NCBI GenBank assembly: GCA_021648685.1
Contig: JAKISI010000007.1
Location: 1 to 64,000, forward strand
Length of the DNA stretch: 64,000 nucleotides
Source of the DNA: Candidatus Polarisedimenticolaceae bacterium
GTDB lineage: Bacteria; Pseudomonadota; Gammaproteobacteria; Chromatiales; Chromatiaceae
Direction of reading: 5' to 3'
Shown here: positions 1 to 64,000 of the stretch, piece after piece
How positions within the stretch are numbered: the stretch's first letter is position 1
Layout of the letters: every line of letters begins with the position of its first letter
Program-made: the position numbers and the translations under genes
Notes under the pieces: generated by a model
Told to the model about the DNA's origin: nothing
Database searches by the model: none
Seen by the model: only the letters and a program-made list of their open reading frames with translations

Positions 1-1
1 G

Positions 2-49
2 CCGAAGCCAAGTACGGATTTTAAAATGGAAGTAGAGCCGGATGAATAA
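2..49 (+). CDS. C-terminal end of an unidentified protein, cut by the window edge
   Basis: Reading from base 2 gives 15 open codons ending in MEVEPDE and a TAA at 47-49; the other two forward frames are stopped. The tail is too short to assign. Hairpins of an IS200/IS605-like style follow directly, so a TnpB-type transposon protein is one possibility, but that is inference from context only. Confidence 0.25.
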   Translation, partial: PKPSTDFKMEVEPDE

Positions 50-50
50 A

Positions 51-117
51 CGGGGCTATCCGCCCCGTATCCGGACTTTCAGTCCGAAAATCTAACCCAC
101 CGGTCTTTAGCCGGTGG
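51..117. repeat. Three tandem hairpins, possible IS200/IS605-type right end
   Basis: Three perfect stems lie in a row. They are CGGGGC/GCCCCG (51-56 with 62-67), CGGACT/AGTCCG (72-77 with 81-86) and CCACCGG/CCGGTGG (97-103 with 111-117, loop TCTTTAG). Short subterminal hairpins with a TTTAG-like loop after a transposon gene are typical of IS200/IS605 ends. The same structures could also act as a terminator for the upstream frame. There is no run of T after the last stem. Confidence 0.4.
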
Positions 118-172
118 TTGTTGAGTTAAGAGGGTATGCTCGCTCCCGGCCATGAGAAGATATACCGCAGAT

Positions 173-925
173 ATGACCCAACCCGATTTTCAGCAACGGC
201 TGCATGAGTGGTTGCAACAATCCCCAGGGCAGGTGCTACTGGAGCAGGAGCAGCAGTGTCTTGAGCAGATATTCTCTGAGCTGTTTGGGCATCATCTCGT
301 GCAACTGGGGGGCGGGGGCTTTGATTTTGACCTCTCGGGGGTGAGCCGCTTTCGCGCTCACCTGGTGCTGGATGCCTGCATGCCGACGCAGTCGCTGGTG
401 GCGCATGTGCGGGCCGATCCCCTGGAGTTGCCCATACTGTCTGCGACGGTTGATGCTGTTTTGATGCCGCACACGCTTGATTTTTCTGCCGATCCCCACC
501 GCATTTTGCGAGAGGTGGAGCGCATCCTGATCCCCGAGGGGCGCGTGGTGATCCTCGGATTTAATCCGCTGAGCCTCTGGGGCCTCTGGCGGCTGTTCAA
601 GCGGTCGTCAACGGCTATCCCCTGGCAGGGCCATTTTCTGGGGGCAGGGCGCATCAGTGACTGGCTCTCGCTGCTGGGATTTGATCTGGAGATAACGCGG
701 CAGCTGATGTTTCGGCCGCCGCTGCGGGGGCAGGGGATGATGGCGCGACTGGAGCGGATGGAGCGTATCGGCCAGCGGTTTTGGCCACGGCTCTCTTCGG
801 TCTATGTGATGCAGGCGGTCAAGCGGGTCTCGACCATGACGATGGTAGGGCCGATCTGGCAGCGGAAGGCCAGTCTGCTGGGGGGGCGAATTATAGAACC
901 AACAACGAGAGAATCGAATGAGTAA
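173..925 (+). CDS. Class I SAM-dependent methyltransferase (YafS-like)
   Basis: This is a 250-residue class I SAM-dependent methyltransferase of the Methyltransf_11 type. It has no TM segment, so it is probably cytoplasmic. A beta strand with a glycine patch (LVQLGGGG, residues 42-49) precedes the acidic and hydrophobic strands of the fold, then a late strand reading [10 protein letters not shown]. It sits directly upstream of rnhA and its stop overlaps the rnhA start, the arrangement of yafS in enterobacteria. The substrate is not known from sequence. I chose ATG 173 because the protein then starts like its relatives; ATG 152 is in frame and would add seven residues. Confidence 0.8.
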
Positions 926-1370
926 AAGGGTAGAGATATACACAGATGGTGCCTGCAAGGGCAATCCCGGGCCTGGTGGCTGGGGGGCGCTGCTGCGCTA
1001 TAACGATACTGAAAAGCAGCTCTATGGTGGCGAGGCGGATACCACCAATAACCGCATGGAGCTGTCGGCGGTCATCTTTGCGCTCAAGGCGCTGGAGCAG
1101 GGCTGTGAGGTACACATTACGACCGACTCGCAATATGTAAAAAACGGCATTACACAGTGGATCAGCAACTGGAAACGCAAAGGCTGGATGACGGCGAGCC
1201 GCAAGCCGGTAAAGAATAAGGACCTCTGGCAGCAGCTGGATGCCGAGGTGGCCAGACACCGCGTCGAGTGGGCCTGGGTCAAAGGCCATAGCGGACACCC
1301 GGAGAATGAGCTGGCCGATGAGTTGGCCAACCGGGGGATTGAAACAATAGGCCGTTCGCAGGGGAGGTGA
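918..1370 (+). CDS. rnhA: Ribonuclease HI
   Basis: RNase HI cleaves the RNA strand of RNA-DNA hybrids, removing R-loops and primers. The 150-residue length is normal. The four catalytic acidic residues fall at the same numbers as in E. coli: D10 ([16 protein letters not shown]), E48 (RMEL), D70 (TTDSQYV) and D134 (ELADELA); H124 is also present. The ATG at 918 overlaps the end of the methyltransferase gene, so the two are translationally coupled. dnaQ follows after 6 bp on the same strand, unlike the divergent E. coli arrangement. Confidence 0.97.
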
Positions 1371-1376
1371 TTACAG

Positions 1377-2105
1377 ATGCGTCAGATCGTACTGGATACA
1401 GAGACCACTGGACTGGAGCCAAAGCAGGGGCATCGAATCATTGAGATCGGCTGCGTAGAGCTTATCGACCGCAGGCTGACCGGCAACAATTTTCATCAAT
1501 ACCTGCAACCCGACCGTGAGATTGATGATGCGGCGGTTGAGGTGCATGGGATCACCACCGAGTTTCTGGCAGACAAGCCGAGATTTGAGGATGTGGCGGA
1601 TGATTTTATCCGCTATGTCGATGGTGCCGAGCTGATCATCCATAATGCCCCGTTTGATGTGGGCTTTCTCAACGCCGAGCTGAAGCGGGCTGGCCGGGAA
1701 GAGGGGGCAATGGAGTCGCTCTGCAAGATTACCGATACCCTGGTTATGGCCAGAAAAAAGCATCCGGGACAGCGCAACAGCCTGGATGCACTCTGCCGGC
1801 GCTATGAGATAGACAACAGCCAGCGGCAGCTACACGGCGCCCTGCTCGATTCTGAGATTCTGGCGGATCTCTATCTGGTGATGACAGGCGGGCAGGCGGC
1901 TCTCTCGTTTGGCGGCCTGTCGGAAGAGGATGGTGGGTCAGGTGGCGGCGTGGCCATCAGGCGCCTCGCCACAGGGCGCAGGCCGCTTGTGGTCATTCGG
2001 GCAACGGAGTCAGAGTGCCGGGCGCACGAGCTGCATCTGGATGTGCTGGACAAGGCCTGTGGCCAACCCTGTGTCTGGAGGCGGGTTGAGGCAGAGGGTG
2101 AATGA
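1377..2105 (+). CDS. dnaQ: DNA polymerase III epsilon subunit, 3'-5' proofreading exonuclease
   Basis: This is the proofreading subunit of the replicative polymerase. It shows the three exonuclease motifs of the DEDDh family: ExoI LDTETTG (D7, E9), ExoII HNAPFDVGFLN (D94), and ExoIII HGALLD (H153, D158). The C-terminal tail after residue 180 would carry the part that binds the alpha subunit. The length of 242 residues is close to E. coli (243). A strong GGGGAGG ribosome site lies just before ATG 1377. It is probably cotranscribed with rnhA. Confidence 0.96.
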   Translation: MRQIVLDTETTGLEPKQGHRIIEIGCVELIDRRLTGNNFHQYLQPDREIDDAAVEVHGITTEFLADKPRFEDVADDFIRYVDGAELIIHNAPFDVGFLNAELKRAGREEGAMESLCKITDTLVMARKKHPGQRNSLDALCRRYEIDNSQRQLHGALLDSEILADLYLVMTGGQAALSFGGLSEEDGGSGGGVAIRRLATGRRPLVVIRATESECRAHELHLDVLDKACGQPCVWRRVEAEGE

Positions 2106-2226
2106 TCTCAAGATGCAGCATGGCTGCCATAAAAAAAGACATTTATTTTCAATAAGTTAGCCTGGCAGGCTGGGGGGTGATTTGATCTTGGCAACCCGTC
2201 CAAAGTGATCCTGGTGATTGTTCTAA

Positions 2227-4748
<2,522 letters not shown>

Positions 4749-4807
4749 CTATTCATCTCACCCCAAAGCAGCTACAGGTTTAAGTCTTTAAATTTATAAC
4801 GAGTTAG

Positions 4808-6094
<1,287 letters not shown>

Positions 6095-6122
6095 CAATGA
6101 CTATAGATAAGGGCTCTGACAG

Positions 6123-6425
6123 GTGCGAAAAATTATTGGGGTTCTTATTGTGCTGCTGCTGCTGTTGCAGTATCGGCTGTGGGTGGGCGAGGGCAGCCTG
6201 GCCGAGGTAAACAACCTCAAGCAGGAGATTGCCACGCAGCAGCAAGAGTTGGCACAACTGCGTCAGCGAAACCGTGCCTTGATGGCTGAGGTGCAGGATC
6301 TCAAACAGGGGCTTACCGCAGTGGAAGAGCGCGCCCGCAGCGAGCTGGGGATGATTCGCAAAGGTGAAACCTTCTACCAGATCATCGAGCCGGAAGAGCA
6401 ATCAAAAGAGCAACGTGAGCAATAG
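6123..6425 (+). CDS. ftsB: Cell division protein FtsB
   Basis: FtsB is a small bitopic protein that joins FtsL and FtsQ in the divisome. The 100 residues begin with one membrane helix (about residues 4-20, IIGVLIVLLLLLQYRLWVG), then a leucine and glutamine rich coiled coil (about 27-65), then the ERARSELGMI segment typical of FtsB. The start is GTG 6123 preceded by GACAGG. The order eno-ftsB-ispD is the usual gammaproteobacterial one. Confidence 0.94.
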   Translation: MRKIIGVLIVLLLLLQYRLWVGEGSLAEVNNLKQEIATQQQELAQLRQRNRALMAEVQDLKQGLTAVEERARSELGMIRKGETFYQIIEPEEQSKEQREQ

Positions 6426-7107
6426 CAAAACCTATTGGGCGGTGGTGCCTGCGGCGGGCGTGGGGCGGCGCATGGGCAGCGACATCCCCAAACAGTACCT
6501 TCTGCTCAACGGCCGGCGGGTCATCGAACATACGCTGCAACGACTGCTGAACCATCCGCAGATCAGGCAGACGCTGGTGGCGCTCTCGCCTGATGATGAG
6601 TGGTGGCTGGATACCGACTATGCCAACCATGCCGATGTGATCCGCGTGGATGGTGGCGCTGAACGCTGTTACTCCGTGCTTAATGCGCTGAACCGACTGA
6701 GTGAGATGGCCGCAGAGGATGACTGGGTTTTGGTGCATGACGCCGCCCGTCCCTGTCTGCGTAGCAGCGATGTTGATGCGCTGATTGAACAGCTGAATAA
6801 CCACCCGGTAGGGGGCATCCTGGGGATGCCGGTCAGAGATACCATGAAGCGTACCGATGAGTCAGGGAAGATTGCAGAGACGGTCTGCCGAGAGGGGCTC
6901 TGGCACGCCTTTACACCGCAGATGTTTCGTTTGGGTCTGTTGCGCAGTGCACTGTTGCAAGCATTGGAGCAGGGCCTGCGGGTGACGGATGAGGCCAGTG
7001 CGGTGGAGTTGGCCGGGTATTCACCCAGGCTGATAGAGGGGCACCCGGACAATATCAAAATCACGCGGCCAGAGGATCTGGCACTGGCTGCGTTCTACCT
7101 CCAGTAG
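6415..7107 (+). CDS. ispD: 2-C-methyl-D-erythritol 4-phosphate cytidylyltransferase
   Basis: IspD activates MEP with CTP in the non-mevalonate isoprenoid pathway. The nucleotide-binding start reads VPAAGVGRRMGSDIPKQYL, and VLVHDAARP and VTDEASAVE follow in the expected order. GTG 6415 gives 230 residues and starts just before the conserved strand; an upstream in-frame ATG at 6364 would add 17 residues of ftsB-overlapping, low-quality sequence. With the GTG, the gene overlaps ftsB by 11 bp. ispF is not next to it; the next gene is on the other strand. Confidence 0.95.
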   Translation: MSNSKTYWAVVPAAGVGRRMGSDIPKQYLLLNGRRVIEHTLQRLLNHPQIRQTLVALSPDDEWWLDTDYANHADVIRVDGGAERCYSVLNALNRLSEMAAEDDWVLVHDAARPCLRSSDVDALIEQLNNHPVGGILGMPVRDTMKRTDESGKIAETVCREGLWHAFTPQMFRLGLLRSALLQALEQGLRVTDEASAVELAGYSPRLIEGHPDNIKITRPEDLALAAFYLQ

Positions 7108-7132
7108 ACTGCGGGTTAATGCAGCAGCAAAA

Positions 7133-7627
7133 CTATTGAGGGAAAAACCTTATTTGCCCGGTGAAATCTCCATTTTCATCGACTTCAAAGTCGTGGCAAA
7201 GGAAGCATGCGAGCGCGCTCTCTGGAATGGCTCCCGAGTTTTGCAGCAACTTTATTCGGGCGTGATGCCTGTCTGGCCAGAAAGTGGCGTTGCCATGGCA
7301 TTTGATGCAATCCCTTTCGGCTGTGATATCTATGCCATAGTCGGTCATGGTGGATGTGTGGCAGGTCATGCAGTCATAGAGGCCATCGCTGTCTGTTTCT
7401 GCGTTGGGAGCGGCCGAGCCCTCTATCTCGGTATTATGCAGAAGGTGGTGGGTGTCGGAGTTGGAATTTTTCAGGAACAGCTGTTTCCGGTGGTTATCAT
7501 GGCAGGCTCGACAGTTTTTTATCGCCCCTTCGGGATCCAGGTTGTAATCCGTAAAAGCAAAAACGCCCGTTGGAATCATCAGCCCGATCAGCAGCAGTGT
7601 TAAAACAAGGGTTTGGTTTTTATTCAT
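7133..7627 (-). CDS. Secreted tetraheme cytochrome c
   Basis: The 164-residue protein has a signal peptide (basic MNKNQ, hydrophobic core to about residue 22, likely cut after VFA) and four CXXCH heme-binding motifs: CRACH 39-43, CMTCH 86-90, CIKCH 107-111 and CFLCH 141-145. Extra histidines (HH at 60-61, H64, HH at 121-122) could be distal heme ligands. It is therefore a periplasmic electron carrier. I do not recognise a named family and cannot give a redox partner. It lies 31 bp after yggT and looks like the last gene of the yggS-proC-yggT operon. Confidence 0.88.
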   Translation of the reverse strand: MNKNQTLVLTLLLIGLMIPTGVFAFTDYNLDPEGAIKNCRACHDNHRKQLFLKNSNSDTHHLLHNTEIEGSAAPNAETDSDGLYDCMTCHTSTMTDYGIDITAERDCIKCHGNATFWPDRHHARIKLLQNSGAIPESALACFLCHDFEVDENGDFTGQIRFFPQ

Positions 7628-7658
7628 TTTATTATGCCCTTATTGTTGTTAATAGTGG

Positions 7659-8240
7659 TTAATGGAACGGGCTGCCCGTGAGCATCAACAGGGGTGGCAG
7701 CAGAAGCATCTTGAGCAGATAGAGCCCCAGAATAACCAGCATCGGCGAGAGATCCAGCCCGGAGATGGGCGGGATGATCCGGCGCGCCGGGCGCATGATC
7801 GGGTCGGTAAGGCTGTTGATAACGCCTATGATGGGGTTGTATGTGCCAGGGTTGATCCAGCTGATGATGACCTGAATCAGGATGGCAAAGAGGAAGACAT
7901 TGATAGCCAGGTCAACAAGCTGAGGTATTGCCCAGAGCATGGGGCCGATGGGGTTGAAAATGCCGCTTGCGATCAGAATAACCAGCATCAGCTCCAGGGT
8001 TTTAAGCAGCCACATCAAGACGATGGCGGAAAAATCCAGCCCGCCAAGCCCAGGAATAACACGGCGCAGAGGGCGTAGAGCGGGCGTTGTGACCTTGACG
8101 ATGAACTGCGATAGCGGGTTGTAGAAATCAGCTTTGGCCCACTGCAGAAGAAAGCGCAGCATAACCACCAGGATGTATAGCCCGAATAGTGTCTGGATGA
8201 GAAAGACCAGCGGATTGGTAAGGTAGCTGCTGTCCATCAT
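7659..8240 (-). CDS. yggT: YggT family integral membrane protein
   Basis: The 193-residue protein holds two copies of the YggT unit. Each has a hydrophobic hairpin and a PLRRVIPGLGGLD-like or PARRIIPPISGLD-like motif (about residues 57-69 and 150-162), with four or more membrane segments. YggT proteins are linked to osmotic tolerance in E. coli and to division-related processes in other bacteria; no enzyme activity is known. Its ATG overlaps the proC stop, so the two are coupled. Confidence 0.92.
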   Translation of the reverse strand: MMDSSYLTNPLVFLIQTLFGLYILVVMLRFLLQWAKADFYNPLSQFIVKVTTPALRPLRRVIPGLGGLDFSAIVLMWLLKTLELMLVILIASGIFNPIGPMLWAIPQLVDLAINVFLFAILIQVIISWINPGTYNPIIGVINSLTDPIMRPARRIIPPISGLDLSPMLVILGLYLLKMLLLPPLLMLTGSPFH

Positions 8241-9064
8241 GAATCCTTTAGCATCTCTGATAACTCTATGGATCGGTCGCGGGCGTCGGTCAGCGCCTGT
8301 TTGAACAGTGGCAGAAGATCACCCTTATTCAAGGTCTGTAGTGCGGACTCGGTTGTGCCGCCGGGCGAGGTGACGCGCTGCCGCAGCATGGCGGGGCTCT
8401 CTGTGCTCTCCATGGCCATCTTGGCTGCACCCAGGGCGGTCTGCAAGGTGAGCAGTCTGGCAGTATCGGCAGGGATGCCCAGTTCGATGCCTGCAGTCTC
8501 CATCGCCTCCATCACCAGAAAGAAGTAAGCCGGGCCGCTGCCGGAGAGGGCGGTAACGGCATCCATCAACTCTTCACTGTCTACCCAGCGGGTCAGCCCA
8601 ACCGCACGCATGATGGATTCGGCCAGATCCCGTTGTGCGGTGGAAACCTGTGGGCTGGCGTGCAGCACAATGGCTCCGGTCTGGATCATGGCAGGGGTGT
8701 TGGGCATGGTGCGCACTAAAGAGAGATTGCCCCCCAGCCAGCCTTGCAGATCGGCCTCCCGGATGCCGGCGGCAACGGAGATCACCAGTGGCTTTGTCTG
8801 CTGTAACGTGCTGGCCAGCGAGTGTGCAGCAGACTGCATGGCCTGTGGTTTGACCGCCAGTATTACGATCTCTGCATTGGCGGCAGCCTGGGCATTTTCC
8901 GGTGTGGATTTGATTCCGAAATGGGCTGCCAGTGATGCCAGTTTCTCGGCATCAGGGTCGCTGACCGATATCTGCCGTGGGTCGTAACCACCGTTGACCA
9001 GGCCGCTGATTAGGCTGGCGGCCATATTGCCGCCACCGATAAATGCTAGGGTTTTTGTTCTCAT
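8237..9064 (-). CDS. proC: Pyrroline-5-carboxylate reductase
   Basis: ProC carries out the last step of proline synthesis, reducing pyrroline-5-carboxylate with NAD(P)H. The 275-residue protein starts with the dinucleotide fold AFIGGGNMAASLISGL and carries the C-terminal signature region GSGPAYFFLVMEAM and TSPGGTTESAL. ATG 9064 puts the glycine-rich loop at the usual distance from the N-terminus; the frame stays open upstream to 9241 but that part overlaps yggS and is not conserved-looking. Confidence 0.97.
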   Translation of the reverse strand: MRTKTLAFIGGGNMAASLISGLVNGGYDPRQISVSDPDAEKLASLAAHFGIKSTPENAQAAANAEIVILAVKPQAMQSAAHSLASTLQQTKPLVISVAAGIREADLQGWLGGNLSLVRTMPNTPAMIQTGAIVLHASPQVSTAQRDLAESIMRAVGLTRWVDSEELMDAVTALSGSGPAYFFLVMEAMETAGIELGIPADTARLLTLQTALGAAKMAMESTESPAMLRQRVTSPGGTTESALQTLNKGDLLPLFKQALTDARDRSIELSEMLKDS

Positions 9065-9128
9065 AATGGGTTGGGTGCTGTGGGTTATGGTCTCTGATTC
9101 TAACGTATTTTCAATGCAGGCATAGCGC

Positions 9129-9821
9129 CTATTTCCTGTGGTTTCGGGGGCCAAAAATGGCGGTGCCAATCCGCACGATGGTGGCTCCTTCGGCAATTGC
9201 TGCCTCAAGGTCACCTGACATGCCCATGGATAGGGTATCAAGTGGCAGCGTATCGGTTTTAATCTGGTCGCGCAGCTCCCGCAACGCCTGGAAGGGTTGG
9301 CGCTGCTGCAGTAATGTTTCAGCGGGGGCAGGGAGCGTCATCAGCCCTTTAAGATGCAGCCTGGGCAGTGCATGGATCAGGCCTGCCAGCTCGGCGGCCT
9401 CTGCCGGGGTGATGCCTGCCTTTGATTGCTCGTTGGACAGATTGATCTGCAGGCAGACGTTTAAGGGCGGCAGCTTATCAGGGCGCTGGTCATTGAGGCG
9501 CTGTGCGTGCTTGAAGCTGCACAGCCCATGCACCCAGTCAAAATGTGTGGCAATGATCTTTGTCTTGTTGCTCTGGATGCGCCCAATGAAGTGCCATTCT
9601 GCCTGGGCGTCTGCAAGCTGCTGGATCTTCTCTGCCGCTTCTTGCAGGTAGTTTTCGCCAAAGCTGTGTTGGCCTGCCTCAATAGCGGATCGGATATCTT
9701 CGGCCGGGCGGGTCTTGCTGACCGCCAGCAGCTGTATGCTATGGTTCGGGCGGCCATATTTCGTGGCTGCACTGCGTATGCACTGCCGGACATCGTCTAA
9801 TCGAGTTGCAATGGTGTTCAT
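9129..9821 (-). CDS. yggS: YggS/PLPBP pyridoxal phosphate homeostasis protein
   Basis: YggS binds PLP without known catalysis and keeps vitamin B6 and amino-acid pools balanced. The 230 residues show the PLP lysine K36 in LLAVSKTRP, SFGENYLQEA, WHFIGRIQSNK, and the phosphate-binding end SMGMSGDLEAAI with VRIGTAIFG. It heads the minus-strand group yggS-proC-yggT-cytochrome and diverges from pilT, as in Pseudomonas and relatives. Confidence 0.96.
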   Translation of the reverse strand: MNTIATRLDDVRQCIRSAATKYGRPNHSIQLLAVSKTRPAEDIRSAIEAGQHSFGENYLQEAAEKIQQLADAQAEWHFIGRIQSNKTKIIATHFDWVHGLCSFKHAQRLNDQRPDKLPPLNVCLQINLSNEQSKAGITPAEAAELAGLIHALPRLHLKGLMTLPAPAETLLQQRQPFQALRELRDQIKTDTLPLDTLSMGMSGDLEAAIAEGATIVRIGTAIFGPRNHRK

Positions 9822-10012
9822 GTCTGATAAAGGTTAGTTGTCTATACTGACGATATTAAAACAGATTGATGTGGTGTTTCTCATCCATTTGTTTGAAATA
9901 ATATGAAAAGCTGCATTATGGCTGGCCTATCCTGCCAGCCGGTGATGGTTACATATAGATAAAGGCCGCTGGAATTACTAATGGCGTGCGGCCCCTGATT
10001 TGGAGATGTTGT

Positions 10013-11050
10013 ATGGATATTGCCGAGTTGCTTGCGTTTAGTGTGAAACATGATGCATCAGATATGCATCTCTCTGCGGGGTTGCCTCCGATGATACGTG
10101 TGGATGGTGATATCCGCCGAATCAACATCCCCGCACTGGATCACAAGGCGGTGCACGGGCTTGTCTATGACATCATGAACGATAAGCAGAGAAAGGATTA
10201 TGAAGAGTTTCTGGAGACGGATTTCTCTTTCGAGATTCCCGGTCTGGCCCGGTTTCGTGTCAATGCGTTCAACCAGGATCGGGGTGCCAGTGCGGTATTC
10301 AGAACCATCCCCTCGAAGGTGCTGACGCTGGAGGAGCTGGGTGCACCAGAGTCATTTAAAGATATTATCAATGTGCCACGCGGGATGGTGCTGGTCACCG
10401 GACCGACGGGTTCGGGCAAGTCCACCACCCTGGCGGCGATGATCGATTATATCAATGACAATGATTATGGCCATATTCTGACCATTGAAGATCCCATCGA
10501 ATTTGTTCACCAAAGCAAGAAGTGTCTGATCAATCAGCGCGAAGTGCATCGAGATACGCTGGGGTTTTCAGAGGCGTTGCGCTCTGCACTGCGTGAAGAT
10601 CCAGACATCATTCTGGTGGGTGAGATGCGTGATCTTGAGACCATTCGTCTGGCCATGACAGCGGCAGAGACGGGGCATCTGGTTTTTGGCACGCTGCACA
10701 CCAGCTCGGCAGCCAAAACAGTGGATCGTATTGTGGATGTTTTTCCGGCTGCAGAAAAAAGCATGGTGCGCTCCATGCTGTCAGAGTCCCTGCGCGCGGT
10801 CATCTCACAGACGCTGCTGAAGAAGATTGGCGGCGGGCGTGTGGCAGCGCACGAGATCATGGTGGGCACCCCGGCGATCAGAAACCTGATTCGTGAAGAC
10901 AAGGTCGCGCAGATGTACTCGGCCATCCAGACGGGTCAGGCGGTAGGCATGCAGACACTGGATCAGAATCTGAAGGAGCTGGTGAGCCGCAAGGTCATTA
11001 GCCGTGCCGATGCCAAGGCGAAGGCGATGAATAAAGATGATTTTATGTGA
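10013..11050 (+). CDS. pilT: Type IV pilus retraction ATPase PilT
   Basis: PilT is the hexameric ATPase that drives pilus retraction and twitching. The 345 residues hold an N-terminal PAS-like domain, Walker A GPTGSGKST at 130-138, Asp-box IEDPIEFVH, Walker B-like ILVGEMRD, and the His box GHLVFGTLHT. The C-terminal AIRNLIRE motif needed for retraction in PilT is present, which separates it from PilU and PilB. I took ATG 10013, with GGAG 8 bp upstream, over an in-frame start at 9986. Confidence 0.95.
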   Translation: MDIAELLAFSVKHDASDMHLSAGLPPMIRVDGDIRRINIPALDHKAVHGLVYDIMNDKQRKDYEEFLETDFSFEIPGLARFRVNAFNQDRGASAVFRTIPSKVLTLEELGAPESFKDIINVPRGMVLVTGPTGSGKSTTLAAMIDYINDNDYGHILTIEDPIEFVHQSKKCLINQREVHRDTLGFSEALRSALREDPDIILVGEMRDLETIRLAMTAAETGHLVFGTLHTSSAAKTVDRIVDVFPAAEKSMVRSMLSESLRAVISQTLLKKIGGGRVAAHEIMVGTPAIRNLIREDKVAQMYSAIQTGQAVGMQTLDQNLKELVSRKVISRADAKAKAMNKDDFM

Positions 11051-11115
11051 TCTATTGCTCTGTCATTTCAAGTACCATAGCGCCGGTTGTTAATCTGATC
11101 TTTGGAGTCTGATGT

Positions 11116-12450
11116 ATGAGCCGATCCCGGCGCAGAAAAAAGTTGCCTGTTGAGCCGGTAGCGGCAACGATTGAATCACTGAATCATGATGGTCGAGGTG
11201 TCACCCATATAGAGGGCAAGGCGGTATTTATTCATGGTGCCCTGCCGGGTGAGGAGGTGATGTTTACCTACACCAGAAAGAGCCGTAAATTTGATGAAGG
11301 GCAGGTGGTGGAGGTGATCACGTCCTCACCAGAACGTGTTGAGCCGGCCTGCCCCCATTTTGGTATCTGCGGCGGTTGCAGTCTGCAACATCAGGAGAGC
11401 CAGGCGCAGCTGCGGCATAAACAGCAAATCCTGATGGATGCCTTGAAGCATATCGGCAAGGTGCAACCGGCTGAGATTATCCCGCCACTGGCGCTGGATG
11501 ATCATTGGGGCTATCGGCGCAAAGCCCGGATCGGTGTCAAATATGTGGCCAAGAAGGGACGGGTGCTGGTGGGGTTTCGTGAGCGTGGCTCCAGCTTTAT
11601 TGCAGATCTCTCCAGCTGCAGGGTGCTGCACCCAAAGGTGGGCGAGTTGATCACCCCGTTGTCGGCGTTGATTGATGGCTTCTCCATCCGTGACAAACTG
11701 CCTCAGATTGAGATGGCGATGGGTGATGAGTGCTGTGTCCTGATCTTTCGCATGCTAGCGCCTCCCAGTGAGGAGGATCTGGTCAGGCTGCGTGACTTTG
11801 GCGAGCAGTATGATATTCATGTTTATCTGCAAGAGGGCGGGCCGGAGAGCGTTCGGCCGTTATCAGAGACAGCGGCGGATCTGACCTATGCGCTGCCAGA
11901 GTTTGGTATAGAGTTCCATTTTTTGCCAACCGATTTCACCCAGGTCAACAGTGGCATTAACCGGCTGATGGTGCATCGTGCGGTTGAGATGCTGGCGTTA
12001 AAGCCGGATGATCAGGTGCTGGAGCTGTTCTGCGGCCTGGGCAATTTCACGCTACCTATGGCGCAGCGTGCCGCAGCGGTGGTTGCGGTTGAAGGCGATG
12101 CGGGTCTGATCACCCGGGCGCGGGAAAATGCAGGACGCAATGGCATTGAAAATGCCACCTTCCATACGGCCAATCTTTTTGAGCCACTCATCCATCAGCC
12201 CTGGCTGAAACAGTCCTTCAACAAGGCGCTGCTGGATCCGCCTCGCACAGGTGCCATTGAGATTTTGGAACATCTGCCCAAGCTGGGTGTACAGCAAATT
12301 CTCTATATCTCCTGTTACCCCGGCACCCTGGCGCGGGATGCGGGTGAACTGGTTCACACGCATGGCTACAGGTTAAAGAGCGCCGGGGTTATGGATATGT
12401 TTCCGCATACAGCGCATGTGGAGTCTATTGCGCTGTTTGAGAAGGATTAA
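11116..12450 (+). CDS. rlmD: 23S rRNA (uracil-1939-C5)-methyltransferase
   Basis: RlmD methylates U1939 of 23S rRNA. The 444-residue protein has an N-terminal TRAM domain, the 4Fe-4S cysteines in CPHFGICGGCSLQH plus the later SSCRVLHP, the SAM motif VLELFCGLGNFTLPMA and the catalytic cysteine C400 in ILYISCYPGT. Its stop is only 6 bp from the end of the convergent transaldolase gene, with no obvious terminator hairpin between. Confidence 0.96.
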   Translation: MSRSRRRKKLPVEPVAATIESLNHDGRGVTHIEGKAVFIHGALPGEEVMFTYTRKSRKFDEGQVVEVITSSPERVEPACPHFGICGGCSLQHQESQAQLRHKQQILMDALKHIGKVQPAEIIPPLALDDHWGYRRKARIGVKYVAKKGRVLVGFRERGSSFIADLSSCRVLHPKVGELITPLSALIDGFSIRDKLPQIEMAMGDECCVLIFRMLAPPSEEDLVRLRDFGEQYDIHVYLQEGGPESVRPLSETAADLTYALPEFGIEFHFLPTDFTQVNSGINRLMVHRAVEMLALKPDDQVLELFCGLGNFTLPMAQRAAAVVAVEGDAGLITRARENAGRNGIENATFHTANLFEPLIHQPWLKQSFNKALLDPPRTGAIEILEHLPKLGVQQILYISCYPGTLARDAGELVHTHGYRLKSAGVMDMFPHTAHVESIALFEKD

Positions 12451-12456
12451 TGAGCA

Positions 12457-13386
12457 TTATGATGCAAAGGCCTTGCTATCCTCCACGAAGGATCTCATCC
12501 CCTCATCGGTGAGCGGATGGTCAGCCACGCCCATCAGGAGTGGGGCGGGGATGGTTAGAATATCGGCGCCGCAGAGCAAACACTCTGGAATCTGCACCCC
12601 GTTGCGGAATGATGCGGCCAGCACCTCTGTCGTAACATCATAGTTTGCAAAGATGACAGCGATTTCGTGGATCAGCCGGACACCGGCGTCCATGGGTGCA
12701 CCCGAAGTGGCAACGTAGGAGGTGTTATCTGTTCTGCTGTTCTCTTTTCCCCCTTTGTGATCCTCCAGATAGTAGAGCGCATTGCCAACAGGCATCTCAA
12801 CCCTGTCGTGTTTGTACATATAGTCGGCCAGCCGGCCAAGAAATGGGGAGACATAAGAGGCACCGGCCTGTGCTGCAAACAGCGCCTGGGTACTATTGAA
12901 GATCAGCGTGGCATTGGTTTGAACATCACGTTTCCAGAGCGCATGCAGCACTTTCAGGCCTGTGTGCCTGTCCAGTCTGGAGTCTACCGCCCCATACCCG
13001 CCTACAGGCACCTTGATGACAACATTATCACCATAGGCGGCCAGCTCCTCGGCCTGGCTGATCATCTTCTCCGCCTGCAGCTCTGTAAGCTCCAGGGAGA
13101 CAGGGTAGGGTGCCATCAGTGTGACAATCTCCTGCATCATCTCTTTGGCCATCTGCCAGGAGGTCGCTCCTGCCCGTTTCATCAGTGTTGGGTTGGTGGT
13201 GACACCATTGATAATGCCGGCCTCCCGGAGCGGGTGGATCTCCTCAATGGTTCCGGTATCGGCAAATATTTTGGGTGCCTTGGCCGCAGGGTGGTTGAGG
13301 GACTTGCCCTTGTCAGTCAGGTTATTGATTGGCATGGATTGCCTGCGTGCTCCAATATGAGCTGGAATCTGGTCTGGTTTTAGCAT
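12457..13386 (-). CDS. Transaldolase-family enzyme
   Basis: This is a 309-residue aldolase barrel of the transaldolase / fructose-6-phosphate aldolase superfamily. It shows GVTTNPTL at 61-68 and the Schiff-base lysine K125 in NVVIKVP, then NATLIFNSTQALFAAQAGASYVSPF split over later strands. It differs from short FSA/TalC enzymes (about 220 residues) by an N-terminal extension of about 38 residues and an insertion near residues 205-225 (LEDHKGGKENSRTD). A transaldolase role in the pentose phosphate pathway is the best guess; FSA-like activity cannot be excluded. Confidence 0.85.
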   Translation of the reverse strand: MLKPDQIPAHIGARRQSMPINNLTDKGKSLNHPAAKAPKIFADTGTIEEIHPLREAGIINGVTTNPTLMKRAGATSWQMAKEMMQEIVTLMAPYPVSLELTELQAEKMISQAEELAAYGDNVVIKVPVGGYGAVDSRLDRHTGLKVLHALWKRDVQTNATLIFNSTQALFAAQAGASYVSPFLGRLADYMYKHDRVEMPVGNALYYLEDHKGGKENSRTDNTSYVATSGAPMDAGVRLIHEIAVIFANYDVTTEVLAASFRNGVQIPECLLCGADILTIPAPLLMGVADHPLTDEGMRSFVEDSKAFAS

Positions 13387-13424
13387 GTGCTTGTCTCTTT
13401 TGTCTGGTGTTGGCTTGGTATTAT

Positions 13425-13439
13425 CACCTTAACAAGGTG
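13425..13439. other. Small perfect hairpin upstream of the transaldolase gene
   Basis: CACCTT/AAGGTG with a three-base loop lies 39 bp before the transaldolase start and just outside the inverted-repeat element. It may be an operator or part of the leader. No T-run follows on either strand, so it is not a good terminator. Confidence 0.35.
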
Positions 13440-13441
13440 TG

Positions 13442-13553
13442 AGGAGGCTGTCCGAGAATGGGTTAAGTTGTGATTTATCAAATATTAACCTCTTGTAATT
13501 CAATGAGTTAAAAGTTTTAATGCGTAAAAAACCAAGTTCCCGGACAGCCTCCT
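13442..13553. mobile_element. MITE-like element with 13-bp terminal inverted repeats
   Basis: A 112-bp AT-rich stretch is bounded by perfect 13-bp inverted repeats AGGAGGCTGTCCG (13442-13454) and CGGACAGCCTCCT (13541-13553); three of the next four bases also match. It encodes nothing. The ends look like those of a DDE-transposase insertion sequence reduced to its termini. No clear target duplication is visible. The right end reaches into the stop codon of maf, so the element may have reset the end of that gene. Confidence 0.55.
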
Positions 13554-14142
13554 AGGGAATCTGAATGCCCTCATTACCAAGCATGCGAACCAGTTGGATA
13601 AGTGGCAGGCCAATCAGGCTGTTTGGGTCATCACCCTCCAGCCGTTCAAAAAGGGATATGCCCAGCCCCTCTGATTTAAAGCTCCCAGCGCAGCTATAGG
13701 GTTTCTCCTGGTCGATGTATCGCTCGATCTGATGCCGTTCCAGGCTGCGGAAATGGACGCGAAAGGTTTCACACCTAACCTGCTTTCGGCCGCTGAAGCT
13801 GTTGAGCAGGCAGAGGCCCGTGTAAAAAGTGACGCATCTTCCAGAGGCAGTCAATAGTTGATCAATGGCGTTCTCTCTGTTGCCTGGCTTCCCTAAAATC
13901 TGCTGATCAATGGATGCAACCTGATCGGAGCCGATAATCAATGCATTTGGGTGGTGGATGCTTACAGCTATGGATTTCTCAAAAGCCAATCGGGATACCA
14001 GCTCAACAGACGATTCATTTGGAAGTGCTTGCTCATCAATATCAGGCGCAGCTGTAGAGAAGTCTATGCATAGCTTTTTCAGTAAGTTGCGCCTGAAAGG
14101 TGATGTTGATCCTAGTATTATTGGGGGGGGGGATGCGTCCAT
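13552..14142 (-). CDS. Maf-family nucleotide pyrophosphatase (YceF type)
   Basis: Maf proteins hydrolyse non-canonical nucleoside triphosphates to monophosphates; the YceF branch prefers m7GTP. The 196 residues begin with ILGSTSPFRRNLL, followed by FEKSIAV, SDQVASIDQQILGKP and EGLGISLFE, in family order. The SDQ motif favours the YceF branch over the dTTP branch. In many relatives a maf gene neighbours yceD-rpmF; here the oad genes lie between. A run of ten C lies at codons 4-7, so the reading frame depends on tract length. Confidence 0.88.
   Translation of the reverse strand: MDASPPPIILGSTSPFRRNLLKKLCIDFSTAAPDIDEQALPNESSVELVSRLAFEKSIAVSIHHPNALIIGSDQVASIDQQILGKPGNRENAIDQLLTASGRCVTFYTGLCLLNSFSGRKQVRCETFRVHFRSLERHQIERYIDQEKPYSCAGSFKSEGLGISLFERLEGDDPNSLIGLPLIQLVRMLGNEGIQIP
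14122..14131 (-). repeat. C10 homopolymer at the start of maf
   Basis: Ten consecutive C on the coding strand (G on the plus strand, about 14122-14132) encode part of DASPPP, 4 codons into the maf frame. Gain or loss of one base would frameshift the gene almost at once. Two more monotone tracts lie close by: G6 at 14196-14201 and C7 at 14299-14305. Confidence 0.8.
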
Positions 14143-14195
14143 CTTCTCTTCTAAATGCTCATTATCTATCAGTTGAAATCAAGAAATGGATTATA

Positions 14196-14305
14196 GGGGG
14201 GTTTGGCAAATAGACAAAATCAGCATGAGCCGGCTATTTGCTAAAACTGTAAAATTTGTCTAAACAACAATTCCAACCAAAACAATAAGATAGTAAAGCC
14301 CCCCC
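14196..14305. repeat. Inverted-repeat-rich intergenic segment between maf and oadG
   Basis: The segment is bounded by GGGGGGTTT (14196-14204) and AAAGCCCCCCC (14296-14305), an imperfect inverted pair. Inside are two perfect 8-bp pairs: GCAAATAG (14206-14213) with CTATTTGC (14234-14241), and TAGACAAA (14211-14218) with TTTGTCTA (14255-14262). It could be a second decayed miniature element or a structured leader. No coding frame is present. Confidence 0.4.
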
Positions 14306-14316
14306 ATTTTTGTGGC

Positions 14317-14345
14317 TTGACAAACAAAGTACATTCCCATAGAAA
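14317..14345 (+). promoter_or_regulatory. Sigma-70 promoter of the oad operon
   Basis: A perfect -35 TTGACA (14317-14322) is followed after 17 bp by -10 TAGAAA (14340-14345). Transcription would start near 14352, about 55 bases before oadG. Confidence 0.7.
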
Positions 14346-14348
14346 AGG

Positions 14349-14384
14349 CAGCCCGTGACAGAGTCCGTTGTTTTTAGCGGGCTG
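14349..14384 (+). promoter_or_regulatory. Stem in the oad leader
   Basis: CAGCCCG (14349-14355) can pair with CGGGCTG (14378-14384) around a 22-base loop. It lies at the very start of the predicted oad mRNA, 23 bases before the oadG ATG and next to its GAGGAGA ribosome site (14394-14400). It may stabilise the mRNA or tune translation; no known riboswitch is recognised. Confidence 0.35.
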
Positions 14385-14407
14385 AAGTGATTTGAGGAGA
14401 ACAAGAT

Positions 14408-14644
14408 ATGCCCTTTTCAGAGCTGATGATGACCGGCATACAACTCATGCTTATTGGCATGGGTATTGTATTTACCTTTCTGATGATTTTAGTTGCAACC
14501 ATGAAGGGAATGTCGCGTCTAGCCATATCGCTCGAGGGTGAGCTGCCTGCTGCTGATGCCGCAGTAAAGGCGCCAGGCAAGCGTGATGAGGTGCTGATCT
14601 CCGTCATCAGCGCCGCCATCAGACGTTACCGCGATACCCGCTGA
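14408..14644 (+). CDS. oadG: Oxaloacetate decarboxylase Na+ pump, gamma subunit
   Basis: This is a 78-residue small membrane subunit. One membrane helix near the N-terminus (about residues 11-32, ending [12 protein letters not shown]) is followed by a short soluble tail. OadG anchors and assembles the alpha and beta subunits; the N-terminal membrane segment plus its position in front of oadA and oadB support the call. A strong GAGGAGA ribosome site precedes ATG 14408. Confidence 0.88.
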
Positions 14645-14687
14645 TCTCCTCTCACATCCAGTTTCTTATTTCAATAGCGATCCCCAC

Positions 14688-16484
14688 ATGACAGAGAATA
14701 AACTTGGAATTACCGAGGTCGTACTGCGCGACGCCCACCAATCCCTGTTTGCAACCCGCATGCGTGTTGAAGATATGCTGCCGATTGCCGCCAAGCTGGA
14801 TCAAGTTGGCTACTGGTCACTGGAGACCTGGGGCGGAGCCACATTTGATGCCTGTATCCGCTATCTGGGAGAGGATCCATGGGAGCGCCTGCGCCTGCTA
14901 AAAGCGGCGATGCCCAAGACACGTCACCAGATGCTGCTGCGTGGACAGAATATGCTGGGTTACCGGCACTATGCCGATGATGTGGTCGAGGCCTTTGTGA
15001 CGCGAGCGGCTGAGACAGGTATTGACGTATTCCGCATCTTTGATGCGATGAATGACCTGCGCAACCTGGAGACGGCAGTGAAGGCCACACTGAAAGCGGG
15101 TAAGCATGCGCAGGGTACCATCTCCTACACCATAAGCCCGGTACACAATATGGAGACCTGGGTCGATCTGGGGAAGGGGTTTGAGGATATGGGCTGCCAC
15201 TCCATCTGTATCAAGGATATGGCCGGTCTGATTAGCCCCAGTGTGGCAGGCGAACTGGTCGGGCGTCTGAAAGAGGCGGTCAATATCCCCATCGCCCTGC
15301 ACAGCCACGCCACTACGGGCATGAGTATCGCCTCCTGCCTGAAGGCTGCCGAGGCGGGGGTCGACTACCTTGATGGCGCGATCTCCTCCATGAGCATGAC
15401 CTATGGGCACACACCGACAGAGACCCTGGTTTCTATGTTCAAGGGGACGGAGCGGGATACCGGTCTGGATATTCTCCTGCTGGAGGAGATTGCCGCCTAT
15501 TTCCGCGAAGTGCGCAAGAAGTATGCCAGCTTTGAGGGCAGCCTGAAGGGCATTGACTCTCGTATTCTGGTAGCTCAAGTGCCCGGTGGCATGCTGACCA
15601 ATATGGAGAGTCAGCTGCGTGAGCAGGGTGCTGCAGACAAGCTGGATGCGGTATTGGAAGAGATTCCGAAGGTGCGTAAGGATCTGGGCTATATCCCATT
15701 AGTGACACCAACCTCTCAGATTGTGGGCACCCAGTCCGTACTGAATGTATTGACGGGTGAGCGTTACAAGAGCATTACCAAAGAGACCCGAGGCATCTTG
15801 CGTGGTGAATATGGTGCGGCACCAGCGCCAATGAACCCTGAGGTTCAGGCTATGGTGCTGGAGGATGGCGAGGAGCCCATCACCTGCCGCCCTGGCGATC
15901 TGCTACAGCCTGAAATGCAGAGATTGCAGGATGAGCTGATCAAGATTGCAGATGAGAAAGGGATCAAGCTGGCGGATAACGTAGTTGATGATGTGCTCAC
16001 TTATGCCCAGTTCCCTCAGATTGGGCTTAAGTTTCTGGAAAATCGTGGCAACCCGGATGCCTTCGAGCCTGCCCCTGTAGCAGACGCCACTCCGGCAGCT
16101 GCACCTGCATCAGCATCAGCATCAGCAGCTGAGCAGGAGAACTACCACGTGGTTGTTAATGGCCAGGGTTACGATGTCTCTGTGGCGCCAGGTGGTGCGG
16201 TTCAAAATGTTCAGGCCGCGGTGCCCATACCTGTTGCGGCGGCACCAGCCCCCGTGGCCACTGCCGGGACAGGGGAGCCAATCACATCCCCTCTGGCCGG
16301 AAACATCTGGAAGATTCAGGTGAGTGAAGGGCAGGCCGTTGAGTCGGGCGAAATAGTGATTATTCTTGAGGCGATGAAGATGGAGACCGAGGTTCGAGCC
16401 TCTACTGCGGGCACCGTGTCGGCTATCTGCATAAAAGAGGGCGACGCCGTTAAGGTTGGCGACACCTTGATCGAGCTGGCGTAA
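14688..16484 (+). CDS. oadA: Oxaloacetate decarboxylase alpha subunit, biotinylated
   Basis: OadA transfers the carboxyl group of oxaloacetate to biotin. The 598-residue protein has an N-terminal carboxyltransferase barrel ([15 protein letters not shown], metal-binding HSHATTGM at the later strand), a conserved middle domain, an Ala/Pro/Ser linker (about residues 463-540) and a C-terminal biotinyl domain with biotin lysine K564 in EAMKMET. The substrate is oxaloacetate rather than pyruvate, as judged by the adjacent oadB and oadG. Confidence 0.95.
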
Positions 16485-16489
16485 CCACA

Positions 16490-17788
16490 ATGGATATTGG
16501 ATTTACATCACTCTGGCAATCCACCGGGCTTGCCAATTTCACCGGCGGCCAGCTCATTATGATGCTGGTGGGCTGCCTGCTTATCTATCTGGCGATTGCC
16601 AAAAAATTTGAACCCTTGCTGTTACTGCCGATTGGCTTTGGTGCTGTTCTGGCCAATATCCCAGGGGCAGGTATGGCGGAGAGCGCAGTAGATCAGTTGC
16701 TGAATTCAGGTAACCCTGAACACCTGGCCATGCTGGCAGAGTCACTGGGTGTACCGATTGATCAGGTAGCCTCAGCGTGGAAGAGTGCAGCAGGACAGCT
16801 GCATGCCGCAGGTAACTGGCTTGCGAGTGACCTTGGCTATGAGCCAGGTATGCTCTATCGTTTCTATAGCGCCTCTATAGCGACCGGTATTGCACCACTG
16901 TTGATCTTTATGGGTGTCGGGGCACTGACTGACTTTTCAGCATTGATTGCCCGGCCATCAACCCTGCTGCTCGGTGCTGCTGCGCAGTTTGGCATCTTTT
17001 TCACGCTGTTGGGTGCCTTGGCGCTCAACCTCGTTCCCGGCTTTGACTTTTCGCTGGCAGATGCCTCTGCGATTGCAATCATTGGCGGCGCAGATGGTCC
17101 AACGGCTATATTTTTGGCATCACGCCTGGCTCCGGAGCTCTTGGGTGCCATTGCTGTGGCGGCCTATTCATACATGGCTCTGGTGCCGATCATCCAGCCG
17201 CCCATTATGCGTCTTTTGACCACTGAGAAAGAGCGTAGTGTAGTGATGCAGCAGTTGCGTCCAGTTAGCAAACTGGAAAGAATCCTCTTTCCTTTCTCGG
17301 TGCTGCTGCTCTGTGTCTTGTTTCTGCCATCCGCCGCACCGCTGATCGGCATGCTGATGTTTGGCAATCTACTACGCGAATCCGGCGTGGTGGAGCGGCT
17401 GAGCAGTGCAGCGCAAAATGAGATCATCAATATCGTCACCATATTTTTAGGGCTGTCGGTGGGTTCTCAGCTATCCGCAGAGCGGTTTCTGTCAATAGAG
17501 ACGCTAGGCATCCTGGTGCTGGGCGCTGTTGCCTTCAGCGTGGGGACGGCTGCCGGACTCTTTATGGGCAAGGCCATGCACAAATACAGTGGTGGCAAGA
17601 TCAATCCGTTGATTGGGGCGGCCGGTGTCTCTGCGGTGCCAATGGCTGCCCGTGTGGTCAATAAAGTGGGGCTGGAGAGTAACCACCATAATTTTCTGCT
17701 GATGCATGCGATGGGGCCCAATGTGGCAGGGGTTATTGGCTCCGCAGTGGCAGCCGGTGTGCTGCTGGCTGTAGTGGGCGGGCAGTAA
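16490..17788 (+). CDS. oadB: Oxaloacetate decarboxylase Na+ pump, beta subunit
   Basis: OadB is the membrane subunit that decarboxylates carboxybiotin and exports Na+. The 432 residues have about nine or more hydrophobic segments and the hallmark [11 protein letters not shown] motif around residue 200, which holds the key aspartate. It starts 5 bp after oadA. Together the three genes give a Na+-motive oxaloacetate decarboxylase, which links the C4 acid pool to the membrane Na+ gradient. Confidence 0.95.
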
Positions 17789-17835
17789 AGCCTGCTGAGC
17801 TGCCCAAGCTAACTCCGCGAATCTGCTAGAATTTT

Positions 17836-17864
17836 TTGACACTTTTGTCGTTGCGTACTATCAT
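17836..17864 (+). promoter_or_regulatory. Strong sigma-70 promoter of yceD-rpmF
   Basis: TTGACA (17836-17841), 17-bp spacer, TATCAT (17859-17864). The predicted start of transcription, about 17871, lies only a few bases before the yceD ATG at 17874. Confidence 0.8.
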
Positions 17865-17873
17865 CCCGCGATT

Positions 17874-18398
17874 ATGCCATCACGTCTGCCTGATTTTGTA
17901 GATCCGTGGCGTATGGCAGATCTGGAAAAGGTTTTTTCCGGATGCGTTGCTATTGTGGATCTTCCCCGTTTGGCAGAGATGGTTTGTGATGCGGATGGCG
18001 GGGTTGAGCTGCGGTTGATGTTCAATAGAGAGGGCGGGAAGCGCGCCTCTATTACAGGCTTTGTGAAAGCAAACCTGACCTTGGAGTGTCAACGCTGTCT
18101 CTCGCCAATGGCGGCTTTGGTTGAATCTCAACTGAACATTGCACTGGTTGGCAGTGCAGAAGAGGCGGAATGCCTGCCAGAGCACTATGATCCACTGCTC
18201 CTTGATGAGCCGCGTATCCGGCTGCTGGATATTGTAGAGGATGAGCTGTTGTTGTCACTGCCGCAGGTTCCTCGGCACAAAGAGGGTGAATGCTGCGCTG
18301 CTGCAGGTTGGGAAGCGGCACAGCCAGCGGCCGATTTCAAAGAGTCAGATAATCGCCCCAATCCATTTGCTGTTTTATCTGAGCTGAAGCAGAAGTAG
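17874..18398 (+). CDS. yceD: YceD / DUF177 protein
   Basis: The 174-residue YceD protein has the LECQRC signature near residue 66, a typical acidic mid-region ([27 protein letters not shown]) broken by family-specific loops, and the C-terminal [12 protein letters not shown]. Family members lie before rpmF and are linked to large ribosomal subunit RNA accumulation. The N-terminus [11 protein letters not shown] aligns with that of E. coli YceD, so ATG 17874 is the natural start even though it leaves almost no 5' leader. Confidence 0.92.
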
Positions 18399-18433
18399 AT
18401 TTTTTATATCTTACATTTTTAGGAGTTAGTACC

Positions 18434-18625
18434 ATGGCTGTTCAAAAAAGTAGAAAGACCCCGTCAAGGCGCGGTATGCGCCGTTCACATGACGCGCTTA
18501 CAGCTGAGACCCTGTCCGTAGACCCCACCTCTGGTGAGACCCATTTGCGTCATCATGTTACTGCCGATGGTTTCTATCGCGGCCGTAAGGTAGTGGAAGG
18601 AAAAGGCGAAGGCGAAGGCGAATAA
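18434..18625 (+). CDS. rpmF: 50S ribosomal protein L32
   Basis: The 63-residue protein begins with the L32 sequence [20 protein letters not shown]. The later cysteines found in zinc-type L32 are absent, as is usual in gammaproteobacteria. The C-terminal KGEGEGE tail, an acidic GE repeat, is a little longer than in E. coli. A good AGGAGT ribosome site precedes ATG 18434. It lies between yceD and plsX in the standard order. Confidence 0.96.
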
Positions 18626-18703
18626 TTTTACTCTGTGCGCAGACCCATTTTGAATCCATACCGGTTGCTGCCTTGTTACTGTTACCACAGGGGCTTTTTG
18701 TAG

Positions 18704-19726
18704 ATGACAGAACGGATAACCATCTCGCTTGATGCCATGGGTGGTGATTTTGGTGCGGAGGTTGTTGTTCCTGCTGCATTGAATTTCCTCAAGCATGATC
18801 CTGATCTGAACCTTATCCTCGTTGGCCGTGAAGAGGTGATCAAGCAGCACCTGAAGGGTGATGATGCGGGTGGTCGCCTGCGCATTCAGCACGCCTCGGA
18901 AGAGGTTGCAATGGATGAGCCTCCCTCCAAGGTGCTACGCACCAAAAAAGACTCCTCCATGCGCGTGGCCATTAATCTGGTTAAAGATGGGACAGCCGAT
19001 GCCTGTGTGAGTGCGGGCAATACCGGTGCGCTCATGGCCACCGCGCGCTTTGTGCTCAAAATGCTGCCCTATGTGGACAGACCGGCGATTATCGCTTCCG
19101 TACCGTCCATTGCCGGCCACACCTGGATGCTGGATCTGGGAGCCAATGTTGATTGCAACGCAGATCATCTGTTTCAGTTTGCGGTAATGGGAAGCGAGCT
19201 GGTCTCTGCGGTGGATGATATTGAGGCTCCTCGCGTGGCGCTGCTCAATATTGGTCATGAAGAGATCAAGGGCAACGAGCAGGTAAAGGTGGCGCACGAG
19301 AAGCTGGAAAAGAGCTCCTTGAACTACATTGGGTATATCGAAGGAGACGCCGTCTACAAAGAGGGTGCCGACGTGGTGGTCACCGATGGCTTTGTAGGCA
19401 ATGTCTCTTTAAAGAGTTGTGAAGGCGTCGCCACCATGATCACCCACTACCTGAAACGGGCCTTCAACCGGAACCCTCTTACAAAAATGGTGGGGTTTAT
19501 CACCCTGCCGATTCTTAAAAACTTCCGCCATTTCATAGACCCGCGCCGCTACAATGGGGCAAGCCTGATTGGGCTGCGAGGTATTGTGGTCAAGAGCCAC
19601 GGTGGTGCGGATCAATTAGCCTTTGAAAATGCCATCCGATTTGCCAAAAAGGAGGTTACCGGTGATGTCTCCCGCCGCATTGCCTCCCGGGTTGAAGAGC
19701 AGCTGAATAGAATGGCATCTAAGTGA
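18704..19726 (+). CDS. plsX: Phosphate acyltransferase PlsX
   Basis: PlsX makes acyl-phosphate from acyl-ACP, the first step of glycerolipid synthesis through PlsY. The 340-residue protein starts [15 protein letters not shown] and shows [21 protein letters not shown] and [14 protein letters not shown], all family signatures. Its stop overlaps the fabH GTG start by 4 bp. Confidence 0.97.
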
Positions 19727-20691
19727 AATATACGCGTATAGCAGGTACGGGCGGCTTTCTTCCAGAGAAGGTGCTGACGAATCATGATCTGGAGGAGATG
19801 GTTGATACCTCGAATGAGTGGATTGTAGATCGCACCGGCATATGCAAGCGCCACATTGCAGCGGATGGCGAGACAACCTGCGATCTGGCCGAACAGGCTG
19901 CACGCCGTGCGATGAGTGCTGCAGGTAAAGAGGCGCATGATATTGACCTGGTCATCGTTGCAACCACGACACCGGATCAGATTTTCCCCAGCACAGCCTG
20001 CCTTTTGCAACAACGATTGGGTATTCATGGCTGTGCGGCATTTGATGTGCAAGCGGTTTGCACGGGGTTTGTCTATGCATTGGGTATTGCAGATAAATTT
20101 ATTAAAACCGGCAGTGCACGCTGCGCATTGATTGTAGGTGCGGAGACGCTCTCGCGTATAATCGACTGGAGTGATCGCGACACCTGCGTGCTCTTTGGTG
20201 ATGGCGCGGGTGCGGTAATCGTAGAGGCCAGCAGCGAACCTGGAATTATATCCAGTCACCTGCATGCGGATGGAAAATATGCAGGTCTGTTACAGGTGCC
20301 TGCGGGTATATCCAGTGGCTTGGCACAGCTTGCAGAGAGCGGCGCATTTGTAGAGATGCGCGGTAACGAAGTCTTTAAAATGGCGGTCACCACACTGGGT
20401 CGTATCGTGGATGAGACACTTGACCATAACGGGATGAATAAATCTGATATTGACTGGCTGATCCCGCATCAGGCAAACATCAGAATCATCAAGGCAACAG
20501 CGAGAAAACTGCGCATGCCTATGGATCATGTTGTGGTCACTGTAGACGAGCATGGCAATACATCTGCCGCGTCCGTCCCATTGGCGCTGGATAAGGCCAT
20601 ACGAGACGGCCGCATTAAACGCGGTGAAATCTTGCTGCTGGAGGCCTTTGGCGGGGGTTTCACCTGGGGTTCTGCGCTGCTGAAGTACTAA
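19723..20691 (+). CDS. fabH: 3-oxoacyl-ACP synthase III
   Basis: FabH starts fatty acid chains by condensing acetyl-CoA with malonyl-ACP. The 322 residues carry the Cys-His-Asn triad: C113 in [12 protein letters not shown], His in [10 protein letters not shown] and Asn in EHGNTSAAS. The start is GTG, overlapping the plsX stop, so translation is coupled. Confidence 0.97.
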
Positions 20692-20695
20692 AAAC

Positions 20696-21637
20696 ATGAC
20701 TAAGAAATTTAACATTGTCTTTCCTGGGCAAGGCTCACAATCGGTCACGATGCTGGCAGATTTGGCCGGCGCCTTCCCCCTGGTCTCAGAGACCTTCCAG
20801 GAGGCATCAGATGCCCTTAGGCTTGACCTGTGGAAAATGGTGCAGCAAGGCCCGGCTGAAGCGCTGAACCTGACGCATAACACACAGCCAGCCATGCTGG
20901 CCGCAGGTATCTCGGTTTGGCGGGTATGGTGTGAGCAAGGTGGTTCACAGCCTGAACTCATGGCCGGACACAGCCTGGGAGAATACTCCGCACTGGTTGC
21001 AGCAGACTCCCTGGGATTTTCCGATGCGATAAAGCTGGTGGCAGAGCGCGGGCGCTTGATGCAAGAGGCTGTTCCAGAAGGCGAGGGTGCTATGGCAGCC
21101 ATTTTGGGGTTGGACGATGAGCGGGTGCGCGAATTATGCACGGAAGCAGCGGAGTCTGAAGTTGTAGAGGCCGTCAATTTCAACTCGCCTGGGCAGGTAG
21201 TAGTAGCCGGAAACCGGAGCGCAGTAGACCGCATGGTCGCGCTGGCCAAAGCAGGCGGCGCAAAACGCGCTGTGCCGCTGCCCGTTAGTGTCCCATCGCA
21301 TTGTGCCTTGATGAGGCCAGCGGCCGAGAGGTTGGCACGCTATCTGGAAGGGGTTGAGATCAAACCTCCTGCCATACCGATCATACATAATGTGACGGTG
21401 GGCGAAGCGACAACCCCGGATGAGATTCGAGGGTTGCTGGCACAACAACTGCATAGTCCGGTGCGTTGGGCTGAGACGATTCAGGCCATGGCCGATAATA
21501 AGGCTCAATATATCATTGAAGCCGGGCCGGGGCGTGTGCTTGCGGGTCTGTGCAAAAGAATAGATCGTACAGTGACAGGCCTGGCGCTGTTCGACCCCGC
21601 CAGCCTGGAAAAAGCCATGGAGACCATCAATGCTTGA
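20696..21637 (+). CDS. fabD: Malonyl-CoA:ACP transacylase
   Basis: FabD loads malonyl groups onto ACP. The 313-residue protein has VFPGQGSQSVTM at the start, the nucleophile serine in AGHSLGEYSAL and the histidine in VPSHCALM. It follows fabH after 4 bp and its end overlaps the fabG start by 8 bp. Confidence 0.97.
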   Translation: MTKKFNIVFPGQGSQSVTMLADLAGAFPLVSETFQEASDALRLDLWKMVQQGPAEALNLTHNTQPAMLAAGISVWRVWCEQGGSQPELMAGHSLGEYSALVAADSLGFSDAIKLVAERGRLMQEAVPEGEGAMAAILGLDDERVRELCTEAAESEVVEAVNFNSPGQVVVAGNRSAVDRMVALAKAGGAKRAVPLPVSVPSHCALMRPAAERLARYLEGVEIKPPAIPIIHNVTVGEATTPDEIRGLLAQQLHSPVRWAETIQAMADNKAQYIIEAGPGRVLAGLCKRIDRTVTGLALFDPASLEKAMETINA

Positions 21638-22370
21638 TAATGAAATTGCTTTTGTGACAGGAGCCAGCCGCGGCATTGGTCGAGCGATTGCCGAAGGGCT
21701 GGGCAGAGAGGGCGCCACAGTCATTGGCACAGCAACCACACAGGCGGGTGCTGATGCCATAAGTGAGCGACTTGCGGATGTGGGGATAAAAGGCGCAGGA
21801 TTGCAACTGAATGTTACCGAGCAGGAATCCGTTGATGCAGCAATGAAGTTTATAAAAGAGAACTATGCTGCCCCCACTGTTTTGGTTAATAACGCAGGCG
21901 TTACGCGTGATAACCTGCTGATGCGCATGAAAGAGGGTGAGTGGCAATCTATTATAGATACCAACCTGACCTCGATTTACCGCCTCTCCAAAGCCTGCCT
22001 GCGTGGCATGATGAAAGCAAAAGGTGGGCGAATCATCAATATTGCATCCGTGGTTGGTTCTACAGGCAATCCGGGTCAGGCTAACTACTGTGCGGCAAAG
22101 GCCGGAATGATTGGCTTCACAAAATCTTTGGCGCGCGAAGTGGGCATTCGTGGCATTACGGTAAATGCAGTTGCCCCTGGTTTTATTGATACCGACATGA
22201 CCAGGGAGCTGCCAGAGCAGCAGCGGGATGCCCTGCTGGCCGGGATACCGCTGGCACATCTGGGCGCGCCTGAAGATATTGCAAATGCAGTGATATTTTT
22301 AGCCTCATCAAATGCCTCATATATCACTGGAGCAACGATTCATGTCAATGGCGGAATGTATATGGGGTAG
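21630..22370 (+). CDS. fabG: 3-oxoacyl-ACP reductase
   Basis: FabG is an SDR-family reductase that reduces 3-oxoacyl-ACP with NADPH. The 246 residues show the cofactor motif TGASRGIGRAIAE, NNAGVTRDNLLMRM, and the catalytic YCAAKAG; the C-terminus ends in IHVNGGMYM as in E. coli FabG. The first codons overlap the end of fabD. Confidence 0.97.
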   Translation: MLDNEIAFVTGASRGIGRAIAEGLGREGATVIGTATTQAGADAISERLADVGIKGAGLQLNVTEQESVDAAMKFIKENYAAPTVLVNNAGVTRDNLLMRMKEGEWQSIIDTNLTSIYRLSKACLRGMMKAKGGRIINIASVVGSTGNPGQANYCAAKAGMIGFTKSLAREVGIRGITVNAVAPGFIDTDMTRELPEQQRDALLAGIPLAHLGAPEDIANAVIFLASSNASYITGATIHVNGGMYMG

Positions 22371-22556
22371 TTTTCTAGGGGCAATGTAATCCAGAACATC
22401 ATGTGTTTGCTTTAACTTTATGAAAATAAAGTGATTTAATGAAAAGCCAAGAAAAGAGACTGAAAGCATGTTGTGCTTTTATCTTTTCGAATTTGTTACT
22501 AAAATAGCCCAGCGGTACAGGTTGGGCCGTCCATACATCCAGAGGATTGAAAGAAT

Positions 22557-22793
22557 ATGAGCACTATCGAAGAGCGAGTTAGAGAGACAGTTGTTGAGCA
22601 ATTGGGTGTTAAAGAAGAAGAAGTGACCCTGGATGCTTCATTTGTTGATGACTTGGGTGCAGACTCACTCGATACAGTAGAGTTGGTTATGGCGCTTGAA
22701 GAGACTTTTGAAACTGAAATCCCTGACGAAGATGCAGAGAAGATCACTACGGTTCAGCAGGCCATTGATTACGTTACCAAGCATTCAGGCTAA
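22557..22793 (+). CDS. acpP: Acyl carrier protein
   Basis: The 78-residue, strongly acidic ACP carries the phosphopantetheine serine S37 in [16 protein letters not shown]. It shuttles acyl chains between the Fab enzymes encoded on both sides. The 186-bp gap before it is AT-rich, which would suit a separate strong promoter, but I could not settle on convincing -35/-10 boxes. Confidence 0.98.
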
Positions 22794-22890
22794 GCATTGG
22801 TTTTTGCTTCATTGTTTGAGCCGGGCATCGGAAAATACCACCGCCCCGCTGTTAAGATGACATTCAGTCCCAGAGCACAAGCGGCCTGTT

Positions 22891-22918
22891 TTTTGCTGAA
22901 AAGCAGGCCTTTGGATGT
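22891..22918 (+). terminator. Weak stem-loop between acpP and fabF
   Basis: GGCCTG and CAGGCC pair around a T-rich loop, followed by only three T. It may reduce read-through from the abundant acpP transcript, but it is not a strong terminator. Confidence 0.3.
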
Positions 22919-22923
22919 CTTGA

Positions 22924-22952
22924 TTCAACATGCAGTAGATGAAAAGTATAGT
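22924..22952 (+). promoter_or_regulatory. Candidate promoter of fabF
   Basis: TTCAAC (22924-22929), 17-bp spacer, TATAGT (22947-22952) lie about 55 bp before the fabF start. The -10 is good (5 of 6) and the -35 moderate. Confidence 0.45.
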
Positions 22953-23007
22953 AGCTGGAGCAGGGTGTGCCTTATGAATTTTATTGAGAAACGAGAGAGG
23001 ACATTGT

Positions 23008-24252
23008 ATGTCTGACAGAAGGGTTGTCGTAACAGGACTGGGTATGATCTCGCCCGTTGGCCTCAGTGTGGAAACCTCCTGGAAAAATCTCCTCGCGGGT
23101 AAAAGCGGCATACAGCCAATTACCCACCTTGATATAGAGCCGTTCAGCACCCACTTTGGTGGCCCAATCTACGGTTTTGAAATCACTGATTACATCACCA
23201 AGAAAGAAGCTCGAAAAATGGATAAATTTATCCATTATGGTATCGCAGCCGGTTGCCAGGCCATCAAGGATGCAGGCCTGGAGGTGACAGAAGAGAATGC
23301 ACACCGTATTGGTGTCGCTGTGGGTTCTGGTATCGGTGGTATCACGGGTATTGAGAACAGCTATGGTGACTACCTAAAGGGCGGTCCCCGCAAGATCTCG
23401 CCCTTTTTTGTTCCAAGCAACATCATCAATATGGTGGCGGGCAACATCTCCATCATGCATGGATTGAAAGGGCCAAACTACTCCATCGTTTCAGCCTGTA
23501 GTACTGGCTCTCACAACATTGCGGAAGCAGCACGGATGATTCGTTATGGCAGCGTTGATGCCATGGTTGCAGGTGGTGCTGAGATGGCCACATCGCCTAC
23601 CGGACTGGGCGGCTTTGCCGCAGCTCGTGCACTCTCCACACGCAACGACGACCCCCAGGGTGCCAGTCGTCCGTGGGATAGGGATCGCGACGGTTTTGTG
23701 CTGAGTGACGGTGCTGGCGTTGTCGTACTGGAAGAGCTGGAGTCTGCAAAAAAACGCGGCGCCACGATCTATGCTGAACTCATTGGTGTTGGTATGAACT
23801 CAGATGCCTATCACATGACATCGCCTTCGCCTAACGGCGAAGGTGCAAGCCAGTGCATGCAGCTGGCACTACAGGATGCGGGGGTTAATGCCGAAGAGGT
23901 GGATTACATCAATGCCCATGGCACCTCTACACCTGCGGGTGATCTTGCCGAGACCCAGGCGGTCAAAGCGGCCTTTGGTGAGCATGCCTACAAGCTCTGT
24001 GTCAGCTCTACAAAATCAATGACCGGGCACATGCTCGGTGCAGCGGGCGGAGCAGAAGCCGTATTTACCATCCTGGCACTCAGGGATCAGGTGGTGCCCC
24101 CCACCATTAACCTGGAAAATCAGGATCCGGCCTGCGACCTGGATTTTGTACCCAACACGGCCAGAGAGATGAAGATGGATATAGCCATATCCAACTCCTT
24201 CGGCTTTGGCGGTACAAACGGTACATTGGCTTTCCGTCATTATACAGGGTAG
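23008..24252 (+). CDS. fabF: 3-oxoacyl-ACP synthase II
   Basis: FabF elongates acyl-ACP chains and sets the unsaturated fatty acid balance with temperature. With ATG 23008 (GAGAGG ribosome site upstream) it has 414 residues, the usual length. The Cys-His-His triad is C164 in [10 protein letters not shown], His in [11 protein letters not shown] and His in [10 protein letters not shown]. The frame is open further upstream, to 22984, but that segment is not part of the domain. Confidence 0.97.
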
Positions 24253-24258
24253 CGGCGG

Positions 24259-24417
24259 CTAGGACTGCCCATTACCCATAAGTCTGTAGTGAAGGCAGAG
24301 ATGTAATGTAACGTGTTGTTTTCATTAGAGTCAGGTTTTTTATGGTTGCTCAGAGCGCAGCTTGTAACCCATTGTTTTTAAAGGGTGAAAATATTTGTGG
24401 GTAATGAGCAGTCCTAG
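24259..24417. mobile_element. MITE-like element with CTAG target duplication after fabF
   Basis: A 20-bp inverted repeat with a single mismatch bounds this 159-bp stretch: CTAGGACTGCCCATTACCCA at 24259-24278 and its near complement at 24398-24417. Its outermost four bases are CTAG on both sides, which fits a 4-bp CTAG target duplication around ends starting GACTGCCC, as for IS5-type transposases. It encodes nothing. The alternative is a very long-stemmed RNA hairpin. Confidence 0.5.
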
Positions 24418-24430
24418 CCCTTTGCCCTAC

Positions 24431-24467
24431 AAAAGGCGTCCTGCTTGCAGGGCGCCTTTTCTATTTT
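24431..24467 (+). terminator. Rho-independent terminator before pabC
   Basis: AAAAGGCGTCCTGC pairs with the GCAGGGCGCCTTTT arm (one G-T pair) and is followed by CTATTTTT. It ends the fab transcript just in front of the pabC ATG. Confidence 0.85.
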
Positions 24468-24473
24468 TAAGGA

Positions 24474-25298
24474 ATGAATTTGCTCATTAATGGCAAGCAG
24501 ACAGATCAGCTCTCAGTATTGGATCGTGGCATCCAATACGGTGATGGCCTGTTTGAAACCATCGCGGTAATAGATGGGCGGCTCAGTTTGTGGGAACGGC
24601 ATGTTCAGCGTTTACTCAGCGGCTGTAAACGACTGGGCATTACAGCACCTGAGCCTGCTGGGTTGCTTGCGGAAGCCGAAGCACTCATCAGTCATCAGCA
24701 AAGAGCTGTGCTCAAAATAGTCGTGACCCGTGGCATTGGCGGGCGTGGATATCGTCCATCCAAGGATCTGCAACCCAGTAGGGTGCTCTACTGCACCCCC
24801 TGGCCCGATTATCCGGAAGAGTGCCGGAAAAAAGGCATCTTAATGCGTCTCTGTGCAACGGGTCTGGGGATCAATCCAGCCCTTGCGCAACTTAAACACC
24901 TCAATCGGCTGGAGCAGGTAGTGGCACGTTCTGAGTGGAGCGACCCCGCTATCTTTGAAGGCCTGATGCTGGACAGCGATGGGCGAGTCATTGAAGGGAC
25001 GATGAGCAACCTCTTTTTGATCAAAAAGGGTCTCCTTATAACGCCAGACCTCCAACGCTGCGGGGTTGCAGGGGTCATGCGGGGGTTGATAATTGAGCTT
25101 GCCGCCAAGCTGAATATCCCGGTACTGATAGAGAGTGTCAGTCTGGATGATGTAAAGAGTGCTGACGCCCTGTTTATCTCAAATTCACTGATTGGCATCC
25201 TGCCAGTAAAGGCATTTTCCAGCCAGAGCTATTGCCTTGAGCTGATCCCTCCTGAGTTGGTTCGGGCTGTGGATAGAGTGATGAGTGGAGGCAGCTAA
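24474..25298 (+). CDS. pabC: Aminodeoxychorismate lyase
   Basis: PabC releases pyruvate from 4-amino-4-deoxychorismate to give p-aminobenzoate for folate. It is a 274-residue fold-type IV PLP enzyme: DRGIQYGDGLFETIAV near the start, PLP lysine in AQLKHLNRLEQV, and EGTMSNLFLIKKG. The cluster acpP-fabF-pabC-mltG-tmk-holB is standard in gammaproteobacteria. The ATG sits 7 bp after the terminator T-run, so the promoter must lie upstream or read-through occurs. Confidence 0.93.
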   Translation: MNLLINGKQTDQLSVLDRGIQYGDGLFETIAVIDGRLSLWERHVQRLLSGCKRLGITAPEPAGLLAEAEALISHQQRAVLKIVVTRGIGGRGYRPSKDLQPSRVLYCTPWPDYPEECRKKGILMRLCATGLGINPALAQLKHLNRLEQVVARSEWSDPAIFEGLMLDSDGRVIEGTMSNLFLIKKGLLITPDLQRCGVAGVMRGLIIELAAKLNIPVLIESVSLDDVKSADALFISNSLIGILPVKAFSSQSYCLELIPPELVRAVDRVMSGGS

Positions 25299-25299
25299 C

Positions 25300-27945
<2,646 letters not shown>

Positions 27946-27954
27946 GAATATCCA

Positions 27955-28317
27955 ATGAATCCACCAAACACATCCGCTGCTGGACGGCAAGGCATCCTCT
28001 CTCTTACGATAAAGGATAAGAAAGCCCTCTATGCGGCCTACATGCAGTTTGTAAAAAATGGCGGCCTGTTCATTCCGACCAATAAAAAATACAGAGTTGG
28101 GGATGAGGTGTTTATGCTGCTCACCCTGATGGAGGAGACGGAACGCATCCCGGTTGCGGGAAAGATTATCTGGATAACCCCGATGGGTGCAGAAGGCAAC
28201 CGGGCAGCAGGCATTGGCGTACAGTTCAGCGACCAGGATAAGGGTACCGCCCGAAACAAGATTGAAGGCTATCTGGGTGGTGCACTGAATTCAGATCGCC
28301 CCACCCATACGATGTAA
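27955..28317 (+). CDS. pilZ: PilZ-domain protein, type IV pilus type
   Basis: The 120-residue single PilZ domain lies between holB and tatD, the classical pilZ position. The N-terminus lacks an RxxxR c-di-GMP-binding motif, as in Pseudomonas PilZ, which instead works by contacting the PilB ATPase and FimX. FVKNGGLFIPTNKKYRVGD and the late GIGVQFSDQD strand are typical. A role in pilus assembly is inferred from family and context. Confidence 0.88.
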   Translation: MNPPNTSAAGRQGILSLTIKDKKALYAAYMQFVKNGGLFIPTNKKYRVGDEVFMLLTLMEETERIPVAGKIIWITPMGAEGNRAAGIGVQFSDQDKGTARNKIEGYLGGALNSDRPTHTM

Positions 28318-28347
28318 CGGTCTCCATTAATAAAAAAGTTATAGCTC

Positions 28348-29130
28348 ATGCTGGTAGATTCCCACTGCCATCTGGATAGAGTCGACCTCTCTCCTTATGA
28401 TGGCAATTTTTCCGCTTTTCTGGATGCGACTCGCAATGCCGGGGTAGGGCAGATGCTCTGTGTCTCCATCGACATGGAGAGCTACCCTGAGATGCTGTCA
28501 CTGGTAGAGCCGTACGATCAGATCTCTATCTCTGCCGGAGTCCACCCAAACGAAGAGCATCGCCATGAGCCTGAACCGGATGAGCTAGTCAGGTTGGCCG
28601 CGCATCCCAAAAATGTAGCCATAGGTGAAACAGGGCTTGACTACTTTCGCAGCAGCGGTGAGCTGGACTGGCAACGTGAGCGCTTCCGTACCCATATTGC
28701 TGCGGCAAAGGCCTGTAGCAAGCCGCTTATTATCCACAGCCGTGCTGCCCGCAAAGAGAGCATCCAGATCATGCAGGAGGAGGGTGCCCGTGATGTGGGG
28801 GGGGTGATGCATTGTTTTACAGAAGATTGGGATATGGCCAGAGAGGCGCTGGATCTTGGTTTTTACATCTCCTTCTCCGGTATTATCACATTCAAAAGTG
28901 CTGCTGAGCTGCGAGAGGTTGCAAAGCGGGTTCCGCTGGATCGGATTCTGATTGAGACAGACGCCCCCTATCTTGCACCTGTGCCACATCGTGGTAAAGC
29001 AAACTATCCGGAATATGTAAGCCACGTAGCGGCTTGTGTAGCCCAGAGCAGAGGCATGGATCGGGAGGAGTTTGTGGCTGCGGTTCGAAACAACTATTTC
29101 TCTCTGTTCACTGTTTCAGGCGGGAACTGA
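28348..29130 (+). CDS. TatD-family metal-dependent hydrolase (YcfH type)
   Basis: This is a 260-residue TatD DNase family barrel. Metal ligands are in DSHCHLD at the N-terminus, the glutamate in GETGLDYF, histidines in IHSRAA and MHCFTE, and the aspartate in ETDAPYLAP. Proteins in this position after holB and pilZ correspond to YcfH. The precise substrate is unknown; 3'-5' exonuclease or D-aminoacyl-tRNA-type activities have been reported for relatives. Confidence 0.93.
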   Translation: MLVDSHCHLDRVDLSPYDGNFSAFLDATRNAGVGQMLCVSIDMESYPEMLSLVEPYDQISISAGVHPNEEHRHEPEPDELVRLAAHPKNVAIGETGLDYFRSSGELDWQRERFRTHIAAAKACSKPLIIHSRAARKESIQIMQEEGARDVGGVMHCFTEDWDMAREALDLGFYISFSGIITFKSAAELREVAKRVPLDRILIETDAPYLAPVPHRGKANYPEYVSHVAACVAQSRGMDREEFVAAVRNNYFSLFTVSGGN

Positions 29131-29160
29131 CAGTGTAAAAACTTGTCCTAAAAAACGGAT

Positions 29161-29189
29161 TTCAACAGATGAAAAGCATCAGGTATGAT
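29161..29189 (+). promoter_or_regulatory. Candidate promoter of the FKBP gene
   Basis: TTCAAC (29161-29166), 17-bp spacer, TATGAT (29184-29189) lie 77 bp before ATG 29266. The box pair resembles the one in front of fabF. Confidence 0.45.
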
Positions 29190-29265
29190 GCAACAAAAAA
29201 ATGTTTTAAACATTACTTAAGACCGGATACAGGTCACCACTCATTTTTATCAATCAGGGTAACTT

Positions 29266-29946
29266 ATGAAAATGAAAATAAAACAGGGCATTGCCATTGC
29301 ATTACTTGGACTCAGCACAGCAGCCGTTGCAGATGAGGTCAAGCTGGATACGGATCAGCAGAAAGTCAGCTATGTGCTGGGTTACCAGGCAGGTGCCCAG
29401 ATGAAACAACAAAATATGAATGTTGACTTTGACACCTTGACCAAAGCGATCAAGGATGGGCTGGATGGCGCGACCCCACGTCTGGCGGGTGAGGAGGCAG
29501 CGGCTGTCATGCAAAAATTCCAAACAGATCAGAGAGCACGGCAGGCAAAGATCGGAGAGGATAATGCCAAGGCGGGAGCCGCCTTTTTAGCTGAAAACAA
29601 GGCCAAGCCCGGCGTGGTAACACTTGAGAATGGGCTGCAGTACAAGATCATTAAAGAGGGAACAGGCAATACGCCAAAAGCAACCGATAGCGTAAGTGTT
29701 CATTACCGAGGTACGCTGATCGATGGCAAGGAGTTTGACAGCTCGTATAGTCGTGGTGAGCCAACCAGCTTCCCCGTCAATCGTGTCATTCCAGGTTGGA
29801 CACAGGTTCTCCAGCTGATGAAAGAGGGGGCCAAATGGCAGGCCTTCATTCCATCTGAGCTGGCCTATGGTGCGCAAGGTGCTGGCGGCAATATTGGCCC
29901 AAACTCCACGCTGATATTTGATATTGAGCTGATCAAGATCAATTAA
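29266..29946 (+). CDS. Periplasmic FKBP-type peptidyl-prolyl isomerase (FkpA/Mip-like)
   Basis: The 226-residue protein has a signal peptide (MKMKIKQ, hydrophobic core, likely cut after AVA near residue 22), an N-terminal helical dimerisation domain (LDTDQQKVSYVLGYQAG onward) and a C-terminal FKBP domain (about 118-225) with VSVHYRGTLIDGKEFDSSY, PVNRVIPGW and ELAYGAQGAGG. It folds envelope proteins. It has its own promoter candidate and terminator. Confidence 0.93.
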   Translation: MKMKIKQGIAIALLGLSTAAVADEVKLDTDQQKVSYVLGYQAGAQMKQQNMNVDFDTLTKAIKDGLDGATPRLAGEEAAAVMQKFQTDQRARQAKIGEDNAKAGAAFLAENKAKPGVVTLENGLQYKIIKEGTGNTPKATDSVSVHYRGTLIDGKEFDSSYSRGEPTSFPVNRVIPGWTQVLQLMKEGAKWQAFIPSELAYGAQGAGGNIGPNSTLIFDIELIKIN

Positions 29947-29957
29947 ACGGTGGCTAT

Positions 29958-29995
29958 GGCTGGGGTTGGCAGCGGCTGACCCCGGCCTTTCTCTA
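29958..29995 (+). terminator. Rho-independent terminator after the FKBP gene
   Basis: GGCTGGGGT (29958-29966) pairs with ACCCCGGCC (29979-29987) with one G-T pair, followed by TTTCTCT. Confidence 0.7.
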
Positions 29996-30120
29996 TCTGA
30001 ATTCCCCCATTGCCCAGTTTGCCCACATCTAAAAACATCATACCTGCTATAGTTGCAGTCAATTAGCCTGGTCAGGGACAATCAACCCGATCTATTTCTT
30101 AATAATAATTGGAGGCGGAA

Positions 30121-31404
30121 ATGACTGAATTCTCAGCAGATTATCTGAAAGCACTTGAAATTGGACGACCACCCAACGTGGTTAAGCTGTTCCCCTATTC
30201 TAAAGCGCTGCTGGTAAGTGGAAAGGTCATTGATCGTGCCATGCTGGCAAAGGGCAATGCGATAACCATTGCTGCCAATGGACGCAACAGCTTTGCAGTA
30301 CGCGGAACCTTGAGAGCCGCCCAACGAGCCAATGCAGCGGTCATTATCGAGATTGCAAAGTCTGAAGGCGGTGCAAATGCGTACTGTCCAGTGAGCCTCT
30401 GGAACATGGCTCGCCAGGCCGATGCCTACTGTAATGAGATGGGTATCACCATCCCGGTCGCCATCCATGCCGACCACTATGGCATCAAGGGCGATGCCGA
30501 TATCGAGAGGGCAAAAGCCGAGATCCCCTCCATGTTTGATGCAGGCATTACCTCCATTGCCATTGATGCCTCACATCTGCCGGATGCTGATAATCTCAAT
30601 GCAAGCATTGAGCTGAATCCACTCTTTCCCGCCTGGGCCGGATATGAAACAGAGGTGGGCGAGATTAAAGGCAAGCATGGCCTCTCAACTGCAGAAGAGG
30701 CACTGTTCCTGATCCAGGGGCTTAATGCGCATGGCATCCACCCGGATTGGATTGCACTCAACAATGGTACATCACACGGGCTTGAGGCCAGTGATGCCGG
30801 CATCCAGGTCGGCCTGACCGCAGAGATCCACAATGCACTGGCACCGTATAAGGTCTCGGGCGCGCAGCATGGCACCTCGGGCAATAGCTCGGAACGTCTA
30901 CGAGAGATTGCGGCAAAGACCCTGACGACCAAGGCCAATGTGGCGACGGCGCTACAGATGATCTCCTGGGGGGTTGAGGTCAATGACTACGGCAATGCCA
31001 TCCTGGATGAGAATGAGCAGTTCATCAAAATCAAAGGCGAAGGTGTGGAAGAGGCCGTCTGGGCTGAGATGGTGGCCTATGCGGATTCAAAAGGGTTAAA
31101 GAAGGGTGATTATAAAAAGCTCAACCTCCCCTTTGAAAATCGTCTGCTGGGTCAGCCCGCAGAGATTCGTGAGCGTATGGTTCAGCGGGTAGAGAATTTT
31201 GTCTATACCTTGCTGGTCGATGTATTCAATGCCAGGGATACTGCGCTACTAGCCATTGACCTGATACTGAAGGCGGACTCCTATGATGTGGGAGCAAAAG
31301 GTACGGTGATTGAAGATCCTGCTGAATGGACGCCGGAGAAGATTGCAGAAAAAGGCGCAGCGATTGATTCAGATAAAGGGCCGGAAGGCGATTGGGACGA
31401 CTAA
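30121..31404 (+). CDS. Class II (zinc) fructose-bisphosphate-type aldolase, long form
   Basis: The 427-residue protein has class II aldolase signatures: HADH (D118, Zn ligand H119), EVGEIKGKHG near 178-187, NGTSHG (H219), and AQHGTSG (H250). A reversible fructose-1,6-bisphosphate cleavage role in glycolysis, gluconeogenesis or the Calvin cycle is likely. It is about 70-80 residues longer than the common 345-358-residue enzymes, with an extended C-terminus ending in an acidic tail. Start ATG 30121 has a strong GGAGG ribosome site; an upstream in-frame start at 30109 lacks one. Ketose-bisphosphate specificity cannot be fixed from sequence. Confidence 0.85.
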   Translation: MTEFSADYLKALEIGRPPNVVKLFPYSKALLVSGKVIDRAMLAKGNAITIAANGRNSFAVRGTLRAAQRANAAVIIEIAKSEGGANAYCPVSLWNMARQADAYCNEMGITIPVAIHADHYGIKGDADIERAKAEIPSMFDAGITSIAIDASHLPDADNLNASIELNPLFPAWAGYETEVGEIKGKHGLSTAEEALFLIQGLNAHGIHPDWIALNNGTSHGLEASDAGIQVGLTAEIHNALAPYKVSGAQHGTSGNSSERLREIAAKTLTTKANVATALQMISWGVEVNDYGNAILDENEQFIKIKGEGVEEAVWAEMVAYADSKGLKKGDYKKLNLPFENRLLGQPAEIRERMVQRVENFVYTLLVDVFNARDTALLAIDLILKADSYDVGAKGTVIEDPAEWTPEKIAEKGAAIDSDKGPEGDWDD

Positions 31405-31446
31405 TAGCTGGCAGTTGCAATGGCAGTGAGCCGTTGCTCCAGATAT

Positions 31447-31476
31447 AAAACAGCCCGCTAAAGCGGGCTGTTTTAT
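31447..31476. terminator. Bidirectional terminator between aldolase and gloA
   Basis: AAAACAGCCCGCT and AGCGGGCTGTTTT form a perfect stem with a short loop; T-runs on both strands let it serve the two convergent genes. Confidence 0.9.
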
Positions 31477-31482
31477 TGGGAT

Positions 31483-31869
31483 TCAGGATTTACACCCAAT
31501 CAGCTCAATCTGATAACCGTCAGGATCTTCCAGAAATGCAATAATGGTGGCACCTGCATTCATGGGGCCAGCCTCACGAATGATCTTTCCCCCCTGCTTT
31601 TTCATGGCTTCACAGGCTCGGTAGACATCATCGACCTCAATGGCAATATGGCCAAACCCATGGCCCAGGTCGTAGCTCTCCTCTCCCCAGTTGTAGGTAA
31701 GTTCGAGTACCGTATTTGTTGACTCTTCTCCATAACCGAGAAAGGCCAGGGTGAACTTGCCATCGGGATACTCTTTACGGCGCAGCTCTCTCATACCCAG
31801 CACTTCGGTGTAGAACTGAACTGACCTTTCAAGGTTGCCAACGCGCAGCATGGTGTGAAGAATACGCAT
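31483..31869 (-). CDS. gloA: Glyoxalase I (lactoylglutathione lyase)
   Basis: GloA isomerises the methylglyoxal-glutathione hemithioacetal to S-lactoylglutathione. With ATG 31869 the protein has 128 residues, and the four metal ligands fall at H5, E56, H74 and E122, the same numbers as the Ni-dependent E. coli enzyme. Upstream in-frame codons to 31959 overlap the epimerase gene and are not part of the domain. It lies just after the epimerase and ends at a shared terminator. Confidence 0.95.
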   Translation of the reverse strand: MRILHTMLRVGNLERSVQFYTEVLGMRELRRKEYPDGKFTLAFLGYGEESTNTVLELTYNWGEESYDLGHGFGHIAIEVDDVYRACEAMKKQGGKIIREAGPMNAGATIIAFLEDPDGYQIELIGCKS

Positions 31870-31873
31870 CGGC

Positions 31874-32881
31874 TTAGGTCTTGTAGTAGTCGCGGTACCA
31901 TGCAACAAAATGCGCAATCCCCTCTTCAACAGAGGTATTGGGTTTGTAGCCGGTATCATTGATGAGGTCTGTTACATCTGCATAGGTATCGGGTACATCG
32001 CCAGGTTGCAGGGGTAACAGGTTTTTTTCGGCTTTTTTGCCCAGGCACTCCTCCAGTACTTCAATATAGCGCATCAATTCAACCGGGCTGTTGTTGCCAA
32101 TGTTGTAGATACGGTATGGAGCCAGGCTGGTGGCGGGGTCTGAGGCATCGCCGTTCCACTCCGGGTTTGGAGAGGCGGGTTGATCCAGCACCCGAATCAC
32201 ACCTTCAACGATATCATCGACATAGGTAAAGTCACGTCGGTGGTTGCCGTAGTTGAAGACATCTATGGGATTACCCGCCAGTATGCTTTTGGTGAACATA
32301 AACAGCGCCATGTCGGGGCGCCCCCAGGGGCCATAGACGGTAAAAAAACGCAGCCCGGTGGTGGGCAGATCATAGAGATGGCTGTAGGTGTGCGCCATAA
32401 GCTCGTTGGCTTTTTTGCTTGCGGCATAGAAACTCAATGGGTGGTCAACATTATGATGCACAGAGAATGGCATATTGGTGTTGGCGCCATAGACCGAGCT
32501 GCTGGAGGCGTAGACCAGATGCTCGATGCCGTTATGCCTGCACCCTTCAAGGATGTTGGCAAAGCCCAGTACGTTGCTGTCAATATAGGCCAGCGGGTTT
32601 TCCAGTGAGTAGCGAACACCGGCCTGTGCTGCGAGATTAACAACGCGGTCCGGCTTGTGCCTTTTGAACAGTTCAGCAATCCCTTCACGGTCTTCCAGGT
32701 TGAGCCGGACATCTGTAAAATTGCTGTGATGCTCAATGCGTGCCAAGCGGGCTTTTTTCAGATTCACATCATAATAGTCATTCAGGTTGTCCAGACCGAT
32801 GACCTCATCACCCCGATCGAGGAGCCTGAGTGAGAGGGCTGATCCAATAAAACCTGCACTGCCTGTAACCAATACTTTCAT
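31874..32881 (-). CDS. NAD-dependent epimerase, UDP-glucuronate 4-epimerase type
   Basis: This is a 335-residue extended SDR enzyme. It has [17 protein letters not shown] for [12 protein letters not shown], the catalytic YAASKKANE and [15 protein letters not shown], which is typical of the UDP-glucuronate to UDP-galacturonate epimerases of capsule loci. It lies 12 bp after the UDP-sugar dehydrogenase, which would supply uronic-acid nucleotides. Exact sugar specificity is inferred. Confidence 0.88.
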
Positions 32882-32893
32882 TATTGCTCCAGA

Positions 32894-34171
32894 TTAAAGA
32901 CGGCCATCTACATCGGCTGCCGGGAGGGTGTTTTTAACATCAAAAAGCACCCCCCCAGGTTTGCAGAAACCGCGAATTTTTTTGCTGCCCATGGCTTCGA
33001 ACTCCTGGTGTGCAACGGCCAGAATGACGGCGTCATAGTGGTTGCTTTGAGGCTGCTGGGTCAGTTGAATGCCGTACTCATCTTCCGCTTCGCCGCTATT
33101 CACCCAGGGGTCATGTATATCGACATTGGCCTCATAGTCATCCAGTTCTTCCAGAATATCCACTACGCGCGTGTTGCGCAGATCCGGGCAGTTCTCCTTA
33201 AAGGTCAGGCCAAGCACCAATATGTTGCTCCCCTTGATCTGTATGCCTCGCTTGATCATAAGCTTAATTACACAGTTGGTGATATAGACGCCCATCTCGT
33301 CATTGATGCGCCGTCCGGCAAGGATGATTTCAGGGTTATAGCCAATGGCCTGCGCTTTGTGGGTCAGATAGTAGGGGTCGACACCGATGCAATGGCCACC
33401 GACCAGCCCAGGTTTGAAGGGCAGGAAGTTCCACTTGGTGCCGGCAGCCTTGAGCACTTCGTCCGTGTCGATGCCCAGGCGGTTGAAAATGATGGCCAGC
33501 TCATTGATCAGTGCAATGTTGACATCGCGCTGGGTGTTTTCAATCACCTTGGCCGCCTCTGCCACCTGAATGCTGCTGGCCTTATGGGTGCCGACGGTGA
33601 TGACACGCCGGTAGACCGCATCGACATAATCAGCCGTTTCCGGTGTGGAGCCAGAGGTGATTTTTAAAATGTTGGTAACACGATGCTCCTTGTCACCGGG
33701 ATTGATGCGCTCCGGGCTGTAGCCGACAAAGAAGTCCTGGTTGAATTTGAGTCCGGAACCCTGCTCAAGTATAGGGACACAGACCTCCTCGGTGGCGCCT
33801 GGATAGACGGTGGATTCAAAGACCGCTACATCACCGGGCTGGATCAATTTACTGAGCGTTTGCGAGGCACTAATCAGTGGGGAGAGATCGGGCCTTTTAT
33901 ATTCATCAATGGGTGTGGGAACGGTGATGATATAGAAATTGCAACCGCGCAGCCCTTCAGGCTGGTCAGTAAAATGTAACTGTTTGGCCTGTTGAAGCTC
34001 AGCTAGATCAACTTCCAGTGTGCTGTCCTTTCCCTCTTTAAGTTCTGTAATGCGTGTACTGTTGTTGTCCAGGCCAAAGGTTGGAAGGATTTTTCCAAAC
34101 TCTACCGCAAGAGGCAGTCCGACATAGCCAAGGCCAATAATGCCGATTTTCGTATTGTTCATATCAAACAT
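32894..34171 (-). CDS. tviB: Nucleotide sugar dehydrogenase (TviB/WbpO-like)
   Basis: This 425-residue UDP-sugar 6-dehydrogenase has an N-terminal NAD fold ([19 protein letters not shown]), central domain, catalytic Cys in [17 protein letters not shown] and a C-terminal UDP-binding domain ([17 protein letters not shown]). [14 protein letters not shown] is the pattern of UDP-HexNAc dehydrogenases (Vi antigen TviB, Pseudomonas WbpO) rather than UDP-glucose dehydrogenase. It should make a UDP-N-acetyl-hexosaminuronate for an exopolysaccharide. ATG 34162 is a possible alternative start. Confidence 0.88.
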
Positions 34172-34365
34172 GCTGGAACCCGTTATTTGTTAAGTTGTTA
34201 TATCAGATTTAAAAATGAGTATCTTTGTTGCGCATCCGGTTTGAGTTTACTTGCCCCTCTGCTCCATGGTTCTTAATGCCGTGGTCTTGTATACTTCATT
34301 GGGGCATTTGAGACCTCTCCTACTAAAAATTTCTACAGCCCAATGCATGAGGCATTTATTATCTG

Positions 34366-35754
34366 ATGATCAGACTGTTTGGACATTATATATCAAGACA
34401 CTTCCTGCTGCTTGGAGCCGTCGAGTTGGCACTGTTTTTTTTGGCACTGTTCGCCGGGTACTTTATGCTGTACCCATTAGAACAGCTCCAGCGGGCGATA
34501 GATGAGCAGCATCTACTTGTAGTCGCGGTACTGTTTGCGGTTGTAATGTTGATCTCAATGGTCTCGATGGGAACCTACCAGCGTGGTCTTCAGGATAGAG
34601 CCGATCTTATTTTACGTACCGGCCTGGCTTTTCTATTTGCCTCAATGGCTTCAACCCTGGCTTTTTTCACCTTCCCTGAGTTATCACTTGGACGCGGTGT
34701 CTTTGCTATTGCACTGCTCTTCTCTTTTGTCATGGTGCTGCTGGTAAGAGAGATCTATATTCATATCGCCGGAGCAGAGGCTTTTAAACACAGACTGCTG
34801 GTATTGGGAACCGGGAAAAATGCCAAGCTGATACATGATCTGGAAGATACAGGAGTGGGTTTTTCCATAGCAAAGTTCCTCCACCTGCATGATAAAGATG
34901 ATGTCATTCCCAAGTCGAGGCAGATAGAGTTGAGCGACTCCCTGCTGGCACTGGCCTTCAAAGAGGGGATTGATGAGATTGTAGTGGCCGTCGATGACCG
35001 GCGTCGGCGTCTCCCCGTGGATGATATTATTGACTGCAAGATGAGTGGCATTCGCGTCTATGACCTGCTGGGGTTTCTGGAGAAGGAGACCGCCTGTGTC
35101 AAGATAGATCTTCTCTACCCAAGCTGGATTCTGTTTTCAGGGGGCTTCAACATGGGGGGATTTGCCAAGTACGGCAAACGCCTGCTGGATATTGTGGTGA
35201 GCACTTTTATGCTGATCTGTCTGACACCTGTTATGCTGCTGGTGGCTATTGCAAGCCTGATTGATTCGCGCTTTCGGGATCCGGTTTTTTTCAACCAGAT
35301 TCGAGTCGGGCAAAATGGAAAACCCTTCAACGTCTATAAGTTCAGAAGCATGCGTACCGATGCCGAGGCGGATGGCGTTGCCCGTTGGGCAAGCAAAAAC
35401 GACTCACGAGTGACCAGGCTTGGGCGCATGATGCGCAAGACAAGATTGGATGAGCTGCCACAACTGGTGAATGTTTTGCTGGGTGATATGAGCATGGTAG
35501 GCCCACGCCCGGAACGGCCGGAATTTGTGGATCAACTATCCAAGGATATCCCTTACTATCATGAGCGCCATCGCATGAAACCTGGTGTGACAGGCTGGGC
35601 TCAATTGCGATACCCGTATGGTGCGACAGCTTATGATGCCCGGCGCAAATTGGAGTACGACCTCTACTATGTGAAAAATGCCAGCCTGTTTCTGGATTTG
35701 AATGTGCTGATTCAGACCGTTGAGGTGGTGTTGTTTGGCAAGGGTGCGCAATAG
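34366..35754 (+). CDS. TIGR03013-type sugar transferase (EpsB-like, PEP-CTERM locus)
   Basis: The 462-residue protein begins the polysaccharide repeat on undecaprenyl phosphate. It has four or more N-terminal membrane segments (to about residue 130), a CoA-binding-like middle ([18 protein letters not shown]), a fifth membrane segment and a C-terminal bacterial sugar transferase domain ([42 protein letters not shown] in pieces, KPGVTGWAQ). The family is found next to prsK-prsR-prsT in exosortase-associated exopolysaccharide loci, as here. Confidence 0.9.
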
Positions 35755-35791
35755 CACTATAAAGCCTTTACCATGAATATGCCTCCATACA

Positions 35792-37888
35792 ATGTTTGAA
35801 TTTGGGGTCTTAGGCTACTCAGCTGCCGCGCTCGCCTTCCTGGTCTTTGCCATACTGCTGTCAACCAGCTGGCGAGGCAAAACGCAAGGTGGAATGCTGC
35901 TGCTTGCAGCGCTGGTTACATCGATATGGGCCGCAATCTTAGCAATACAGGCCGCCTATCAGGTCATACCCGTGGCGCTGGTTTGGGCTGTAGAGGTATT
36001 ACGTGCACTGACATGGTTGGCCTTCCTGATCAGGTTGCTACTACCAGCAGCTGGACAACGAAGCCGATATGCCAGCCATTTAAAGATTCTACGGAGAGTG
36101 GTTTTTTTCCTTTGCCTTCTCTTGATCCTTCCCTTTGATGACCTCCTGCTATTCAATACTGAAATCCCATATCTTAATCTTGGCTTCGATCTGAGATTTT
36201 TAGGCCAGGTATTGCTTGCATTGTGTGGCGTGGTTCTGGTTGAACAGCTGTTCAGAAATACCCCCGCCGATGAGCGATGGGGCATAAAATATCTCTGTCT
36301 TGGCCTTGGCGGCATATTTATATTTGATTTTTATCTCTTTTCAGATGCCCTGTTGTTCAGACGGATCGATGGTGATATCTGGTATGCCAGAGGCGCTGTC
36401 AATGCCTTGATCGTACCGCTGATCGTGGTGGCCTCTGCGCGCAACCCCCAGTGGTCCGTTGACCTGTTTGTCTCCCGACAGATGGTCTTTCATACCACCT
36501 CAATATTTGGTGCCGGCCTCTACATGCTGCTGATGGCGGTGGCAGGCTACTACATTAAACTCTATGGTGGAGAGTGGGGGACAATACTCCAGATCACCTT
36601 TATATTTGCAGCCGCTATAGGGCTGCTTGCGATCCTCCTCTCCGGTTCTTTACGAGCCAAGACAAAGGTTTTTTTAAACAAGCACTTCTTCAACTATCGC
36701 TACGACTATCGCGAAGAGTGGCTGCGCCTTATACAGGTTCTGTCAGGTGAAGGGGAGGACCGACCACTGCAAGAGCGGGCCATATCAGCGATGGCAGGTA
36801 TCGTTGAAAGCCCGGGGGGTCTGCTCTGGTTGCGAGAGGGGCAAGGGGCGTACAGCAATGTAGCCTGCTGGCACCTGTCAGAGGTTGGAGCAAAGAGCAG
36901 CTCGGGGTTGGAATCATTGCTGCTGTTTTTCGAGCAGCGGCAATGGGTGGTCAACCTCGAAGAGTATCTTGAAGACCCCTCATTTTACACCGATCTGGAG
37001 CTGCCTGACTGGCTGCTGAAACTAGAGCGTGCATGGCTGCTGGTTCCACTGCTGCATGATGCAAAACTGCAAGGATTTGTACTGCTGGCAACCCCGCGGG
37101 CCAAGCATGCGCTGAATTGGGAAAATATGGACCTGCTCAAAACTGCGGGGCGTCAGGTTGCCAGTTATCTGGCATTAAACAGAGCCGCTATCGCTTTGGC
37201 AGAGGCCCAGCAGTTTGAAGGGTTCAACCGGCTGTCAGCATTTGTGATCCATGACCTGAAAAATCTGATTGCGCAACTCTCACTGGTTACAAAGAATGCA
37301 GTCCGCCATAAAAACAACCCTGAATTCATTGATGATGTCATGCAGACCATTGATAATTCTGTATCTAAAATGAGCCGCTTAATGGCACAGATGCGTAGCG
37401 CCATGCCGGGAGACAACCGATCCCAGATTGAGCTCAATGCCATGCTTCGTGATCTGATTCTGGAGTGCTCCAGCCAGACCCCGGTGCCGGTGTTCAACGG
37501 AGTGAACGAAGAGATAGTAATTCTCGCCGATAGAGACCGCATGGGTGCGGTCTTTGGGCACGTCATACAGAATGCCCAGGATGCGACGCCAGTAGATGGG
37601 CGTGTTGAGATCAGGCTGCATTCTGCATCTGGGCAGGCTATAGTGGAGGTGCGTGATACCGGCCTGGGTATGGATGAGGCCTTTATCAGAGAGCGCCTCT
37701 TCCGCCCGTTTGACTCGACGAAAGGGCTGACCGGCATGGGGATAGGGGCCTACGAGTGCCGTGAATTTGTAAATGCCATTGGCGGACAGGTGCTGGTCTC
37801 CAGCACCCCAGGTGCAGGAACCCTCTTCACGATGGTGCTGCCATTGGCACCGCTTGCGTTCACTGAAAAACCAAAGGAAAAAACTTGA
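35792..37888 (+). CDS. prsK: PEP-CTERM system sensor histidine kinase PrsK
   Basis: The 698-residue membrane kinase has many N-terminal hydrophobic segments (about residues 1-290), a GAF-like middle (about 310-465) and a C-terminal kinase: H-box with H487 in FVIHDLKNLIAQ, N-box VIQNAQDATP, G1 DTGLGMD and G2 GLTGMGIGAYECREF. This layout is that of PrsK. It is followed with a 4-bp overlap by its likely partner PrsR. The signal sensed is unknown. Confidence 0.92.
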   Translation: MFEFGVLGYSAAALAFLVFAILLSTSWRGKTQGGMLLLAALVTSIWAAILAIQAAYQVIPVALVWAVEVLRALTWLAFLIRLLLPAAGQRSRYASHLKILRRVVFFLCLLLILPFDDLLLFNTEIPYLNLGFDLRFLGQVLLALCGVVLVEQLFRNTPADERWGIKYLCLGLGGIFIFDFYLFSDALLFRRIDGDIWYARGAVNALIVPLIVVASARNPQWSVDLFVSRQMVFHTTSIFGAGLYMLLMAVAGYYIKLYGGEWGTILQITFIFAAAIGLLAILLSGSLRAKTKVFLNKHFFNYRYDYREEWLRLIQVLSGEGEDRPLQERAISAMAGIVESPGGLLWLREGQGAYSNVACWHLSEVGAKSSSGLESLLLFFEQRQWVVNLEEYLEDPSFYTDLELPDWLLKLERAWLLVPLLHDAKLQGFVLLATPRAKHALNWENMDLLKTAGRQVASYLALNRAAIALAEAQQFEGFNRLSAFVIHDLKNLIAQLSLVTKNAVRHKNNPEFIDDVMQTIDNSVSKMSRLMAQMRSAMPGDNRSQIELNAMLRDLILECSSQTPVPVFNGVNEEIVILADRDRMGAVFGHVIQNAQDATPVDGRVEIRLHSASGQAIVEVRDTGLGMDEAFIRERLFRPFDSTKGLTGMGIGAYECREFVNAIGGQVLVSSTPGAGTLFTMVLPLAPLAFTEKPKEKT

Positions 37889-39240
37889 GCGACAAAGCTA
37901 AAAAACTGCTTATTGTTGAGGATGACCCAGGGTTACAGAGCCAGCTACGCTGGAGCTTTGAAGGCTTTGAGATTGAAGTGGCAGCTGATCGAACCACAGC
38001 GCTTGCCCAACTGCGCAGATTTGAACCCAGTGTCGTCACCCTGGATCTCGGGCTGCCTCCAGACCCCGGAGGAACCAGCGAGGGCTTTGCAACGCTGGAG
38101 GAGATACTGGCGCTGGCTCCTGATACCAAGATTATTGTTGTTACCGGGCATAACGACCGTACGAATGCGGTCAGAGCCATCGGGTTGGGTGCCTACGACT
38201 TTTATGAAAAGCCGATAGACCCGGATCTCTTGAATCTGATTTTAGAGCGAGCGGTACGACTCCACCATCTGGAACAACAGAATCACCAGTTAGAGCAGCA
38301 GCAGGCTGCCATGCCACTGGATGGCTTGATTACGGCCAGCCCTCAGATGCTCAAGGTCTGCCGCTCCATAGAAAAGCTGGCGCCAACCAATGTATCGACA
38401 CTGATACTGGGTGAAAGTGGAACAGGCAAAGAGCTGCTGGTAAAGGCACTGCACAGTCTAAGTGACCGCTCCAACAAACGGCTGGTCGCCATCAACTGTG
38501 CGGCAATTCCAGAGAACCTGCTGGAGAGCGAACTGTTTGGCTATGAGAAAGGTGCCTTTACCGGGGCGGCAAAAACAACGGTTGGCAAGATTGAGCATGC
38601 TGATGGAGGGATGCTTTTTTTAGATGAGATTGGTGACCTGCCACTTCCACTTCAGGCAAAACTGCTGCGTTTTCTACAAGAGAGAGTGATTGAACGCGTG
38701 GGTGGCCGGCGTGAAATTGAAGTCGATGTACGGGTAGTATGCGCCACCCACCAGAACCTGCTTGAACAGATCAAAGAGGGGGGATTTCGGGAAGACCTCT
38801 ACTACCGCGTGAATGAAGCCACAATCGTGGTGCCGCCTCTGCGAGAGAGAGAGGGGGATGCCGTGGTGCTGGCGCGTACCTTTTTGCAACATTTTATACA
38901 AGAGTTAAAGCTGCCTGCACGGGAGCTTTCCAAAGCGGCTTTAGAGGCGATTGAAAACTATGGGTGGCCGGGTAACGTGCGTGAACTTGAAAACCGAGTC
39001 AAGCGCGCCCTGGTTATGGCCGATGAGATGCAGATAACAGCTGATGATCTTGAGCTTGCAGAGCTGGAGGTTGAAGTGGCACCTTTCAATCTGCGTGAAG
39101 TGAGAGAAGAGGCAGAGCGCAGGGCGGTTCTGCGGGCGCTTAACCTCACGAATAATAACGTATCCCGCACCGCAGATATGTTGGGTGTGACGCGACCGAC
39201 GCTCTACAACCTAGTGCGTAAATATAAACTTGAAATCTGA
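37885..39240 (+). CDS. prsR: PEP-CTERM system response regulator PrsR, sigma-54 activator
   Basis: The 451-residue regulator has a receiver domain with phosphoacceptor D54 (VTLDLGLPP), an AAA+ sigma-54 interaction domain with Walker A LGESGTGKE, the sigma-54 contact loop GAFTGA at 223-228 and Walker B MLFLDEIG, and a Fis-type HTH at the C-terminus (NVSRTADMLGVTRPTLYNL). PrsR proteins switch on PEP-CTERM genes through sigma-54 promoters. TTG 37885 overlaps the prsK stop, so the two are coupled. Confidence 0.93.
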   Translation: MSDKAKKLLIVEDDPGLQSQLRWSFEGFEIEVAADRTTALAQLRRFEPSVVTLDLGLPPDPGGTSEGFATLEEILALAPDTKIIVVTGHNDRTNAVRAIGLGAYDFYEKPIDPDLLNLILERAVRLHHLEQQNHQLEQQQAAMPLDGLITASPQMLKVCRSIEKLAPTNVSTLILGESGTGKELLVKALHSLSDRSNKRLVAINCAAIPENLLESELFGYEKGAFTGAAKTTVGKIEHADGGMLFLDEIGDLPLPLQAKLLRFLQERVIERVGGRREIEVDVRVVCATHQNLLEQIKEGGFREDLYYRVNEATIVVPPLREREGDAVVLARTFLQHFIQELKLPARELSKAALEAIENYGWPGNVRELENRVKRALVMADEMQITADDLELAELEVEVAPFNLREVREEAERRAVLRALNLTNNNVSRTADMLGVTRPTLYNLVRKYKLEI

Positions 39241-39279
39241 CTGGATTGACAGATTGTTAACTTTGGAAGGTAAGCACAA

Positions 39280-42063
39280 ATGATAAAGCACACCATGCCG
39301 TGGTATAGATGCACCCTGTTTGCAGTGGTCTCCATGTTTTTTTCTGCGGCTCTGCTGGCAGCGCCCAATGTGCAGGAGTATGTAGATAAAGCCGAAAAAT
39401 ACCTGGCGGAAGGGGAGGTGAGATCAGCGGTTATCGAGCTGAAAAATGCACTACAGCGTGAGCCAATGCATGTGGATGCCCGGATCATGCTGGGCAATAT
39501 CTATCTTAAAACGGGTGATGCAGCTTCGGCTGAGAAGGAGTTTCGGCGTGTGGCCAAGCTGCATGTCACTCAGGAGAGATGGCTAAAAGAGATGGGGCAT
39601 GCGCTGTTGCTACAGAGGAAATATAAGGAGGCGCTTGAAACCATAAAACCGGACGCTGGCGAATCTGGCAGCTTCAAAGCGGAACTATTGATTATAAGAG
39701 GGCTGGCCTATCAGGGGCTTGAAAAACTGGAGCAGGCTGAAAAAGCCTACAAAGAGTCACGCGAGCTGGATCCGGAAAACAGCTCATCATTGATCGCCAT
39801 GGCTCAGCTGGCACTAAAAAGAGGGCAGAGTGAAGGGGCAATGGCCTTGGTTAGCCGGGTGCTGGAGAAGGAGCCAGAAAACATCAGGGCACTCATGATT
39901 CGTGGAGACCTTGCACGGCAGGCGCGCAGGCTTGATCAAGCCGAAGATGACTTCACAAAAATCATTGCCATCAACCCAAAACACCTGCAGGCTCGTCTCG
40001 TCAGGGCGACGATCCGCCTGGCAAAAGGTGAGTTCGATCGCGTTCCTGAAGATCTGGATATTATAGAGAAGCAATTTCCAAATAGCCCGGCTGCGCAATA
40101 TTTAAGAGCCCTGCTGGCATTTCAGAGCAAAGAATATGATAGAGCTGCGGAGCTGCTGCAATTGGCACTGCGCAATAATCCAAAGCACATCCAGAGCCAG
40201 TGGTTATATGGAATGACCAGTTATGCGAAGGGTGATCTGGAAACTGCAGCGGAATACCTGGCGAGTGTTGTCGCCGCAATGCCTGGGAACATCCAGGCGG
40301 TTAAACTTTTGGCAGCAACCAGGATGAAGCTTAAGCAGCCAAAAATGGCCGTTAAGATTCTTGAGCAAGCCTTGATAAAGCACGCCAAAGACCCGCAGCT
40401 AATGGCACTGCTGGGCAGCGCCTATCTGCACAGCGGTGAACAGGAGAAGGGTGCGGATATGCTGAGCAAGGCCATCGCCATTGAACCGGATCTGGCGATA
40501 TTGCGCACAGAGCTGGCGATGAGCCTGCTGGCACAAGGTGAAACAGAAGAGGCGATAACGGAGCTGAAATCCGCAGTGGATCTGGGGCAGGGGGTGGTTC
40601 AGGCAGACATCTTGCTGGTGCTCTCGCACCTGCAAAAAAAGGAGTATGAAAAGGCACTGGTGGCAAGCAAAGCGCTGGAGAAAAAGATGCCGGAAAGCCC
40701 GATACCTTTTAATCTGACTGGGCTGGCATATCTCTATAAAGGTGATACCCAACTGGCATCCAGGCAATTTAACAGAGCACTGGCCATCGACCCGGAATTT
40801 TTTACCGCAGAGATGAACCTGGTTCGAATAGATTTTGCCAACAAAGATAGTGAAGCTATGGAGCGGCGCTATAAAAGCATCCTGTCGAGATCAGAAAAGC
40901 ACCTTGGCGCACTGTTGGGGATGGCCGATCTGATGGCAAAAAAAGGCGAGAATGAGGAGGTTGAAAAGTGGTTGAAAAAAGCCTATCAACTGAACCCTGA
41001 ACTGTCCCAGCCGGGCATAGCGTTAGCCCGCTACTATTTGAACCTGAAAAAGCCACACAAGGCATTGTCACTGGCCAATGCGCTGTCACAAAAATTCCCC
41101 AAGAATCCAAATGTAGTGAAAACCGTTGCTGATGTGCAATTGGCCGCAGGCGAGGTCAACAGCGCCATCCGTAACTATGAGATCCTGACGCAACAGCAGG
41201 CTGCCGCGCCTGGCGCCTGGCTGCTGTTGGCGCGCGCCCAGTTAAGGGGAGATGAACAAAGGAATGCCCGGGCAAGTTTACAGCAGGCACTGAAGCTGAA
41301 AGAGGACTTCACCCAGGCCAGGATCATACTGGCGGGGCTGGAGCTGAGGAGCCGTAACTATGATGAGGCCTCAAGGCAGGCAGATTGGATCATAAAAAAC
41401 CACCCTGAACGATCAGCAGGTTATGAGATAAGTGCAGCAGTATTTCAAAACGGAAAGCAGCCAGAAAAAGCGCTGGAGCTGTATGAAAAAGGGCACAGGG
41501 TGCAGCCCTCTGCCCGGCTTGCCACCACGCTTGCCAGACAATATAGCGCTGTTGGCAAGCCAGAAAAAGCGGTTGCAACGTTGAATGAGTGGTTAAAGGA
41601 GGAGCCTGAAAACATTGCCGTACTGAGCATGCTGGGGGTGCAGTACCAGTCGATGAAACAGGATGCCGAGGCCATCAGCGCCTATCAAAAGGTGCATGAG
41701 CTGGCCCCGAAAAACCTACTGGTGCTCAATAATCTGGCGTGGCTTTATCAGACCAAAGGCGACAAAAGAGCCTTGATACTGAGTAAAAAAGCCTATGAAT
41801 TGGCACCTGAAACCCCTGAAATTGTAGATACCTATGGGTGGATACTGGTGAAATTTGGCGAACAGGAGAGAGGGTTGCAGATACTGCAGCAGGCCTTTGT
41901 AAGCGCCCCGACAAATCCAGAGATCGGCTACCATGTAGCCTATGCTCTGCATAAGGTAGGGCGTGTGGAAGAGGCCCAAAAGATGCTACAGAGAAATCTC
42001 CGGGATCACCCTGAATCAGCCGTTGTTCAGGAGGTAAAACAGCTGCTCAACCAGCTGCAATAG
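39280..42063 (+). CDS. prsT: PEP-CTERM system TPR-repeat protein PrsT
   Basis: The 927-residue secreted protein has a signal peptide (about 1-28, ending ALLAAP) and then about twenty tetratricopeptide repeats spread over the whole length, with typical A-x3-Y/L-x-A-L and P pattern. It corresponds to PrsT of the exosortase/PEP-CTERM set and would act in the periplasm, perhaps as a scaffold for polysaccharide or protein export. Together with prsK and prsR it makes a probable operon. Confidence 0.9.
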   Translation: MIKHTMPWYRCTLFAVVSMFFSAALLAAPNVQEYVDKAEKYLAEGEVRSAVIELKNALQREPMHVDARIMLGNIYLKTGDAASAEKEFRRVAKLHVTQERWLKEMGHALLLQRKYKEALETIKPDAGESGSFKAELLIIRGLAYQGLEKLEQAEKAYKESRELDPENSSSLIAMAQLALKRGQSEGAMALVSRVLEKEPENIRALMIRGDLARQARRLDQAEDDFTKIIAINPKHLQARLVRATIRLAKGEFDRVPEDLDIIEKQFPNSPAAQYLRALLAFQSKEYDRAAELLQLALRNNPKHIQSQWLYGMTSYAKGDLETAAEYLASVVAAMPGNIQAVKLLAATRMKLKQPKMAVKILEQALIKHAKDPQLMALLGSAYLHSGEQEKGADMLSKAIAIEPDLAILRTELAMSLLAQGETEEAITELKSAVDLGQGVVQADILLVLSHLQKKEYEKALVASKALEKKMPESPIPFNLTGLAYLYKGDTQLASRQFNRALAIDPEFFTAEMNLVRIDFANKDSEAMERRYKSILSRSEKHLGALLGMADLMAKKGENEEVEKWLKKAYQLNPELSQPGIALARYYLNLKKPHKALSLANALSQKFPKNPNVVKTVADVQLAAGEVNSAIRNYEILTQQQAAAPGAWLLLARAQLRGDEQRNARASLQQALKLKEDFTQARIILAGLELRSRNYDEASRQADWIIKNHPERSAGYEISAAVFQNGKQPEKALELYEKGHRVQPSARLATTLARQYSAVGKPEKAVATLNEWLKEEPENIAVLSMLGVQYQSMKQDAEAISAYQKVHELAPKNLLVLNNLAWLYQTKGDKRALILSKKAYELAPETPEIVDTYGWILVKFGEQERGLQILQQAFVSAPTNPEIGYHVAYALHKVGRVEEAQKMLQRNLRDHPESAVVQEVKQLLNQLQ

Positions 42064-42077
42064 CTATAGGGCGGGCA

Positions 42078-42467
42078 TCAGGGCAGAGAGACAGGCAGTG
42101 CTGGTTGCCAGCTCTCTGCCCGATGTTCTGCCACGATCGCCGTATAGATGCCACCCCGCACGTTGAACTCAGCTGTCAGTCGCATGAATCGTGGCTGTGT
42201 TGCCGCTACCAGATCTTGCAGAATCTGGTTGGTCACCGCCTCATGAAAGGCCCCCTCGTCACGAAACGCCCACACATAGAGCTTTAGTGATTTCAGCTCC
42301 ACACAGAGTTGGTCAGGGATATACTCAACGGTAAGTTCAGCAAAATCAGGCTGGCCGGTCTTTGGGCAGAGGCAGGTAAACTCAGGCACCTGGATGCGGA
42401 TGGTGTAATCGGTCGTTTGCTGGGGATTTTCAAAGGTTTCCAGAGACTTGCCGGGTTGAGATGACAT
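42078..42467 (-). CDS. queF: NADPH-dependent preQ0 reductase QueF
   Basis: QueF reduces preQ0 to preQ1 for queuosine in tRNA. The 129-residue short-type enzyme has the catalytic Cys C34 and D41 in [12 protein letters not shown] and the QueF signature [20 protein letters not shown] (position 77 region). It is convergent with prsT and divergent from smc. Confidence 0.96.
42081..42121 (+). terminator. Hairpin downstream of prsT
   Basis: GGGCAGAGAG (42081-42090) and CTCTCTGCCC (42112-42121) form a perfect 10-bp stem 18 bp after the prsT stop, inside the 3' end of queF. It lacks a T-run, so it is a weak or processing-type end signal. Confidence 0.35.
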
Positions 42468-42664
42468 GCTAGTGATCCGTTGAGTAGGGTTTTGGAGAGG
42501 CGATTATACGGGGTCTTATGAAACACGAAAACCGGCTTCTTTTGAAACCACAAAAATAAAAACAATTCACAATATAATCATGAAGATAGAGTGTTGCTTC
42601 CGATGGGCATGTTTGCGTTTGAACGGCTTGTATCCTGTTGCAGCTGCCTGTATCTTAGCGCCCT

Positions 42665-45600
42665 ATGCGTCTGGAAAAAATAAAGCTGGCGGGTTTCAAA
42701 TCCTTTGTTGATCCTACTCATGTTCCCATGCCCGGTAATCTGGTGGGTGTCGTGGGGCCAAATGGTTGTGGAAAATCCAACGTCATCGATGCAGTGCGCT
42801 GGGTGATGGGTGAAAGTTCAGCCAAGCATCTGCGTGGCGAATCCATGGCCGATGTGATCTTTAATGGCTCCACCTCCCGCAAACCGGTGGGGACGGCCGC
42901 AGTCGAGCTGCTGTTTGATAACAGTGATGGCTGTGCCGGAGGGCAGTACGCACACTACACCCAGATATCGGTCAAGCGACACGTCTCCCGTGATGGGCAA
43001 TCCCTCTACCATCTGAATGGCGTACGCTGCCGCAGACGCGACATCACCGACCTCTTCCTGGGTACAGGGCTGGGGCCACGCAGCTACTCCATTATTGAAC
43101 AGGGGACGATCTCCAGGCTTATAGAAGCGCGCCCGGAAGAGCTGCGCCGCTTTCTGGAAGAGGCGGCGGGCATATCAAAGTACAAAGAGCGGCGGCGGGA
43201 GACCGAAAACCGAATCAGACATACCCGCGAGAACCTCGAGCGGCTCGATGATCTACGCGAAGAGATTGCCAAACAGCTGCAACACCTTAAACGCCAGGCC
43301 GCCACTGCAGAGCGATACAAGATTCTAAAACAGGAGGAGCGCCGCCTGAAGGCCGAGTTGCTGACCTTGCGCTGGAGCAGCTTTGATAAAAGCCTGCAAC
43401 AGCAGGATAGAGCCATTGCAGAACAAGAGACTGCGCTGGAAGCAGTTGTGGCAAAACAGCGGCGGCAGGAGGCCGAGATCGAGCAGCAACGGCAAGATCA
43501 CATCTGCGCCAATGACCACTTCAACAAGGTGCAGGCCGAATTTTATAGCGTAGGTGCCGAGATTTCCCGGTTGGAACAGGCCATTCAATATGCCAGAGAC
43601 GCGCGCCACCAGCATGAACATGACCTTGAACAGGCGGAAGAGGCCCTGGCCGAAGCCGGCAACCATCGTCAGCAGGATGAGCAGAGCCTGAAAGCGCTCC
43701 GCCAGATTCTGGCAGAGGATGAACCCAGGCTGCAGACTGCCCGCAGCCATGAGAAGACGGCCGCTGAGCAGCTGGCTGAAGCCGAACAGGCTATGCAGAA
43801 CTGGCAAAACGAATGGGACAGCTTTAACCAAAGATCCACAGAACCGGCCCAGACCGCCCAGGTTGAACGCACCCGCATCAACCACCTGGAGCAACAGGAG
43901 CGGCAGCTCTCGCAACGCATGAAACGCCTGAACAGTGAGCTGGAACAACTGGATGATTCACAGCTGAACCAGGAGATTTTGCAGCTGGAGCAACAGGCAG
44001 AAGAGGGGCAAGGAGAGATAGGCAGACTGCAACAGCAGCTGACCCACCGGATTGCCCAGCTGGGCGAGATGAGAGAGGCCAATACCCGCTCTGCCCACAA
44101 ACTCGACCAGATGCGTGAACAACAACAGATGGCTCGAGGGCGTCAGGCCTCACTTGAAGCACTGCAACAGGCGGCGCTGGGCAAGCAGGAGACCGCCGTA
44201 GTAGAGTGGCTGGAGGCGCATGAACTGGCCGATGCCACCCGTCTGGCCGAACGGCTGGATGTAGCGCCAGAGTGGCAACACGCCGTAGAGACCGTGCTGG
44301 GCTACCATCTACAGGCCGTATGTGTCGATGCCTTCTCCGATCTGGCGGCCAGCCTCCAGGCACTGCATAACGGCACTCTGACCCTGTTCGATGCCACGGA
44401 AAAGAGAACCCCCAAAAGAGCCGAAGACTATGCGGAACGCCTCATCTCCAGAGTCAGCTCCCCCTGGCCTCTGCATGACCTGCTGGGCAGTGTACGGCTG
44501 GTGGAAGATCTTGCCCAGGCGCTTGCACTGCGGGAGAGCCTGGCAGAGTATGAATCCATCATCACCCGTGATGGCATCTGGATAGGACGCAACTGGCTGC
44601 GCATGGCACAGGAGAGAGATGAAAAATCCGGTGTGCTGGCGAGAGAGGATGAACTACGGCAGATCGCTGCCGAGCTAAAACAGATGGGGGCACAGATAGA
44701 GCAACTGACCGCTGACTTTGAGCAGAGCCAGCAGCAGTTGAGAGATATAGAGCAGTCCCGGGAGCAGGTTCAGCGCCAGCTTGATGAGGCCAACCGAAGG
44801 GCAGCTGGCTTCCGTGCCGCACTGGGGAGCAAGCGGGTAAAGGCCGATCACCTGAGTGCCCGACGCAAGGCCATTGGCCAAGAGGCAGCTGAGGTAGGCC
44901 GCCAGATCAGTGCTGACAGAGAGGAGCTGGAGCGTGCCAAAAGCAGCCTGCACCATGCGCTGGAGAAGATGGAGGCACTGGCTCAGCAGCGCCAACGGTT
45001 GATCGAGCAGCGGGATAGCCTGCGCACAGTGCTGTCAGAGAAGCGGGATGCAGCGAAGCTGCGACGAAACCAGGCACACGAGCTTGCGCTCAAAATAGAG
45101 GCGGTACGTTCATCCAGCCAATCACTGATGCAAGGGCTGGAGCGCATGGCGACACAGCTGAGCCAGCTGAGCCACCGCCAGGAAGAGCTAAAAGCCAATC
45201 TGAGCAAGGGCGCAGCGCCACTGGCAGAGCAGAGCCAACAGCTTGAGCAGCAGCTGGAAGCGCGTATCAGGGTCGAGGCGCAGCTGGTCAAGGCACGCGA
45301 GGCAATGGAGGGGATAGAGCAGAAACTGCGGCAACTGGAGCAGGATCGAGGCCAATCCGAAGAGGCGGTGCAGCGGGAGCGTACCCGGCTGGATCAGAGC
45401 CGGCTGAAGCGGCAAGAGGTGCTGATACGTGGCAAAACCGTAGAGGAGCAGCTGAACGAGACGGGGTTCAGCCGAGATCAGTTAATCGACGAGCTGGCCG
45501 ATGAGGCCACCGAAGCGCAGTGGCTTGAACAGGTGGAGCGGATGGACATGCGCATCCGCCGACTGGGTGCAATCAACCTGGCTGCCATTGATGAGTTTCA

Positions 45601-46177
45601 GGAGCAATCCGAGAGAATGGAGTATCTCGATGCCCAGCATGCAGATGTGACAGAGTCACTGGAGACGCTGGAGCGCGCCATCCGCAAGATCGACAAAGAG
45701 ACCCGCACCCGCTTTAAAGAGACCTTTGACAAGGTCAATACCGGCATTCAGGAGATGTTCCCCAAACTGTTTGGTGGCGGCCATGCCTATCTGGAGCTGA
45801 CCGGGGATGATCTGCTGGACACCGGCGTCACCGTCATGGCGCGCCCGCCCGGAAAGCGCAACAGCAGCATCCAGCTGCTTTCGGGTGGTGAGAAGGCATT
45901 GACAGCAGTGGCGCTGGTCTTTTCAATTTTTAAACTGAACCCAGCCCCCTTTTGCATGCTGGACGAAGTGGATGCGCCGCTGGATGATGCCAATGTCGGC
46001 CGCTTCTGTGAACTGGTCAAGAGCATGTCCGCACAGGTTCAGTTTATCTTTATCACCCATAATAAAATAACCATGGAGATTGCCCATCAACTTATCGGCG
46101 TCACCATGAATGAACCGGGCGTATCCCGGCTTGTATCGGTCGATGTTGAGGAGGCTGCCAAGTTGGCGGCCCTGTAG
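42665..46177 (+). CDS. smc: Chromosome partition protein SMC
   Basis: SMC is the ring-forming ATPase that folds chromosomes. The 1170-residue protein has Walker A GPNGCGKSN at the N-terminus, long coiled coils (about 170-500 and 670-1000), a hinge (about 510-655), the LSGGEKALTAVAL signature and Walker B MLDEVDAPLDDAN at the C-terminus. Its length fits canonical SMC rather than MukB. scpA and scpB are not in the window. It is followed by zipA and ligA as in pseudomonads. Confidence 0.97.
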   Translation: MRLEKIKLAGFKSFVDPTHVPMPGNLVGVVGPNGCGKSNVIDAVRWVMGESSAKHLRGESMADVIFNGSTSRKPVGTAAVELLFDNSDGCAGGQYAHYTQISVKRHVSRDGQSLYHLNGVRCRRRDITDLFLGTGLGPRSYSIIEQGTISRLIEARPEELRRFLEEAAGISKYKERRRETENRIRHTRENLERLDDLREEIAKQLQHLKRQAATAERYKILKQEERRLKAELLTLRWSSFDKSLQQQDRAIAEQETALEAVVAKQRRQEAEIEQQRQDHICANDHFNKVQAEFYSVGAEISRLEQAIQYARDARHQHEHDLEQAEEALAEAGNHRQQDEQSLKALRQILAEDEPRLQTARSHEKTAAEQLAEAEQAMQNWQNEWDSFNQRSTEPAQTAQVERTRINHLEQQERQLSQRMKRLNSELEQLDDSQLNQEILQLEQQAEEGQGEIGRLQQQLTHRIAQLGEMREANTRSAHKLDQMREQQQMARGRQASLEALQQAALGKQETAVVEWLEAHELADATRLAERLDVAPEWQHAVETVLGYHLQAVCVDAFSDLAASLQALHNGTLTLFDATEKRTPKRAEDYAERLISRVSSPWPLHDLLGSVRLVEDLAQALALRESLAEYESIITRDGIWIGRNWLRMAQERDEKSGVLAREDELRQIAAELKQMGAQIEQLTADFEQSQQQLRDIEQSREQVQRQLDEANRRAAGFRAALGSKRVKADHLSARRKAIGQEAAEVGRQISADREELERAKSSLHHALEKMEALAQQRQRLIEQRDSLRTVLSEKRDAAKLRRNQAHELALKIEAVRSSSQSLMQGLERMATQLSQLSHRQEELKANLSKGAAPLAEQSQQLEQQLEARIRVEAQLVKAREAMEGIEQKLRQLEQDRGQSEEAVQRERTRLDQSRLKRQEVLIRGKTVEEQLNETGFSRDQLIDELADEATEAQWLEQVERMDMRIRRLGAINLAAIDEFQEQSERMEYLDAQHADVTESLETLERAIRKIDKETRTRFKETFDKVNTGIQEMFPKLFGGGHAYLELTGDDLLDTGVTVMARPPGKRNSSIQLLSGGEKALTAVALVFSIFKLNPAPFCMLDEVDAPLDDANVGRFCELVKSMSAQVQFIFITHNKITMEIAHQLIGVTMNEPGVSRLVSVDVEEAAKLAAL

Positions 46178-46226
46178 CAACGGGAGGCGCTTTGCAGGCA
46201 CCTCCATTACCTATTGAGTGAGACAA

Positions 46227-49308
<3,082 letters not shown>

Positions 49309-49309
<1 letters not shown>

Positions 49310-49342
49310 TGGCTACAGGGAGAAGTATCTCCCTGTAGCCAT
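49309..49342. terminator. Perfect 15-bp hairpin between convergent ligA and the parvulin lipoprotein gene
   Basis: ATGGCTACAGGGAGA (49309-49323) and its exact complement (49328-49342) flank a 4-base loop AGTA. The stem starts inside the ligA stop codon. It lies between two convergent genes and should stop both; T-runs are poor. Confidence 0.7.
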
Positions 49343-49348
49343 TGTGGT

Positions 49349-50320
49349 TTAGTGGGGGGGATGAGCTGCTGTTGTATTGGTATCGGCAGCTTTCTGAACA
49401 GGAGGTCTTACCTGAATAGTCGCTTTTTGGCGCAGTTCTGTCAGGTATGACATCACCAGCTCCCGGCGTTTTTCATTCATTAGCGTATCCTGTACCTCTT
49501 CAAGGCTGGGCGGCGGTATCTCCCGCGCATCTTCCCGAAAAATGACATGCCAGCCAAATTGGGTTTTTACGGGAGTCGTGGAGTGTGTTCCATTCTCCAT
49601 TGTCATAACGGCCTCTGCAAAAGGCTGAACCATCTGTGTAGAGTCGAACCACCCCAGCTCTCCCCCCTGAGATGCAGAGGGGCCGGTTGATTTGGCCTTG
49701 GCCAGCTCGGTGAAATCAGCCCCGCCATCCAGCTCCTTGATAACGGACTTGGCATCCTCTTCCGAGGTTAACAGTATATGCCGGGCCTTGAACTCCTGCT
49801 GTGGCTTGTCACCGTAGCGCTGGTCATAGAGTGCTCTTATGTCGTCACTGGATATCTGTTGCTGCTGCACATGGCTGGCAATGGACATCTCGGCAAGTGC
49901 GCGTATGCGCAGCAGGTTCAGCAGCTCGGCTACCTCCGGCTTTTTGTCAAAGCCCTTTGCCTGGGCATCCTGTACGATCAGCATCGCATTGACCAGCTCA
50001 TTGAGGATGGCCATCTGCTCTTGTGGTGTATCGCCCTTGACACCCTGTCGAGCCTGACGCCACTGCTGGTGAAAAACTGCGTACATGGATTTTGTTACCG
50101 GGGAGCCATTGACGATGACAACTACATCAGGATCGTCAAGTGTGGCCTTTTGTGGGACAGCCGGTGCAGCTGTATTGCTGGGTTCCGGTGCTGGCTCCTG
50201 CTTTGTGACTTCCGTTGCGGCTTTTGTTGTAACCTGGGGTACGGAGTCCGTCCCCTCATTGCAGCCAGAAAGCAGCACGGCCAGGCTTAACACAATCAGT
50301 CTCTTGGGTAAGGATTGCAT
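49349..50320 (-). CDS. Parvulin-type peptidyl-prolyl isomerase lipoprotein
   Basis: The 323-residue protein has a lipobox (LSGC, Cys20) at the N-terminus, a disordered T/P/A-rich spacer (to about 60), a SurA/PpiD-like helical chaperone part (about 68-165) and a PpiC rotamase domain (about 175-270) with ARHILLTSEEDAK and GGELGWFDSTQMVQPFAEAV. It would sit on the outer membrane, facing the periplasm, and help fold secreted proteins. It may share a transcript with yciI upstream. Confidence 0.9.
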   Translation of the reverse strand: MQSLPKRLIVLSLAVLLSGCNEGTDSVPQVTTKAATEVTKQEPAPEPSNTAAPAVPQKATLDDPDVVVIVNGSPVTKSMYAVFHQQWRQARQGVKGDTPQEQMAILNELVNAMLIVQDAQAKGFDKKPEVAELLNLLRIRALAEMSIASHVQQQQISSDDIRALYDQRYGDKPQQEFKARHILLTSEEDAKSVIKELDGGADFTELAKAKSTGPSASQGGELGWFDSTQMVQPFAEAVMTMENGTHSTTPVKTQFGWHVIFREDAREIPPPSLEEVQDTLMNEKRRELVMSYLTELRQKATIQVRPPVQKAADTNTTAAHPPH

Positions 50321-50338
50321 GGATGGTTTCCTTGTGGT

Positions 50339-50638
50339 TTACGGTAGTACTTTTTTAAATGGGGTGACCGTAACGCTGGCATAGACGCCGGTCAGTGTGT
50401 AGGGGTCCTGATCTGCCCATGCCTTTGCTGATGTTAGATCAGGGAACGCTGCCACAATCAAGCTGCCGGTAAAGCCGACAGGCCCAGGGTCTTTGCTGTC
50501 GATGGCTGGAAAGGGCCCTGCCAGCAGCAGGCGGCCCTCCTCTTTTAGTTTTTCCAGGCGGCGCAGGTGGTCAGGGCGTGCACTTATTCGCGCTTCAAGG
50601 CTCTCTTCCTGGTCGGTTCCTATAATGGCATAGTGCAT
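50339..50638 (-). CDS. yciI: YciI-family protein
   Basis: The 99-residue ferredoxin-like YciI domain starts at ATG 50638 (MHYAIIGTD); codons upstream of this are not part of the domain. The pattern MHYAI, ARPDHLRRLEKL, LLAGPFPA and AKAWADQDPY matches the family, with the conserved H/D near residue 22. Its biochemical role is unclear. Confidence 0.9.
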   Translation of the reverse strand: MHYAIIGTDQEESLEARISARPDHLRRLEKLKEEGRLLLAGPFPAIDSKDPGPVGFTGSLIVAAFPDLTSAKAWADQDPYTLTGVYASVTVTPFKKVLP

Positions 50639-50722
50639 GCTGTCTCCCAGTTTGATGTGCAAAACCAGCAATAATTCTAACAGCAAAAAACGGATCTGTT
50701 TTGTTTAGATGGCAGCTGTTAA

Positions 50723-52480
50723 TCAGTTGCTCCATGTATAAGTTGCTTCCACTTTATTTCCTGGTTCACAGAATATAACTGATTTGCACAGCTCTTTGGT
50801 GAGCATCAGGCCGCGTCCACTGGGGATAGATGAATCGGTTTGAATGTTGGAGAGATAATTTTTGTAGTCAAAGCCAGAGCCACTGTCTTCAACCCGGATA
50901 ATAATTTCACCACCTGTTGAATATAGGCGGCTGTGGATGGATATGGTGATATATCCCTCTGATAATTCCTGGAGCCTTTTTTCCCGTTCTGTAAAGTAGG
51001 TTGTGAACCCTCCCGGTTCAGCCTTCAGGGTAGAGTCCAGGTTCAATATTCCGTGATCAAGTGCATTGGTGTAGAGTTCACTCAATATGGTAAAGATTAC
51101 TCTGCGCTGCTCTTTTAGGCTCTCCAGCTCCTGTATTTGGTTGATTAACAGTGGAACAGGGTCGACTTTCAACAAGCGGGGCCCCTCTAACTTAACCTCA
51201 AATCTCAGACTGTTGTGAGGTAAATCTGAGCCATCTTTCTGGATGGTCGCTTTGCCGTGGGTTGCAGGCAGTTCGTTATCGAGTGTCGCCAGCACATCCG
51301 GCAGAAATGGAACCTCTACCAGGCTGATGTCATCATCTTGAGGCGCATCAAGACAAAACTCCTCGAGGGCGGAGGCAATAGATTCAACGATGTTTCCCTG
51401 GTTTGTGCCTTGAGAGAGCTGCTGTTCCAATCTTTTCTGTCCAAAATACTCTCCATCCGGGCTTCTGGCCTCTGTTACCCCGTCGCTTGCCAGCAGGGCA
51501 CGATCCCCAAGGTCTGCTGTAATATTCGATATGGAATGGAGGTAGTCTTCATCGGGAATGATACCTAATGGCAGCCCGGCAGATGGAATGCGGTGTTTGA
51601 TTTCTGTGCCTGCTGCATTTGTGACCAGTATATCGGGCATGCCGCAGCAGCAAAGTGTCATGTTATCCATAGCGTGGTTGATGCGGACGAGCTGGGCGGC
51701 CATGAACATGCCGGTGGGGAGCAGGGCATGCAGTTTTCGATTGATTTCATTGAGGATCTGGTCAACAGAAAATCCTTTAACCGTCATGGCGCGAAAAGAT
51801 TCCGATACCGGCAGCGCTCCAAGTGCGGCGGATAGCCCATGCCCGGTAAAATCACCCAGCAGCACATTGAGGTCACCATTGGGGGCGTGGGCGGTTAAGA
51901 GCACGTCGCCACTGAAGAGCGCAGCGGGTCGCATGAGCGCCTTTAGCTTCTCTGGCATTACATTGCCAGCGATCACTGCCCCGCTAAATACTTTTTCGGC
52001 AATCTCCTCTTCACGCTCTCTCTGGCCTAAAAGAGTTGTCACTTCGCGATGGAGATCGCGAATCCTCTCCATTGCCTTGATCTTTGACCGGAGAAGGGTG
52101 TGGTTGAATGGTTTGGTCAGGAAGTCATCACCACCGACCTCTACGCATCGGGCGAGCGCCTTCTCATCTGTCATTGCGGTTAGAAAGATGACGGGTATAA
52201 AGGTATCGCCGCAGAGTGCCTTGATCTGGGCGGTAGCGTCAAAACCATCCATAATTGGCATCATGATGTCCATGAAGATGATGTCTGGCTGGCTCTCTTT
52301 AAAACGCTCAATCGCCTCTGCCCCATCTACCGCCTGGACAACGGTGTACCCTATTTTTTTCAAAAGGGCATTCAGGATGATGCGGTTGGAGAGCTCATCA
52401 TCGGCTATCAGGGCTACCCCGGCCGATGGTGGTGTGGATGGCTTGGTTAGTGAGGCAGGTGAGGTGCCTTGCATATTCAT
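50723..52480 (-). CDS. Response regulator with PP2C phosphatase and RsbW-like HATPase domains
   Basis: The 585-residue protein joins three signalling domains: an N-terminal receiver (phosphoacceptor D71 in FMDIMMPIMDGF, K in LTKPF), a PP2C/SpoIIE serine phosphatase (about 170-395; LLGDFTGHGLSAAL, DDDISLVEV) and a C-terminal HATPase_c (about 450-580; N-box ELYTNALDHG, G1 EDSGSGFD, SGRGLMLTKEL). The layout is like Pseudomonas HsbR, which sets the phosphorylation of an anti-sigma antagonist. No STAS antagonist gene is in the window. Confidence 0.9.
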   Translation of the reverse strand: MNMQGTSPASLTKPSTPPSAGVALIADDELSNRIILNALLKKIGYTVVQAVDGAEAIERFKESQPDIIFMDIMMPIMDGFDATAQIKALCGDTFIPVIFLTAMTDEKALARCVEVGGDDFLTKPFNHTLLRSKIKAMERIRDLHREVTTLLGQREREEEIAEKVFSGAVIAGNVMPEKLKALMRPAALFSGDVLLTAHAPNGDLNVLLGDFTGHGLSAALGALPVSESFRAMTVKGFSVDQILNEINRKLHALLPTGMFMAAQLVRINHAMDNMTLCCCGMPDILVTNAAGTEIKHRIPSAGLPLGIIPDEDYLHSISNITADLGDRALLASDGVTEARSPDGEYFGQKRLEQQLSQGTNQGNIVESIASALEEFCLDAPQDDDISLVEVPFLPDVLATLDNELPATHGKATIQKDGSDLPHNSLRFEVKLEGPRLLKVDPVPLLINQIQELESLKEQRRVIFTILSELYTNALDHGILNLDSTLKAEPGGFTTYFTEREKRLQELSEGYITISIHSRLYSTGGEIIIRVEDSGSGFDYKNYLSNIQTDSSIPSGRGLMLTKELCKSVIFCEPGNKVEATYTWSN

Positions 52481-52593
52481 ACTTACAACCTATTCTGTTA
52501 TTTACTCTGGGTTATGCGAATCACAGAGTGTAGCGGCACAGGCATGGATTAATTGAGGCACTATTGCTGGCCGTGTATAAATGAGTGGATTTG

Positions 52594-54261
<1,668 letters not shown>

Positions 54262-54399
54262 TCAGAGGGCCATAGATATGAACGCCATCATACGGCGAAA
54301 ATGGGGGTTTTAGCTACCTATGCAGCTGGTTATCATCCCAGCACACTCTCGGATAACAGGGTATAGTGCCGGGTCGGTTTTGATTGGTTAAGCGGATAA

Positions 54400-54424
54400 A
54401 ATAACCGCTGTTTTTATAGGGGAA
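54400..54424 (+). other. Small hairpin upstream of asd
   Basis: AGCGG and CCGCT pair, followed by GTTTTTAT, about 15-35 bases before ATG 54436. It looks terminator-like but is short; it may be a leader element. Not assigned further. Confidence 0.25.
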
Positions 54425-54435
54425 CTGGATAATCA

Positions 54436-55458
54436 ATGGGTAAAAAGTTTAATCTGGCAGTGGTTGGGGCTACGGGAGCAGTGGGTGAAGCCATGCTCTC
54501 CATTCTTGCTGAACGTAAATTCCCGGTGGATAAGATCTATGCGCTGGCGAGCAGCCGTTCCGTGGGGAAAAAGGTGGCATTCGGTAACCGCTGGCTGAAG
54601 GTTGAGGCACTGGATGAATTTGACTTCAGCCAGGTTGAGGTAGCGCTCTTTTCTGCTGGGAATGACATCTCCAAGGTGTCTGTCCCCAAGGCCGTGGATG
54701 CAGGCTGTGCGGTCATTGATAATACGCCCTGTTTTCGTTATGAGGCCGATGTGCCGCTGGTGGTGCCTGAAGTAAATCCGGGGGCGATAGCCGATTACTA
54801 CCATCGGGGCATCATTGCCAATCCCAACTGCTCAACCATTCAGATGATGGTTGCACTTAAGCCCATCTACGACGCAGTTGGGATTCTGCGTATCAATGTC
54901 TGCACCTATCAGGCTGTTTCAGGCTCAGGCAAAGAGGGCATTGAGGAGCTGGCGATGCAGACCGCTAATCTGCTCAATATGAAGTCAGTGGATACGGATG
55001 CCTACCCCAAGCAGATTGCCTTCAATGTGCTGCCACAGATTGATGCCTTTCAAGAGAATGGCTATACCCGCGAAGAGATGAAGCTGGTGTTGGAGACACG
55101 AAAAATACTGGATGATGATACCATTCTGGTCAACCCTACCGCAGTTCGTGTCCCTGTTTTCTACGGGCACTCTGAAGCGCTGCATATTGAAACACACAAG
55201 AAAATTACGGCTGAAGAGGCCAGGACGCTGCTGACCCAGGCACCAGGGGTCACCGTTATTGATGAGCGTTGTGATGGCGGTTATCCAACCGCAGTTACAG
55301 ATTCTGTAGGCAAGGACGCTACTTTTGTAGGGCGCATCCGGGAGGACATCTCCCACCCCTGTGGTTTGGATATGTGGGTGGTCTCTGACAACGTGCGCAA
55401 AGGAGCAGCTTTAAATAGTGTTCAGATCGCTGAAATTCTGGTAAAAGACTATTTGTAA
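54436..55458 (+). CDS. asd: Aspartate-semialdehyde dehydrogenase
   Basis: Asd makes aspartate semialdehyde for the lysine, methionine, threonine and diaminopimelate branch. The 340-residue protein has the NADP fold VVGATGAVGEAML, catalytic C132 in NPNCSTIQMM and VSGSGKEG plus the RVPVFYGHSEA motif with a histidine. It is the Gram-positive/Usg-like length form common in pseudomonads, where the same asd-fimV-truA order occurs. Confidence 0.93.
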   Translation: MGKKFNLAVVGATGAVGEAMLSILAERKFPVDKIYALASSRSVGKKVAFGNRWLKVEALDEFDFSQVEVALFSAGNDISKVSVPKAVDAGCAVIDNTPCFRYEADVPLVVPEVNPGAIADYYHRGIIANPNCSTIQMMVALKPIYDAVGILRINVCTYQAVSGSGKEGIEELAMQTANLLNMKSVDTDAYPKQIAFNVLPQIDAFQENGYTREEMKLVLETRKILDDDTILVNPTAVRVPVFYGHSEALHIETHKKITAEEARTLLTQAPGVTVIDERCDGGYPTAVTDSVGKDATFVGRIREDISHPCGLDMWVVSDNVRKGAALNSVQIAEILVKDYL

Positions 55459-55596
55459 GCTATAGTTAGCGAATAAATGTTATGTCTATTCTACAGTGTG
55501 CTTTGCTAGCTGTTTCAAAGATAAAAATTCTACAGCCGTCATGGGCGTCCAATTTCTCCTTGCAAGAAGAAGAGAAATGGAAAAAGGGGAGAAGAG

Positions 55597-58569
55597 ATGG
55601 TTAGAAAACTGGCCTTGCTATCACTATCAGCTGCGCTGTTGATGCCGGGTGGTGCCTTTGCTTTGGGTCTGGGTGAGATTCACCTGAAATCCGCATTGAA
55701 CCAGACATTTGATGCCAAGATTGATCTGCTCTCAGTGAAAGCAGATGAGCTGGATGGTGTGAAGGTAACATTGGCAACACAGGAGGCCTTTGAGCGGGCC
55801 GGTGTGGATCGGCTCTTTATTCTGACCAAGCTGCGCTATGAGCCTGATCTCAATGAGGAAGGCAAGCCGGTTATTCATGTGACCAGCAGACAGGCAATAC
55901 GTGAGCCATTTTTAAATTTTCTTATCGAAGTAAATTGGGCAAAAGGGCGGTTGATACGTGAATACACCGTGCTGCTGGATCCCCCGGTTACGCTGGATCG
56001 CAAACCGGCACCTGTTGCCCCCCCCGCCACAGAGCCTTCCGCCCCCGTGGCCAAGGCTGCGCGGCAACCCCTGTCCGAGCCATCCCCTCCAGCAACAGTC
56101 CGTGAACGACCGACGGTTCCCTATACTGGCGTAGGTGAGTATGGCCCTGTGATGGCCAACGAATCTTTATGGAGAATTGCCAGTAAGACAAAACCACAGG
56201 GTGCCACAGTAGAGCAGATGATGATGGCGCTACAGCGCAAGAATCCTCAGGCCTTCAGCGGACAAAATGTAAATAATCTCAAGCGCGGCTCCATTTTGCG
56301 CATGCCGACCCAGGAGGAGATCGATCTTCTCTCTGTGCGCGAGGCCAGAGCCGAGTTCAGTAACCAGGTTGCCGCGTGGAAAGCCAGCCGGGCAATGGTA
56401 GCTGCAAGTGATGCAGGGAGTGAGCCGGAAGCGACTGCCGACAAAAAACAGCCGGCACCGGCCAGCAAACTGGAGCTTGCCTCGGTTCGCCCTGAAGGGG
56501 AGGGCAAGGGAGGAGAGAGTGAAGGTGATGGTACAGAAGAGATTACATCCCGGCTCGAAAATGAACTCATTCTTGCCAGGGAGCAGTTTGAAAGTGCCAA
56601 GCAGGAGCGCAATGACCTGAGCTCCCAGGTATCGCAGCTGGAGAGCCAGCTTACAGATTTAGAGAACCTGCTCGTGGTAAGAAATGAGCAGCTTGCACGT
56701 CTGCAAAATGAGCTGAGCCAGTCTGAAGTGGATATTGCTCCAGAGATTGATGAAGCTCCCGTGGCAGAGGCTGCGGTTGATATTGAAGATATTGAGTTGG
56801 AGACGCTGGGAGCTGATGAGGAAGAGCTGGAAATCATAGATATAGAGGGTGAGGCATCTGATGCAGAGGAGATCGTGCTTGCGGATGTGGCATCACAGGA
56901 AGAACCATCTGCTGCTGCGCAAGAGGCGCCTCAACTGGCAGCAGCGCCTGAAGTTTCAGAACCTGCACCCACCGAATCAATTTTTGATACGCTGAAAGAT
57001 CTGCTTGAAAACAACATGATTGCAGTAGCGGGGGGCGGTCTTGCCATCTTGTTGCTGCTGTTACTGCTTGCACGGCGACGCAGTGCTGAAAGTGAAGAGT
57101 TTGAAGAGAGCATCCTTATTGATACCCAGGGAGGAGGGGACACCGAGTCTCTGGGTAGCCCGGCTGATGATACGGAAGCAGGCATGTCCGAGGCCGCAGA
57201 AACCTCATTTTTAAGTGAATTTTCACACAGTGACATGGATGTTCTGCAAGACGATACGGGCGAGGTCGATCCGGTTGCAGAGGCGGATGTCTATATTGCC
57301 TATGGGCGTTACCAGCAGGCTGAAGAGCTGTTACGTCAAGCGATTGAGCGTGATCCAGAGCAGATAAAAAGCCACTTGAAACTGCTTGAGATTCTTTTTG
57401 TCACCAAAAACGTGCAAGCATTTACTGAGACTGCGGAGATACTGGTGGCAAAAAACAGTGGACAGCTGGATGTGGAAGCCTGGCAACAAGTGGTTGCGAT
57501 GGGACATCAGCTGAACCCAGGGCACGAGCTATTTGCCGATGCGGAAGGAGAAAGTGCCGCCGCAGAGCAGTCAGCCACTGCCGTGGAGGTGGAATCTGAA
57601 GCGCTAGCTGATGTAGGAGATGATGATCTTGAGCTGATGGATTTAAGTGAGCTGACAGCAGATTTTGATATGAATGCTGATGCGGTGCTGGATCAGGAAG
57701 AGGGGCCAATTTCAGCAATTTTAGAAGATGATGGCCTGGATTTTGACCTGAACCTTGGACTGGACTCTGAGAAAAACAGGCCTGGCTCTGATGATGCACT
57801 GTTGAGTGCGGATCTTGCTGAAATCAGTGCAGATGCTGCACTGGATGATGCATTGCTGGATATATCTGCAAAGCTGCCTGATGACGCCTCCACTTCTAAG
57901 CTGGATGCAGATACAGAGACCAGTGAGCTGGAAGAGTCACTCAGCCTGGATGGGTTGGATCTGGGCGACCCTTTTGGCAGCGATACACTGGATGAGAGTG
58001 GGAGCATACTGGCCACTGACTCAGAGGCGCTGTTAGGGGAGTCAGAGGATCTGGCCGCTGAGCTTTCCAGCCTTACCGATGAGCCAATAGGTAAACAGGC
58101 ATCTGATCGTGATGAGCGGCCATTGGATGATGCATTGAAGAGCGATAATTTAGGTGCGGAGCTGGAGGAGTTCAGCAGCCTGGATGAATCACTCTCTATT
58201 GATGATTTTATGGAAGAGAGTCTGGAGCAGCAGGGTTCATCCAATGAGGCACTTGATACAGATGGGCTGGTGTTGGCTGATCCTGAATCAGCAGCACCTG
58301 AAAATGAGACCGTTGAACCCCTGGCATCCGATGAAGGCCTGATCATTGAGGATGAATCAACCGCCAGCTTTTTAATGGAGGAGCCGCTATCTGAGCTGGT
58401 AGAGGAGCCAGACGAGATCGACAAGATCAACACTAAACTTGATCTGGCGCGCGCCTACGTAGAGATGGGTGATGAAGAGGGTGCCCGCAGTATCCTGGAT
58501 GAGGTGATGAGTGAGGGCGATGATGCACAGAAGGGGGATGCGCAGGAGTTGTTAGGCCGTCTCTCATAA
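55597..58569 (+). CDS. fimV: Type IV pilus assembly protein FimV
   Basis: The 990-residue hub protein has a signal peptide (about 1-22, ending GGAFALG), a periplasmic FimV N-domain (LGLGEIHLKSALNQTFDAKI split), a LysM-like segment (about 188-245), coiled coil (about 320-380), one membrane helix (about 473-491, LAILLLLLLLARRR) and a very acidic cytoplasmic part with TPR-like QAEELLRQAI and the conserved C-terminal motif DLARAYVEMGDEEGARSIL (953-971 region). It organises pole-localised pilus and cAMP signalling. pilT and pilZ elsewhere in the window fit. Confidence 0.94.
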   Translation: MVRKLALLSLSAALLMPGGAFALGLGEIHLKSALNQTFDAKIDLLSVKADELDGVKVTLATQEAFERAGVDRLFILTKLRYEPDLNEEGKPVIHVTSRQAIREPFLNFLIEVNWAKGRLIREYTVLLDPPVTLDRKPAPVAPPATEPSAPVAKAARQPLSEPSPPATVRERPTVPYTGVGEYGPVMANESLWRIASKTKPQGATVEQMMMALQRKNPQAFSGQNVNNLKRGSILRMPTQEEIDLLSVREARAEFSNQVAAWKASRAMVAASDAGSEPEATADKKQPAPASKLELASVRPEGEGKGGESEGDGTEEITSRLENELILAREQFESAKQERNDLSSQVSQLESQLTDLENLLVVRNEQLARLQNELSQSEVDIAPEIDEAPVAEAAVDIEDIELETLGADEEELEIIDIEGEASDAEEIVLADVASQEEPSAAAQEAPQLAAAPEVSEPAPTESIFDTLKDLLENNMIAVAGGGLAILLLLLLLARRRSAESEEFEESILIDTQGGGDTESLGSPADDTEAGMSEAAETSFLSEFSHSDMDVLQDDTGEVDPVAEADVYIAYGRYQQAEELLRQAIERDPEQIKSHLKLLEILFVTKNVQAFTETAEILVAKNSGQLDVEAWQQVVAMGHQLNPGHELFADAEGESAAAEQSATAVEVESEALADVGDDDLELMDLSELTADFDMNADAVLDQEEGPISAILEDDGLDFDLNLGLDSEKNRPGSDDALLSADLAEISADAALDDALLDISAKLPDDASTSKLDADTETSELEESLSLDGLDLGDPFGSDTLDESGSILATDSEALLGESEDLAAELSSLTDEPIGKQASDRDERPLDDALKSDNLGAELEEFSSLDESLSIDDFMEESLEQQGSSNEALDTDGLVLADPESAAPENETVEPLASDEGLIIEDESTASFLMEEPLSELVEEPDEIDKINTKLDLARAYVEMGDEEGARSILDEVMSEGDDAQKGDAQELLGRLS

Positions 58570-58586
58570 GCGTTTATAGTTGAGCT

Positions 58587-58616
58587 AAAAAGGCGCACAT
58601 CGTGCGCCTTTTTCTA
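58587..58616 (+). terminator. Rho-independent terminator after fimV
   Basis: AAAAAGGCGCAC and GTGCGCCTTTTT pair perfectly around an ATC loop, followed by CTAT. truA starts just beyond. Confidence 0.9.
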
Positions 58617-58635
58617 TATGTTTGAGTAAAAAGTG

Positions 58636-59415
58636 ATGCAGCGAATTGCCTTGGGCGTTGAATATGACGGCACAGATTTTTGCGGATGGCAGATGCAAAA
58701 AAGCGGCGTACGCACCGTGCAGGAGGAGTTGGAGAAGGCGCTGGCATCGGTAGCCAATGAGCCGGTCAGGGTGCACTGTGCTGGTCGTACCGACACCGGG
58801 GTACACGGTGTGGGGCAGGTGGTTCATATTGAAACAGTCGCAGAGCGCAGCCCTCGCTCCTGGGTTCTGGGGGCCAACAGCAACCTCCCGTTTGATGTGA
58901 ATGTTACCTGGGCAAAATGGGTTGATGAGCGATTTCATGCCCGCTTTTCTGCCATCAGCCGTGCTTACCGTTATATCATTCTCAACCGCATGAGCCGCTC
59001 CAGCCTCTATCGTAACCGCGCCGTCTGGAGCCATCGCCCGCTGGATGCAGAGCGCATGCATCAGGCAGCACAATCACTGGTAGGCACCCATGATTTCTCC
59101 TCATTCCGGGCGCTGGGCTGCCAGGCACACAGCCCGGTGCGCACCGTTTCCCGTCTGGATGTCACGCACCAGGGCGAGCGGGTTATTATTGATGTTGAGG
59201 CGCAGGCCTTCCTGCATCACATGGTGCGTAATCTTGCCGGTGTGTTGATGGCGATAGGGCGTGGTGATCAGCCTGTGGTGTGGGCCAAAGAGATACTGGA
59301 GCGGCGCGATCGAACTAAAGGTGGCGTCACAGCACCGCCCGAAGGACTCTATCTGATGCATGTGGGATACCCTCCTGAGTTTGAGATCCCGGAGCCTCCG
59401 GAATTAATTCTCTAA
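58636..59415 (+). CDS. truA: tRNA pseudouridine(38-40) synthase
   Basis: TruA makes pseudouridine at positions 38-40 of the anticodon arm. The 259-residue protein shows catalytic D53 in CAGRTDTGVHG, the FHARFSAISRAYRY segment and the FLHHMVRNL motif. ATG 58636 follows a GTG at 58633, which is also usable. It lies between fimV and trpF, as in pseudomonads. Confidence 0.96.
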   Translation: MQRIALGVEYDGTDFCGWQMQKSGVRTVQEELEKALASVANEPVRVHCAGRTDTGVHGVGQVVHIETVAERSPRSWVLGANSNLPFDVNVTWAKWVDERFHARFSAISRAYRYIILNRMSRSSLYRNRAVWSHRPLDAERMHQAAQSLVGTHDFSSFRALGCQAHSPVRTVSRLDVTHQGERVIIDVEAQAFLHHMVRNLAGVLMAIGRGDQPVVWAKEILERRDRTKGGVTAPPEGLYLMHVGYPPEFEIPEPPELIL

Positions 59416-59460
59416 AACGGCTTTTTCTGTTGCCAGCTATCCTGTATCTTCTACCGGCTT

Positions 59461-60084
59461 ATGAGAACACGGGTTAAAATCTGCGGCATCACCCGCGAAC
59501 AGGATGCGCTGGATGCAATACGATTGGGTGCAGATGCCATCGGTCTGGTCTTCTACCCGCCCAGCCCACGGGCGGTAACGGTTACGCAGGCCGCCGCCAT
59601 TGTGCGTCGGCTCCCCCCTTTTATCACCATCGTTGCACTATTTGTAGATGCACCAAGGGAGGGGATTGCAGCGGTGCTGAACCAGCTACCCATTGATCTG
59701 ATCCAGTTCCACGGCAATGAAACCCCGGATGATTGCAGCGGGCATGGCCGCCCCTGGATAAAAGCCGTGCGCATGCGTGAAGATACCCGCCTGCATGTTA
59801 TCGAAAAGAGGTATGCTGACGCCTCGGCCCTGTTGCTGGACGCCTATCAGCCAGGCCGGCCAGGTGGCACAGGTGCAACCTTTGACTGGAGCGCCATACC
59901 GGCTGAACTGGCCCCCAGGATTGTACTGGCCGGCGGCCTGTCGGCAGAAAATATCGCTGCCGCCATCCAGCAGGTGAACCCCTATGCCGTGGATGTCAGT
60001 GGTGGAGTAGAGCAGCAAAAAGGCATCAAGGATGCCGACAAGATTGCAGCCTTTATGTGTGGAGTTGAGCGTGCTAACCAGTAA
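59461..60084 (+). CDS. trpF: Phosphoribosylanthranilate isomerase
   Basis: TrpF carries out the third step of tryptophan synthesis. The 207-residue barrel has general acid/base C8 in [12 protein letters not shown], a phosphate-binding GGLSAENI motif and D in AVDVSGGVE. It stands alone, not fused to TrpC, and overlaps the start of trpB. Confidence 0.96.
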
Positions 60085-61288
60085 TCGAAAAACCTATTTT
60101 AATCAGCCCGACGAACAGGGTCATTTTGGCCCCTATGGCGGGGTTTTTGTCGCCGAGACCCTGATGCAGGCCTTGGAAGAGCTGCGGCAAAACTATGAGA
60201 AATATCTGCATGACAATGACTTCCTGGCTGAGCTGGATGCCGATCTGACGCACTATGTGGGGCGCCCTTCGCCTCTCTATCATGCTGAGCGCTGGAGTCG
60301 TGAGCTGGATGGCGCGCAGATCTATCTCAAGCGTGAGGACCTGAACCATACCGGCGCACACAAGGTCAACAACACCATCGGCCAGGCGCTGCTGGCCAAG
60401 CGCATGGGAAAAACCCGCATCATTGCCGAGACAGGTGCTGGCCAGCACGGTGTTGCCACGGCAACCGTGGCCGCCAGACTGGGGCTGGAGTGTGTGGTCT
60501 ACATGGGCGCGGTGGATATCGTCCGGCAAGAGGCCAACGTCTACCGCATGCGCCTGCTGGGGGCAGAGGTGCGCGCGGTAGAGTCCGGTTCAAAGACGCT
60601 GAAAGATGCCCTGAATGAGGCGATGCGTGACTGGGTAACCAATATCGACGACACCTTCTATATCATTGGAACCGTGGCCGGCCCGCACCCCTATCCGGCC
60701 ATGGTGCGTGATTTTCAGGCCATTATTGGCCGCGAAGCGCGGCAACAGGTGCAACAGCAGGCCGGCCGCCTGCCCGACGCACTGGTCGCCTGCGTGGGTG
60801 GTGGCTCCAATGCCATCGGCCTCTTCTACCCCTTTTTAGATGATGAAGCAGTAGCCATCTATGGCGTTGAAGCCGCAGGGGACGGATTGGAGACAGGCAA
60901 CCATGCGGCACCGCTCTGCGCGGGTCGCCCTGGCGTGCTGCACGGCAACCGCACCTATCTGATGGAAGATGATGATGGTCAGATTATTGAGACCCACTCC
61001 ATCTCTGCCGGGCTGGACTACCCCGGTGTCGGCCCAGAGCATGCCTGGCTCAAAGATTGCGGGCGGGCACAATATGTTGCGGTGACCGATAACGAGGCGC
61101 TGGCCGCCTTCCATGCACTGACCCGCATCGAAGGGATCATCCCGGCGCTGGAGTCCAGCCATGCCTTGGCCTATGCGGCAAAGCTTGCGCCCACCCTGGA
61201 GAGGGAGCAGATTATCCTGGTCAACCTCTCCGGTCGTGGCGATAAAGATATACACACTGTGGCTGCGCTGGAGGGGATCGAGATATGA
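60071..61288 (+). CDS. trpB: Tryptophan synthase beta chain
   Basis: TrpB joins indole to serine with PLP. The PLP lysine is K98 in [10 protein letters not shown], and [10 protein letters not shown] binds the phosphate. Start GTG 60071, with GGAG about 7 bp upstream, gives 405 residues and overlaps trpF by 14 bp; in-frame GTG 60059 and ATG 60032 would add residues that overlap trpF further. Its stop overlaps the trpA ATG. Confidence 0.96.
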
Positions 61289-62100
61289 GCCGTATTGCCG
61301 CTACATTCAAATCCCTGCGCGCCCAGAGTCGTAAAGCGCTGATCCCCTACATCACGGCGGGTGATCCAAAACCCGGCATCACGGTCTCCGTCATGCATGC
61401 CATGGTTGAAGCGGGTGCTGATATTATCGAACTGGGTATCCCGTTTTCTGACCCGATGGCAGATGGCCCCGTCATCCAGCGCGCCAGTGAGCGGGCGCTG
61501 ATCCACCACACCAGCCTGCGCGATGTGCTGAAGATGGTGCAGGAGTTTCGGGTAGACAATGCGCAGACCCCAGTGGTGCTCATGGGCTACCTAAATCCGA
61601 TTGAGGTGATGGGGTACGAGGCCTTTGCCGCAGCAGCAGCAGAGGCCGGCGTCGATGCCGCGCTTACCGTTGATATTCCGCCTGAAGAGGCGGGTGAGCT
61701 GCTGTCAGCGCTCAACAGGCATGCGCTGAACGCCATTTTTTTGATTGCGCCGACTACGGTCGGATCGCGTATTGAAACCATCTGCAAGGTGGCCAGTGGT
61801 TTCGTCTATTATGTCTCCCTGAAAGGGGTGACAGGTGCCAGCCACCTGGATATTGCCGGGGTTGAGCAGAAGCTGGATGAGATTCGTCGTACAACCGATT
61901 TGCCGATTGGAGTAGGCTTCGGTATAAAAGATGCAGCAACCGCAGCGGCCGTCTCAAAGGTGGCAGATGCCGTGGTTGTCGGCAGCGCCCTGGTCTCTCG
62001 GGTGGAGGCGCTGGCCGACCAACCCGATGCCATTGCACCAGCTTTGGCCAGACTGCTTGCAGAGATGCGCCGGGCGATGGATGCCCAGAGCCAGTCATGA
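61285..62100 (+). CDS. trpA: Tryptophan synthase alpha chain
   Basis: TrpA releases indole from indole-glycerol phosphate for TrpB. The 271-residue barrel has the catalytic Glu in [14 protein letters not shown] and Asp in the following loop, and [13 protein letters not shown] overlap with trpB means coupled translation, which suits the 1:1 complex. Confidence 0.97.
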
Positions 62101-62159
62101 TGGTTTTACGCTGGCTGGCATTTAACCCAGGATGTTCCTAACATGATACGGTTTAACAG

Positions 62160-63101
62160 ATGAGCTGGTTTGAAAAATTGATGCCCAGCCGCATTCGCAC
62201 CGAAGGTGGCACAAAGGGGGCAGTACCGGAAGGTCTCTGGGCAAAATGCCCCGGCTGCTCGGCGGTGCTCTACCGTGCAGAGCTGGAGCGCAATCTGGAT
62301 GTCTGTCCCAAATGCGCCTATCACAACCGCATTGGCGCACGGCGCCGGCTGGATATCTTTCTTGACCCTGATGGGCGTGAAGAGATTGGTGCCGAGCTGC
62401 TTCCTGCTGATCCACTCAAATTCAAAGACAGCAAAAAATATCGGGATCGCCTGACCCAGGCGCAAAAAAGCACATCCGAGACCGATGCGATGGTCTGCAT
62501 GCATGGCCAACTCCAGGGCATGGGGGTCGTGGTCGCCGCCTTTGAGTTTAGATTCATGGGCGGCTCCATGGGCTCTGTGGTTGGCGAGCGTTTTGTCCGG
62601 GCTGCAAATGTTGCCCAGGAACATGGCATACCGCTGGTCTGCTTCTCTGCCAGTGGTGGCGCGCGCATGCAGGAGTCCCTCTTCTCACTGATGCAGATGG
62701 CCAAGACCAGTGCGGTGTTGCGGCGCATGGCGGATCGGGGTCTCCCCTTTATCTCTGTGTTGACTGATCCCACAATGGGGGGCGTTTCTGCCAGCCTGGC
62801 GATGCTGGGTGATGTCAATGTGGCCGAACCGGGCGCACTGATTGGTTTTGCCGGGCCGCGTGTAATTGAGCAGACGGTGCGTGAAACACTACCCGAAGGC
62901 TTTCAGCGAAGCGAGTTTCTGCTGGAGAAGGGGGCAATTGACATGATTGTAGACCGGAGGGATATGCGAGATCGCATGGCCAATATATTGGGCATGCTGA
63001 CCAACCGATCGGAGCCAGAGGCAGAGGGGGAAGAGGCCGCGCTTCAGGAACAGGAGCAACAGCAGCCTGCTGCTCCAGAGGAGCGTGAAGAGCAGCCATA
63101 A
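62160..63101 (+). CDS. accD: Acetyl-CoA carboxylase carboxyltransferase beta subunit
   Basis: AccD with AccA transfers CO2 from carboxybiotin to acetyl-CoA. The 313-residue protein has an N-terminal four-cysteine zinc ribbon ([10 protein letters not shown] and DVCPKC), the carboxyltransferase core with [10 protein letters not shown] and [10 protein letters not shown], and a Glu/Gln/Pro-rich C-terminal tail. It lies 59 bp after trpA and before folC, as in other gammaproteobacteria. Confidence 0.97.
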
Positions 63102-63135
63102 CGCCCTCTTTCAAGCAAGGTCTATTTCTGTCGCT

Positions 63136-64000
63136 GTGCGATTCCAAAATCTGCAGGGTTGGCTGGACTGGCAGGCTCAGCTCCACCCCTCCTCCATCGA
63201 GCTGGGGCTGGATCGGGTTGCTGCGGTCTGGCAACAGCTCTACCCCCACCCTTTCCCTGCCACGGTGGTGACCGTTGCCGGTACCAATGGCAAAGGCTCC
63301 TGTGTCGCCATGCTGGATGCCATTCTGCGTGCGGCGGGGCATCGGGTCGGCAGCTATACCTCGCCTCATCTGCTGCACTATAGTGAGCGTATTCACATCA
63401 ATGGGGAGACGGTGAGCGACGATGCCATCTGTCAGGCCTTTGAACGGATTGATCAGGCGCGTGGCGACACCTCACTGACCTACTTTGAGTTTGGCACCCT
63501 GGCTGCGCTGGATATCTTTACCCGCAGCAAGCTGGATATTGTGATCCTCGAGGTGGGGTTGGGTGGTCGACTGGATGCCGTCAACATCATTGACCCGGAT
63601 GTCGCCTTGATTACCAGCATAGCACTTGATCATACCGACTGGCTGGGTGATGATCTGGAGCAGATCGCGCTGGAGAAGGCGGGCATCCTGCGTGCCAACA
63701 AGCCTGCGGTATTTGCGGAGACGAATCCCCAGCATAGCCTGCTGCAGCGTGCTGCTGCGCTCAACGTGCCATTGGCTGTAGCGGGTCGTGATTTTGGCTT
63801 CAATGCGGTGGTGGGTAAAACAGGTGAATGGTCTTGGCATAGTGCTGCACAATCTATTGAGGGTCTGCCCCCCCCAGCCCTGGCGGGATCCTGCCAGTTG
63901 CAGAATGCAGCCGCTGTACTGCAGGTGATAATGCTGTTACCGGATATAATTGATGTCGCCCCTGAGGCAATACCCCAGGGATTACAGCATATAGAGTTGG
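63136..64000 (+). CDS. folC: Folylpolyglutamate synthase / dihydrofolate synthase, N-terminal part
   Basis: The frame is open from GTG 63136 to the window end, about 288 codons of the expected 420-430. The P-loop TVVTVAGTNGKGSCVAMLDAI (split at residues 43-60) and the FGTLAALDIF, EVGLGGRLDAVN, TSIALDHTDWLG and EKAGIL motifs identify FolC. It adds glutamates to folates and makes dihydrofolate. No ATG is close to the domain start, so GTG is the likely start codon. Confidence 0.93.
   Translation, partial: MRFQNLQGWLDWQAQLHPSSIELGLDRVAAVWQQLYPHPFPATVVTVAGTNGKGSCVAMLDAILRAAGHRVGSYTSPHLLHYSERIHINGETVSDDAICQAFERIDQARGDTSLTYFEFGTLAALDIFTRSKLDIVILEVGLGGRLDAVNIIDPDVALITSIALDHTDWLGDDLEQIALEKAGILRANKPAVFAETNPQHSLLQRAAALNVPLAVAGRDFGFNAVVGKTGEWSWHSAAQSIEGLPPPALAGSCQLQNAAAVLQVIMLLPDIIDVAPEAIPQGLQHIEL

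Follow-up and report, generated by a model that had tools for sequence, protein, structure and literature searches.

Some regulators that combine a phospho-receiver, a serine phosphatase and an anti-sigma-type kinase are encoded beside their STAS partner, and one whose gene stands alone raises the question of which partner it switches. The gene examined here lies in a window of 64,000 nucleotides (the whole stretch of DNA analysed, from contig C36 of a draft genome of a Candidatus Polarisedimenticolaceae bacterium), and the original prediction, made from the sequence alone, described its product as an orphan HsbR-like regulator, possibly connected to polysaccharide synthesis through the adjacent pgm gene. 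The reading proposed here is that the gene encodes a switch protein of the CrsR/HsbR type, whose STAS antagonist (STAS1 and/or STAS2) would be encoded in trans, in an F7-like che operon. This reading is given a probability of roughly 0.6. In its favour, the domains and motifs are intact, the genome encodes D-S STAS proteins, regulator and STAS genes co-occur across the family, the two are linked in most relatives, and sigma28-like sites are present. The regulator itself is of a known type; what is unusual is its split arrangement.

Domains and motifs of the regulator

The Pfam models Response_reg (E 4.5e-27), SpoIIE (E 3.8e-36) and HATPase_c_2 (E 6.5e-7) all match the regulator above their cut-offs, with a second HATPase model falling under its own, and the resulting domain order of receiver, PP2C and HATPase is that of CrsR/HsbR regulators (Table 1). 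The protein possesses the receiver residues D27/D28, D71, T101 and K123, the PP2C motifs SGD (190-192) and GDFTGHG (209-215) together with D333 and D383/D384, and the HATPase residues E468/N472, D532/G534/G536 and GRG (555-557), the functional roles of which we take to be those generally ascribed to such motifs. In an alignment of 66 homologues, D27, D71, T101 and K123 are kept in 57, 62, 58 and 61 rows, respectively, G191, D192 and D384 are each kept in 65 and D383 in 66, and E468, N472, G534, G536, R556 and G557 are present in every row. No PP2C or HATPase residue that was checked is kept in fewer than 62 of the 66 rows, and a segment of the HATPase domain comprising L481, S483, K486, G491, Y495 and R499 is conserved to the same degree (62 to 66 of 66). 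Catalytic and ligand residues are intact across all three domains, so that close alignment revealed no catalytic loss and the predicted combination of receiver, serine phosphatase and anti-sigma-type kinase in one protein was borne out; domains, motifs and co-occurrence likewise support the proposed HsbR-like class and a two-way action on a STAS partner.

A profile search of the same genome, a 2.95 Mb draft of 98 contigs that is 98.8% complete, returned the window regulator as the only SpoIIE match over cut-off, a second match on contig C51 lying below it. The best solved-structure match of the HATPase domain is SenB (PDB 9qih), a weak one (E 0.064), and an AlphaFold model of the regulator from a seven-row alignment was poor (mean pLDDT 52) and was set aside.

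Table 1. Positions of the regulator, its domains, its upstream site and the candidate STAS partners. Features without a contig label are numbered within the window; G000 is the genome of the window.
Feature	Position	Strand	Basis or context
REC-PP2C-HATPase regulator (CrsR/HsbR type), 585 aa	50723..52480	-	ATG start; ORF, Pfam and alignment
Phospho-receiver domain, aa 24-134, phospho-acceptor D71	52079..52411	-	Pfam Response_reg and alignment
SpoIIE-type PP2C serine phosphatase domain, aa 201-389	51314..51880	-	Pfam SpoIIE and alignment
RsbW/SpoIIAB-type HATPase (serine kinase/anti-sigma) domain, aa 466-580	50741..51085	-	Pfam HATPase_c_2 and alignment
sigma28-like site TCAA-N15-GCCGCTAC	52530..52556	-	fair match to the sigma28 consensus
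STAS1	G000:C67:14103-14411		tandem with STAS2, end of che operon
STAS2	G000:C67:14421-14723		tandem with STAS1, end of che operon

STAS proteins on a second contig and their co-occurrence with the regulator

The description of the regulator as an orphan holds locally, given that no partner gene is adjacent and that a genome-wide STAS search found no match on the window's contig, but it fails for the genome as a whole, where STAS1 and STAS2 are encoded on contig C67 and RpoS and FlgM elsewhere. The search for a STAS antagonist that the original prediction had proposed yielded six profile matches, three of which lie within a single gene row on C67 that reads cheY-cheA-cheW-MCP-cheW-parA-STAS159-cheR-cheD-cheB-MCP-STAS1-STAS2 (cheW and cheB named by eye) and ends with two small D-S STAS proteins. 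The acceptor D-S is kept in STAS1 and STAS2 and is invariant in all 89 STAS proteins gathered; STAS159 carries D-G in its place and was rejected as the regulator's substrate. Of the remaining matches, MlaB was rejected as partner because its gene lies among MlaD-, MlaC- and MurA-like genes (read by eye), and the two longest frames (613 and 547 aa) were set aside as SulP-type transporters by length only. The regulator lies 16.4 kb from the contig end on C36 and STAS2 14.4 kb from that of C67, which, the two being on different contigs, places the loci at least about 30 kb apart, given a correct assembly.

Three further features of the C67 operon were observed. Within the tandem (L009:14103-14723), STAS1 is the faster-changing protein, and only a subset of the relatives have it. 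In the middle of the operon, a parA-like gene abuts that of the D-G protein STAS159 (L009:8864-10098). The main MCP (L009:5660-8278) possesses NIT (nitrate/nitrite sensing) and HAMP domains, the NIT domain being a possible signal input for the array.

Each of several known systems resembles part of this arrangement. The SypE protein of Vibrio fischeri has the domain order kinase, receiver, phosphatase, unlike that of the window regulator, and shares with it the action of a dual serine kinase/phosphatase on a STAS protein, here SypA. This action on SypA is described in PMC8256260. The stage-1 F7 chemosensory cluster, as outlined in part of PMC7184735, ends with an anti-sigma factor antagonist followed by a serine phosphatase gene. 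The C67 operon, termed F7-like from its gene content, is similar to that cluster in content and order and in its terminal STAS gene, but the final phosphatase gene, which corresponds to the window gene, lies away from it, the operon additionally contains parA, a receptor with a NIT domain and a STAS protein in its middle, and no STAS gene was found before its cheY. Excerpts on Shewanella oneidensis state that che1 encodes CrsR and CrsA (PMC9855816), a system with the same receiver, PP2C and HATPase/anti-sigma domains and, as antagonist, a small STAS protein (PMC6482189, PMC9855816). A che operon of similar make-up ends with a homologue of the window gene in several cases, the likeness to CrsR being judged from descriptions, whereas the window regulator lies outside its che operon with an upstream site of its own, and an extra tandem STAS gene is present. 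HsbR-HsbA-HptB of Pseudomonas aeruginosa, again compared through descriptions, has its domains in the same order and likewise works with a STAS partner. One congener (G001) and some other relatives also carry an HPt gene beside the regulator; the window locus differs in having neither an HPt gene nor an adjacent STAS gene.

Regulator and STAS2 are strongly associated across genomes. In a class draw of 369 genomes (own genome included; regulator counted if full-length), 70 of the 71 regulator genomes hold a STAS2 relative, compared with 27 of the 298 others (Fisher 1e-51). In a near set of 55 genomes, likewise including the own genome (cut-offs E 1e-30 for the regulator and E 1e-6 for STAS2; overlap counted by hand), 24 possess the regulator, 25 possess STAS2 relatives, 22 possess both and 28 neither (Fisher 6e-10). 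The regulator occurs without a STAS2 match in G003, a member of the same genus (94% complete), and G029 (82% complete), and a STAS2 relative occurs without the regulator in G018 (40% complete), G034 and G047. In G047, a 99-aa ORF that matches the regulator (L184 1178-1477) adjoins the STAS gene, in the place normally taken by a full-length regulator.

Linked and separated loci in relatives

Among 75 full-length homologues from other genomes of the class (99 listed matches minus the own row and 23 partial matches), 62 are immediately preceded on the same strand by a small STAS gene, with a gap of -25 to 322 bp, and 12 of the 13 non-adjacent homologues have a STAS match elsewhere in the genome. 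Ten linked loci were inspected, nine of which carry chemosensory genes beside the regulator-STAS pair: a cheA-containing operon ends in the pair in L132, L134, L139 and L141, a soluble MCP lies beside it in L133, L135, L136 and L138, and cheR does so in L137, with no che gene in L142 (the STAS genes of L134 and L138 were taken from the separate STAS2 search). The pair also accompanies a full che operon in Vibrio sp. THAF191d (L295), where the regulator is 28-30% identical. Among 15 genomes with a separated regulator gene, che or MCP genes lie beside the STAS gene in 10; the other five have only a parA-like gene (G260, G012) or neither (G134, G350, G297). G134 presents the reverse case, in which the regulator still follows cheB and a different contig carries the STAS gene (L284, L271). 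These comparisons suggest that the orphan look of the window regulator is local and that its likely partners are probably encoded in a che-type operon elsewhere in the genome.

A quick phylogenetic tree was built from 66 regulators at loci whose DNA had been retrieved, which does not cover all of the 99 listed matches, and was rooted at the midpoint for drawing only; 24 of these regulators have no adjacent STAS gene and 42 are linked. G259 is ambiguous, as it was counted as non-adjacent among the 75 homologues and as linked in the tree through a weak match (32 bits). Left out of the tree were L210, L211, L216 and L218 (no full ORF), G031 (short match) and the congener G005, in which the regulator gene (L124 8024-9775) is broken by an in-frame TAG within the PP2C domain. 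The window's group comprises 21 rows, 19 split and two linked, with a support of 89, and the linked/split label requires four changes on the tree, three of which are forced by well-supported branches. Since a mostly split group sits within a mostly linked tree, separation from the STAS gene looks derived and recurrent. A search of mostly open-access literature found the split arrangement named in no title or abstract start.

Expression, input and output of the proposed switch

The original prediction had also given the regulator its own promoter, which is plausible, but the upstream site is sigma28-like and only a fair match, and scanning the gap that precedes the gene for sigma70-type sites returned no hit. 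The sigma28 (FliA) consensus is TAAAGTTT-N11-GCCGATAA. Read from the alignment, T[CT]AA-N15-GCCG[CT]TA lies upstream of the regulator with the same spacing in all six genomes of the genus. On a simple 16-point score against the consensus, 9 of 24 separated genes reach at least 12.5 (G001, G003, G017, G121, G025, its near-duplicate L046, G029, G015 and G144). Of 351 control upstream regions, chosen to exclude che, MCP, STAS and regulator genes, 5 reach this value, as does a single one of the 42 linked genes; when the motif is reversed, none of the 24 separated genes does. The Fisher test, run without L046, compared 8 of 23 separated genes with the 5 of 351 controls. At the window the site scores 11.5, and because 28 of the 351 controls also reach this value the site is supported by its conservation rather than by its score. 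Ten of the 24 separated genes score below 11.5, including G012, G016, G030, G069, G186, G297 and G392. A stronger sigma28-like site, TAAAGATT-N11-GCCGTTAA, is located upstream of cheY in the C67 operon, at a distance of 197 bp, and patterns of this type number 12 in the genome, some of them inside ORFs, versus 3 for the backward form. The genus-site pattern was searched as well; it was built from that site, so its exact match there is not independent. Promoter- and terminator-like scans at the regulator locus gave no more than in shuffles. Transcription of both units alongside the late flagellar genes would, if it occurs, mean that regulator and STAS proteins are made together despite a separation of at least about 30 kb.

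In Pseudomonas, HsbR is phosphorylated by HptB, with the genes in one operon, according to part of PMC5085249. An HPt gene (L120:4107-4484) lies between the regulator and a YciI gene in the congener G001, only the 3' end of such a gene is recognisable in G003 (L122 ~8841-9024, read by eye from sequences), and the window locus has no HPt gene, with 37 bp from the regulator to the next ORF; a phosphorelay gene is probably being lost within one genus. Among the 66 tree rows, the first downstream ORF is an HPt gene or HPt-bearing hybrid kinase in six (G001, G392, G025 and G016, all separated, and G250 and G318, both linked), and in G040 an HPt ORF overlaps the end of the regulator gene. The own genome has 14 HPt matches, 13 over cut-off, CheA included. 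A search there for an orthologue of the G025 hybrid kinase listed matches mainly to the kinase core (33-43% identity) and no cognate kinase. The CheA of C67 and the HPt-bearing hybrid kinases of the genome are candidate phosphate donors.

In the proposed mechanism, the HATPase domain would phosphorylate the STAS protein and could hold a sigma factor. Phosphorylation of the receiver, with the HPt of either the operon's CheA or a hybrid kinase as donor, would turn on the PP2C domain, and the STAS protein, once dephosphorylated, would change partner, whereby a sigma factor would be freed or held, most likely RpoS and perhaps with FlgM/FliA. The search for an anti-sigma target suggested by the original prediction found candidates in the genes for RpoS (451 bits, over cut-off) and FlgM (40.6 bits), and a probable FliA is encoded on C88. 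Excerpts of PMC6482189 report that the C-terminal domains of HsbR and CrsR interact with RpoS by two-hybrid and that HsbA binds FlgM. In the class draw, 54 of the 71 regulator genomes have an RpoS match at E 1e-110 and 17 have none, a weak association (p 0.04), and a universal RpoS target is disfavoured because those 17 lack a strong match. Such a match also occurs in every other genome of the draw with a split regulator of the window's group, seven in all (G012, G121, G392, G297, G069, G186 and G085), and of the group's two linked members G172 has an RpoS match and G338 does not. RpoS would be the likeliest output.

An HsbR-type output would instead act mainly through the STAS protein rather than the HATPase domain: unphosphorylated STAS would bind FlgM and free FliA for the late flagellar genes, with sigma28-like feedback and RpoS secondary. 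The presence of FlgM in the genome, the sigma28-like sites before the che operon and nine of the 24 separated regulators, the non-universal RpoS and the HPt genes directly downstream in G001 and G392, placed like hptB in the Pseudomonas hsbR operon, are all consistent with this output. It is nevertheless considered unlikely, given that most inspected linked loci are chemosensory, as for CrsR, and that tblastn with the own FlgM against the compared loci returned only two matches, both at the locus of that FlgM gene itself, a search that could miss a distant FlgM and in which 54 of the 66 regulator loci extend less than 5 kb on one side.

The trans-acting switch proposed here has two candidate partners on C67. 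The STAS protein beside linked regulators is closer to STAS2 in 27 of 42 rows and to STAS1 in 15 (one tie), and a FastTree of 89 STAS proteins places both among the linked ones, with longer branches for STAS1 and poorly supported deep nodes. Identity to the own protein is 73% for STAS1 versus 85% for STAS2 in G005 and 80% versus 95% in G004, STAS2 is 97% identical to that of G002, and G012 and G015 possess the regulator and STAS2 with no STAS1 detected. STAS2 is the more likely cognate partner on sequence grounds, as it is more conserved in the genus and is the one present in G012 and G015. The faster change of STAS1 within the genus, and its better match to the linked STAS protein in the 15 rows, would also suit a rewired regulator, fed by hybrid kinases through HPt rather than by the che array and partnered with STAS1 (a paralogue present in some relatives) or another protein, as would the HPt genes or HPt-bearing hybrid kinases that follow the separated gene in G001, G392, G025 and G016. 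Such rewiring appears improbable in view of the strong conservation of STAS2, its occurrence without detected STAS1 in the regulator-bearing G012 and G015, and a window locus that itself has no HPt gene.

The predicted link to polysaccharide synthesis drew on pgm, which lies upstream of the regulator on the same strand, 131 bp away. The genus has five other genomes, and pgm adjoins the regulator in four of them, the fifth (G004) having another ORF there, up to the contig end; at separated loci that belong to the same family (G017, G025, G012, G016, G029, G015 and G030) it is not adjacent; neighbours in relatives are Mla-like transport, LexA-like, vWA/BatA-like or che genes (named by eye). A polysaccharide or biofilm regulator tied to pgm by position is very improbable, and the functional link was rejected, because the adjacency is confined to the genus and the regulator gene has its own conserved upstream block. 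The neighbourhoods of relatives, as read from their genes, point to chemosensory (CrsR-like) rather than polysaccharide biology.

For the window's group as a whole, a possible though doubtful history is that the output switch of an ancestral F7-type array left the operon, many members having a sigma28-type promoter of their own and some a second STAS protein and HPt or hybrid-kinase input, while switch and array are still co-expressed. If true, a single lineage would document how an array parts from its stress or motility output without loss of co-expression. As a separate gene, the phosphatase can be deleted or exchanged with the che operon left intact, which makes the array's partner-switch target directly testable. 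'Orphan' regulators of the CrsR/HsbR class are better paired with their partners by co-occurrence and orthology than by adjacency.
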